Part shown: piece by piece, positions 1 through 43,643 of the stretch
How positions within the stretch are numbered: position 1 is the first letter of the stretch
How the letters are laid out: each line of letters opens with the position of its first letter
Source: Phycisphaerales bacterium Planc_01
GTDB lineage: Bacteria; Planctomycetota; Phycisphaerae; Sedimentisphaerales; Anaerobacaceae
Assembly (NCBI GenBank): GCA_001603075.1
Contig: LVBB01000134.1
Span: 1-43,643 of the forward strand
Direction: 5' to 3'
DNA: 43,643 nucleotides
Notes under the pieces: model-generated
Seen by the model: the letters and a program-made list of their open reading frames with translations, nothing else
The model's database searches: none
Told to the model about the DNA's origin: nothing
Position numbers and translations under genes: made by a program

Positions 1-2
1 TG

Positions 3-173
3 TATGACCTGTACGAGGACGGCGCGCAGATGTTCCTCAACGCGGTCGCCTACATGCTCACGGAGCCGGCCGAACCGACGGAGGAGGTCGTCGAGCCGGT
101 CGAAGAGATTGAGGAACCAGCCGAAGAGGCCGACGAGCCAGTCGAAGAGATTGAGGAGCCGGCCGAACTGTGA
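3..173 (+). CDS. C-terminal fragment of an unknown protein with an acidic tail
   Basis: The open frame enters from the left edge and stops at 171-173, leaving 56 visible residues. The first part (YDLYEDGAQMFLNAVAYML) resembles the end of ThuA-like or glutamine-amidotransferase-like domains that close many planctomycete secreted proteins; that is a weak resemblance from memory. The rest is a Glu/Pro-rich tail in which a block containing EEADEPVEEIEEPAE is nearly repeated twice. Such a tail is probably unstructured and highly acidic. The gene converges on the oxidoreductase ending at 357, and a strong hairpin lies between them. The family cannot be settled without the missing upstream part. Confidence 0.6.
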   Translation, partial: YDLYEDGAQMFLNAVAYMLTEPAEPTEEVVEPVEEIEEPAEEADEPVEEIEEPAEL

Positions 174-220
174 GAGCATCGCCGTTCTTCGTTGAAGGCA
201 GTTGAAAGGTGCGTAATACA

Positions 221-253
221 GCGGGGCCCATGGCAATCTGTCATGGGCCCCGC
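221..253. terminator. Perfect 12-bp inverted repeat between convergent genes
   Basis: Positions 221-232 (GCGGGGCCCATG) are exactly complementary to 242-253, with a 9-nt loop. The hairpin sits between the gene ending at 173 and the minus-strand gene ending at 357, so it could terminate transcription from both sides. No clear T-run follows on either strand, so intrinsic termination is inferred from position and stem strength only. Confidence 0.6.
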
Positions 254-356
254 TTCATTGGCGAGTGTGGCGCAGCAGCCTGAAGCTACCGGTCCTCCGG
301 GAGTCGGGGTTGGCCACAACGGTCGAGCGTGCGCCGCGCGGCGCATCTGGCGCGGT

Positions 357-1727
357 TCAGATCTCCTTCCATTGCCCGGGCACGGGCACCGGATAGCGCC
401 CTTCGGCGTCGGCGTGGATGGGCGGATCGCTGTCATCCGTGAGCTGGTCGATGTTCGGGCAGAACCGGAAGTTGGAGGCCATCGCCTCGTCCCAGGTGAC
501 GACCGCGCCCGAATGGGCGGCGGCCCGGCCCATGATATCGGCGAGATTCGACAGGGCGGCGCGCTTGGCTTCGTTGTGCGGACGGTCGTTGCGGATCGCA
601 TCGAGCAGCACGTCCCACTCCGCCTGCCAGGGCGTGATCGTTTCCCTCGGGGCGCGCCAGGCGATGTTGGAGCGCTCACATCGCTGGTCGTTGTAGGTGT
701 GCACGGTGCCTTCATGGGTGTCACCGGAGAACTGCGCGGCGCACTTGGTTCCGTGGATGTACGTGGCGAATTCCGTGTGGCAGTTCGGCAGCCAGCGTAC
801 GACGTCGAGCGCCTTGGTGCCGTCGGGGAACGTCCATTCGATGGTGAAGGAATCGAGGTTCTGGCCGCAGTCGGTACTGTTGGCCGCGCGGCCTGAAATG
901 GCGTGCGCCGATGCCGGCCAGTCGCCCTTGATCCAGCAGATTTCGTCGATCTGATGGATGTTCATCTCGGCGAAGAGCCCGCCGGAGACCCACAGGAAAT
1001 GCGTGAAGTTGCGAATCTGCCAATGCAGGTCCTTCACCGTTTCGGGCCGGCGTCCCAGCGGCCCGCACGGCTGCATCCGGTAGGCACGGATAAGCTGGAT
1101 GTCGCCGAGCTGGCCGTCCCGGATTCGCCGGATGAGCTCCTGGCGATTGCGTGAATGGCGGCATTGCAGGCCGGCGGCAATCTTGAGATTCTTCGTCTCG
1201 GCGGCTTCTGCGGCCTGGATCACTCGCCGCACACCCGGCGGATCGGCGGCGAACGACTTCTCCATGAACACGTTTACGCCCTTGTTCACGGCGTATTCCA
1301 ATTGCCCCGGCCGAAAGCCCGCATAGCCGGCCAGCATGGCCACGTCGCCCGGACGCAGGATGTCGATGGCCTGCCGCCAGGCATCGAAGCCGGCGAACCG
1401 CCGGTCCGGCGGCACATCCACGCGCGAGCCGTACTGCTCGCTCAACGTCTTGTGGGCGCCGGCGAGGCGATTCGCGAAAAAATCGGCCATCGCCACCAGC
1501 TTGACCGGCCCCTTGGGTGAGTTGAACGCATCGGCCACCGCCCCGCAACCGCGTCCCCCGCAGCCGATCAGGGCCAGGCGAATCGTGTCATCGCCGCCGG
1601 CGTGCACCGCGGGGATCGCCACGCCCGCCAGGGCGGATGCCGCGACCGCCTTGCCGCTCCACTTCAGCAGTTCCCGGCGTGAACTGCTTCGCTGTGTCGA
1701 ATTCGAGGTGTGAGGATCGTTCTGCAT
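357..1727 (-). CDS. Tat-exported Gfo/Idh/MocA family oxidoreductase
   Basis: This 456-residue protein begins with a Tat signal (SRRELLK at 16-22, hydrophobic stretch to about 42, possible cleavage after VHA). A Rossmann nucleotide-binding motif GCGGRG follows at 55-60, then the usual C-terminal Gfo/Idh sheet domain with FAEMNIHQIDEICW. Family members oxidise or reduce sugars and inositols with NAD(P); exported versions are very common in Planctomycetes. The usual EKP motif is EKS here (156-158), so the conserved proline is missing. GGAG lies about 8 nt before the ATG. It is transcribed away from the 2202 gene group; a palindrome at 1774-1788 lies in its leader or promoter region. The substrate cannot be told. 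Confidence 0.9.
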   Translation of the reverse strand: MQNDPHTSNSTQRSSSRRELLKWSGKAVAASALAGVAIPAVHAGGDDTIRLALIGCGGRGCGAVADAFNSPKGPVKLVAMADFFANRLAGAHKTLSEQYGSRVDVPPDRRFAGFDAWRQAIDILRPGDVAMLAGYAGFRPGQLEYAVNKGVNVFMEKSFAADPPGVRRVIQAAEAAETKNLKIAAGLQCRHSRNRQELIRRIRDGQLGDIQLIRAYRMQPCGPLGRRPETVKDLHWQIRNFTHFLWVSGGLFAEMNIHQIDEICWIKGDWPASAHAISGRAANSTDCGQNLDSFTIEWTFPDGTKALDVVRWLPNCHTEFATYIHGTKCAAQFSGDTHEGTVHTYNDQRCERSNIAWRAPRETITPWQAEWDVLLDAIRNDRPHNEAKRAALSNLADIMGRAAAHSGAVVTWDEAMASNFRFCPNIDQLTDDSDPPIHADAEGRYPVPVPGQWKEI

Positions 1728-1773
1728 GGCAAGTTCTCCGTAGTCGATCGTATCCGGTTCTTGGCCCTGACCT

Positions 1774-1788
1774 GTGCCATCATGGCAC
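1774..1788. promoter_or_regulatory. 15-bp palindrome upstream of the Gfo/Idh gene
   Basis: GTGCCAT-C-ATGGCAC is a perfect inverted repeat with 7-bp arms around a single base, 47 bp upstream of the start at 1727. Its size fits a dimeric repressor operator. No regulator gene is adjacent, so the role is a guess. The rest of the divergent spacer 1728-2201 shows only the weak promoter at 1886-1914. Confidence 0.3.
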
Positions 1789-1885
1789 TATTCCCGGAGA
1801 CCGGCAAGGGTTTATTGCATATGTCGAGCCGTCGGAGCGATGAATGGCGGGCCGTTTCCGGCGGCATCTTCCCGTCGACGCGGAA

Positions 1886-1914
1886 TTGTCTTTCCATCGG
1901 TTTCATGATATACA
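1886..1914 (+). promoter_or_regulatory. Possible sigma70-type promoter
   Basis: TTGTCT (1886-1891) and TATACA (1909-1914) are separated by 17 bp, each matching the consensus at 4 of 6 positions. It points toward the gene at 2202, which would leave a leader of about 280 nt. The match may be due to chance. Confidence 0.25.
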
Positions 1915-2201
1915 TCTCAGTTGAGAAATCGGTTCCGTCGATTCTGCAGCACGATGGGCCCCATGGCGTTCCTCGCCGGGAGTCCGTTTGATATTTCGGG
2001 AGCGTCATAGCGGAGAACCCCAAGGATGGCTTGTTCATTTGGACCGCGAATTCGACTGGAGGAAGGGCCGGGATGAGTGCGGAAAAGGTCCGACGATTGG
2101 TTCACGATCGCCTGAAGAGGCAAGGGTGCATGCGCCGGGCGACGCTGGCATCCCCCGAGGCGGGCGGGCCCCGTCCGACGCTTGCGGTCCGCGGATGTGC
2201 A

Positions 2202-3494
2202 ATGCGTGGTCTGAAGAGCGTTGCGATCTTGCTGGTGCTCATTGGTTCGTCTCTTGCGGGGGGGACGGACGGCGCTGCGAAACAGATACGTATCGTTTTT
2301 CGTTTCGACGATCCCTCGGCTGTGAGTGACACGGAGATGGAGGTCCGCCTGATCGAGGCGTTCCGCCAGTACCGCTACTGTTGTACCTGGGCGGTGATCC
2401 CGTTCCGGGCGTCCGGAGACATACACGATCTCCGTCCGATGCCGGTGCTGCCATTGCCTGCCGAGAAGGCCGAGATCTTCGCCGAGGCGGTGCGAGCGGG
2501 CGTGCTCGAAATCGCCCTGCATGGGTACTCGCATCAGAGCAGCGGCCTGCAACAAGGCCGGCATTCCGAGTTTGCCGGCCTGGGGTACGAGGAGCAGCGG
2601 TCGAAGATCGAGCGAGGAAAGGAGTTCCTGGAAGGTGTGATGGGTCTGCCCGTCACGATCTTCGTGCCGCCGTGGAACACGTACGACGCCCACACCCTGG
2701 CCGCTCTGGAAGCGAGCGGGTTCCGGCTCATCTCGGCTGATGCTCGGGGTCGGCCCGGTCCCGGGATGTCGTTGGCCTTTCTGCCTGCCACGTGTTCGAT
2801 CGCCGAGGTTCGCGAAGCGGTTGCGTTCGCGAGGGCGGCGCCCGATCCGTCGCCAATCATCACGGTGCTGTTTCACGAGTATGATCTCCTCGAGGTGGAC
2901 GCGTCGCGAGGCGTGACGACGTTCGAGGAGTTCGTCGAGACACTCCAGTGGCTCTCTGGACAGCCGGATGTGCGCATCGTGCCGATGGCGGAGGTGACGG
3001 ACCTGAACTGGCAGCGCTACCGCGACAATCAGCGGATTCGGATGTGGCCGTTGCGGCTGCCCCCTCTGATCCGAGGCGGAGGGCTGCCGCCGCAGGTCTT
3101 CTGGTCCACAGAGGGGATTCGCAACACGGCATATGTGCCAAGGTTTGTCCTTCGGCTTGTGGCCTTCTACGGCGGCATCGTGGTGTTCTGGGGCGTTGCA
3201 GGCTTCCTGGTGGCCGGCGTTGTCTTTGCCAGGCGGACCCCGGCGGCATCGAGATTCCTGTTGTCTTCCGGGCCTGTGTTGTTCGCATGCAGTCTGCTCT
3301 GGGCGTTTTCGGGCGGCCATTTCGGCGGCAGGATTCGTATGCTGGTGGCCGTGCTCGGTGCCGCGGCATGGTGGGCAGGGACTCGCGTCGCATGGATGCG
3401 CCGTACACACTGTCTGGCGGCGTCGAGAGGCACAGGGCCGGCGGTGCCTGGAGCGCCTGAAGAGGGGATCGGTCGTGAAGGAGCGCCTGCATGA
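2202..3494 (+). CDS. NodB/DUF2334-like polysaccharide deacetylase with C-terminal membrane segments
   Basis: The 430-residue product starts with a signal-like stretch (MRGLKSVAILLVLIGSSLAG). The catalytic fold shows FRFDDPS (33-39, paired aspartates), HGYSHQ (107-112, the H-x3-H metal pair) and FVPPWN (154-159), the pattern of metal-dependent polysaccharide deacetylases of the DUF2334/NodB superfamily. The last third has about three hydrophobic segments (near 315-400), so the enzyme is probably membrane-anchored at both ends. I chose the start at 2202 because it opens directly into the signal sequence; 2130 has a better ribosome site (AGAGG) and is an alternative. The stop overlaps the next gene as ATGA, so the two are translationally coupled. 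The substrate is unknown. Confidence 0.8.
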   Translation: MRGLKSVAILLVLIGSSLAGGTDGAAKQIRIVFRFDDPSAVSDTEMEVRLIEAFRQYRYCCTWAVIPFRASGDIHDLRPMPVLPLPAEKAEIFAEAVRAGVLEIALHGYSHQSSGLQQGRHSEFAGLGYEEQRSKIERGKEFLEGVMGLPVTIFVPPWNTYDAHTLAALEASGFRLISADARGRPGPGMSLAFLPATCSIAEVREAVAFARAAPDPSPIITVLFHEYDLLEVDASRGVTTFEEFVETLQWLSGQPDVRIVPMAEVTDLNWQRYRDNQRIRMWPLRLPPLIRGGGLPPQVFWSTEGIRNTAYVPRFVLRLVAFYGGIVVFWGVAGFLVAGVVFARRTPAASRFLLSSGPVLFACSLLWAFSGGHFGGRIRMLVAVLGAAAWWAGTRVAWMRRTHCLAASRGTGPAVPGAPEEGIGREGAPA

Positions 3495-4321
3495 GGTCTG
3501 TCACAGTGGGTTGCGTCATGCTGTTTGTCATGACGGGCGGGGCCGGCCGGTGCGCGGCGGACGAGCCGATTGTGTTGAACGAGGAGGCACAGCTCCAGCC
3601 GATCGAGCCGGGCGCGTGGATGGTGGTCCACCGGTTTGCCGGCGGCAACAACAGCCTGCTGGTGCAGTGCGACGAGCGGCGGTTCGTCTGGGTCGATACG
3701 CCGTGTACCGACGAGGCGACGCGGCTGGTCCACGAGTGGATCATTCGGACCTTCGCCGATCCGAACGTCATCCAGATCAATACGGGCTTCCACAACGACA
3801 ATCTCGGTGGCAACGGCTATCTGCTCGCCCAGGGTGTCCCGTGCTATGGCTCGGACCTCACGCCGAAGCTCATCGCCGAATGCTGGGCCGAGACGGTGCG
3901 GAAGGTGCTGCCGTATTTCGCCGGGCCGGAGAACGAGAAATACCGCGACATCCTCGTCCATCAGAAGCTCGTCGCCCCCAATCGCCTCTACCCGTTGGCC
4001 GACGGCCTGACGATGAAGGTCGGTCCTGAGACGGTGGAGGTCCACTTCCCCGGCCCGTCGCACACGCTCGACAACGTCGTGGTCTACTTCCGGAATCGCC
4101 GGCTGCTGTTCGGCGGCTGTATGGTCAAGGCCCTGGCCTCGCGCAGCCCGGGCTTCACAGGCGATGCCGACATGGCCGCCTGGCCCGCCTCGGCCCACAA
4201 GCTGCTGGCGCGATACCCCGATGCCCGCATCGTCGTGCCCGGTCATGGCGCCTGGGGGGACCTGGCCCTGGTGCGCCACACGGTCGAACTGTGCCGGCAA
4301 TACAACGAACGACAGCGGTAG
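3491..4321 (+). CDS. Secreted metallo-beta-lactamase-fold hydrolase, B1/B2-like with His116 replaced by Gly
   Basis: This 276-residue protein has a signal peptide (about 1-23) and the landmarks of subclass B1/B2 beta-lactamases: INTGFHNDNLGGN (96-108), PGPSHTLDNVVVY (187-199), LLFGGCMVK (205-213) and VVPGHG (248-253). By alignment the ligands are H101 (His118), D103 (Asp120), H191 (His196), C210 (Cys221) and H252 (His263). The first zinc ligand, His116, is Gly99. B2 enzymes such as CphA carry Asn there and bind one catalytic zinc, so a single-zinc enzyme is plausible. Arg/Cys121 is Asn104. It overlaps the deacetylase gene by 4 bp. Beta-lactam hydrolysis is possible but unproven; another hydrolase activity is as likely. 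Confidence 0.85.
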   Translation: MRSVTVGCVMLFVMTGGAGRCAADEPIVLNEEAQLQPIEPGAWMVVHRFAGGNNSLLVQCDERRFVWVDTPCTDEATRLVHEWIIRTFADPNVIQINTGFHNDNLGGNGYLLAQGVPCYGSDLTPKLIAECWAETVRKVLPYFAGPENEKYRDILVHQKLVAPNRLYPLADGLTMKVGPETVEVHFPGPSHTLDNVVVYFRNRRLLFGGCMVKALASRSPGFTGDADMAAWPASAHKLLARYPDARIVVPGHGAWGDLALVRHTVELCRQYNERQR

Positions 4322-4365
4322 GAGGCCGCCGCGCCAAACCGCTGTATTGCACGGGAGACCCGAGC

Positions 4366-6318
4366 ATGAAGGCACACCACACGACAACACGCATCGTTAT
4401 CACCACCGCACTCTTGCTCCGTTTCTCGTCGTCGCTGGCGGCTCCGGACGGCGCGGCCGACGAGCCATTTCCCGGTGATCGCGGAGCCCCGCTCGATCTG
4501 GCCAGCCGGGACGACATCTGGGACCGGGAGGCCAAGACGTTCCTCGAACGCTTCGTGCGGGTCCCGCGCGACCAGGTAGTCGGCTTCGCCCTCTACACGC
4601 ACGAGGCCGGTGTCCTGAAGATCAGCGCGCAGCTCTATCCGCTCCAGGGCGATGAGCCGCGAGAGGTGCGCCTCGAATTCCATCGGGATGAGCGCTGGCA
4701 GGAGGCGGCCAAGGCCCCCGTGGTCTACCCCGGCTGGTCCGCCCATTTCCGCATCGAGCCCTGGGACGGCCGTCGCGATGTGCCGTACCGCGTTCGCCAC
4801 GGCGACCGCGCCGTGTTCGAAGGGCTCATCCGCAAGGACCCGAAGGACAAGGACACCATCGTCGTCGGCTCGCTGTCGTGCAGCTCCAACGCCGATCGCG
4901 GCGAGCGACGCGAGATCGTCGAGAAGCTCAAGGCCCAGGACCCCGACCTGCTGTTCTTCGCGGGCGACCAGAGCTACGATCACACCGAGCACACGGCGGC
5001 CTGGTTGCTCTGGGGGCACCATTTCCGCGACGTCATCAAGGACCGACCCGTGGTGACCATCCCCGACGACCACGACATCGGCCAGGGCAACATCTGGGGC
5101 GAGAGCGGCATCGTGGCCGACTCGACGGCCGGCGATTCCGGCGGCTACTACTATCCCGCCGAGTACATCAACATGATCCATCGCTGCCAGACCTGGCACC
5201 TTCCCGATCCGGTCGATCCTCGGCCCGTCGAGCAGAACATCTCGGTCTACTTCACGCGCCTGCGGATCGGCGGCGTCGATTTCGCCATCCTCGCCGACCG
5301 CCAGTTCAAGAGCGGCCCGAAGGGCAAGATCCCGCAAATGGGCCCGCGCCCCGACCATATCCGCGAGGTTGGCTACGATCCCCACAAGATCGATTTGCCC
5401 GGACTGAAGCTCCTCGGCGACCGGCAACTGGCGTTTCTCAACGACTGGGGACAGGACTGGACCGGAGCGGTGATGAAAGCGGCGCTGTCGCAGACCGCCT
5501 TCTGTGGTGCGGTCCACCTGCACGGCTCGAAGGACAATCGCCTGCTGGCCGACCTCGACTGCAACGGCTGGCCGCAGACCGGACGCAACCGGGCCCTGGC
5601 GGCGCTGCGCCGGGCGCTGGCCTGCCACCTCTGCGGCGATCAGCATCTGGCCGTCGTGGTGCAGCACGGCATCGAAGCGTTTCGCGACGGCCCTTATGCC
5701 TTCACCAATCCCGCCATCGTCAACAGCTACTACGCGCGCTGGTGGTGGCCCGAAGATGAGAAGCCCGGCGCCGATTCTGTCGCGAACAGCCCGCTGCCGT
5801 GGACGGGCGATTACCTCGACGGCCTCTACAATCGCATCACGATGATCGCCTACGCCAATCCCAAGTTTGCCGACATCGGGACCATGCGCAAGAACCAGCG
5901 CGATCCGAGCGCCGTCCTCGGCGACGGTTACGGCCTGATCCGCTTCCACAAGCCGACGCGCACCATTACGTTCGAGTGCTGGCCGCGCTATGCCGATCTG
6001 GCGCAGGGCGACTCGGCCCAGTATCCCGGCTGGCCCGTCACGATCCGACTGGCCGACAACGACGGCCGCAGGCCCGTCGGCCACTTGCGTGAACTCCACT
6101 TCGAGGGGACCTCTGATCCCGTCGTGCAGGTGGTGCGCGAAGCGGACGGAGAGATCCTCTACACGCGACGGGTCCAGGGCCGGCGCTTTCGCCCGCCCGT
6201 CTTCGCGGCCGGCGCCTACACCGTCAAGGTCGGGCGCGACAGACCCACAGAGTGGATCGCCCGAGGGCTCGAACCGGTTTCGGACGGCGCCGAGCCGTTG
6301 GGCGTTCGTTTGCCGTAA
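4366..6318 (+). CDS. PhoD-like metallophosphatase, secreted
   Basis: The 650-residue product has an N-terminal export signal (ALLLRFSSSLAA, near 15-26). A beta-rich N-terminal domain leads to a calcineurin-like core with FFAGDQSYDH (197-206), IPDDHDIGQGNIWG (232-245) and a later CGDQHLAVVV, the metal-binding pattern of PhoD alkaline phosphatases/phosphodiesterases. An unfolding-sensitive insert with SGGYYYPAEYINMIHRC lies between core motifs, as in large planctomycete members. ATG 4366 is preceded by GGGAGA at 8 nt; an upstream in-frame ATG at 4291 would overlap the beta-lactamase-fold gene and precede the signal. The neighbours suggest release of phosphate from organic or polysaccharide-bound esters outside the cytoplasm; this is inference. 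Confidence 0.85.
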   Translation: MKAHHTTTRIVITTALLLRFSSSLAAPDGAADEPFPGDRGAPLDLASRDDIWDREAKTFLERFVRVPRDQVVGFALYTHEAGVLKISAQLYPLQGDEPREVRLEFHRDERWQEAAKAPVVYPGWSAHFRIEPWDGRRDVPYRVRHGDRAVFEGLIRKDPKDKDTIVVGSLSCSSNADRGERREIVEKLKAQDPDLLFFAGDQSYDHTEHTAAWLLWGHHFRDVIKDRPVVTIPDDHDIGQGNIWGESGIVADSTAGDSGGYYYPAEYINMIHRCQTWHLPDPVDPRPVEQNISVYFTRLRIGGVDFAILADRQFKSGPKGKIPQMGPRPDHIREVGYDPHKIDLPGLKLLGDRQLAFLNDWGQDWTGAVMKAALSQTAFCGAVHLHGSKDNRLLADLDCNGWPQTGRNRALAALRRALACHLCGDQHLAVVVQHGIEAFRDGPYAFTNPAIVNSYYARWWWPEDEKPGADSVANSPLPWTGDYLDGLYNRITMIAYANPKFADIGTMRKNQRDPSAVLGDGYGLIRFHKPTRTITFECWPRYADLAQGDSAQYPGWPVTIRLADNDGRRPVGHLRELHFEGTSDPVVQVVREADGEILYTRRVQGRRFRPPVFAAGAYTVKVGRDRPTEWIARGLEPVSDGAEPLGVRLP

Positions 6319-6371
6319 CGGTTCCGCTTTGAACGCGAACCACCGGCGTTCACCTGGAAAGGACTGCTGCC

Positions 6372-7991
6372 ATGTTGAACCGACGTGATTTCCTGAGGAT
6401 GGGTGGACTGTGCACGGCTTCGCTTCTGGCGGGCTGCCGTGTGGCGCCGCAACGAAAAGCGGCCGAGCGGCCGAACATCGTCTTCATCATGACCGACGAT
6501 CACGCTGCGCACGCTCTGAGCTGCTACGGCAGCCGGATCAACAAGACCCCGCACATCGACCGCCTGGCGCGCGAGGGCATGCGGTTCGAGAACTGCTTCT
6601 GCACCAATTCCATCTGTTCGCCCAGCCGGGCCGTCATCCTGACGGGCAAGTACAGCCATCTCAACGGGATGATCGTCAACATCTACGCCGGCCAGCCGTT
6701 CGACGGCAGCCAGCAGACCTACCCCAAGCTGCTCCAGAAGGCCGGCTATGAGACCGCCATGATCGGCAAGTGGCACCTCGGCAGCGACCCGACCGGGTTT
6801 GACTACTGGGAGGTTCTGCCCGGCCAGGGATCGTACTACAATCCGGACTTCATTCAGATGGACGGCTCGCGAAAGCGGTATGAAGGCTATTGCACCGACA
6901 TCATCACCGACCTGTCGATCGACTGGCTCAAAGAGCGACGCGACAGCGACAAACCCTTCCTGCTGATCACCCAGCACAAGGCGCCGCACCGCTGCTGGTC
7001 GCCGGCGCCGCGCCATCTGGGCAAGTACAGGCACGGGACGATTCCCGAGCCCAAGACGCTGTTTCCCGATCACTCCAGACGCTCGCCCGCCAGCGCCGAG
7101 AGCGAGATGTCCGTTCGCGACCATTTCCGCTGGGGCCACGACATGAAGTTCCGCGGCGAGAACCTCTTCGGCGACCATTTCGTCTCCGAAGGGGCGCACA
7201 ACGAATACAGCCGGATGACTCTTGCGCAGCGGCAACAGTGGGACGCACACTACGAGCCGGAAAACCAGGCGTTCATCGAGCAGATGCAGGCCGGCAAACT
7301 GACCGACGAGGACGTGGTTCGCTGGAAGTACCAGCGCTACATGCACGACTATCTCGGCTCCGTCGAGGCGGTGGACGAGGGCGTCGGACGTTTGCTCGAC
7401 ACCCTCGACGAAACCGGCCTGGCGGACAACACGATCGTCGTCTATACCTCCGATCAGGGCTTCTACCTCGGCGACCAGGGTTGGTACGACAAGCGCTTCA
7501 TGTACGAAGAGTCGCTGCGCATGCCGCTGCTGATCCGCTGGCCGCAACGGGTGCGCCCGCGCGCCGTCTCCGACGCGATGGTGCTGAACCTGGACTTCGC
7601 CGCGACGTTCCTCGACGCGGCCGGCGCGGCCGTCCCCGACGATATCCAGGGCGAGAGCTTCGTGCCGATCCTCCGGGGCCGCCGGCCGGCGAACTGGCGC
7701 AAGGCGATGTACTACCACTACTACGAGTACCCCGCGGTCCATCAGGTCAAGCGCCATTACGGCATCCGGACCGAGCGGTACAAGCTGATCCATTTCTACT
7801 ACGACATCGACGCCTGGGAGCTCTACGATCTGCGGAACGACCCGCACGAATGGAACAACCTCTACGACGATCCGAAGTACGCGCGGCTGGTCAAGCGTCT
7901 CAAAGCCGAGCTGGCCGAGTTGCGGTCTCGCTACGGCGACAGCGATGAACTGACGCGCAGCTTCCTGCCGAAACAGACGGCCAGGGTGTAG
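6372..7991 (+). CDS. Cys-type sulfatase (S1 family), Tat lipoprotein
   Basis: This 539-residue protein starts with a Tat-type signal ending in a lipobox (NRRDFLRMGG... ASLLAGC, lipid Cys near 22). NIVFIMTDD (35-43) supplies metal ligands, and ICSPSRAVILTG (81-92) is the sulfatase signature with Cys82 as the residue converted to formylglycine. GKWHLGS follows, and the C-terminal part is that of arylsulfatase/choline-sulfatase-like members. SD GGAAAGGA lies before the ATG. It closes the plus-strand group and ends only 8 bp from the convergent operon end at 8000. Cysteine-type sulfatases need a maturase; a likely anaerobic one is encoded at 40862-42004. The substrate is probably a sulfated polysaccharide or a fragment of one. 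Confidence 0.92.
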   Translation: MLNRRDFLRMGGLCTASLLAGCRVAPQRKAAERPNIVFIMTDDHAAHALSCYGSRINKTPHIDRLAREGMRFENCFCTNSICSPSRAVILTGKYSHLNGMIVNIYAGQPFDGSQQTYPKLLQKAGYETAMIGKWHLGSDPTGFDYWEVLPGQGSYYNPDFIQMDGSRKRYEGYCTDIITDLSIDWLKERRDSDKPFLLITQHKAPHRCWSPAPRHLGKYRHGTIPEPKTLFPDHSRRSPASAESEMSVRDHFRWGHDMKFRGENLFGDHFVSEGAHNEYSRMTLAQRQQWDAHYEPENQAFIEQMQAGKLTDEDVVRWKYQRYMHDYLGSVEAVDEGVGRLLDTLDETGLADNTIVVYTSDQGFYLGDQGWYDKRFMYEESLRMPLLIRWPQRVRPRAVSDAMVLNLDFAATFLDAAGAAVPDDIQGESFVPILRGRRPANWRKAMYYHYYEYPAVHQVKRHYGIRTERYKLIHFYYDIDAWELYDLRNDPHEWNNLYDDPKYARLVKRLKAELAELRSRYGDSDELTRSFLPKQTARV

Positions 7992-7999
7992 CTGCGCGA

Positions 8000-8761
8000 T
8001 TATCGTTCGATGACGCCGAGCAGTCGCAGCAGGCCGTCGAGAATGGCGATCGGATGGGGCGGGCAGCCGGGGACGTAGAGATCGACCGGAACGATCTCGC
8101 CGGCGCCCTTGTGGGTTTCCGGGTGATCGGCGAACAGGCCGCCCGAGACGGCACAGGCGCCGACGGCGACGACGATCTTCGGGTTCGGTGTGGCTTCGTA
8201 CGTCTTTTCGAGGGCCAGTTCCATGTTCTTCGTGACCGGCCCGGTGATCAGAAGGCCGTCGGCGTGGCGAGGCGAGGCCACGAACTGGATGCCGAACCGA
8301 CTCAGATCGAACACCACGGTGGTGAGCACGTTGACGTCGGCCTCGCACGCATTGCATCCGCCGGCGCTGACCTGGCGCAGCTTCAGAGAGTGGCCGAAGA
8401 GTGCCTTGGCCTGTTTGTCCAGGGCCTTGGCGAGCTGGAAGGGCCGGTCATTCACGACCAGCGCCTCGCGCGTGTCGGTCGCCATGCGGTATTCGCGGGT
8501 GAACTGTATGGCCCCGGTCGGGCAGGCGTCCGTGCAGTCGGTGCAGAACAGGCAGCGTCCCAGGTCGATGCGCAGGGCACCGTCCGCTTTGGTCAGCGCC
8601 GCGGTCGGGCACGCCTGAATGCAGGCGTCGCAGTCGGCGCGGCACAGGGCGGCGTCCCATTGCGGTCGTCCCATGTATCGCTCGGGCAGGACCGGCGGCT
8701 TGTCGGGAAAGCCGACCGTTCGATGGCCTTGTCTGAACCTTGCTCGCAGTGCGTTGAACAT
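8000..8761 (-). CDS. Fused 2[4Fe-4S] ferredoxin and HyfI/NuoB-like small subunit
   Basis: The 253-residue product joins two subunits that are usually separate. Residues 36-85 carry two [4Fe-4S] motifs (C40, C44, C47, C51 and C70, C73, C76, C80), as in HyfH/NuoI. Residues 130-253 are NuoB/HyfI-like, with C136 and C139 (GGCNACE), C203 (VGACAVSGG) and C233 (PGCPP) for the proximal cluster. Start 8761 is preferred because GAGG lies 8 nt upstream; the in-frame ATG at 8782 would overlap the HyfG-like gene. As the last gene of the operon it should carry electrons within the peripheral arm. All cluster cysteines are intact, in contrast to the partner large subunit. Confidence 0.88.
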   Translation of the reverse strand: MFNALRARFRQGHRTVGFPDKPPVLPERYMGRPQWDAALCRADCDACIQACPTAALTKADGALRIDLGRCLFCTDCTDACPTGAIQFTREYRMATDTREALVVNDRPFQLAKALDKQAKALFGHSLKLRQVSAGGCNACEADVNVLTTVVFDLSRFGIQFVASPRHADGLLITGPVTKNMELALEKTYEATPNPKIVVAVGACAVSGGLFADHPETHKGAGEIVPVDLYVPGCPPHPIAILDGLLRLLGVIER

Positions 8762-8771
8762 CACGTCGGCC

Positions 8772-10286
8772 TCACAGGTCATGTCCGCAATAGGACAGGT
8801 TGAAGCTCTTGTTGCAGAGCGGGAAATCGGAGATCTGCTGGCCGCGAAGGGCCATCGCCAGTCCGAACCAGTTGTGGAACGACGGGTCGGTGACTTTGTA
8901 GTGCCGCAATCGGCCGCCGTCACCGGTGATCGCGACGTGGCAGATCTCACCTCGCCATCCCTCGACCAAAGCCACGGCCAGATGGTCGGGGGCCGGCGGG
9001 GCTGGTTCCTGCTGGATCGGTCCGGCAGGCAGGGCGGCGATCTCTTCGGCGACGAAACGGACCGAGTTGCGAATCTCGAACCATCGCACGTACGCCCGCG
9101 CGCAGACGTCGCCTGCCGGCAGACTGACCGTCGGCACGTGGTGTGCCCGGTATGCTCCCCAGGGCAGATCGTTTCTGACGTCCAGGTTCACGCCGCTGGC
9201 GCGTGCGGCCGGACCGACCAGGCCCATCGCGGCAGCATCGTGACATGAGATAGTCCCGGTTCCCTCGAACCTCGCCATCACGGAGGGCGTCTGCCACAAC
9301 AGGTTCACGGCGTTCTCGGTGTCGGCGAACGTCGTTTCGATTCGTTTCAACAGCTCGTCGGCGATTCGTGGCGTCAGGTCGAACCGCACGCCGCCGGGGC
9401 GGACGAGATTGCGTCCGAAGCGGTTGCCGCAAAGCAGGGCGGTTGTGTTGAGGAAGTCGCCGCGCAGCCGGCCACAGAACGAGGCGGTCGGCAGGAACCC
9501 AACGTCGTTGGCCAACGCGCCCAGGTCGCCGGTGTGGTTGGCCAGTCGCTCGATTTCGAGGGCAACGGCGCGAAGGGCCTGCGCGCGAGGCGTTGCGGTG
9601 GTCTCGCCGAGCGCCTCGATCGCCAGGGCAAAGGCGGTGGCGTGGCCGATGCTGGTGTCGCCGGCGAGCGTCTCGACGTAATGCGCCGTCCGCCGGTCGG
9701 GGCCGCCGAGGATCGCCCGCTCGATGCCGCGATGCTGGTAGCCGAGCTCGATCTCCAGATGCAGCACGTTCTCGCCGTGGCACTGGAATCGGAAGTGGCC
9801 GGGCTCGATGATACCGGCGTGCACGGGACCGACGGCCACTTCGTGGATCTCCTCGCCTTCGACGCGGAAGTAGTCAGTCACGCACGGCTCGATCGCGCGG
9901 GTCCTGTCGCGACCCCACGCGTCGCTGTCACTACGATAGCAGGGGTGGAAGCGGATCGGCTTGAGCCACGGATGGCCCTCCGGCACGATGCCCCACTGTT
10001 CGGCGATCTCCCGCTCGAACCAGTGCGCCTGGGGTGTCTCTGGGGTCAGGGCCGGATAGGCGTCGCGGACTTGTGTCCGGCACAGTTCCAGGACGCCTTG
10101 CCGATCGTTGGCCAGCACCGCCAGCAGGGCGATTCGGTCGCCGTGCGGCATGCCGAACAACGAGGAGATTCGCCGCCCGTCGGCGATGCGTTCAAGAATG
10201 GCCGTGCGGAACTCCGACATCGTCAGCTCGGGCACTTTCGCCAGCGGCAGGGCCTGGCCGTTGTACACGTGCGGCAGCATCGTCAT
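8772..10286 (-). CDS. HyfG/NuoCD-like large subunit lacking all Ni-Fe cysteines
   Basis: The 504-residue protein has a NuoC-like N-terminal region (HWFEREIAEQWGI with GHPWLKPI, 88-111) fused to a NuoD/hydrogenase-large-subunit domain. Where [NiFe] hydrogenases have CGxCSxxH, this protein has AGDTSIGH (208-215): both cysteines are replaced (A208, T211) while Gly, Ser and His remain. Where they have DPCxxC near the C-terminus, it has NLSYCG (496-501): the ligand positions are Ser and Gly, and the single Cys500 is one place off. The chain ends just after at GHDL. This fits the energy-converting hydrogenase-related (Ehr) class described from comparative work, whose reaction is not established. 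The start overlaps the HyfF-like gene by 4 bp. Confidence 0.9.
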   Translation of the reverse strand: MTMLPHVYNGQALPLAKVPELTMSEFRTAILERIADGRRISSLFGMPHGDRIALLAVLANDRQGVLELCRTQVRDAYPALTPETPQAHWFEREIAEQWGIVPEGHPWLKPIRFHPCYRSDSDAWGRDRTRAIEPCVTDYFRVEGEEIHEVAVGPVHAGIIEPGHFRFQCHGENVLHLEIELGYQHRGIERAILGGPDRRTAHYVETLAGDTSIGHATAFALAIEALGETTATPRAQALRAVALEIERLANHTGDLGALANDVGFLPTASFCGRLRGDFLNTTALLCGNRFGRNLVRPGGVRFDLTPRIADELLKRIETTFADTENAVNLLWQTPSVMARFEGTGTISCHDAAAMGLVGPAARASGVNLDVRNDLPWGAYRAHHVPTVSLPAGDVCARAYVRWFEIRNSVRFVAEEIAALPAGPIQQEPAPPAPDHLAVALVEGWRGEICHVAITGDGGRLRHYKVTDPSFHNWFGLAMALRGQQISDFPLCNKSFNLSYCGHDL

Positions 10287-11749
10287 TGGCCCGGCCCTCC
10301 AAATAATTGCGCTGCGGCGTGGAGCTTCTCGACGAGGGCGTGGGGCAGATGCACTCCCAGAAGGATCGCCAGTACGGCCAGGGCGACGGGCCCGAGCACG
10401 GCGGTGATCGGCTCGCGCTGCGGCCTCTCTTCGGACCGGCCCAGCGCCATCCGCAGAACGATGATCGACATGGCGACGAACACCAGCAGGAGGAACCCCG
10501 CGTACAGCGCCGCGACAACCCAGCGCTGCCGGTCGAGAATCGCCTTGAGGATGGTGAACTCAGTGACGAACGTGCCGAACGGGGGCGAGCCGGTGATGGC
10601 CAGGAAGCCCGCGATCCACAGCACGCCGGAGACCGGAAGCACGCGGCAGAGCCCCTGCACCTTGAGCGTGTCCTTCGTGTGGAAGCGAGCGAGGATGTTG
10701 CCGGCCGTCAGGAACAGCATCGCCTTGACGAGCGAATGGTTGACCGCGTGAAGCAGCGAGCCGAATGCGCCGAGCCCCCCGAGTCCGACGCCCAGCGCGA
10801 GAATGCCCATGTGCTCGACGCTTGAATAGGCGAGCATACGCTTGTAGTCGGTCTGACGGAGGATGAAGACACCGGCCAATCCCATCGACAGCAGTCCGAA
10901 CACGATCAGCAGATCGCCCCCGAACGCGGCCATGCCGGCTGCGGCGGCTACCTGTTGTACCCGCAGGATACCGAGGAAGGCGCAGTTCAGCAGCGCCCCG
11001 GACAGCAGCGCCGAGACCGGCGCCGGCGCCTCGCTGTGCGCGTCGGGCAGCCACGCGTGCAGCGGTGCCAGACCCATCTTGGTGCCGTAGCCGACGAGCA
11101 GGAAGAGGAAGGCCGTGCCGAGCCATTTGTGATTCACTTCTCCGGCCTGACGCAGCAGGGCGTCGACGGTCAGGACGTCGAGGCCGCCGGGGACCGTCAT
11201 GCGGATGAAGAAGAGGCCCAGAAGAGCCAGGCCGATCCCCACCGAACAGAGGATCACGTACTTCCATGCGGCCTCGAGAGACCGTCGGCTGCGGTGGTAG
11301 TAGACCAGTGGGGCACTGGCGAGCGTCGTCGCCTCGATCGCCACCCACTGCAGGGCGAAGTGCCGACTGACAACGGCCAGGCTCATCGTGGCCAGCAGCA
11401 GAAGAAGGCTTCCCGTGAAGATGGACTCCGGCTCGTTGATCTGGAGGCGGCCGCCCTCCGGATCGCGGCGCGGCGTGACGGGCTCGCGATGGACGTAGCC
11501 GATCCCGTAGACCGTCACCGCCAGGAACAGCAGGCTCGTCAGCACGAGGAAGACGGCGCTGAGTGAATCGACTCCGATCCACCCGTCAAACACCGCGGGC
11601 GGGGCGGGAAGCGAAACGACGACGGACGCGGAGAAATGGAACGCGGCGACGGCGCCCCACAGCAGACGCCGTAGGCGGTTCGAGCGAACGAAGTACGATA
11701 CCACCCCGGCCACGGCCGGAACGAGCAGGAGCGCCACAAGGAGGCTCAT
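10283..11749 (-). CDS. HyfF-like antiporter-type membrane subunit
   Basis: This 488-residue polytopic protein belongs to the NuoL/M/N-Mrp antiporter superfamily in its hydrogenase-4 branch. It shows the TM5 glutamate (WVAIEATTLASAP, E139), the TM7 lysine in GYGTKMGLAPLHAWLPDAH (K224) and YKRMLAYSSVEHMGILALG, all expected in the ion-translocation path. The TM8 region reads SGALLNCAF, where many Nuo homologues have a lysine; Asn is common in the HyfF branch as I remember it. Its ATGA overlaps at both ends (with the HyfE-like stop and the HyfG-like start) indicate coupled translation. Role: ion translocation in the membrane arm of the Ehr-type complex. Confidence 0.9.
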   Translation of the reverse strand: MSLLVALLLVPAVAGVVSYFVRSNRLRRLLWGAVAAFHFSASVVVSLPAPPAVFDGWIGVDSLSAVFLVLTSLLFLAVTVYGIGYVHREPVTPRRDPEGGRLQINEPESIFTGSLLLLLATMSLAVVSRHFALQWVAIEATTLASAPLVYYHRSRRSLEAAWKYVILCSVGIGLALLGLFFIRMTVPGGLDVLTVDALLRQAGEVNHKWLGTAFLFLLVGYGTKMGLAPLHAWLPDAHSEAPAPVSALLSGALLNCAFLGILRVQQVAAAAGMAAFGGDLLIVFGLLSMGLAGVFILRQTDYKRMLAYSSVEHMGILALGVGLGGLGAFGSLLHAVNHSLVKAMLFLTAGNILARFHTKDTLKVQGLCRVLPVSGVLWIAGFLAITGSPPFGTFVTEFTILKAILDRQRWVVAALYAGFLLLVFVAMSIIVLRMALGRSEERPQREPITAVLGPVALAVLAILLGVHLPHALVEKLHAAAQLFGGPGQ

Positions 11750-12417
11750 TCGCGTGCCTCCGAGATCAGGTCGTGTGAACCCGATGCATCCGACAGTTCC
11801 GTCAGCTTGTCCGCGTCGAGATGGTCGAATTCACGATCCAAGTGAAACAAGAGATTGCCCATGATGAACAGGCCGACGGAGACGTCCAGCAGGATGCCCA
11901 GCTCCACGAGGAACGGCGACTCCAGGCTCATACCGATGCCTACCACGTACACTCCGTTCTCCATCACGAGATAGGCCAGCGACTGCGTGATGGCCTTGCG
12001 CCGGCTGACCATGAGAAACAGACCGGTGAGCACCAGGAAGAAGGCGGTGGTCAGCAGAAGCCCCGAGGCCTCGGCCCCGGTCAGTTGCAGGCTTGCGGTG
12101 ATCCACTGCGACAGCGCCAGAAGCGCGACGCCGCAGAGAATCGATGCGCCGAATCCGATGAATGGTTCGATCTCCCGGTGCACCCGCGAACGGCGCAGGG
12201 CCACGCTCATCAGCCAGGGCAGCGCGAAGCCCTTGGTGGCGATGATGACGACCGCCAGAATCCAGATATGCAGATGAAGGTCTCCCTCGGCCCTGACGAG
12301 GGGAAGCAGGCCCACCAGGACGCCCTGGACAGCGACCACGCGGATCGCCACACGCAGGCGGCTGGACCCGAGCAGCAGCAGGCAGGAGAGGATGAGAAAG
12401 ACCGACGTGGCGTCCAT
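11746..12417 (-). CDS. HyfE-like membrane subunit
   Basis: The 223-residue product is made of about seven hydrophobic segments and matches hydrogenase-4 subunit E in order and character. The C-terminal half (YLVMENGVYVVGIG, LVELGILLDVSVGLFIMG) is NuoK-like and keeps the buried glutamates of that family, followed by a short charged tail. The start at 12417 lies 5 bp after the HyfC-like stop. Upstream frame extension to 12645 runs across the HyfC-like gene and was discarded. It probably links the HyfC-like subunit to the antiporter subunits. Confidence 0.88.
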   Translation of the reverse strand: MDATSVFLILSCLLLLGSSRLRVAIRVVAVQGVLVGLLPLVRAEGDLHLHIWILAVVIIATKGFALPWLMSVALRRSRVHREIEPFIGFGASILCGVALLALSQWITASLQLTGAEASGLLLTTAFFLVLTGLFLMVSRRKAITQSLAYLVMENGVYVVGIGMSLESPFLVELGILLDVSVGLFIMGNLLFHLDREFDHLDADKLTELSDASGSHDLISEARE

Positions 12418-12422
12418 GTTCG

Positions 12423-13340
12423 CTACCCCATCCACTTGACGATCAGGGCGATCAGGCTCAGTGTGGCCGAACCGATCAGGATTTTCGGAATCTGCAGGAG
12501 CCTCAGCCGCGCCAGGATGGATTCCACGACCCCGACGAGGACGGCGACGAGGGCCATCCCGAGCAGAAATGTTGGGATCTGCGACCACCACGGCAACGAG
12601 TGCAGGGGGAAGATCAGATTGACGATCAGCGTGCTGAAGATCCACAGTTTCAGGGCGGCGGCGTAGAGGATATAGGCCAGGTCCGGCCCGCTGTAGTCGA
12701 GCACCATGACCTCGTGGATCATGGTCAGTTCGAGATGGGTGTTCGGGTCGTCGATCGGAATGCGCGAGTTCTCCGTCAGCAGCAGAACGAACCAGGAGCC
12801 GGCTACCAGCAACAGCAGCAGATTGCCGCCATGTCCGGTGTTTGCGGAAACTCCCGAGAGGATGCCCGAAAGCCCCTGGAAACCGGAGTGCAGGACGAGG
12901 ACCAGCATGCCGAGGAAGAACGACGGCTCGGCCAGTGCGGCGTACTGGACCTCACGGCTGGCGCCCATGCCTTCGAAGCTCGATCCCGTGTCCAATGCCG
13001 CCAGAACCGTGGCGAAGCGGGCCAGGCCGAGAAGATAGGCCAGAAGAACGACGTCGCCGACAAAGCTCACGGGCGCTCTGAACGCACCCCACGGCAGGAT
13101 CGCGGTGCAGACCGCCATGCAGGCCAGGATCACAGCCGGCGCCGCGCGGAGGATGCCGCTGGTGGACCGGCTGTAAACGGACCCCTTCCGCAGCAGCTTG
13201 AACAGATCGTAATAAGGCTGCCACAGTGACGGCCCCTTCCTTCCGCCGAAGAACGCCTTCACTCGGTTGATGATGCCGAGGATGACAGGCGACAGAAGCC
13301 ACGCGGCCAGCGGAAGACCCCAGTTCAAATGGCTCGTCAT
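12423..13340 (-). CDS. HyfC/NuoH-like membrane subunit
   Basis: This 305-residue polytopic protein carries the family motifs GRKGPSLWQPYYDLFKLL (33-50), a conserved glutamate-rich loop (FEGMGASREVQYAALAEPSFF) and SRIPIDDPNTHLELTMIHE. These correspond to the NuoH/HycD subunit that docks the peripheral arm and forms the entry of the coupling channel. Conservation of the acidic loop residues suggests that coupling is retained, even though the catalytic nickel site is lost. It overlaps the HyfB-like stop by 4 bp. Confidence 0.92.
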   Translation of the reverse strand: MTSHLNWGLPLAAWLLSPVILGIINRVKAFFGGRKGPSLWQPYYDLFKLLRKGSVYSRSTSGILRAAPAVILACMAVCTAILPWGAFRAPVSFVGDVVLLAYLLGLARFATVLAALDTGSSFEGMGASREVQYAALAEPSFFLGMLVLVLHSGFQGLSGILSGVSANTGHGGNLLLLLVAGSWFVLLLTENSRIPIDDPNTHLELTMIHEVMVLDYSGPDLAYILYAAALKLWIFSTLIVNLIFPLHSLPWWSQIPTFLLGMALVAVLVGVVESILARLRLLQIPKILIGSATLSLIALIVKWMG

Positions 13341-15322
13341 CGTATCCCCGCCTTCCAGAAGAGCAGAAGCAACACGAGGGTCGCGGCGATATAGAGCAGG
13401 TACTCATGAACGCGTCCGTGCTGCATCCTTCGAATCGGGACGACCAGACGGTCGATCGATCGGAACAGAGGAACGAAGAGACGCTCGTGGGCCGCATCCG
13501 GGGTATCGGTCTCGAATGTGGCGCGGGGCGGGAAGAACCCACGCACGGCGATGCCCCGTTTGCGTGTTCCCAGCAGCGTCCGGAACAGATCGACCAGCGG
13601 CTGGGCGAAGGACGAGGCGGTGTATTGCATTCGTGGCGTTGGCCGTGCGAAGCCGCAGTCCCATGTTCCTGTCTCGGTCTGCTGTGTGCCGCGCGGCAGG
13701 AGTCGGCGGACGAGCAACAGGCCAGCCGTCACCAGCAGCAGCGCCGCCGAAACATGAACGACGCCTGTCAGATCTCGAATCGCGCCGGCCGCGGGTCCCA
13801 ACATCGCCTTCGGATCGCCGCCGGCCACGACGGCAACAGCGGGAAGCACCCCGCGCACCGCCCCAGGCGCCAGCAGGCCGATGGCGACGCACGCGACTGC
13901 CAGGGCCGCCATGGGCCATCGCATAGCCGCACCGGCTTCATGAGCGCCGCCGGCGTGGTCGCTTCGCGGCTCACCGAGAAACACCATGCCGAACGCCTTG
14001 GCGAAGCAGGCCGCAGCCAGACCACCGATCAGCGCCAGGCCGGTGAGGATGCAGATCGCCAGGACGACCGTCTCGGGCGATGCGGCGCGCACGCCGTGAA
14101 ATGCGGCGATGTAGATGAGGAACTCACTGACGAAGCCGTTGAACGGAGGCAGTCCGCAAATGGCGGCCGCCGCCACCAGAAACGCCAGGCCGGTCCATCG
14201 CATCCGCTTCATCAGCCCGCCGAGGCGGTCGATATCCCGGATGCCCGTTCCGTGCACCACGGCGCCGGCGCCGAGGAACAGCAGGCTCTTGAACATCGCG
14301 TGATTGAGCACGTGAAGGAGGCCGCCGCCGAAGCCGAGCACGACCAGGGCCGGCTGTTCCCAGCTCATGCCCAGGATGCCCACACCAAGTCCAAGAGTGA
14401 TGATTCCGATGTTCTCCACACTGGAATATGCCAGGAGCCTCTTGATGTCGTTCTGCGCCAGGGCGAACGCGATGCCGAGGAGGCCGGACATCAGGCCCAC
14501 GACCACCAGCGCCCACCCCCACCCGGCCGACGGTGCGCCCAGCAAGGTCAGAACGCGAAGCAGTCCGTAAATGCCGGTCTTGATCATCACGCCCGACATC
14601 AGCGCCGAGACGTGGCTCGGTGCCGCCGGGTGGGCTTGCGGCAGCCAGACGTGCAGCGGAAAGAACCCTGCCTTCGAACCGAAGCCGATGACTGCCAGGG
14701 CGAACAGGACGGTCGCCATGGTGGGGGATCGCCCAACCGCCGCCAGGACGCCGAAGTCCAGCGAATCGGCCCCTGCGCCGAGCAGGGCGAACATCGCCAG
14801 CAGCGCTGCGGTGCCGATGTGCGTAGCGACCAGATAGGTCCAGCCGGCCCGACGCACGTGGGCATGCTCGTCGTCGAAGATCACGAGGAAGAAGGAGCTG
14901 ATCGCCATGATCTCCCAGACGACCAGGAACAACAGCCCGTTACGCGTCGCGACCAGCAGGAGCATGCTGGCGACCAGGACGTTGTAGAAGAACAGGACCG
15001 CTTTGAGCGAACGTGTGTGTCCGGCGAGGTATCCGACGCCATACAGCGCCGCCAGAGGCGAAACGAAGAGGATCGGCAGACAGAAGAACGCCGAGAGTCC
15101 GTCGAGGGCGAACGACAGCGATCCGCCGGGCATGCTCCAGGCCCATTGCAGTGGCTGCGGCGCCTGGCCGCCCAGGGCCGAGACGACGGGAATCGACGCC
15201 AGGCCGCAACCGATCCAGACCCCCATCGCGGCGATCCATCGGGCCGGCCTCGGACCATTCACGAGAAGGGCGGCCACACCGCTGAGAACGGCAAACCCGC
15301 AACCGACCAGAAACAGCACCAT
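13337..15322 (-). CDS. HyfB-like antiporter-type membrane subunit
   Basis: The 661-residue protein is a NuoL/HyfB-type member of the antiporter superfamily: TM5 glutamate in VVWEIMAISS (E137), TM7 lysine in GFGSKAGFFPLHVWLPQAHP (K217), and TM8 lysine in SGVMIKTG (K248). The C-terminal 200 residues add further membrane segments and a cytoplasmic stretch (GTWDCGFARPTPRMQYTASS) typical of HyfB. I chose 15322 because it opens into the first membrane helix 11 bp after the EIIA gene; the open frame extends upstream into that gene but lacks support. Together with the HyfF-like subunit it would provide ion channels. Confidence 0.9.
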   Translation of the reverse strand: MVLFLVGCGFAVLSGVAALLVNGPRPARWIAAMGVWIGCGLASIPVVSALGGQAPQPLQWAWSMPGGSLSFALDGLSAFFCLPILFVSPLAALYGVGYLAGHTRSLKAVLFFYNVLVASMLLLVATRNGLLFLVVWEIMAISSFFLVIFDDEHAHVRRAGWTYLVATHIGTAALLAMFALLGAGADSLDFGVLAAVGRSPTMATVLFALAVIGFGSKAGFFPLHVWLPQAHPAAPSHVSALMSGVMIKTGIYGLLRVLTLLGAPSAGWGWALVVVGLMSGLLGIAFALAQNDIKRLLAYSSVENIGIITLGLGVGILGMSWEQPALVVLGFGGGLLHVLNHAMFKSLLFLGAGAVVHGTGIRDIDRLGGLMKRMRWTGLAFLVAAAAICGLPPFNGFVSEFLIYIAAFHGVRAASPETVVLAICILTGLALIGGLAAACFAKAFGMVFLGEPRSDHAGGAHEAGAAMRWPMAALAVACVAIGLLAPGAVRGVLPAVAVVAGGDPKAMLGPAAGAIRDLTGVVHVSAALLLVTAGLLLVRRLLPRGTQQTETGTWDCGFARPTPRMQYTASSFAQPLVDLFRTLLGTRKRGIAVRGFFPPRATFETDTPDAAHERLFVPLFRSIDRLVVPIRRMQHGRVHEYLLYIAATLVLLLLFWKAGIR

Positions 15323-15333
15323 GGGCACGTCTT

Positions 15334-16008
15334 TCAAGAATCCGTTCGGAAGCGGCTTTCCATCCGGGCGAAGATCTCCAGGATGGCCTCTCGCGAGGCC
15401 TCGTTCTGGATTGCCTCTTTGCACGCCGGATCGCGTAGAGCGAACGACAGTTTCGCCAACGTTCGCAGATGCGTCCGCACGTTGGGCGAGATCAACAGAA
15501 ACAGGGCGTGTACGGGCTTGCCATCCAGGGCGCCGTAGTCGATCGGCGTCTCGAGAAACGCCAGCGAAAGGACCGGCTGGCGGACGTACCCGAGCAGCGA
15601 GCCGCGGGCGTGGGGGATGGCGATTCCCTCGCCGATGCCCGTCGGGGCCAGCTCTTCGCGGGCCAGAAACATCTCGAACAGGGGTTGGGAACTGCTCTCG
15701 TCGATCCCTTTGACCATGTCCAGGGCGTTCTGAAGCACCTGTCGTTTCGTTTTGCCCCCGATCCGGTAGAAGACGCCTCCCTTGGCGAGCATCTCATGCA
15801 AGGGGATGTCTTCGTCCGGCTCGCCTTCGTGTCCGTCCTCGGGGACCGGCCGCAATCCTTGCCGAATCACCAGGTCGTTCACCTCCGACCTCTCGATGAA
15901 ATGCTGGCCCCCCAGGCGATGGACCGGCAGCCGGCCGTCTTTGATCCAGCGATAAACGGTCTTCTGTGAAACGCCGAGCAGGTCCGCTGCCTGACGAACC
16001 GAAAGCAT
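15334..16008 (-). CDS. HTH-PTS EIIA (type 2) fusion protein, first gene of the Ehr-type operon
   Basis: The 224-residue product joins an excisionase/MerR-like helix-turn-helix (SVRQAADLLGVSQKTVYRWI, then LPVHRLGGQHFIER, 3-40) to a type 2 PTS EIIA domain (about 68-224). GIAIPHARG (128-136) holds the phosphorylatable His133. In PTS systems EIIA passes phosphate between HPr and sugar permeases; here no permease is present, so a regulatory role is likely. Fusion to a DNA-binding domain supports phosphorylation-controlled transcription. It lies 11 bp before the HyfB-like gene and behind a good promoter. A related protein is encoded at 32924-33643, without the Ehr genes. Confidence 0.88.
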   Translation of the reverse strand: MLSVRQAADLLGVSQKTVYRWIKDGRLPVHRLGGQHFIERSEVNDLVIRQGLRPVPEDGHEGEPDEDIPLHEMLAKGGVFYRIGGKTKRQVLQNALDMVKGIDESSSQPLFEMFLAREELAPTGIGEGIAIPHARGSLLGYVRQPVLSLAFLETPIDYGALDGKPVHALFLLISPNVRTHLRTLAKLSFALRDPACKEAIQNEASREAILEIFARMESRFRTDS

Positions 16009-16039
16009 GTTACCGAATCTCCATTCTGTGTCTTATTGC

Positions 16040-16093
16040 GTCAAGGTATGTCAATGATATACCACTTGTTCTCGTGAGAGTCAATACTTTGAC
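16040..16093. promoter_or_regulatory. Cluster of GTCAA motifs: candidate operator
   Basis: On the plus strand GTCAA occurs at 16040 and 16050 (10 bp apart, one helical turn) and again at 16080, where GTCAA-N4-TTGAC (16080-16093) forms an inverted repeat. The motifs surround both promoter boxes. The HTH protein encoded immediately downstream is the obvious candidate to bind here, but this is inference. Confidence 0.4.
16056..16084 (-). promoter_or_regulatory. Promoter of the HTH-EIIA/Ehr-type operon
   Basis: Read on the minus strand, TTGACT (16084-16079) and TATATC (16061-16056) are separated by 17 bp, matching the sigma70 consensus at 5 and 4 of 6 positions. Transcription would start near 16049, leaving a leader of about 40 nt before the start codon at 16008. 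Confidence 0.5.
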
Positions 16094-16114
16094 ACAAAAT
16101 TTCTATCGGCATAT

Positions 16115-17284
16115 CTATCGTTGCCGGATGGGGGTAAGCTTCCAGGTTCGGTCGTTGTACGGGCGGGTCGTGTTCGGATTGAAATCCGCCCGATCGGTGT
16201 AGATCATATCGCCCTGTTCGGTGGTCCAGCGGTACTTGAACTGGTCGGTGTCCTGCTCGGTCTGGCCGTTGAACGGATTGACGTATTCGTTCTGGGCGTT
16301 CAGCCAGAGGTAGCTCTCGTGGCGGATCTCGGCGTTGGTCTTGGCGCGGTGGGCGTAGATCTCGCGGTCGATGTTCTGGATATACCGCATGGTCTCCTGC
16401 GCCAGCCGGGCCCGCTCGGCGTCCGCCTGGTAGGCGCGGGCGAACCACTCGGGGTTCAGCTTCATCGACTGGCGGATGATGTCGAAGACCGGCTTCCACG
16501 TCAGCGTCTCGTTGGCGGGGGCCCGCATCGCCAGCGTGTACTGGTTGCTCCACATCGCGCCGGAAGCGCGCATATCGACCAGACAGACCGACAAGACTTC
16601 GCGGTAGGGCCGCTGGCCCTCGGTGTACTCGACGAGGATGCCGCCGCCGTCGTAGCCGAATGGCGGGAACCCCATCGCCTGCTGGGACTCATCGGCCGCC
16701 TTGTATATCTTGCGGAACACCTCGCCCAGCTCGGGCATCGGTGTGAACTCGACCAGCCGGGCGTCGGTTGCCTGCGGATGGATCTGCATGAACAGTTCCT
16801 GGAGGAACTGATTCACACTCGGCATCGGGCGGACCGTCATGCCCTGGTACTGCGAGCCGGGCGGGAACATCGCAGCGGTATAGGAAAATTGCGGGTTGCG
16901 GCTCATGTCTGCAAAGGTCCAGGTCGGCAGCCAGCGGAAGAAGACCGTGCCCTCGGCGTCCTTCTTCAGCGTCAGGTCGCACTTGGCGCTGATCGAATTG
17001 GTCGAGCCGCCCGTCTGGGCCGGATTGACGTGGAACATCCCGCCTTCGAGCGCCCAGTCGGGCGGCGCCAGGAACGAGAAGGCCTGTTCCTTCGGCTCCC
17101 ACCGGCGGTTGAACGCAAGAGTGGCGGGTTTGCCTTCGGTCGGGGGGACGGCCTCCGGGGCCGGCGTTCTGTCCTTGGCGTATTTCCGCCGCGCGTCGGC
17201 TGCCGAAGATTCCGAGCCCAACGACGCCGCAGGACATACTGTTGCCATCACAAGCAGCCCACATACGATCCGCACGATTCTCAT
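16115..17284 (-). CDS. Secreted protein of unknown function
   Basis: The 389-residue product has a clear signal peptide (MRIVRIVCGLLVMATVCPAA) and no membrane segments after it. I do not recognise a catalytic motif. The central part resembles uncharacterised secreted proteins, and the end (residues NEYVNPFNGQTEQ, KYRWTTEQGDMIYTD) recalls a short conserved tail that I have seen in unnamed proteins of other phyla. A coiled or charged stretch (EWFARAYQADAERARLAQE) precedes it. GGAG lies a few bases before ATG 17284; longer in-frame starts to 17416 lack a signal sequence. It is divergent from the membrane-protein genes at 17929-20600 across a repeat-rich spacer. Confidence 0.75.
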   Translation of the reverse strand: MRIVRIVCGLLVMATVCPAASLGSESSAADARRKYAKDRTPAPEAVPPTEGKPATLAFNRRWEPKEQAFSFLAPPDWALEGGMFHVNPAQTGGSTNSISAKCDLTLKKDAEGTVFFRWLPTWTFADMSRNPQFSYTAAMFPPGSQYQGMTVRPMPSVNQFLQELFMQIHPQATDARLVEFTPMPELGEVFRKIYKAADESQQAMGFPPFGYDGGGILVEYTEGQRPYREVLSVCLVDMRASGAMWSNQYTLAMRAPANETLTWKPVFDIIRQSMKLNPEWFARAYQADAERARLAQETMRYIQNIDREIYAHRAKTNAEIRHESYLWLNAQNEYVNPFNGQTEQDTDQFKYRWTTEQGDMIYTDRADFNPNTTRPYNDRTWKLTPIRQR

Positions 17285-17454
17285 GGTTCTCCATCTCCTG
17301 TCGATCGACCACCGAGTGACGCCAATCATTCGCGGCATTATGCCGAGGCTCCCTCGACGTTGGCAATAGGTCACTTCGTGGAATCCGGGTCGCCCGGCGG
17401 AGCCTGCATCTGGCACGAGATCGAGTGAGACCGCGATTGGCTGGTGACAATAGC

Positions 17455-17478
17455 AGGGGCGAATGATTATTCGCCCCT
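17455..17478. repeat. Family A palindrome
   Basis: AGGGGCGAAT (17455-17464) pairs perfectly with 17469-17478 around a 4-nt loop. It matches other family A elements at 17704, 20901, 23231, 23375, 23666, 29551 and 37378. Confidence 0.8.
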
Positions 17479-17554
17479 ACCGCGGACCCTTTTCCAGGGG
17501 CGCAAGGAGGCTCATCGCACCCGTCGACTCTCAACGGAAACCTACACGGCGTGT

Positions 17555-17676
17555 GTGGCAGCCTCAAGGCGTAGCGTAGCGAAGCCTTGGGGATGGTGGA
17601 GTCGGCGGGTGGCTGGCTGGCGTGAGACTTCCTTCGCGTTCCACCATCCCCAAGCCTGTCGGCTTGAGGCTGCCAC
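17555..17676. repeat. Family B inverted-repeat element, complete
   Basis: The left half (17555-17600) reads GTGGCAGCCTCAAGGC ... GCCTTGGGGATGGTGGA, and the right half (17640-17676) is its inverted counterpart with a different inner stem. Each half is itself a hairpin (AAGGC/GCCTT on the left, AAGCC/GGCTT on the right). The size (122 bp) suits a small non-autonomous element or a paired REP-like structure; no target duplication was found. Confidence 0.75.
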
Positions 17677-17703
17677 CCGCCGCCAATTGACAATCCTATT
17701 CGT

Positions 17704-17727
17704 AGGGGCGAAGCATGCCTCGCCCCT
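17704..17727. repeat. Family A palindrome
   Basis: AGGGGCGA and TCGCCCCT flank a GCATGC core, with a single A/C mismatch in the 24-nt palindrome. Confidence 0.75.
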
Positions 17728-17770
17728 GCCCTCGGAGCTTGCCGCGCGCGTTCGTACTGTGCCCGTGAGG

Positions 17771-17805
17771 GCATAAGTAACGCCTTACGGCGTCACTACA
17801 AACGA
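17771..17805 (-). repeat. Family D hairpin
   Basis: On the minus strand GTAGTG precedes the stem-loop ACGCC-GTAA-GGCGT. A nearly identical 34-bp copy lies at 21402-21435, directly before an ABC transporter gene. Confidence 0.65.
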
Positions 17806-17928
17806 CGCACTTGCACGAGATGTCCTTGTATCTTCGCGTTCCTTCCGGCATAATACGGATGGTGACGACGGAGGGACGCCTGGAGACAGCCCTCTTGTCC
17901 TCGCCCGATGCCGATTTCGAGAGGGACA

Positions 17929-18960
17929 ATGCAGGGAGAGACGTTCGCATATTCTAACGACCAAGGTGAAGGGTGCGAGCCGCGGTGTCCGCAGTGCGGC
18001 AGCACGCGCGTTCGGAGCCGGAACCGGGCGCTCTCGCGCAACGTCGTTGCTCTGTTTGCCACTGGACCGCTGCTGGTACTGGCGTTCGCGTTCGAGAGTT
18101 GTATCTTCGGGCTGCTCTGGTTCGTTGCCGCGGTGCTTCTGGTGTTCGCACTGTCCGTGTCGGTGTGCATTGCTACTGTCGGCCGGCATCGGTGCCGAGA
18201 CTGTGCCTGCCGGTTTCTGCCGGGCCGCGAAGTGGAACGCGTGCCTTTCCCTTGGTTTTCCTACGGCTTGAATGTCGCCTTGTTGATTGCGCTGTGCGCC
18301 GCTGGTCCTATGGCCATGCGCTGGTGGGGCAATTGGAGCAGGGTCTCTGACATGATGGCAGACACAAGCGGCATTTTCACGGCAGGTTTCCTGGTCTGGG
18401 TGACCCTCGCCTATCAGATCGCCGTCTACAAGGGGCTGGGCGGGCGACTTCGCAGCCGATTCGTCTGGCTGGCGTTGTTCATCTGGCCGGGAATCGTCCT
18501 GGGGAGCCTGGTGTTCTACACCTCGACGCCTTCGGCTCGGGCCGAGGCGCTGCTGTCGCGCGCCCGACTCGCCGCACTGCCCGATTCGGCGACGGGTATT
18601 CGCGTTTATGAGTGGTCGTCGCCGTTCTCGGGCGAGGAGTTCTTGCGATTCGCGGCCGACGCGAACGACATCGAAGCGTTTCTGCGTCAATCACCTGCCT
18701 TACAGGGCCAGCAGGCGGAACGCTTCTCGCCCGAGAGGATGCGCTTGCCGACGTCCGGCAACCCTGAAAAGGATTGGGAGTCTCAGGCGGCCGGTCACGA
18801 GATCTACTTTCCTCATCGCGCCACGCCCGACTGGTACAAGCAGAAGATCACTGGTCCGGCCCGGCGCTACATCGTCCAGCCCGAACGCTATCAGTATCCT
18901 GGCCACGTCCTCGTCGACGATGAGGAGCACGTCGTCTACGTCTACCTGATCTTCAGTTGA
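17929..18960 (+). CDS. Membrane protein with a zinc ribbon split by a membrane hairpin
   Basis: The 343-residue product is of unknown function. CPQC (20-23) and CRDC (89-92) look like the two halves of a zinc ribbon, but two hydrophobic segments (about 38-84) lie between them. Further membrane segments occur near 110-190, followed by a soluble C-terminal domain of about 140 residues with no motif that I recognise. ATG 17929 is preceded by GAGAGGG (short spacing); ATG 17908 in the same frame has no ribosome site. It leads a group of three membrane-protein genes on this strand, with 26 and 33 bp gaps, likely one transcript. Confidence 0.75.
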   Translation: MQGETFAYSNDQGEGCEPRCPQCGSTRVRSRNRALSRNVVALFATGPLLVLAFAFESCIFGLLWFVAAVLLVFALSVSVCIATVGRHRCRDCACRFLPGREVERVPFPWFSYGLNVALLIALCAAGPMAMRWWGNWSRVSDMMADTSGIFTAGFLVWVTLAYQIAVYKGLGGRLRSRFVWLALFIWPGIVLGSLVFYTSTPSARAEALLSRARLAALPDSATGIRVYEWSSPFSGEEFLRFAADANDIEAFLRQSPALQGQQAERFSPERMRLPTSGNPEKDWESQAAGHEIYFPHRATPDWYKQKITGPARRYIVQPERYQYPGHVLVDDEEHVVYVYLIFS

Positions 18961-18986
18961 GCAGACGGCATTACAGGAAACGAACC

Positions 18987-19778
18987 ATGAGCCGGAACGA
19001 TACGGAAGCGATGCCGCGAAGGGATGCCAAGACCCGCTGGCCATGGTACATCTGGGACATCGTCCTTTTTGGTGTGTATGTCGTGCTGTGCGTTTCGTTC
19101 TTCTGCGTTCCTTCGGCGCTGGAGTACCTGCAAGCACGGCGTGATGGAAGCTCTTCGTGGGACGCTATCGGAGCGTTCATGGGGCTGGGGTTGCTGTTGT
19201 TCATCGGGCCATGGATTCTGGCGTTGCGGCTGTTCATTGCCTGGCCCAGGCACATTCGTGGTTTCCGCAGGCTGCTCCTGCGCTGGGCCGTTGTGATTGT
19301 CGGCGTGGTGTCGTTGCTGGCACTGTTCTACGAGTTCTGGCCGGCCGGATACCAGTTCCGGCTGTGGGGCTTTCGCAGGTATGTCCAGCGGCAGGCGGAC
19401 ATTCCCGCCATGCAGACATGGCTCGACACGGTCGATCCGAACGTATGCGACGAAGAGCGGATAGCCGTTGGGACAGATGTGCACGGCGTTCCGATTCCAC
19501 TGCCTTCCGAAGTAGACCTTCCCTCGTCGGTATTAGACCTGAAGCCGCGTTACGTGCAGTTGTCGCTCGACGAGACGCATCGGCCGATGGTCCGTCTAGA
19601 GTGGGGCTCGGGGTTGGAGGGCACCTGGGGACTGACGGTCGGCCGCAGAGACATGCCGATTCCCAAGACGCAACTGCCCACAAGGCAGACGCGGCCCGGT
19701 GGGCAGGTCTTCCGCAATCGTGGCGAGGACCGCCTGCCTATCGCCGACGGCGCCTACATCTGGCACGACCGGGAGTAA
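18987..19778 (+). CDS. Membrane protein, tandem paralogue 1
   Basis: The 263-residue protein has about three membrane segments in its first half (near 20-40, 58-80 and 92-115) and a soluble second half. It shares with the next gene the blocks WPRHIRG, ADIPAMQ.WLDT.DPNVCD, DLKPR.VQLSLD, WGSGL.GTWGL.VG and MPIPKTQ, as well as the ending WHD.E, so the two arose by tandem duplication. No known family was recognised. AGGA precedes ATG 18987. The soluble half may sit outside the membrane, but topology was not resolved. Confidence 0.75.
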   Translation: MSRNDTEAMPRRDAKTRWPWYIWDIVLFGVYVVLCVSFFCVPSALEYLQARRDGSSSWDAIGAFMGLGLLLFIGPWILALRLFIAWPRHIRGFRRLLLRWAVVIVGVVSLLALFYEFWPAGYQFRLWGFRRYVQRQADIPAMQTWLDTVDPNVCDEERIAVGTDVHGVPIPLPSEVDLPSSVLDLKPRYVQLSLDETHRPMVRLEWGSGLEGTWGLTVGRRDMPIPKTQLPTRQTRPGGQVFRNRGEDRLPIADGAYIWHDRE

Positions 19779-19811
19779 GAATAGGCCAAGCCGGGAATAA
19801 GGAGCCCTGTG

Positions 19812-20600
19812 ATGCAAGAAACCAACTGCCAGGAGATGCGTGATAGCGGCGCAACTTCCGCGAGGGGAGAGCGGGCCTGGTACATGTGGGATGCCTTCCT
19901 TTTCGGTATCTTCGCTGGGCTGTGCGTGGCGTTCTTGGGTGTTCCTTCCTTGCTGGATTATTTTGCAGCCCGGCGGGGTGGATATCCTTCATTCGGTGGT
20001 TGCTTCGTTTCTCTGGGGATTGCGTTGCTGCTGCTCGCATGGCTGGCGGTTCTGTGCGTGCGGCTGTTTGTCACCTGGCCGAGGCACATTCGTGGCCTGT
20101 GGCGTCTGCTGGCGGCCTGGTTCGCGGCGGCGGTCGTCCTGGTGGCATGTGTGGTTCTGCCGTTCGTGACCTTGGGGCCCGGATACAAATCGCAGACCCG
20201 GGGCTTTCACCGATACATCCAGGCGCGAGCAGATATCCCCGCCATGCAAGCGTGGCTGGACACCATCGACCCCAACGTCTGTGATGGACTGTGGATTGAC
20301 GTAGCCGGCACGCCGAGAGCCGGGTCGCCCACTGTGAGCTTCCCCGCCTTCATATCAGACCTGAAGCCGCGACATGTACAGTTGTCGCTCGACGTGGCGA
20401 ATCGACCGATGGTCTGTTTGCAGTGGGGTTCAGGACTGCTGGGCACCTGGGGCTTGGCGGTCGGGCACGAGGAGATGCCGATCCCCAAGACGCAGCCACG
20501 CGAGAAGGAGACGCTGCCCAGCGGCCAGGTGTTCTACAATCCCGGCCAGTACCGCCTGCCCCTGGCCCGCGGCGCCTACGTCTGGCATGATATCGAGTAG
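19812..20600 (+). CDS. Membrane protein, tandem paralogue 2
   Basis: The 262-residue protein is the sister of the product at 18987-19778, with the same three-segment membrane part and the same conserved soluble blocks. The N-terminal 20 residues and the stretch after DPNVCD differ most. AAGGAG lies 7 nt before ATG 19812; a GTG at 19809 is less likely. It is the last gene of the group, and a repeat-rich spacer follows. Function unknown. Confidence 0.75.
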   Translation: MQETNCQEMRDSGATSARGERAWYMWDAFLFGIFAGLCVAFLGVPSLLDYFAARRGGYPSFGGCFVSLGIALLLLAWLAVLCVRLFVTWPRHIRGLWRLLAAWFAAAVVLVACVVLPFVTLGPGYKSQTRGFHRYIQARADIPAMQAWLDTIDPNVCDGLWIDVAGTPRAGSPTVSFPAFISDLKPRHVQLSLDVANRPMVCLQWGSGLLGTWGLAVGHEEMPIPKTQPREKETLPSGQVFYNPGQYRLPLARGAYVWHDIE

Positions 20601-20661
20601 GACCGTTTCGGGATGTTATGCCAAGCTCTCGTCATTGTCTCGCAAGGCGTCGTTCCTCTTT

Positions 20662-20862
20662 GTCACCCTGAGCGAAGCGAAGCGGAGTCGAATGGGTCTG
20701 GCCATAGATGAGGCGCGGCCGGTGGCCGCCTCAAACGCGCCAACGTTTGGGGATGGTGTTCGTAGTGGCGTCGTAAGACGCAATTGTTCTTCATTCGTAG
20801 TGACCCGCCTGCGGCGGGTTGGCCCTTCCATGCTTGGGTACGCCTCTTCGACAAGCTCAGAT
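20662..20862. repeat. Mosaic of dispersed repeats in a geneless spacer
   Basis: The 485-bp spacer 20601-21085 has no supportable gene. It contains CACCCTGAGCGAAG ... GTCGAA (20662-20698) and, inverted, CTTCGACAAGCTCAG (20846-20860), a pair seen as dispersed repeats in many bacterial genomes. Between them lie one family B half-element (20721-20758, stem AAACG/CGTTT) and two family D hairpins (20761-20781, GCGTC/GACGC; 20796-20819, ACCCGCC/GGCGGGT). The last hairpin could also act as a terminator. Confidence 0.65.
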
Positions 20863-20900
20863 CGTGCATCTGCGACGGGCGCACTGTAAGCATCGTAGGT

Positions 20901-20924
20901 AGGGGCGAGGCGTGCCTCGCCCCT
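20901..20924. repeat. Family A palindrome
   Basis: AGGGGCGAGG pairs perfectly with CCTCGCCCCT around CGTG. The inner pairs are GG/CC, where the 17455 copy has AT/AT. Confidence 0.8.
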
Positions 20925-21085
20925 GCGGACATACGATGGGTGCTGTTCGTAGTAGCGTTTTGTGTTGCGTTGGCCGGGCGATTGCCGCAGAATGGGCGGG
21001 CATCGGCGGCGGGATGCTCTTGTCGGGTCTTCCGCGAGCGGTTTCGTCGATGGCAGCAACGCAACGCTGATACGTGGAGAATACG

Positions 21086-21367
21086 ATGGCAACAGCGGCA
21101 GCAAGGCACATTCTGGTGGAAACGCAACAGAAGTGCGAGGACCTCAAGAAGCAGATCGAAGCGGGAGCGGACTTCGCGGAGATGGCTCGCAAGCATTCCA
21201 AGTGCCCCTCGGGCCGGCAGGGCGGCGACCTCGGCACGTTCGGGCCCGGCCAGATGGTGAAGGAGTTCGACGAAGTCGTCTTCAGCGCCGAGGTCGGCAA
21301 GGTGCAGGGCCCGGTGCAGACGCAGTTCGGCTATCACCTGGTCGAAGTGACCAGCCGGACCGCGTAA
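21086..21367 (+). CDS. Parvulin-type peptidyl-prolyl isomerase (PpiC-like)
   Basis: The 93-residue product is a single parvulin domain of the same size as E. coli PpiC: ARHILVET (6-13), KKQIEAGADFAEMARKHS, CPSGRQGGDLGTFGPGQM, EFDEVVF and the closing FGYHLVEV. These enzymes catalyse cis-trans isomerisation of prolyl bonds and help protein folding. No signal peptide is present, so it acts in the cytoplasm. GGAG lies 6 nt before ATG 21086. It stands alone between repeat spacers. Confidence 0.93.
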   Translation: MATAAARHILVETQQKCEDLKKQIEAGADFAEMARKHSKCPSGRQGGDLGTFGPGQMVKEFDEVVFSAEVGKVQGPVQTQFGYHLVEVTSRTA

Positions 21368-21401
21368 TGAACGCGGCGAGGGCCGGCCGCTGGGTTCGGT
21401 G

Positions 21402-21435
21402 GCATAGGTAACGCCTGACGGCGTCACTACGAACG
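21402..21435 (-). repeat. Family D hairpin abutting the ABC transporter start
   Basis: The stem ACGCC/GGCGT (21411-21415 with 21420-21424) and the flanking CACTAC match the 17771 copy. The element ends at the start codon of the next gene, replacing the place where a ribosome site would be expected. Confidence 0.6.
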
Positions 21436-22359
21436 ATGGCAACGCTTGAGGTCGAATCACTGACGAAACGCTACGGCTCGGCCCGCGGGGTCGAGCTCGT
21501 GACGTTCGCGATCGAGCCGGGCGAGATCTTCGGCTATCTCGGCCCCAACGGATCGGGCAAGACCACCACGATCCGCTGCATCATGGGCCTGCTGCGGCCG
21601 ACGAGCGGGCAGGTCCGCGTGCTGGGCCGCCGCGTGGTCGCCGGCCGGGCCACCGAGCACGCCCGCCTCGGCTACCTGCCCGGCGAATTTCACATCTGGC
21701 CCGGCATCCGCGCGTCCCGCTCGCTGGACGTTCTCGGTCGTCTCGGCGGCGGCCGCCGGATCGCCGAACGACGAAGGCAGTTGGCCGAGCGGTTCGACCT
21801 CGACCTGCGCCGTCGCGTGGGCGATCTGTCCAAGGGCAACCGCCAGAAGGTGGCGCTGATCTACGCGTTTCAGCACGAGCCGGACGTGCTCGTCCTCGAC
21901 GAGCCGACGGCCGGGCTCGACCCGCTGATGCGACAGACGGCGCTCGAACTGATCCGCGAGTCCGCCGAGCGCGGCGCCACCGTGCTGCTGTCGTCGCACG
22001 ACCTGGGCGAGGTCTCCGCCGTCTGCGGGCGTGCCGGCATCCTGCGCGAGGGCCGGCTCATCGAGGTCGCGCCCATCTCGCAGATCGTCCAGAGCAGCGA
22101 GCACCGGCTGACGGTCTGGTTCGCCGACGGGCATCTGGCGCCGCGCCTGCCGGTCGAGCTGGCCGGCGTGCGCGTCGTTCGACAGAAGCCCGGCATGCTG
22201 GAGATCGCGTATCAGGGTCCGGCCGATCCGGTCCTCAAGTGGCTCGGCCGATTCGCGGTCGAGCGGATCGCCACGCCGCAGATGTCACTCGAAGACGCCT
22301 TCATCCAGTACTACCGCCAGCCGGTCGCTGCATCGGTCCGGCGAGGAGGTGACAGATGA
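21436..22359 (+). CDS. ABC transporter ATP-binding protein
   Basis: The 307-residue protein has Walker A GPNGSGKTT (36-44), a signature LSKGNRQKV (a variant of LSGGQ common in drug/Na exporter types), Walker B VLVLDEPTAGLD and an H-loop SSHDLGEV. A C-terminal extension of about 85 residues is usual for ABC-2 exporters. It overlaps the permease gene by ATGA. No Shine-Dalgarno sequence precedes ATG 21436; a family D hairpin lies there instead. The substrate is unknown; the pair resembles exporters annotated as ABC-2 type. Confidence 0.93.
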   Translation: MATLEVESLTKRYGSARGVELVTFAIEPGEIFGYLGPNGSGKTTTIRCIMGLLRPTSGQVRVLGRRVVAGRATEHARLGYLPGEFHIWPGIRASRSLDVLGRLGGGRRIAERRRQLAERFDLDLRRRVGDLSKGNRQKVALIYAFQHEPDVLVLDEPTAGLDPLMRQTALELIRESAERGATVLLSSHDLGEVSAVCGRAGILREGRLIEVAPISQIVQSSEHRLTVWFADGHLAPRLPVELAGVRVVRQKPGMLEIAYQGPADPVLKWLGRFAVERIATPQMSLEDAFIQYYRQPVAASVRRGGDR

Positions 22360-23183
22360 GTGGGCCGGCTCGTCTGCGGTTTCCCTTGCGCCTGCTGCGG
22401 TTCTGGTTCGTGCGGATCGCCCCGGCGTGGCTCGGCATCGCGATACTGATCTTCTTCATGCAGATCGCCGTGGCCGCCATCGTCCACGACAACCTCAACG
22501 TCCGCACGTTCCTGGCCTTTCTCAACGTGCTTCCGTCGATCGTCAAGAGTGCCCTGGGCGGCGACCTGCTCGACTCCGGCAGCATGACGGCCCTGCTGAC
22601 CATCGGCTACCAGCACCCGTTCGTCCTGTTCCTGCACATGCTGTACGCGGTGGGTGTGCCGGCGGGCCTGCTCACGGCCGAGGTGCAGAAGGGCACGATG
22701 GAGCTGATCCTCAGCCGGCCCGTCGCCAAGACGCACGTGTATCTCTGCGCGGCGATCGTGACACTCGTCGGCCTGTTCGGCCTGGACCTGGTCATGTTCG
22801 CCGGGACGGCGGCGTCGGTGCGGCTGTACCGCTTCAGCGAGCCGATCGATCTGTACCTGTTCTTTCGCATCGCGACCACCGCCGGCCTGCTGGCCGCCAC
22901 GTTCGGGGCCTTCGCGCTGCTGTTCGCCGCCACGTTCCGGCGGCTCTACTGCGCCGTCGGCGTCTCCGTCGGCTTCCTGACGATCAACTACTTCATCGTC
23001 ATCGTGGCCCAGTGGTGGCCTGCGATGCAATTCCTCCGGCGCGCGACGCTGTTCTACCTGATCTATTACTCCAACCTCTGGCTGGGCTGGCCCGTCCGCA
23101 ACATGGCGATCCTCGCCGCCATCGCCCTGGCCGCCGCCACTCTCGGCGCCCTCATCTGGCGCCGTCGCGACCTGTTCGTGTAA
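22356..23183 (+). CDS. ABC-2 type transporter permease
   Basis: The 275-residue protein has about six hydrophobic segments and the loop AEVQKGTMELILSRPVAKTHVY, typical of ABC-2 permeases (the E-x-x-x-G-T-x-E-x-x-L-S-x-P motif). It is translationally coupled to the ATPase gene by a 4-bp overlap. Together they would form a dimeric exporter in the cytoplasmic membrane. A repeat-rich geneless region follows. Confidence 0.9.
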   Translation: MSGPARLRFPLRLLRFWFVRIAPAWLGIAILIFFMQIAVAAIVHDNLNVRTFLAFLNVLPSIVKSALGGDLLDSGSMTALLTIGYQHPFVLFLHMLYAVGVPAGLLTAEVQKGTMELILSRPVAKTHVYLCAAIVTLVGLFGLDLVMFAGTAASVRLYRFSEPIDLYLFFRIATTAGLLAATFGAFALLFAATFRRLYCAVGVSVGFLTINYFIVIVAQWWPAMQFLRRATLFYLIYYSNLWLGWPVRNMAILAAIALAAATLGALIWRRRDLFV

Positions 23184-23230
23184 CCGTCCCCGCCTCTGAT
23201 TGCCCCTGGACATTGCGTGTCTGCAGGTAG

Positions 23231-23250
23231 GGGCGACGCATGCGTCGCCC
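23231..23250. repeat. Family A palindrome
   Basis: GGGCGACGCA pairs perfectly with TGCGTCGCCC: a 20-nt palindrome with inner CG/CG pairs. It opens the 1.1-kb spacer 23184-24325, which otherwise holds only repeats and one small open frame. Confidence 0.8.
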
Positions 23251-23374
23251 GAACGATTGTCGCTCATCTCTCGTGCGAACGCCCCGACTACCCGTCTTGG
23301 CCTCGGCCGGCTGAAGGTCGGTCAGGACGCTGGGAGGCGACCACCGAATCTCTGGGGGCCGCCGCCTGCCTGTG

Positions 23375-23402
23375 GTAGGGGCGAATCATTATTCGCCCCT
23401 AC
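23375..23402. repeat. Family A palindrome, longest copy
   Basis: GTAGGGGCGAAT and ATTCGCCCCTAC form 12-bp perfect arms around CATT. This is the best example of the family. Confidence 0.85.
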
Positions 23403-23463
23403 GGACGACTCCGATCCCGGTCTTGTCATCTCTGAAAGCGTGCCGGCGTCAAGGGCTTGGCAG

Positions 23464-23579
23464 GGTGGCAGCCTCAAGCCCGCAGGGCTTGGGGATGGTG
23501 GGCGCTGCCAACTGCCCGGACCGATACGGCAGCCCAGTCCGCCATCCCCAAACGCTATCGCGTTTGAGGATGCCACCCC
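23464..23579. repeat. Family B inverted-repeat element, complete
   Basis: It has the same design as 17555-17676: GGTGGCAGCCTCAAGCCC ... TTGGGGATGGTG facing its inverse. The inner stems are AAGCCC/GGGCTT on the left and AAACGC/GCGTTT on the right, so they differ from the other copy but still pair. Confidence 0.75.
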
Positions 23580-23623
23580 CGGTGCATGGTGAGAGGTCTG
23601 CGCTAGGGTAATCTCGTTTGTAT

Positions 23624-23762
23624 CGGCCACGACATTCGAATTCGTTGATCCGCTCGGCAGCGTGAGGGCAACGCATGCGTTGCCCCTACGACCTGCGATG
23701 ACGAAGTGCATTTGCGATCCTGCGATACGGCAATCGACGGTTGCCGGAACCGGGGTGGGGCG
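23624..23762 (+). repeat. 139-bp direct repeat, copy 1
   Basis: This stretch recurs at 24141-24279 with five mismatches by eye. It contains a perfect 20-nt family A palindrome (23666-23685, GGGCAACGCA and its complement). Confidence 0.9.
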
Positions 23763-23949
23763 ACTGGGTGACCCGACGAATGCTCGAGGCCTGGAGCGAC
23801 GCATAAGAATTTCGTAATGGTCGTGATCGTTCTTGGTCTTCGTGCGTCTGTAGCAGTGAAGTGTCCCGTGGAGGTCCCATCGCCGACCGTGGTAGGCCAG
23901 GTTGGACCGATTGCAGGTACCCGCCACTGTACAGTGAGAGGCTCGCAGG

Positions 23950-24165
23950 ATGGCGGTTCCGTTCATAGTGTTCTGGGCAATTGTGTTTATCGCCCGTGAG
24001 GAGTTGGGATGGAAGGGGTTTGCCCTTTGTGTGATTCTCTGGGCGAGCCTGCTCGCCGCCTGCCTGTTCCTGGCCGCGTCCCTCTATTTGTTCGTTGCTC
24101 TGCAGTCCCTCTTCGACATCATTCTGCTACTGGTTCTATTCGGCCACGACATTCGAATTCGTTGA
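23950..24165 (+). CDS. Possible small membrane protein
   Basis: The 71-residue frame is strongly hydrophobic, with two likely membrane segments (about 3-14 plus 22-45, and 46-64) and starts at an ATG with AGAGG about 9 nt upstream. Its last residues (GHDIRIR) and stop codon are encoded inside copy 2 of the 139-bp direct repeat. No family was recognised. The hydrophobicity argues for a real small membrane peptide, but the repeat-rich setting makes it uncertain. Confidence 0.35.
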   Translation: MAVPFIVFWAIVFIAREELGWKGFALCVILWASLLAACLFLAASLYLFVALQSLFDIILLLVLFGHDIRIR

Positions 24166-24279
24166 TCCGCTCGGCAGCGTGAGGGCAACGCATGCGTTGG
24201 CCCTACGACCTGCGATGACGAAGTGCACTTGCGATCCGGCGATACGGCAATCGACGGTTGCCTGAACCGCGGTGGGGCG
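24141..24279 (+). repeat. 139-bp direct repeat, copy 2
   Basis: This is the second copy of 23624-23762, 517 bp downstream. Its palindrome (24183-24202) is spoiled by a C-to-G change. It ends 46 bp before the UbiA gene. Confidence 0.9.
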
Positions 24280-24325
24280 GTATTGTGGTGCGCTTCTCGA
24301 ACAGTCACGAGTTTTGGAGATGGGC

Positions 24326-25252
24326 ATGGCTGAGGTGGTGGCAGGGCGCGCGGGGACGTGGGCCGTCTGGTTGCGGGCGGTGCGGACGTTCTCGTTTCCG
24401 GCGTCGATCGTGCCGGTCGTCGTCGGGGCGGCGATGGCAGCGCGTGTGGAGGGGCCGGTGGCGTGGTGGCTGGTGCCGTTCGTGGCGGTCGCGTCGGTCC
24501 TGATGCACGCCGGGACCAACCTCATCAACGACTTCTTCGACTACCTCAAGGGCGTGGACACCGACTATTCTTACGGCGGCAGCCGCGTCCTCGTCGAAGG
24601 GTTGCTGTCGCCCCGGCAGGCCTTTGTCGGAGCGCTGGCGATGTTCGCCGCCTCGTGCGCCATCGGGCTACTGTTCATCGCCGTACGCGGCTGGCCCATC
24701 TTGGCGCTGGGCGTCGTCGGCCTGCTCGCCGGGTTCTTCTACACGGCCCGGCCCGTCGGGTACAAGTACTTCGCGCTGGGCGATGCCCTGGTCTTCATCC
24801 TGATGGGTCCGCTGATGGTCATCGGCTCGTACTTCGTCCTGACCGGCTCGTACGATCACGCGGTCCTCATCGCCAGTCTGCCCGTCGGCTGTCTCGTCGC
24901 CGCCATCCTGGCCGCCAACAACATGCGTGACATCCAGCACGACCGCGATGCCCAGGTGCGCACCGTCGCCAGCCTGCTGGGCCACGATCGCGCACGGCTG
25001 GAGTACTATGGCCTCGTCGGCGGGGCCTACGTCGCCGTGCTGGGGATGATCGCCGGCGGGCTGGTCGGCGCGTGGGGTCTGCTGGTCCTCGTCACTGTGC
25101 CGCTGGCGGTCCGCAACGTTCGGCGGCTGGCCCGAAGTCTGCCGCTACAGCCGCAGACCATCGCGACGCTCGATGTGCAGACCGCGCAGTTGCATCTGGC
25201 GTTCGGGCTGCTGTTTGCCCTGGCGATTCTGCTCAGCGCGGTGTTCCAATGA
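24326..25252 (+). CDS. UbiA-family prenyltransferase (MenA-like)
   Basis: The 308-residue polytopic protein carries the two aspartate motifs of the family: NDFFDYLKGVDTD (68-80) and NNMRDIQHDRDAQVRT further on. These bind the Mg-diphosphate of a prenyl donor. The YxxxGSRVLVEG loop and the second motif are closest to 1,4-dihydroxy-2-naphthoate polyprenyltransferase (MenA), so a role in menaquinone synthesis is likely but no other men gene is present. GGAG precedes ATG 24326 by 6 nt. It overlaps the CPBP gene by ATGA. Confidence 0.88.
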   Translation: MAEVVAGRAGTWAVWLRAVRTFSFPASIVPVVVGAAMAARVEGPVAWWLVPFVAVASVLMHAGTNLINDFFDYLKGVDTDYSYGGSRVLVEGLLSPRQAFVGALAMFAASCAIGLLFIAVRGWPILALGVVGLLAGFFYTARPVGYKYFALGDALVFILMGPLMVIGSYFVLTGSYDHAVLIASLPVGCLVAAILAANNMRDIQHDRDAQVRTVASLLGHDRARLEYYGLVGGAYVAVLGMIAGGLVGAWGLLVLVTVPLAVRNVRRLARSLPLQPQTIATLDVQTAQLHLAFGLLFALAILLSAVFQ

Positions 25253-25866
25253 GGCCGGTCTGGCTCCTCAGTGCGGCGGCCGCCGGCCTGTGGTTCGTGA
25301 TGTTCTCGCCCTGGACGCGCGACACGGTACCGTTCTGGCCGGCGATGGCGTTCTCTTCCGGCGTGCTGGCGCTGGCGGGCCTGTGGCTCAGCCGCGACGC
25401 GATGGGCGAGGTCTTTGCCTTTCGCTGCTGGCACGTCCCGGCGGGTGTGGTCTCGGCGCTGGTGCTGTACGCGATGTTCTTCGTGGGCCACAAGATCGCC
25501 GCGGTGATCCTGCCGTTCGCCTCGGATCAGGTCGCTCTGGTCTACCGCACGCGGAGCCAGGCGGAGCTGTGGCTGATCGCGGTGCTGCTGTTCGCGTGGG
25601 TCGGTCCGGCCGAGGAGATCTTCTGGCGCGGCTATGTCCAGCGCCGCTGCGGCGGGCGCCTCGGCCCGTTCGCCGGCCTGATCGTCACCGCTGCGATCTA
25701 CACGCTCGTACACATCTGGTCGTTCAACCTCATGCTGCTGGCGGCGGCGGGCCTGTGCGGCCTGTTCTGGGGCGCGATGTTCGCCCTGTCCCGCTCCGTG
25801 TGGCCCGCCCTCATCAGCCACGCCCTCTGGGACGTCCTGATCTTCGTCCTCCTTCCGGTCGCCTGA
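25249..25866 (+). CDS. CPBP-family intramembrane metalloprotease
   Basis: The 205-residue polytopic protein has the family motifs: PAEEIFWRGYVQRR (120-133, paired glutamates E122/E123 and R127), a histidine in TLVHIWSFN, and SHALWDVLIF near the C-terminus. CPBP (Abi) proteins are membrane glutamic/metal-dependent proteases, e.g. Rce1. The 4-bp overlap with the prenyltransferase gene implies co-translation. A link to prenylated substrates is tempting but unproven. Confidence 0.88.
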   Translation: MRPVWLLSAAAAGLWFVMFSPWTRDTVPFWPAMAFSSGVLALAGLWLSRDAMGEVFAFRCWHVPAGVVSALVLYAMFFVGHKIAAVILPFASDQVALVYRTRSQAELWLIAVLLFAWVGPAEEIFWRGYVQRRCGGRLGPFAGLIVTAAIYTLVHIWSFNLMLLAAAGLCGLFWGAMFALSRSVWPALISHALWDVLIFVLLPVA

Positions 25867-25989
25867 CGGCCGCCTCTGTAGAGTGAATTGCCTTGCCTCG
25901 TTCGCCGATCGCGACCACAATGGGCTGCAATGGATATCTGCGTACCAACCGTAGTTTCTGCGACCTCTGAGCTGGTATATGGGGTGTGG

Positions 25990-26349
25990 ATGAGTGAAAG
26001 AGAACGAATAGTCTATTCGACGGCGCAGGGGCGGATGTGTCCGGCGTGCGGCGAGCCGGTGGGGGCGTGTGTCTGCCGGCAGCGGCAGGCCGCGGCGGTT
26101 CCCGATAGCGACGGGGTCGTGCGGGTCAGCCGCGAGACCAAGGGCCGCAAGGGCAAGGGGGTGACGCTGATCGCCGGCGTGCCCGTCGATGAGAACAGGC
26201 TGCGCAGTCTGGCCAAGGACCTCAAACGCAAATGCGGGGCCGGCGGGACCGTCAAGGACCGCGTCATCGAGATCCAGGGCGACCACCGCGACCTGCTCGT
26301 CGAGGAGCTGACCAGACAGGGCTACACGGTCAAGCGGGTGGGCGGATGA
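25990..26349 (+). CDS. Sui1/YciH-like translation factor with N-terminal cysteine cluster
   Basis: The 119-residue protein has a SUI1 (eIF1-like) domain: RVSRETKGRKGKGVTLIAGV, KDLKRKCGAGGTVKD, IEIQGDH and the closing GYTVKRVGG. Homologues bind the small ribosomal subunit and influence start-codon choice. The N-terminus has C17, C20, C27 and C29 (CPAC ... CVC), a probable zinc knuckle seen in other bacterial YciH proteins. I chose ATG 25990 as it begins just before this cluster; the frame extends upstream without support. It overlaps the next gene by ATGA. Confidence 0.92.
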   Translation: MSERERIVYSTAQGRMCPACGEPVGACVCRQRQAAAVPDSDGVVRVSRETKGRKGKGVTLIAGVPVDENRLRSLAKDLKRKCGAGGTVKDRVIEIQGDHRDLLVEELTRQGYTVKRVGG

Positions 26350-27029
26350 AGACGCTGAGCGACATCCCGTTTGAGCTGGACCTGGTCTCCATCGCGAAGA
26401 CCGTACACGTCGAGCCGGATTCGCCCGATGGGCAGACACTGCGCGAGCTGATCGAAAAGGCCCGTCGAATGGCCCGACCGAAGGCGATGTACAAAGAGGT
26501 GTTCATCGACGCCAAGGGCGACGAGACCGTGATGGTCGATGGGATCACGTTTACCAGCCGGATGCTCCGAACGAACCTCGAACCCATCGAGCGGGTCTTT
26601 CCCTTCGTAGCCACCTGTGGCCACGAGATGGACACAGCGACACTGCCGGCGGGCGATTTCCTCGTCGAGTTCTGGTGGGACGCCATCAAGGCCGTCCTGC
26701 TCGGCGCCGCGATCCGGCATCTCAACGAGCATCTGAAACACCGCTTCTCACTGAGCAAGATGTCGTCGATGAGTCCCGGCTCGGGCGACGTCGACGTCTG
26801 GCCCATCGAGCAGCAGCGAGAGCTGTTTGCGCTGCTCGGCGACGTCAAAGGCCAGATCGGCGTCGAGCTGACCGAGTCGTTTCTGATGAAGCCCAACAAG
26901 ACCGTCTCGGGCATCTGCTTCGCGACGGAGGTGGACTTCCACAGTTGCCAGGTCTGCCGGCGTGAGGACTGCCCATCCCGCAGCGCCCCCTTCGACCCGG
27001 CCCTCTGGGACCTGCATCAGCACGGATAG
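26346..27029 (+). CDS. Stand-alone MetH activation-domain-like protein
   Basis: The 227-residue product resembles the reactivation domain of B12-dependent methionine synthase (Met_synt_B12 family): PFVATCGHEMD, SPGSGDVDVWPIEQQRELFALLGD and IGVELTESFLMKPNKTVSGICFA, followed by a cysteine-rich end (CQVCRREDCPSR). In MetH this domain binds SAM to remethylate inactive cob(II)alamin. As a separate protein it could serve a MetH lacking the domain or another corrinoid protein. The cysteines may bind a metal or cluster. It is coupled to the Sui1-like gene by a 4-bp overlap. Confidence 0.82.
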   Translation: MKTLSDIPFELDLVSIAKTVHVEPDSPDGQTLRELIEKARRMARPKAMYKEVFIDAKGDETVMVDGITFTSRMLRTNLEPIERVFPFVATCGHEMDTATLPAGDFLVEFWWDAIKAVLLGAAIRHLNEHLKHRFSLSKMSSMSPGSGDVDVWPIEQQRELFALLGDVKGQIGVELTESFLMKPNKTVSGICFATEVDFHSCQVCRREDCPSRSAPFDPALWDLHQHG

Positions 27030-27071
27030 ATGCGCGATCGACCAGCGAACCTTGTGACAGGAGTTACCACC

Positions 27072-28046
27072 ATGGAGATCAGGACAGGCGTTGCGATTCT
27101 GTTGTTGGTCGTCAGTGCAGCGGCGGGTGCCGCAGAGGTGGATGTCTCAACGCTCAAGACCTTCGGCACGATGGGCAAGCAGTCGAAGATCCTGGCCGAC
27201 GGCAGCGAAGCGAAGCTGTTTGCTCACGAAGGGCGTGGGTGCCTGACCCACATGTGGTTCGGCGGCTCATTCAAGGGTTTCGAGCGGACGCGGATTCGCG
27301 TGTACGTCGACGGCGAGCGGCAGGCGTCGATCGACATGGACTTGTTCCTGGGCCACGGGATGGGATTCGGCGACGACCACGCGCCTTGGGGCATCGCCCG
27401 CATCGGCAAGACCGGGCATCCGAGCGGCGTCTACAACACCTATCGCATCCCGTTCGGCGGGAGCATACGTGTCACCGCCCAGAGGGCGCCCGATGCCGAG
27501 GATGCGTCGATGTTCTGGTGGATCGTGCGCGGCACGGAGAACCTGCCCGTCTGGCTCGGAGGCGTCCGTCTGCCGGAGAATGCACGGCTGCGGCTGTACA
27601 GGCTGGAGAACCACCGAGCCAAGCCGCTTGACGAGTTCGCGCTGTGTGACGTCAAAGGCGCCGGATCGCTGTATCAGGTGACGATGGCCGCCCGCGCGCT
27701 GCGGCGGTCAGGCTCCTGGAAGGATCTCAGCTACATGGAGGCCTGTGTGCGCGCCTACGAAACGGGGGCGACGCAGCCGCTGTTTCTCTCCTCCGGGCTG
27801 GAAGACTACTTTCTGGGAACGTACTACTTCGACAAGGGCCGCTTCCATACGCCCATCGCCGGTCTGACCCATCTGGACAAGCAGGACAACTCCTTTTCCG
27901 CGTACCGCTTCCACGAGGACGATCCGGTCTTCTTTCAGAACGGCCTGCGGCTGACTTGCCGCTGCGGCGAAACCCTGGACGGAGAAACGCTGCACGACCC
28001 GCCCGAGACCGAGTACACCACGTACGTCTGGCTCTACCAGTGGTAG
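27072..28046 (+). CDS. Secreted GH172 (DUF2961) protein
   Basis: The 324-residue protein has a signal peptide (MEIRTGVAILLLVVSAAAGA) and the DUF2961 pattern: KIGKTGHPSGVYNTYRIPF-type segment, DLSYMEACVRAY (E223) and SSGLEDYFLGTYYF (E244). Family GH172 includes difructose-anhydride-acting and arabinan-degrading enzymes that use two glutamates about 20 residues apart, as here. It is on the short side for the family. It converges with the aminotransferase gene, 21 bp away. It would act on an oligosaccharide in the periplasm. Confidence 0.85.
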   Translation: MEIRTGVAILLLVVSAAAGAAEVDVSTLKTFGTMGKQSKILADGSEAKLFAHEGRGCLTHMWFGGSFKGFERTRIRVYVDGERQASIDMDLFLGHGMGFGDDHAPWGIARIGKTGHPSGVYNTYRIPFGGSIRVTAQRAPDAEDASMFWWIVRGTENLPVWLGGVRLPENARLRLYRLENHRAKPLDEFALCDVKGAGSLYQVTMAARALRRSGSWKDLSYMEACVRAYETGATQPLFLSSGLEDYFLGTYYFDKGRFHTPIAGLTHLDKQDNSFSAYRFHEDDPVFFQNGLRLTCRCGETLDGETLHDPPETEYTTYVWLYQW

Positions 28047-28067
28047 CCTCATGCGCGTGCTGCCTGG

Positions 28068-29432
28068 CTACGTAGCGGCCCCGTGGACCTGGCGGATGGC
28101 GTCGATGATATGGTCGTCGATTCGCTGGGTGTATTTCGGTCCGATGCGGACCTGCACGAAGCGGTCGAAGATCTCCAGCGTCTGGCGGCAGCAGTCCGGG
28201 CCGTACTGGATCGCCTTACCCTCGGGGCTGTTGAACGATGGCCAGTTGGGATGCCGGGCGCGCTTGTTGATGACGGACTCGGCGATCGGCAGCAGCACCG
28301 AGCCCGACATCGTCGATGTGGGGACGTGGCGCTGCCGCAACTGGTCGATGCAGCGGTCGCGGGCCGCCTTGTCGGGCATCTCGAAGAAGACGCTGTAGCC
28401 GATGTCGCCTTCCGGGTCGGGACGGTGACGCAGACGGATGCCGTCAATCTTCTTGATGCCGTCGTAGATGGCCTGCGCGTGGCCCCGCAACGCGGCGACC
28501 ATGGTGTCGAGCTTGGGCAGTTGCGCGCCGAGCACCGCTCCGGTCAGCTCGTTCATGCGGAAGTTCTCGCCGGCGAACGTGGGCACCCGGCTGGCGCCCG
28601 TGCGCTGGGCAAAGAGCCCGTTCAGGCCGCCCATGTCGTGGAAGCGCGCCGCCCGCTCGTAGAGGACCGGGTCGCTCGTCACGACCGCGCCGCCTTCGCC
28701 CGAGGTCATCGTCTTGTTGATCTGGAAGCTGTAGATGCCGACGTTGCCGATGGAGCCGAGCTTGCGGCCGCGATAGGAGCCGCCGACGCACTGGGCGCAG
28801 TCCTCCAGGACCGCGACGTTGCGTTTGCGGGCGATGTCCATGATCGGCTCCAGGTCGGCCGGCCCGCCGAGCAGGTGAACCGCGATGACGGCCTTCGTTC
28901 GCGGCGTGATCTTCCGCTCGAAGTCCTTCGGGTCGATGTTCAATGTGCGGTCGATGTCCGCGAAGACGGGCAGGGCCCCCGCGTGGACCACGCAGGTGTA
29001 ATCGGACCACCACGTGTACGCCGGAACGATCACCTCGTCGCCCGGTCCGATGTCCAGGCCGGCCACCGCACAGTCCAGGGCCGCGGTGCCGCTTGTGACG
29101 CCCAGCGCGAACTGCGTGCCCATGTGTTTGGCGAATCCCTCCTCAAACCGCAGCACCTTCGTCGGCGTGCCGGGCCCCCAGTAGCGGAAGGGCGAGCCGG
29201 AATCGACCACGTCCATCAGGGCTTGTCTCTCGTGCTCGTCGAAGAACTGCGGCCCGATGTAGCCCGGATCGATCCGGTCGATGGTTGGGGACGCTGAGGT
29301 CCCCTGGGCCCACAGCGACCTGGTGGGCAACCCGACCCCCAGGGCCGATGCGGCCAGGCAGCTTGTCCTCAGGAACCGCCGCCGGGTGAGTGCCCCGTCC
29401 TGTGTCTCGTGTTTCTCTTGTCGCGTCGCCAT
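28068..29432 (-). CDS. Tat-exported DegT/DnrJ/EryC1-type aminotransferase
   Basis: The 454-residue protein begins with a Tat signal (TRRRFLRTSCLAASALG, about 16-32, likely cut near WAQG). The rest is a complete PLP fold: SGTAALDCA (114-122), EDCAQ (210-214) and SFQINKTMTSGEGG (235-248) with Lys240 for the Schiff base. The family transfers amino groups to keto-sugars, usually in the cytoplasm; Tat export of a folded PLP enzyme is expected to be compatible with cofactor loading. GGGAGG precedes ATG 29432. Its substrate is unknown. It is divergent from the YcxB-like gene. Confidence 0.9.
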   Translation of the reverse strand: MATRQEKHETQDGALTRRRFLRTSCLAASALGVGLPTRSLWAQGTSASPTIDRIDPGYIGPQFFDEHERQALMDVVDSGSPFRYWGPGTPTKVLRFEEGFAKHMGTQFALGVTSGTAALDCAVAGLDIGPGDEVIVPAYTWWSDYTCVVHAGALPVFADIDRTLNIDPKDFERKITPRTKAVIAVHLLGGPADLEPIMDIARKRNVAVLEDCAQCVGGSYRGRKLGSIGNVGIYSFQINKTMTSGEGGAVVTSDPVLYERAARFHDMGGLNGLFAQRTGASRVPTFAGENFRMNELTGAVLGAQLPKLDTMVAALRGHAQAIYDGIKKIDGIRLRHRPDPEGDIGYSVFFEMPDKAARDRCIDQLRQRHVPTSTMSGSVLLPIAESVINKRARHPNWPSFNSPEGKAIQYGPDCCRQTLEIFDRFVQVRIGPKYTQRIDDHIIDAIRQVHGAAT

Positions 29433-29550
29433 CTTCGTACCTCCCAAACCCAGGACCTTCGCGTCCACCTGCCCCACGTATTCTACGCGTCTGCCACGCC
29501 CGCAGCAAGCGCACAGCGGACAATCATTCGGGTGTCGGCGTCAGCCGTAG

Positions 29551-29570
29551 GGGCGAATCATGATTCGCCC
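29551..29570. repeat. Family A palindrome
   Basis: GGGCGAATCA pairs perfectly with TGATTCGCCC. It lies in the 338-bp divergent spacer 29433-29770, in which I see nothing else definite. Confidence 0.8.
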
Positions 29571-29770
29571 TCGCCACCAGCAGTCGCCAACCCCCAGGAA
29601 TTCGTCCATCTGCACCCGACGGTCCCGACCGGCGCTCAAACACGCCGTGGCCCAAACGGCAGATTGCGTCTACGAACCGCTTGCTACCGGCGCATCAGTC
29701 GAATAGAATGGGTTCTGCTGGAACGGGTGCGGCATGCCAAGGTTTGTGGTGGGAGGATCAGGGGAGAGAA

Positions 29771-30889
29771 ATGACGTTCTCATATCGATTGGACAAGGCG
29801 GATTACCTGGCGTTCCATCGGTATCGCGTCGCGGGCATGTATCTGCGCGGCGGCTCGAGAGTGTGGTCCCTCCGTGGTTTCGCGCTTCTGACCTTCGCCT
29901 TGGCACTAATAGAATGGTACAGCGGCCGCCCTTCAGCGGCTGCAGGTTTGGTCATGGGCGGAGGGGCGACGCTGCTGTTTCCCAGAGCGTACTGGGGTCT
30001 CGTAGTGGGACGGTTCCGAAGGATCGTGAACGATCCGCAGAATGCCCATCTGCTGGGGCGCAAGACGCTGACGCTGACGCCTGAAGGTCTGCATATCGCC
30101 GACGCAGGTGAAGCGGGCTATCTCGCCTGGGGCAACATCGTTCGCGCCGCGCGCACCGAAGACCACATCTTCCTGTTCTTCTCCACTCTTCAGGCGGTGG
30201 TCATTCCGCGGGCATCGCTGGAGGGTGCCTCATTTGAAACGGTGTGGACGACGACCACTACGTATCTGGATCAGCATCACGAAGGAGGGACAAGGCAGGG
30301 CTCGGAAAGCACGGGGACTGCCACCATGCGGGGAACGCCGGGGCTGATGTTTTCGTATCAGCTTGAAGAGTCCGACTGGACGGCATTCACGGTCCATCAT
30401 CGGCGTTCGAAGGTGCAGGGCCGACACCGGTGGCTGGCCCGGTTGGCGGTTCTTCCCATTCCCCTCTTGCTCGTGATTCTCGGCGTGGTCCGTCCGCCCG
30501 TGAACTGGGATTTGGTGGTGCTGTTTCTGGGGCTCAGCGTGCTCTGCTTCTTGTTCTATCCACGGGTTCTTGACAAGGCCGCTCTCAGACAAGTGGAGCA
30601 CATTGCCGGCCATTCGGCCAATGTGCATTGCCTGGGAGAAAGGCGCATTGCCCTGTCGCCGGAGTGGCTGCATGTGCAGGGCAGCGGAGTCCAATCGACC
30701 TTCACCTGGTCCAGTGTCGTCAAGGCCGAACGAACCGATGACCACATTTTCATTTACATGTCCACTTCTGAAGCGCTTGTCATCCCGCGTGCATCGCTCG
30801 ATGGGGCCTCGTTCGAAGATGTCTGGACCAGGGCCAACGAGTATCGGCATGACAGCCGAGAGGTCGGATCAACGTGGGGGAGCATCTGA
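29771..30889 (+). CDS. Membrane protein with two fused YcxB-like units
   Basis: The 372-residue protein consists of two repeats, about 1-155 and 192-360. Each begins FSY(R/Q)L, has two membrane segments and ends in a YcxB-like soluble domain (LTPEGLHIADAG ... RTEDHIFLFF ... VVIPRASLEGASFE; LSPEWLHVQGSG ... RTDDHIFIYM ... LVIPRASLDGASFE). The two halves are clearly homologous. YcxB-like domains are widespread but of unknown function. GGGGAGA precedes ATG 29771. A second, internal start near 30329 cannot be excluded, so the second unit might also be made alone. Confidence 0.8.
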   Translation: MTFSYRLDKADYLAFHRYRVAGMYLRGGSRVWSLRGFALLTFALALIEWYSGRPSAAAGLVMGGGATLLFPRAYWGLVVGRFRRIVNDPQNAHLLGRKTLTLTPEGLHIADAGEAGYLAWGNIVRAARTEDHIFLFFSTLQAVVIPRASLEGASFETVWTTTTTYLDQHHEGGTRQGSESTGTATMRGTPGLMFSYQLEESDWTAFTVHHRRSKVQGRHRWLARLAVLPIPLLLVILGVVRPPVNWDLVVLFLGLSVLCFLFYPRVLDKAALRQVEHIAGHSANVHCLGERRIALSPEWLHVQGSGVQSTFTWSSVVKAERTDDHIFIYMSTSEALVIPRASLDGASFEDVWTRANEYRHDSREVGSTWGSI

Positions 30890-30961
30890 CGATACGCAGG
30901 CCGGTGGCAGGATTACCATGTGGGGGCGGAATACGTGCAATCGTATGCGAGAGGATACACG

Positions 30962-32740
30962 ATGATCTATGACAATTCGTTGAGACCTTCGACGCTGTTC
31001 GGGCTCGTTCTGCTCGTACTGGCGTTGACGGCGGCTGTTACCTGGCTTGGAGCACTCCTTGACCCGGATACGCTGTCGTTTGATCCGGCGGGGCTGATCG
31101 TCCTGGGCTTGGCGCTCGGGTGTGCGGTTCTCTCGTTGCTGGTCGTTCTCCACATCCGCTGGGTTCGCGTCACAATGTCCGTGCTCCTGCACTTGTCGAT
31201 TGTCGCACTGGCCCTCGCGCTCTGTGGCGTTGCCTCGGAAGAGGAGGCGCTCGGATTGAAAGTGTTCGCCGTGGCCTTGTTTGTCGGCGGGGCCGGCCTG
31301 TGCGCCGTCGGCATCCTGGTCTTGCACGGCAGGGCGATGAAAGCCGACTTCGCGGAAGAGGGGATATCTCCGGCCGGAGCCGCGCAACGACGGCCCCGCA
31401 CGCGACGGGTGGCGATCGGCATTCTCGCCGTTCTGCTACTGGTCCTGGCCTACAGCGCCTGGCGTGTTGTCCCGCTGCTGGTGGCAAAGCCGACGATCAC
31501 CGTGGACTATCTGGCCGAGGCCAACCGTCTCAGCAAGCCGGCTGACTACGATCCAAACCTCAACGCAGCGCCGCACTATGAGAAGCTGTTCGCTGGATTT
31601 GTCCCATTGCCCCAGGAGCTTGAAGAGCAGTGGAAGATGTGGCCAGGCGACTTGTCTGCCGAGCACCTCGATGCGCTGGCCGCCTGGGCGCCCGAGAATG
31701 AAGAGATTCTTGGATCTCTCGCCGCCGCCGCCGGATGTCCCTATTGGTGGCGGGAGTATGTGTCGGCGGATGGCGCTCTGTCCAGCATTGAACTGCCGGG
31801 ATTGGATACCGCCCGACGCTGCGTATGGGGCTTGCTGCTGCTCGCGAAGTATCACGCATACGAAGGCGATGCCCACAAGGCGCTGTCCCTTCTGATGCAG
31901 GTGCATTGCCTTGGAGAGCACTGGACGTTGAGGGGCACCCTGATCGAACAGCTCACGGGACTGGCGGTGTGCGGATTGAACTACGCCGCCGTCCGTGCTG
32001 TGTTGGATGATGGCAAGCCGGATGTGGAGGTCTTGCGGCGAACATTGACCTTCTTTCGATCACGGCTCGATAAGATCGCTGTGCCGAGGTTCATGGCCGT
32101 CGAAGAACTCTACGGATACGATTCGATCCAGCGAAGCTTCACGGACGACGGCAATGGCGACGGGCGACTCATACCCGCTCGCCTGTACGAGACCAAGAAG
32201 GGGCGTGCATCCCTCTACACGCAGCCCATCTCCTACCTGGACGCTCTGTGGGTTTCGCTCAACCATCCGGGCCGATCCGAGACACAAAGCCTCTTTGCAG
32301 AGTACTTCGACTGCGTTGCCGATCTTGCGAGGCAAAGCCCCTGGCCGCTCTACGCCGCGACCACCAGCTATGAAGAAGAACTGCAGGAAATGCTCGAGGG
32401 CAACTACTACCTCAGGGACGGGTTCACCGCGATTGCCCAGTGCATTCGTCTGGGCTGGCGCGGCAAGGCAGATGCGCACGCCACAGTGATCGTGTTAGGC
32501 GTCTTGACATACAAGGCGCAGAAAGGGCGCTGGCCGCAATCGTTGGAGGAACTGGTGGAGGAAGGGCTGCTGGTACGCGTGCCGATGGACCCGTACAGCG
32601 ATGGTCCGCCGGTCTACCGTGTCACCGGCGAGGGGTTCACGCTTTACAGCGCAGGGGAGGACTTCCTCGATGATGGCGGCGAGTCGGGCGAGTGGGATCA
32701 GTTCGGGGCCGATCGCGTCTTCTGGCCGGTTGTGCAATGA
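30962..32740 (+). CDS. Large membrane protein with a pseudopilin-like C-terminal tail
   Basis: The 592-residue product has about five membrane segments in its first 190 residues (the last near 158-178) and a long soluble part. The C-terminal 80 residues (ATVIVLGVLTYKAQKGRWPQ, then SLEELVEEGLL, DPYSDGPPVYRV, FTLYSAGEDFLDDGG) recall a module found at the end of many planctomycete proteins and of GspG-like pseudopilins. The central region, with AKYHAYEGDAHKAL and similar helices, may be tetratricopeptide-like. Function unknown. AGAGG precedes ATG 30962 by about 8 nt. It may share a transcript with the YcxB-like gene (72-bp gap). Confidence 0.75.
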   Translation: MIYDNSLRPSTLFGLVLLVLALTAAVTWLGALLDPDTLSFDPAGLIVLGLALGCAVLSLLVVLHIRWVRVTMSVLLHLSIVALALALCGVASEEEALGLKVFAVALFVGGAGLCAVGILVLHGRAMKADFAEEGISPAGAAQRRPRTRRVAIGILAVLLLVLAYSAWRVVPLLVAKPTITVDYLAEANRLSKPADYDPNLNAAPHYEKLFAGFVPLPQELEEQWKMWPGDLSAEHLDALAAWAPENEEILGSLAAAAGCPYWWREYVSADGALSSIELPGLDTARRCVWGLLLLAKYHAYEGDAHKALSLLMQVHCLGEHWTLRGTLIEQLTGLAVCGLNYAAVRAVLDDGKPDVEVLRRTLTFFRSRLDKIAVPRFMAVEELYGYDSIQRSFTDDGNGDGRLIPARLYETKKGRASLYTQPISYLDALWVSLNHPGRSETQSLFAEYFDCVADLARQSPWPLYAATTSYEEELQEMLEGNYYLRDGFTAIAQCIRLGWRGKADAHATVIVLGVLTYKAQKGRWPQSLEELVEEGLLVRVPMDPYSDGPPVYRVTGEGFTLYSAGEDFLDDGGESGEWDQFGADRVFWPVVQ

Positions 32741-32923
32741 AGAGAGGTGGGCGGATCGCCTCCGGCGAGATGGTTCTTGCGTTTGTCGGAGAATGTGACC
32801 ACAATAGGGCCGGTGTGTCCGGCTTTGCGCGGACGATGATGGGCTCCGAATGGATCGGCGCGGGTGACGTTCGATGCGACGATGGTGGAATTGGCGTGTG
32901 CGATGGGGAAGGGGAGGCGGCCC

Positions 32924-33643
32924 ATGCCCTATCGCAGTCTGACGGTGAAGGAGTTGGCGCGGATGCTGGGTGCCGACGCCCGCCGGCTGGAGCGCATGGC
33001 CCAGCGGGGGGAGATTCCCTGCCAGAAGGTCGGCGGCGAGCTGCGGTTCAACCGTGCCCAGATCACCGAATGGCTCCAGCAGAACATGGGCACGATGACG
33101 GGCGACCATCTGGCGGAGGTGGACGCGGGCATGACGGCCCAGCGGCAGAAGCCGCAGAATGAGGCGATCGTTCGCCCGCTGCTGCGGCCGGAAGCGGTGA
33201 CCGTCCAACTGAACTCGCGGGGCAAGAACAGCCTGCTGCGCGAGCTGGTGGCCCTGGCGATGCGGACCGGCCTGGTCTACGACGAGTCGGCCCTGCTCGA
33301 AGCGGTGATGGGCCGCGAGGAGATGCACAGCACGGCCATGGACGGCGGTATCGCGATCCCTCACCCGCGCCGGCCGTTGCCGTACGAGATCGCCGATTCG
33401 GTGCTGGTGGTGGCCAAGGCCAGCCGGGGCATCGTCTTCGGGGCGCCCGACGGCAAGCTGACCGATCTGTTCTTCCTGACGGCCTCGCAGGACGACACGC
33501 ACCACCTGCACATTCTGGCCCGGCTGTGCCGCATGCTCCACGACGACGACTGGGTCGAGCGATTGCACGCGTGCGAGACGGGCGAGGAGATGATCGATCT
33601 GCTGATCGAACGCGAAGCACAAGTCATCGCGCAATCGGCATAG
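32924..33643 (+). CDS. HTH-PTS EIIA (type 2) fusion protein, second copy
   Basis: The 239-residue protein has an excisionase-like HTH (YRSLTVKELARMLGADARR, 3-21; PCQKVGGELRFNR to 44) followed by a type 2 EIIA domain (about 85-235) with the phosphorylatable His147 in GGIAIPHPRR (141-150). It parallels the product of 15334-16008 in domain order but is divergent in sequence. No PTS permease, HPr or EI gene is nearby. GGGGAGG precedes ATG 32924. It may regulate genes by binding DNA according to its phosphorylation state; its targets are unknown. Confidence 0.87.
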   Translation: MPYRSLTVKELARMLGADARRLERMAQRGEIPCQKVGGELRFNRAQITEWLQQNMGTMTGDHLAEVDAGMTAQRQKPQNEAIVRPLLRPEAVTVQLNSRGKNSLLRELVALAMRTGLVYDESALLEAVMGREEMHSTAMDGGIAIPHPRRPLPYEIADSVLVVAKASRGIVFGAPDGKLTDLFFLTASQDDTHHLHILARLCRMLHDDDWVERLHACETGEEMIDLLIEREAQVIAQSA

Positions 33644-33849
33644 CTTCGTCCGAAAACATGCCGCGCAATGGGCGGTGGCCGTCGCCACAGAGCCATGCAG
33701 AGGGGGGCGATGGACAAAGACCGTCACGATGCCGATAGCAGGATTGCAAACTTCGGCGCCGGGCCATAGAATGATCGGCGCGGAAACCGGGTTGACCGGG
33801 GTTCGTTGGACTGGACTGCGACTGCTGTGTTCGTTTGTTGGGGATGACC

Positions 33850-34230
33850 ATGAGGAACCGTCGTGCACGCCACCATCTCGCTGCGGCACTGGGCGCTCTG
33901 ATTCTGCTCGGTATGGTTGCCGGGTGCATGATCGATCTGACCAAGGGCCGGGACTTCGGCGAACCTCCGGTCTGCGAAGTCCACGCTCGCGTGATGCGCA
34001 AGGAGAAGGTTCCGCTGATCTCCGGATACGACCTCTATGGCTCCGACTGGGCGCAGGCCGAGCGGGAGCAATTTCCGCATTCCGACAGCCCGCGTCGGTG
34101 GGACGGCGACCTGGCGGTTCACGGAGAGCACGCCATTGCGTATGTCTGCCCCGGGTGCAACGAGGCGCGCAACCGCTGGCTCATTCAGAACCGCCCTGGC
34201 ATCGCCCGCGCCAAGGGCCTGATCGATTAG
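33850..34230 (+). CDS. Small lipoprotein of unknown function
   Basis: The 126-residue product has a lipoprotein signal ending in a lipobox (LGMVAGC, Cys near 26). The mature part has C-V-C-like cysteines including CPGC in VCPGCNEARNRW near residue 103, a possible metal site. No family was recognised. ATG 33850 has GGGGA just upstream; ATG 33844 is also possible. The 206-bp gap before it (33644-33849) shows no feature. Confidence 0.65.
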   Translation: MRNRRARHHLAAALGALILLGMVAGCMIDLTKGRDFGEPPVCEVHARVMRKEKVPLISGYDLYGSDWAQAEREQFPHSDSPRRWDGDLAVHGEHAIAYVCPGCNEARNRWLIQNRPGIARAKGLID

Positions 34231-34329
34231 ACGGAAGTCTGTAGGATAGTCTTCAGCCCATGCGGACTGGGCGTGGAGCGGTGCCCATGGAGGAGGGCAG
34301 GTTGCGATCCATTCGGGACGGGCAAGGGG

Positions 34330-37293
34330 ATGTCGGTGGACCGGTGCGTGTACATGCTGTTGTGCGTGCTGGTGGTTTCGGCGGCGGTCTGTGCCGCGCA
34401 GACGGATGGCCAGACCGCCTGGAAGAACCAGATCCAGTTTCCGGACGACCCGTTTCAGAGCGGGACCTCGCCGGCCTACATCAAGTTCACCATCGTTACC
34501 AGCGAAGGCTTCGACCCGAATGTGGTCTACTACCAGGATTCCGGTCGGTACGAATACCACTACGACTTTGCCGTCGAGCATCTCGATCCGTTCGCCCGGA
34601 TGACGATCGAGCAGTTCGACGACGTGACGCTGCGTGCGAGCGGCCAGAAGGCCATTCTCGGGGCGGTCATCCTGCCGCCGTGGGTCGATCCGCTCATCGA
34701 CGAGTATGGGATTCAGTTCGTGCGCCAGGATGCCTATTCCCGTGACGAGATCGTCGGGTTGTTTGGCGTGGTTCGAGCGTCGGTGCTCGCCGATCCGAAC
34801 GTCACGGCATATTACTTCCCGACGTACGAGCAGTATCCGGTCGCCCAGCAGCATCGCCAGTGGCTCGAAGAGCAGGGCGTCCCCGTCAGCTCGACGGCGC
34901 GATGGAGCCGGGGCAACACAAGCTACTCCCAGGGCTGGGCCCTCGGGACGCTGAGGTTTGTCGAGGGTTCAGATATCCAGGCGGCGTACACGCGCGGAGA
35001 ACTCAAACCCGACGACATCCTTCTGACCGACGGCGTGCCGGCCGAGGTGCCATCGGTGGCCGGGATCGTTGCGCTGATGCCTGCGACGCCCAACTCGCAC
35101 GTTGCGATCCTGGCGCGTTCGCAAGGGGTGCCCTTCGTCCATCTGGCCGTGATGTCTGACGTCGCCTCGGCGCAGGGTCTCGTGGGCCGCACCATCTACC
35201 TGAGCGTGACACAGGACGACTTCGGCGCGGACTGCCGGCTCAAGCTGCTCGATGCCGGCTCGCTGAGCGCCGAGGACCGGGCGGTGCTGCTGGTCCTGAA
35301 GAAGTCGCCTCCTGTGGTGATCCGTCCGATGGTCCATCAGGGTCGGTTCTGGGCAGATACGAACGACTTGCAGCCGGATGACATCGCAGGCTTTGGAGGC
35401 AAGGCCGCCAACTTCGGCGTCCTGCGCGATGCCATCCCCAACGACTGCCCTCGCGCGATGGCCTTCTCGTTCGATCTGTGGAACGCCGTTCTCGATCGGC
35501 TTGTTTTCGATATGCCGCTACGCGAGGAGATTGGCCGGCGTCTGTCGAAGCACACGACGTATCCTCCGTCGGATATGCAGGTTCTGTCGGGGGACCTGGC
35601 GATGATTCGCGAGTGGTTCACCGATTCGCACGTCACTTCGTTCGGTGCCGAGTTGGAGTCGGTCGTGCTCGACGCCCTGAGCGAGTTCGGATTCGACCCG
35701 AGGGAGAAGATTCGCTTTCGCAGTTCGACGAACGTCGAGGACAGCGAGCGGTTCACGGGCGCCGGGCTGTACGACAGTTTCAGCGGGTGCCTGGCCGACG
35801 ACCTCGACGGCGATACGGCCGGTCCGTGCGCGTGCGACGTGACCGAGAGCAAGGAACGCGGCGTCTTGCGGGCTATTCGCAAGGTTTTTGCCAGCTTCTA
35901 CAACGACAACGCCTTCCTGGAGCGACTCAAGCATGGGATCGGCGAATCGCAGGTCGGCATGGCGCTGCTCGTGCATCCCTCGTTCCCCGACGAGATCGAG
36001 CTGGCCAACGGGGTCGTGACGATGGAGCGCCGCTGGGAGGAGAGCTGGACCATCGAGGTTGTTTCTCAGAAAGGGGCGGTCTCCGTGACGAACCCGCCGG
36101 CCGACGCGGTGCCCGAGATCGTGCAGGTCAGCGGCACGTCCTGGGGGCCCATGCCTTGGATGGTGCAGCGTTCGAGTCTGGTCTCGCTTCGCGACGACGC
36201 CGTGCTCGAATGGGAAGGCGACTATGTGCGCCTCTACGAACTGGTCGTCGCGGCGGCCGAGCGATACTGTCAGGTCAAGCCGGCCGATAGTCCCATGCTC
36301 GATCTGGAGTTCAAGAAGCTCGCGCCCGACGGCCGGCTCATCGTCAAGCAGATTCGTGAGATCCCACAGGCCGGTGAAGGCGAATACGCGACACCGTTTC
36401 TGCTCCGTCAATCGAGGCAGTACCACACGTTGCAGGGCCGGGGCAGCAACGTCTTCACCAACCACCGCCTCAAGTCGCGATGGACCTTAACGTCCACAAG
36501 CACATGGCTCGACGAAGGCGCGCTGCAAAGGTGCCTTTACGATGACGTGAGAATCGAGTACGTCGCCGATGGGCGAGTGCAGGAGGTCACCGGGCCGATG
36601 TCGCTGCTGCCCGGCGCCCGGCACGAGTACGCGGCGCCTCAATGGGATTGGGACCGGTACGCCCTGATCGATAGCTGGCGGCTTGATGATGCGCGCAATC
36701 CGCGAACGATCCGCCTGCGCACCACGCCGGCATTCCAGGCGACGGTGCCGGACCCCGTCGTCACGATGGACGACCTGCGGCTGACGGTCGAGGTCGAGTA
36801 CGATCGGCCCGTGCCAGCAGGCAATGCCGAGATGACGACCACGGAAGAGACCTCGCTCTACCGGCCTTGGGAGCCGGGCGAGCAGGACTGGCTCGATGCG
36901 TGCGAGTTCGACGATCCCAACACGGGCGTCTCGATTCAGGTCCAGTTCTACATGCGATGGAGCTGGGACCCATCGTCGCCGACCTCGATCCAGATCGAGC
37001 GGACGCGAATCGAGGGTCTGACCAGCGAGCCCATCGAACTGACCGGGTTCTTCTCGCAAAGCGTCGGCGGCGGGGCGCATCTGTGCCCGAAGAACTTCCT
37101 CTTCGAGCCCGCCCTGGAGTCCGGGATCTCGCAAGAGATTCTGGACGAACTGAAGGCCAGGAACATCCGGCTGGTCTACTTCACCACCGGCGCCCGCGAA
37201 TGCCGGCCGACCGAGTGGGAGGACACGCCGCCGGCAATCCGCTTCTACGGCTTCGACGACCCCATCGAAGATTTTGACGGCACACCGTTGTAG
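34330..37293 (+). CDS. Secreted dikinase-like protein: phosphohistidine-type and PEP/pyruvate-binding domains
   Basis: The 987-residue product starts with a signal peptide (YMLLCVLVVSAAVCAAQ, 8-24). Residues 228-295 look like the swivelling phosphohistidine domain of PEP-utilising enzymes: PATPNSHVAILARSQGVPF (251-269) with His257 at the catalytic position. Residues 350-720 look like the ATP-binding domain of PEP synthase/PPDK: GGKAANFG (356-363), RFRSSTNVEDSERFTG (462-477) and a later LDLEFKKLAPDGRLIVKQIR. The order, His domain before the ATP domain, is that of glucan water dikinases rather than PEP synthase. The last 250 residues are unrecognised. Export is odd for an ATP user. The function is unknown; a glycan phosphotransferase is one possibility. 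Confidence 0.82.
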   Translation: MSVDRCVYMLLCVLVVSAAVCAAQTDGQTAWKNQIQFPDDPFQSGTSPAYIKFTIVTSEGFDPNVVYYQDSGRYEYHYDFAVEHLDPFARMTIEQFDDVTLRASGQKAILGAVILPPWVDPLIDEYGIQFVRQDAYSRDEIVGLFGVVRASVLADPNVTAYYFPTYEQYPVAQQHRQWLEEQGVPVSSTARWSRGNTSYSQGWALGTLRFVEGSDIQAAYTRGELKPDDILLTDGVPAEVPSVAGIVALMPATPNSHVAILARSQGVPFVHLAVMSDVASAQGLVGRTIYLSVTQDDFGADCRLKLLDAGSLSAEDRAVLLVLKKSPPVVIRPMVHQGRFWADTNDLQPDDIAGFGGKAANFGVLRDAIPNDCPRAMAFSFDLWNAVLDRLVFDMPLREEIGRRLSKHTTYPPSDMQVLSGDLAMIREWFTDSHVTSFGAELESVVLDALSEFGFDPREKIRFRSSTNVEDSERFTGAGLYDSFSGCLADDLDGDTAGPCACDVTESKERGVLRAIRKVFASFYNDNAFLERLKHGIGESQVGMALLVHPSFPDEIELANGVVTMERRWEESWTIEVVSQKGAVSVTNPPADAVPEIVQVSGTSWGPMPWMVQRSSLVSLRDDAVLEWEGDYVRLYELVVAAAERYCQVKPADSPMLDLEFKKLAPDGRLIVKQIREIPQAGEGEYATPFLLRQSRQYHTLQGRGSNVFTNHRLKSRWTLTSTSTWLDEGALQRCLYDDVRIEYVADGRVQEVTGPMSLLPGARHEYAAPQWDWDRYALIDSWRLDDARNPRTIRLRTTPAFQATVPDPVVTMDDLRLTVEVEYDRPVPAGNAEMTTTEETSLYRPWEPGEQDWLDACEFDDPNTGVSIQVQFYMRWSWDPSSPTSIQIERTRIEGLTSEPIELTGFFSQSVGGGAHLCPKNFLFEPALESGISQEILDELKARNIRLVYFTTGARECRPTEWEDTPPAIRFYGFDDPIEDFDGTPL

Positions 37294-37397
37294 GGGCGAC
37301 GTCCGCCAGAGGCAGATCGCCCTTAGGCGAAAAGGCGTGGTCGTGGGGGACTTGTCCTGCTATGATGACTTGGTACGGGCAAGGCATGCCTCGCCCC
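37290..37397. repeat. Degenerate family A repeats
   Basis: The spacer 37294-37429 contains a split copy (TAGGGGCGA at 37291-37299 with TCGCCCTTA near 37317-37325) and a near-palindrome at 37378-37397 (GGGCAAGGCATGCCTCGCCC, one mismatch). Confidence 0.55.
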
Positions 37398-37429
37398 CAC
37401 GACGAAACGGGCCGCAGAAGGAGATGCCG

Positions 37430-38839
37430 ATGAACGCACGAGTTTGCCTCCCAACCAGGTCGATCTGCGCCATGGTCGTGTTGTGGACCTGTTGCGTGGG
37501 CCGGGCCCAGCAGGCGGTTCCGGGGCCGGTCATCGAGCCGTGGCGATTTCAGGTGGGCGCCTGCACGCATTTCAGCCAGGGCAAGGGCACTCTCGAATTG
37601 AACCTCGACAGTCTCAAGAGCGCCGGCATCGGTGCGATTCGCGACGAAGTCCCGTGGGGAGCAGTCGAGCAGGAGAAGGGCCGGCTCGAAATGCCTGACG
37701 CGTTCGACACATACGTCCGTCGGGCGGCCGCGCGGCGTCTCAACGTCCTGCTCATTCTCGATTACGGCAATCGCTTCTACGACGACGCCGACCGGCCACA
37801 ATCGCCCGAAGCGATCGAGGGCTTCTGCCGGTACAGCGAGTTTGTGGTGCGGCACTTCGGCAAGGACGTGCGCCTGTACGAAATCTGGAACGAATGGGAC
37901 ATTCCGATCGGGCTGCCCGAGCGGCATCGCAGGCCCGGGACGCCGGAGAGCTACTTCAAGCTGCTCCAGGCGGTCTATCCGAGGATCAAGGCGATCGATC
38001 CCGATGTCACGGTCCTCGCGGGCGCATCGACCAGTGGCGCGGTCAAAAAGGGCTGGCTCGAAGAGATCGTCAAGCTCGGCGCCCTGGAGTATTGCGACGC
38101 GATCTCGATCCACAGCTACAACTACAACGAGCCGTTCCCACAGCGCGGGCCCGAGGCCTGCTCGGTGTGGATGACGAGCGTGCAACAGATGCTTCATCGC
38201 TACAATGGCGACAGGGACGTTCCGTTCTATGTGACTGAGATGGGCTGGCCGACGCACGTGACCAAGGGCGGCACCGATCCGGAGCTGTCCGCGTCGTATC
38301 TGGCCCGGCTCTATCTGCTGGCCCGCACCTCGGAATCGTTCGAGGGGCTGTGGTGGTACGACTTCCAGGACGACGGCTGGGACCCGAAGTACAACGAAGA
38401 CAACTTCGGCCTGGTGCGGCCCGACCTGACGCCCAAGCCGGCGTACTACGTGATGGCGGACATTTCGCAGCTCGTCGGCAAAGGGCGGTACACCGGCCGG
38501 ATCGAAACGCCCGACGAGTACGTGCAGGGATTGCGTTTTACACGCGAGGGCCGCGACTATTGGACCATATGGTCGGACGACGACCGGGACCGCCAGATCG
38601 TCCTGCAAACCGAGAACCCCGAGACGCCCGTACTGGTTCGGCAGTTGGGCCACGACGCCAGCCTCGTGCAGTGGGGCTTTCGCGACTGGGCACAGCGACG
38701 CAACAGTGAACTGGTTCCCAATCGGATGTCGATTGTGGTTGGGCATCGGCCCTTCATGCTCAGCGGTGACCTGTCGGGCATCTCCATCGCCGAGGTGATC
38801 CCACGCTTTCGCCAGGTCGATCGGGCCGAGCAGGAGTAG
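37430..38839 (+). CDS. Clan GH-A glycoside hydrolase (GH39-like), secreted
   Basis: The 469-residue protein has a signal peptide (about 1-26) and a TIM-barrel with the clan GH-A catalytic pair: RLYEIWNEWDIP (148-159, acid/base E155) and FYVTEMGWPTH (267-276, nucleophile E270). The overall spacing suits GH39 or a related family. A C-terminal beta domain follows. AAGGAG lies 6 nt before ATG 37430. It starts a plus-strand group with a lyase-like gene and a radical SAM gene, so it likely attacks a polysaccharide or glycosaminoglycan-like substrate. The exact family needs a profile search. Confidence 0.85.
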   Translation: MNARVCLPTRSICAMVVLWTCCVGRAQQAVPGPVIEPWRFQVGACTHFSQGKGTLELNLDSLKSAGIGAIRDEVPWGAVEQEKGRLEMPDAFDTYVRRAAARRLNVLLILDYGNRFYDDADRPQSPEAIEGFCRYSEFVVRHFGKDVRLYEIWNEWDIPIGLPERHRRPGTPESYFKLLQAVYPRIKAIDPDVTVLAGASTSGAVKKGWLEEIVKLGALEYCDAISIHSYNYNEPFPQRGPEACSVWMTSVQQMLHRYNGDRDVPFYVTEMGWPTHVTKGGTDPELSASYLARLYLLARTSESFEGLWWYDFQDDGWDPKYNEDNFGLVRPDLTPKPAYYVMADISQLVGKGRYTGRIETPDEYVQGLRFTREGRDYWTIWSDDDRDRQIVLQTENPETPVLVRQLGHDASLVQWGFRDWAQRRNSELVPNRMSIVVGHRPFMLSGDLSGISIAEVIPRFRQVDRAEQE

Positions 38840-38863
38840 TGGACACAGGATCGGGAGGCATAC

Positions 38864-40852
38864 ATGAACGCAAGACGGACGGCTATGGCCTTAGGCGGTG
38901 TTGCCGCAGGGGGGCTGCTATTGGTGGTGACGCTCCTGGAGCCGGCACTCGCACGACAGGGACGCTTCAAGTTGGGCGAACTGGTTCCGCAGGAGAGGAT
39001 TCAGCAGGTGCTTCTTTCGCGAGATCGGTGGCGTCCGTGGCCGCAGTGGAGCGAGCGGCAGGCGTGGGAGGGACTGCCCGCAGAGGTTCGCAAGGACCTG
39101 ATCGCCGGCGGCGAGGCGTATCTCGGCTGCGACTGGCCCGCATTGCCGGCGACGCTGTTCCTCGAATTCGCCCGCAACGGCAACCGCAGCCGCTACGAGC
39201 GGGAACACTTTGCCCGGCGCAGCGCGCTGACCGCCCTGGTGATCGCCGAGTGCGTCGAAGGCAAGGGGCGTTTTCTCGACGACGTCGCCAACGGGGTCTG
39301 GGCCCTCTGCGAGGAATCCTTCTGGGGCGTGCCCGCACACATTGGCGCGCAGAAGGCCGGCTCGGGTCTGCCCGATTATGACGAGCCGATCGTCGATCTG
39401 TTCGCGGCCGAGACCTCTGAGAGCCTTGCCTGGACCAGCTACCTGCTGAGCGAGCAACTCGACAAGGTGTCACCCTTGATTCGCCGACGGATCGCTCTGG
39501 AGATCGACCGGCGCATTCTGACACCGTGCCTGGGACGCGACTTCGGCTGGATGGGGTTTCGCGGCGGGCGCGTCAACAACTGGAACCCGTGGTGCAACTC
39601 GAACTGGCTGGTCTCGGCGCTGCTGATCGAGCCCGACGAGAGTCGGCGCGTCGCGGCGGTCGCACGGATCGCGCGCAGCCTGGATCATTTCCTCGATGCC
39701 TACGAGGACGACGGAGGCTGCGACGAGGGGCCGGGCTATTGGGGCCGGGCGGGGGCGTCGCTCTACGATTGCCTCGACCTGCTGCACAGCGCCAGTGATG
39801 GCGCCATAGACGTATACGACAAGCCGCTGGTCCAGGAGATCGGGCGGTACATCTATCGCGTCCATATCGCCGACCGCTACTTCGTGAACTTCGCCGACGC
39901 CTCGGCGCGGGTCGGCATTGCCGCTTCGCTCGTCTATCGGTACGGCAAGAGCATCGGCGACGACAAACTCATGGCCTTCGGCGCCTACGCCTTCGCCGAA
40001 TCGGGCGGCATGGCCGAGGCGTTCGAGGGCAAGCCGGGCTATGGAATCGGGCGGTACCTGGCGGAGATTTTCGGGGCCGCTGAGATCGAGAAGGCCAGGG
40101 CATATGCGCCTCTGGTCCGCGACGTCTGGATGGACGGGATTCAGGTGGTGACGGCCCGCGATCGCGAAGGCAGCGCGAAGGGCCTGTATCTGGCGGCCAA
40201 GGGTGGGCACAACGCCGAGAGCCACAACCACAACGACGTCGGCAACTTCATCGTCTACATCGACGGCAAACCGGTCCTCATCGACATCGGCGTCGAGACG
40301 TACAGCCGCAAGACGTTCAGTTCGCAGCGGTACGAAATCTGGACGATGCAGTCGGCGTACCACAGCCTGCCGACCATCGACGGCGTCATGCAGGCGCCGG
40401 GCGGGCAGTTTGCCGCGCGCGACGTTCGCTACAAGAGCGATGATAGCATGGCGCAGCTTCAGCTCGACATCGCCGGGGCCTATCCCGAACAGGCCCGTCT
40501 GAAGTCGTGGGTTCGCACGATCACGTTGAACCGGGGACGCGATGTCGCGGTCGTCGAGGACTACGCGCTGACCCAGCCGGCGGGGCAAATCACCCTCAGC
40601 CTGATGACGCCGTGCAGGGCCGAGGTGCGCAAGCCGGGGCAGATCTTGCTCTCGCCGCCCGACGGCGATGGCGCCGCAGCGCATGTGATTTATGACGCCG
40701 CCAGGCTGACCGCGACCATCGAGGTGATCGACGTGGAAGATGGACGGCTTCGCTCGGTCTGGCCCGAGCAGATCGCGAGGATTCTGCTGACTGCGGAGAA
40801 GCCTCCACTGAAGGACACCTGGACGCTCAAGATCGAGCCGACGAGACCGTAG
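38864..40852 (+). CDS. Heparinase II/III-like polysaccharide lyase
   Basis: The 662-residue protein has an N-terminal signal (ALGGVAAGGLLLVVTLLEPALA), an alpha-barrel with NNWNPWCNSNWL (238-249) and DEGPGYWGRAG (287-297), then a beta-sandwich with HNAESHNHNDVGNFIVYIDG (449-468). The Tyr of GPGYW and the His pair in HNH are catalytic or metal-site residues in heparinase II/III-type lyases. Substrates of this superfamily include uronic-acid polysaccharides such as heparan sulfate, alginate and other glycans. It is followed after 9 bp by the radical SAM gene, which fits degradation of a sulfated polymer. Confidence 0.88.
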   Translation: MNARRTAMALGGVAAGGLLLVVTLLEPALARQGRFKLGELVPQERIQQVLLSRDRWRPWPQWSERQAWEGLPAEVRKDLIAGGEAYLGCDWPALPATLFLEFARNGNRSRYEREHFARRSALTALVIAECVEGKGRFLDDVANGVWALCEESFWGVPAHIGAQKAGSGLPDYDEPIVDLFAAETSESLAWTSYLLSEQLDKVSPLIRRRIALEIDRRILTPCLGRDFGWMGFRGGRVNNWNPWCNSNWLVSALLIEPDESRRVAAVARIARSLDHFLDAYEDDGGCDEGPGYWGRAGASLYDCLDLLHSASDGAIDVYDKPLVQEIGRYIYRVHIADRYFVNFADASARVGIAASLVYRYGKSIGDDKLMAFGAYAFAESGGMAEAFEGKPGYGIGRYLAEIFGAAEIEKARAYAPLVRDVWMDGIQVVTARDREGSAKGLYLAAKGGHNAESHNHNDVGNFIVYIDGKPVLIDIGVETYSRKTFSSQRYEIWTMQSAYHSLPTIDGVMQAPGGQFAARDVRYKSDDSMAQLQLDIAGAYPEQARLKSWVRTITLNRGRDVAVVEDYALTQPAGQITLSLMTPCRAEVRKPGQILLSPPDGDGAAAHVIYDAARLTATIEVIDVEDGRLRSVWPEQIARILLTAEKPPLKDTWTLKIEPTRP

Positions 40853-40861
40853 AGAACACCG

Positions 40862-42004
40862 ATGCAGCCATTTACGCTTCTGATCAAACCGTCGGGCTCC
40901 GACTGCAATGTTGATTGCGAGTACTGCTTTTATAAGTGCCGCGCGCCGGAGGTGGGGCAGGGCCGCCAGCGGATGAGCGACGAGGTGCTCCACACGCTCG
41001 TCAAGGACTACATGGAACTGCGTTTTCCCGTGTCGGGTTTTGCCTGGCAGGGGGGCGAGCCGACGCTGATGGGCCTGGACTTCTATCGCAAGGCGGTCGA
41101 GTGGCAGGCCAGGTACGGCGTCTGCGGCCAGGAAGTGGGCAACTCACTCCAGACGAATGCCATTCTGCTGGACAACGACGAATGGGGTCGATTTCTGCAC
41201 GAGGCGAAATTTCTCGTCGGCGTCAGCATCGACGGGCCCAAGGAGTTGCACGACCGCTATCGGCTCGACCTCGGCGGCCGTGGCACGTGGGATCGCGTCA
41301 TGCGGGCCATCGACTGCTGCAAGCGGCACGGCGTCGAGTTCAACACGCTGACGCTGGTGAACAACCTGACCGCCGAGCATCCCGACGAGGTCTTCGATTT
41401 CCTGCTCGACTTGGACGTTCGCTACCTGCAGTTCATTCCATGCGTCGAGGTCGATCCGCAAAGCGGGCAGATCGCCGCGTTCTCGGTCTCGCCGAAGCAG
41501 TACGGCGAGTTTCTGTGCCGCATCTTCGACCGCTGGCTGGCGGTCGGGCCGGAGAAGCTTAGCGTCCGCGACTTCGATTCGCTGCTGAGCTATTGTATGG
41601 CGGGCCGCCACACGATCTGCACGTTCGACCGCCAGTGCAGCCAGTACATCGTCATCGAGCACACCGGCGACGTCTTCCCATGCGATTTCTTCGTCGAGCC
41701 CCCATGGCGGCTCGGCAATATTCTCGATACGCCCATCCAGGAACTGGCGGCCTCCGCAAAGAAGAAAGCGTTCGCCCGCAAGAAGCAGAACCTCTGCAAC
41801 AAGTGCCTGGTCTGCCGGCACCTGGCGGTTTGCCGCGGCGGCTGCATGAAGGACCGGGCTCCCTTCGATCGGGACAATCACGGCCGCGAGAGCTATTTCT
41901 GCGAGAGCTATCGGCGGTTCTTCGACTACGCGCTGCCGAAGCTGATGCAGGTGGCGGCGAAAATCCGGTCGGGGTCGCTTGTCCGGCCGGAACAGTTGAC
42001 GTAG
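40862..42004 (+). CDS. Radical SAM enzyme, anaerobic sulfatase-maturating type
   Basis: The 380-residue protein has CNVDCEYC (15-22), the CxxxCxxC motif for the SAM-binding [4Fe-4S] cluster, then AWQGGEPTLMG (61-71). The C-terminal SPASM region has C253, C259, C274, C312, C315, C318, C324, C328 and C347, enough for two auxiliary clusters, as in anSME. Such enzymes convert a sulfatase cysteine or serine to formylglycine without oxygen. This fits the Cys-type sulfatase at 6372-7991, though the close neighbours are a lyase and hydrolase. It is cytoplasmic and works before sulfatase export. A different peptide substrate is possible. Confidence 0.9.
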   Translation: MQPFTLLIKPSGSDCNVDCEYCFYKCRAPEVGQGRQRMSDEVLHTLVKDYMELRFPVSGFAWQGGEPTLMGLDFYRKAVEWQARYGVCGQEVGNSLQTNAILLDNDEWGRFLHEAKFLVGVSIDGPKELHDRYRLDLGGRGTWDRVMRAIDCCKRHGVEFNTLTLVNNLTAEHPDEVFDFLLDLDVRYLQFIPCVEVDPQSGQIAAFSVSPKQYGEFLCRIFDRWLAVGPEKLSVRDFDSLLSYCMAGRHTICTFDRQCSQYIVIEHTGDVFPCDFFVEPPWRLGNILDTPIQELAASAKKKAFARKKQNLCNKCLVCRHLAVCRGGCMKDRAPFDRDNHGRESYFCESYRRFFDYALPKLMQVAAKIRSGSLVRPEQLT

Positions 42005-42064
42005 AATACGGGTCGGCCGCGTGCAGGGCCGAATCCTATCAGCTCACGAGAAAGGACGGGCGCG

Positions 42065-43012
42065 ATGAAGGCAGTGAATCGAAGGACATTTCTGGCGGGC
42101 GCCGGGGCGGCGCTGGCCGGTGCGGCGATCTCCAATCAGGCGATGGGACAACCGGCCACGTCGAGTGCCAACCCCGGCGGGCGTGGCAATCCGATCGCCG
42201 TCGCGACGTATTCCTTCTGGCGGTTCAAGGACAACATGAAGATGCCCATCGTCGAGTGCATCGACCATGCCGCCCGGATGGGCTTCGACGGTGTGGACAT
42301 CCTGCTGATCCAGATGGATGATCAAAGCAAGAGCGCGCTGAACAAGATCAAACGTCACGCGCTGATCAACGGGCTGGACCTGTGCTGCATGTCCACACAC
42401 CAGGGGTTCGTCTCGCCCGACGAGGCCCGGCGGCAGAAGAACGTTGATCTGACGATCGAGCAGATCGAGATTGCCTATCAGCTCGGCGTGCCGATCGTCC
42501 GCATCAACACCGGGCGATGGGGCACGAGCGGCAACTTTGACGAGCTGATGGCCAATCGCGGCATCGAGCCGGTCCTGCCGGGGCACACCGAGGACGAAGG
42601 CTTCAAGTGGGTGATCGACGCGATCGAGAAATGCCTGCCCAAGGCCGAGGAGTGCGGCGTGATCCTCGGGCTGGAGAACCACTGGGGCCTCGCGCGGACG
42701 CCCGAGGGACTGCTGCGGATCGTCAACGCGATCGACTCGCCCTGGCTCCAGGTCCTGCTCGATACGGGCAACTTCCTCGAAGACCCTTATGACAAGCTCG
42801 AAATGTGCGCCCCGCAAACGGTGTTCATGCAAGCCAAGACCTATTACGGCGGGGGGCTTTGGTATACGCTCGATCTGGACTACCCGCGCATCGGCCGGAT
42901 GATGCGAAAGCACGACTTCAAAGGCTACGTCTCGCTCGAATTCGAGGGCAACGAAGACTGGCAGACCGCTGTCCCCAAGGGACTGAAGCTCCTGCGCGAC
43001 GCGTTCAGTTGA
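42065..43012 (+). CDS. Tat-exported sugar phosphate isomerase/epimerase-like TIM barrel
   Basis: The 315-residue protein has a Tat signal (NRRTFLAGAGAALAGAAIS, 5-23) and an AP-endonuclease-2/xylose-isomerase-like barrel: MGFDGVDIL, LGVPIVRINTG, GVILGLENHWG, WLQVLLDTGNF, VFMQAKTYY and GYVSLEFEGNE. The Glu, Asp and His residues in these segments form the metal site of the fold. Family members isomerise or epimerise sugars. GAAAGGA lies upstream of the ATG. It ends 45 bp from the convergent fucosidase gene. The substrate cannot be told. Confidence 0.85.
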   Translation: MKAVNRRTFLAGAGAALAGAAISNQAMGQPATSSANPGGRGNPIAVATYSFWRFKDNMKMPIVECIDHAARMGFDGVDILLIQMDDQSKSALNKIKRHALINGLDLCCMSTHQGFVSPDEARRQKNVDLTIEQIEIAYQLGVPIVRINTGRWGTSGNFDELMANRGIEPVLPGHTEDEGFKWVIDAIEKCLPKAEECGVILGLENHWGLARTPEGLLRIVNAIDSPWLQVLLDTGNFLEDPYDKLEMCAPQTVFMQAKTYYGGGLWYTLDLDYPRIGRMMRKHDFKGYVSLEFEGNEDWQTAVPKGLKLLRDAFS

Positions 43013-43057
43013 CCCCGGCGAAGCGGGTGTTCCCTGTCGCTACGACATGACGTGTCG

Positions 43058-43643
43058 CTAATCGCCTGCGAGCGTGGCACCGGTCAGCTCGAAGGACCAG
43101 GCGTGTCGGCAGGGCGGCGACGTTCGAATTGCCTCCGGGACACGAAGGGCCAGACCCGCCTCGTCGACGTTCCAGGTCACCGCAGTGTCGGTTCCGAGCA
43201 TCCGGACCGCGCGGACTTCGCGGATTCCGGGCAGGGCGATCTCCTTCGGCGGCGTCTCCTGCCCGTCGGCGGCGAGAACGATCGCGAAGACCGTATCGCC
43301 TTTCTTCGTCAGGCAGGCGTTGCCGATCTTGTAGGGCGGCGTCGGCCGGGTGTCATAGAGAGCGCTGCCGTTGACGGCCATCCATTCGCCGATTTCTTTC
43401 ATCCGCACGAGCGCCGGCTCGGGCAGCCGGCCGTCCGGGCTGGGACCGACGTTGAGAAGAAAGTTGCCGCCTTTGGCGACGATGTTGACCAGAAGGTGAA
43501 TCAACTGACGCGTCGATTTGTACCGGTCGTCCGCCTTGTACGACCACTGATCGCCCATCGTCATACAGGTTTCCCAGACGTACGGCAGCGGCTTGTCGGG
43601 CACCTCCTGCTCGGGCGTCAGGTAGTTCTCATAGCGGCCGCCC
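43058..43643 (-). CDS. C-terminal part of a GH29 alpha-L-fucosidase (runs off the window)
   Basis: The frame is open to the right edge and ends at 43058, giving about 194 residues. VWETCMTMGDQWSY and LIHLLVNIVAKGGNFLLNVG are signature segments of GH29 fucosidases, with PSPDGRLPEPALVRMKEIGEW following. The catalytic aspartate region lies off the window. A C-terminal beta domain closes the protein. It converges with the isomerase-like gene and probably belongs to the same sugar-release programme. Confidence 0.9.
   Translation of the reverse strand, partial: GGRYENYLTPEQEVPDKPLPYVWETCMTMGDQWSYKADDRYKSTRQLIHLLVNIVAKGGNFLLNVGPSPDGRLPEPALVRMKEIGEWMAVNGSALYDTRPTPPYKIGNACLTKKGDTVFAIVLAADGQETPPKEIALPGIREVRAVRMLGTDTAVTWNVDEAGLALRVPEAIRTSPPCRHAWSFELTGATLAGD

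Follow-up and report, generated by a model that had tools for sequence, protein, structure and literature searches.

Gene content of the locus

The window analysed here is a stretch of 43,643 nucleotides from Phycisphaerales bacterium Planc_01. Seven genes on its minus strand occupy positions 8000-16008 (Table 1). Six of them are the structural genes of a hydrogenase-4-like operon (hyfB, C, E, F, G and a fused H-I), as had been proposed from the bare sequence (hereafter the sequence-only reading); Pfam and NCBIfam models agree with this assignment, and the open reading frames lie where it had placed them. The seventh gene, coding for an HTH-EIIA protein, had been overlooked. According to the list of open reading frames, neighbouring hyf genes are joined by 4-base overlaps or separated by short gaps. 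The start codons of hyfB and hyfHI were picked by eye, and HyfB residues are numbered from the ATG given in Table 1.

The operon contains the subunit set of group 4-type complexes: two antiporter subunits, NuoH-like and HyfE-like subunits, a large and a small subunit. Pfam cut-offs are exceeded by NADHdh, Complex1_49kDa, Complex1_30kDa, Oxidored_q6 and Fer4 matches, while HyfB, HyfF and HyfE all score under NCBIfam's own cut-offs (Table 1). Scanning for sigma-70-type promoters yielded no site on the operon's strand; a terminator scan of both strands gave 10 matches versus 4.8 in shuffled sequences.

Table 1. Genes and sequence features of the Planc_01 locus
Feature	Position	Strand	Remarks
hyfHI, fused hyfH-hyfI (EhrS-like), 253 aa	8000..8761	-	start ATG at 8761; predicted to hold two ferredoxin-type [4Fe-4S] sites and the N2-type site
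hyfG-like (EhrL, NuoCD-like) large subunit, 504 aa	8772..10286	-	without NiFe ligands
hyfF-like antiporter subunit, 488 aa	10283..11749	-	NCBIfam hydrogenase 4 subunit F 368 bits, cut-off 610; E139/K224
hyfE-like subunit	11746..12426	-	NCBIfam hydrogenase 4 membrane subunit 83 bits, cut-off 136
hyfC-like (NuoH) subunit, 305 aa	12423..13340	-	Pfam NADHdh 4.9e-32; closest solved chain 7z0s_D
hyfB-like antiporter subunit, 661 aa	13337..15322	-	from ATG at 15322; NCBIfam hydrogenase 4 subunit B 610 bits, cut-off 667; E137/K217
HTH_17 (excisionase-type) and PTS EIIA_2 (PtsN-like) gene, 224 aa	15334..16008	-	Pfam PTS_EIIA_2 1.1e-25, HTH_17 1.6e-15
AGDTSIGH, HyfG residues 208-215	9642..9665	-	where hydrogenases carry CGxCxxxH
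NLSYCG, HyfG residues 496-501	8784..8801	-	where hydrogenases carry DPCxxC; protein ends 3 residues further
HyfC loop THLELTMIHE, residues 201-210	12711..12740	-	exceeds the loops of E. coli HyfC, HycD and NuoH by 3 residues

The large subunit

Gap-free alignment of HyfG with E. coli HycE and HyfG places AGDTSIGH and NLSYCG opposite CGICGFAH and DPCYSC, so that both CxxC pairs are replaced, as the sequence-only reading had stated, and the four nickel-binding cysteines of group 4 [NiFe] hydrogenases are not found. A sequencing error is rejected as the cause, because the motifs recur across 80 loci, in relatives 57-94% identical. These 80 were kept out of 385 relatives found; one of them (L087) ends before the HyfG tail.

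The alignment of type-A HyfG comprises 95 rows, corresponding to 92 distinct sequences (three sequences are represented twice). E161, G209 and D210 are present in 95/95 rows, R445 and K493 in 94/94 each, and S498, Y499, G501, D503 and L504 in all 94 rows reaching that far. The C-terminal tail is identical in 87 of the 95 rows (84 of 92 when distinct sequences are counted). Position 208 is occupied by a lone cysteine in four of the 95 rows. On the strength of this conservation a degenerate pseudo-enzyme is rejected. C169, C449, C491 and C500 are candidates for a novel four-cysteine site within the cleft; they are variable outside type A.

HyfG is nearest to HycE of formate hydrogenlyase in both fold and sequence. 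Its AF2 model (pLDDT 86.7) has 7z0s_E as the best solved match (Z 42.6); 6u8y_L, the chain considered for Mbx/MBS sulfane reductase, matches more weakly, and no Mbx/MBS chain is among the 50 VIA-align matches listed, a list uninformative on Mbx/MBS. The quality of the model drops at the pocket itself (pLDDT <50 for residues 153-163 and 498-504), and the pocket lining was therefore deduced from the alignment. At I160 and G209, HyfG aligns with a His and a Tyr of NuoD (49-kDa subunit), which we take to be quinone-site residues; the complex I pattern is thus absent from these positions.

Phylogeny

Ehr (Ech- or energy-converting-hydrogenase-related) complexes have been described as consisting of group 4-like subunits devoid of nickel-binding cysteines and as having no known function (PMC12342949, PMC10284858, PMC7304191). 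Reported hosts include Geobacter, Nitrospira, Methylacidiphilum and Riflemargulisbacteria (PMC12342949, PMC10284858, PMC7304191, PMC6349859). Phylogenetic trees were constructed from large subunits trimmed to their last 520-560 residues. Cysteine-less sequences form one clade with support 100/100 in a tree that samples 20 of 44 type-A rows from alignment A1, as expected if the complex is of the Ehr type and not a hydrogenase, which the sequence-only reading had suspected. That reading had also held that placement inside a cysteine-bearing hydrogenase clade would speak against it. When the tree is rooted with NuoD, Ehr does nest in cysteine-bearing group 4, but no cysteine-bearing row falls inside Ehr. 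Loss of the nickel ligands requires one change on the tree.

In the tree computed without a planctomycete group that we label Cys4 (L167-L172, L176), formate hydrogenlyase/hydrogenase-4 (group 4a) comes out as the sister of Ehr. Once included, Cys4 branches as sister (100/100) to every Ehr row of its tree, which was computed with alternate type-A rows and after removal of the two long EhrY rows and of 8 nearly identical hydrogenase rows. Without the two long-branched EhrY rows, the Ehr clade has support 99/96 against its cysteine-bearing sister. Cys4 resembles Ehr in architecture and in the motifs EPGHFRF, NKSF and THLELTMxHE. Unlike Ehr, it keeps all four cysteines (CGVC, LCYSC), and unlike type-A Ehr it has no EIIA gene in the stretches read. 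HypD is missing from 4 of the 7 Cys4 genomes.

On sequence grounds the window complex is a member of the Ehr class, whose function is unproven, and it shows no difference that would exclude it. The comparison covers 80 loci, none from a Geobacter record, so that Geobacter Ehr (GSU0739-0745) lies outside it.

Membrane subunits and iron-sulfur wire

The remodelled HyfC loop THLELTMxHE, passed over by the sequence-only reading, is present in all 69 loci with hyfC; a pattern search did not find it in two very divergent EhrY records (L123 and L124). The channel residues of HyfB and HyfF (Table 1) align with NuoM E144/K234 and are intact, as had been claimed; these E/K pairs are also kept in Rhizobium and Allomeiothermus Ehr. 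Likewise, all 12 iron-sulfur cysteines of the HI subunit are retained in the window and in 86/89 aligned type-A rows. The sequence-only reading spoke of no recognised redox site, which is overstated: three [4Fe-4S] clusters are predicted, and it is the NiFe site alone that is missing.

Related Ehr branches are less uniform. Among 119 rows, which include near relatives and are counted as rows, not events, N2 cysteines are missing from 5, the ferredoxin domain from 8 and cluster I alone from 8, and no row lacks all three clusters. N2 ligands are absent from L153 (three of four seen lost, the fourth cut off by the contig end), from the three genomes of the L018 clade and from Allomeiothermus, which amounts to three changes on the tree, two of them forced by strong branches. 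M. branderi, outside the tree, also lacks them. Loss of the ferredoxin domain corresponds to 3 changes, 2 forced. This mapping omitted EhrY rows, pairs of L001-L017, L155, four loci whose stretches yielded no small subunit (L143, L161, L164, L173), and L135, L136, L139 and L147, which coincide in place with L165, L166, the window and L178. THLELTMxHE is retained in N2-less L165, L166 and Allomeiothermus, and the Ehr tail in the three L018-clade genomes, L153 and Allomeiothermus. Judged by its ligands, the predicted electron wire is intact in the window complex and broken repeatedly in relatives, so not all members of the clade share electron delivery.

The HTH-EIIA gene

In 48 of 52 testable loci, an HTH-EIIA gene lies directly upstream of hyfB. 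Across 61 relatives it occurs in 15/16 genomes with type-A Ehr and in 0/45 others (Fisher p 2.3e-13, kinship ignored). The exception, G046, has type-A Ehr and no EIIA gene; G052, counted among the 45, carries an Ehr of the L018 type with no EIIA gene close by. The protein belongs to the PTS EIIA_2 family, and its active-site His133, conserved in 53/53 aligned rows, is predicted to be phosphorylated. Family and histidine are shared with PtsN (EIIA-Ntr), from which the protein differs by its N-terminal HTH domain and by a score below the curated PtsN equivalog cut-off of NCBIfam (83 bits vs 138.7). It is likely to be a local regulator of the operon. PTS EI was considered as a discriminating partner and dropped, being found in 58/61 relatives.

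Genomic context

The absence of hyp genes from the window had been regarded as expected for a non-hydrogenase. This argument fails: the genome has HypD and, on another contig, a [NiFe] hydrogenase large subunit, and the absence is thus uninformative. A point previously missed is that complex I NuoD is absent from the genome, the single PF00346 match being hyfG itself. Neither an NADH-oxidising module nor an fdh gene is among the 30 window ORFs scanned, and no such family recurs beside the 80 loci. In the 80 loci, surveyed with crude ORF picking and on many short contigs, the operon has no recurrent partner dehydrogenase or acceptor gene, and no neighbour is common to more than 14 loci. The neighbour survey recorded a response-regulator family in 14/80 loci and an ABC ATPase family in 5/80.

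MqnA/D and MenD were not found in any of 13 good type-A Ehr-positive genomes, that of Planc_01 included. Altogether 14 of 16 type-A Ehr-positive genomes lack them, and the less complete G038 and G053 have MqnA/D. Because of this absence from good genomes, the acceptor is probably not menaquinone. UbiA was dropped as a quinone marker, since it is present in 61/61 relatives and in all 14 controls; one UbiA-family gene lies in the window. Mutual exclusion of Ehr and other group 4-like matches across the order was also considered, and no association was seen (6/10/17/28, p 1.0, with only some matches read). Of the matches of about 30% in relatives, which might be taken for NuoD, all 13 that were read (L019-L031) possess CGIC and belong to the group 4 hydrogenases.

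Discussion

Formate hydrogenlyase and hydrogenase-4 (HycE, HyfG) are the closest solved relatives of Ehr and have the same subunit types. Unlike Ehr, they carry CGxC and DPCxxC, a PFDxxEAExEL loop in HyfC, HyfH and HyfI as two proteins, and an extended C-terminus. Complex I (NuoB/CD/H/K/LMN) has the fold, Fe-S wire, antiporter residues and C-terminal end position in common with the window complex, from which it is set apart by its NADH module, its quinone-site His/Tyr and the distance of NuoD from HyfG in the tree.

Our preferred reading, to which we assign a probability of about one half, is that type-A Ehr is a ferredoxin-fed ion pump of the complex I superfamily, with a soluble acceptor in the old NiFe cleft and an operon under local PTS control. 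Its ancestor would be a group 4 [NiFe] hydrogenase, with a single loss of the four nickel ligands on the way. Electrons would be supplied by a low-potential donor, reduced ferredoxin being the likeliest, to the two ferredoxin-type clusters of HyfH, travel on to the N2-type cluster in HyfI and be handed to a small soluble acceptor. The latter may bind in the former NiFe cleft, presumably lined by E161, D210, R445, N492-K493 and, at the C-terminus, the fixed SYxGxDL tail. Released energy would move ions via HyfC and the two antiporter subunits, and the HTH-EIIA protein would switch the operon according to the PTS phosphorylation state. We infer the donor, pumping, pocket use, and both the action of the regulator and the direction of that action; the genes, losses, conserved residues and linkage are shown by the data.

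It is possible, though doubtful, that electron transfer is optional, a ligand in the HyfG/HyfC cleft gating or driving ion movement and the Fe-S clusters acting as sensors or as relics lost set by set. Repeated loss of N2 ligands and of the ferredoxin domain is consistent with this, as is the survival of THLELTMxHE, the Ehr tail and the antiporter E/K pairs in the relatives named above; yet 12 cysteines are kept in nearly all type-A rows, and every one of the 119 rows retains some cluster. A more speculative extension, which we hold with still less confidence, is that Ehr activity in general is non-redox ion transport set by a cleft ligand (NKSxNxSYxGxDL and THLELTMxHE). The remodelled cleft would have arisen in a cysteine-bearing ancestor that may already not have used the Hyp-built NiFe cofactor; Fe-S clusters would be optional and lost piecemeal, and type A would have kept them and gained direct PTS (PEP/pyruvate) control.

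We consider it improbable that the complex is a ferredoxin:quinone oxidoreductase, a second invention of headless complex I. Its fold, NuoD-like scores, the lack of NuoD in its own genome and the presence of UbiA-family genes could be read this way, but UbiA is uninformative, the Q-site His/Tyr are replaced, MqnA/D and MenD are absent from the 13 good genomes, and full quinone pathways are reported as not identified in Ehr-bearing Riflemargulisbacteria (PMC6349859). Slightly less credible still is a formate dehydrogenase that feeds or drains the complex, as in the FDH-Ehr proposal of PMC6349859. Geobacter Ehr subunits are reported to be high on formate versus hydrogen-containing conditions (PMC7894505), but fdh is lacking among the 30 window ORFs scanned and does not recur beside the 80 loci. 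That the operon codes for a cryptic or decayed hydrogenase is very improbable despite the HypD and [NiFe] hydrogenase of this genome, as the clade is strongly conserved, no row has the ligand pairs and the tree indicates one loss event.

New here are the EIIA gene linkage, the cysteine-bearing sister clade, the HyfC loop, the repeated wire losses and the MqnA/D-MenD absence. Passages on Ehr in PMC12342949, PMC10284858 and PMC7304191 mention neither an HTH-EIIA gene nor the HyfC loop nor a cysteine-bearing sister. Ehr occurs in many phyla, and its function was reported unknown as of 2025 (PMC12342949). Our results narrow this function, pointing away from menaquinone in this order. A dedicated regulator gene, natural variants in which one or another cluster is missing and a cysteine-bearing sister provide testable handles, and the fate of a hydrogenase after nickel loss becomes a directly testable question.

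Structure and conservation of the operon

The window carries, from 16008 to 8000 on the minus strand, a compact operon of seven genes (see table). All its parts were named by Pfam and NCBIfam models, with the hydrogenase-4 models under their own cut-offs. The sequence-only reading had described a hydrogenase-4-like operon without nickel-binding cysteines and assigned it to the Ehr class; the operon is real and the assignment is right. Its large-subunit motifs (AGDTSIGH and NLSYCG), residue numbers (208-215 and 496-501) and channel residues (E137/K217 and E139/K224) are likewise correct.

Genes of the Ehr operon, in order of transcription
Gene	Window positions	Strand	Remark
HTH-EIIA	15334-16008	minus	
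hyfB	13337-15322	minus	start codon picked by eye
hyfC	12423-13340	minus	
hyfE	11746-12426	minus	
hyfF	10283-11749	minus	
hyfG	8772-10286	minus	
hyfHI	8000-8761	minus	start codon picked by eye

Searching one genome per species yielded 385 hyfG relatives. The best 80 of these were kept; they display 57-94% identity and bear 15 phylum labels, 10 of the 80 being without phylum assignment. Chance or sequencing error is ruled out by conservation of the motifs across these relatives. In the alignment (95 rows, 92 distinct), no row departs from G209 or D210, and 87 rows share the C-terminus FPLCNKSFNLSYCGHDL unchanged. E161 (95/95) and R445 (94/94) are also kept, and are aligned with residues close to the active site of hydrogenases. 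Six cysteines away from the old ligand positions (C169, C271, C286, C449, C491 and C500) are conserved in type A, the window's own Ehr group. The protein stops at the same C-terminal point as NuoD and lacks the C-terminal extension of HycE and HyfG.

Association with an HTH-EIIA regulator

The HTH-EIIA gene lies directly upstream of hyfB, on the same strand and within 700 bases, in 48 of the 52 loci judged, which are those that include hyfB plus 700 bases or more upstream of it (28 of the 80 were not judged). Exceptions are L043 and L044 (none), L086 (divergent) and L104 (split operon, EIIA before hyfG). The EIIA histidine is present in 53/53 rows. Of 61 relatives, 16 have type-A Ehr, and 15 of those carry a close homologue (38-100% identity, E at most 1.3e-47); none of the 45 others does, G052 with its divergent L018-type Ehr included (Fisher p 2.3e-13, kinship not corrected). 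Literature search on this link found nothing relevant, which does not prove novelty.

Locus L064 (3782-12371) is also split with EIIA before hyfG; after its EIIA-hyfG-hyfHI part come genes for DabA, for two proteins resembling antiporters and for a SulP-type transporter bearing a P-II domain, so that inorganic-carbon uptake genes adjoin the Ehr operon. The window itself contains a second HTH-EIIA paralogue (32939-33619, plus strand; 28% identity to the operon's regulator). Genome G023, in which one type-A Ehr was found, has an extra close copy (C104:9994-10653).

Place in the family and a cysteine-bearing sister clade

Among solved chains, HycE from the formate hydrogenlyase of E. coli is closest to the hyfG product, both in sequence (5e-49) and in fold (Z 42.6, rmsd 2.5, 482 residues). 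In a tree of 56 large subunits, with the NuoD root as an assumption, all cysteine-less rows fall into a single clade (100/100, stem 1.82), which is nested in cysteine-bearing group 4 with HyfG/HycE as its sister. For a second tree, planctomycete operons were added (392 genomes of the phylum searched, 51 matched at 1e-50). Seven of these (L167-L172 and L176, family f53; here Cys4) have CGVC and NKSFELCYSCTDL and so combine an Ehr-like frame with the complete set of four ligands. Cys4 is sister to the Ehr rows used (100/100; Ehr clade 99/96), and one change of the ligand trait suffices on a 125-row tree. Since HypD was not matched in 4 of the 7 Cys4 genomes, all four at least 96% complete, these cysteines may lack the usual NiFe cofactor, a point that is no more than suggestive.

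Two signatures were recognised: the large-subunit tail NKSxNxSYxGxDL and the HyfC loop P(V/I)DxPxTHLELTMxHE. In contrast, E. coli HyfC, HycD and NuoH and the relatives' hydrogenases have a PFDxxEAExEL-type loop, three residues shorter. The HyfC motif occurs in 69/80 type-A loci, exactly those with a hyfC match above 100 bits, and beyond type A in Rhizobium, Cupriavidus, Methylocalor, Variovorax (twice) and Allomeiothermus, with a variant (SSHLELTMLHE) in Rhodococcus. Cys4 also has it; the loop is therefore older than ligand loss.

The patterns used gave no loop match in the very divergent EhrY records, L123 (M. branderi plasmid) and L124 (B. cenocepacia plasmid), whose large-subunit C-terminal tails differ too. 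In their Ehr-like operons hyfB comes last, and DUF190 genes lie close by. On a Variovorax plasmid (L112), the first Ehr operon is followed after about 3.4 kb by another hyfB-C-E-F set, which runs off the stretch.

Electron wire and possible acceptors

All 12 small-subunit cysteines, predicted ligands of N2 and of ferredoxin-type clusters I and II, are kept in 86/89 type-A rows. Across 119 large/small-subunit pairs of all types except EhrY, this wire is intact in 98. N2 ligands are missing in five (L153, whose small subunit is truncated at a contig end, L165, L166, L179 and Allomeiothermus), the ferredoxin domain in eight and cluster I alone in eight. No pair lacks all clusters, and cluster II is kept in every N2-less row. 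N2 loss takes three changes on the tree, two forced by strongly supported branches; M. branderi, not in that tree, is likewise without N2, and B. cenocepacia has kept it. Judged by these ligand patterns, the full wire is maintained in the window's group, yet not every member of the class needs it. The Allomeiothermus silvanus plasmid operon (L113) lacks N2 and cluster I ligands; at another site, that plasmid carries a second small-subunit copy, which matches the first exactly along 268 residues.

The own genome (97.4% complete) contains no second PF00346 protein, hence no complex I NuoD. It has HypD, a [NiFe] hydrogenase large subunit, four NuoF-type PF10589 matches and PTS EI. Neither MqnA/D nor MenD was matched in it, nor in any of the 13 type-A Ehr genomes (own included) with completeness of 90% or more and contamination of 5% or less; overall they are absent in 14/16, MqnA/D being present in G038 and G053. 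On this evidence, menaquinone is unlikely to be the acceptor here. A UbiA-family prenyltransferase is encoded at window 24272-25252 (plus strand).

Our preferred reading, at a probability of roughly one half, is a pump fed by ferredoxin whose acceptor is soluble. A transporter for which redox chemistry is optional would be a less likely alternative.

Implications

Published studies describe the function of Nitrospira Ehr as unknown (PMC12342949, PMC10284858), raise a possible FDH-Ehr with full quinone pathways not identified (PMC6349859) and a possible pH role (PMC6688271), cover Ehr in Geobacter proteomics (PMC7894505, PMC8691401) and place it in CPR (PMC7304191); HydDB leaves Ehr out as non-hydrogenases (PMC5037454).

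The window operon is an ordinary member of this unexplained class. What our analysis adds is its regulator, a cysteine-bearing sister, the HyfC signature, repeated wire breakage in relatives and evidence against menaquinone.
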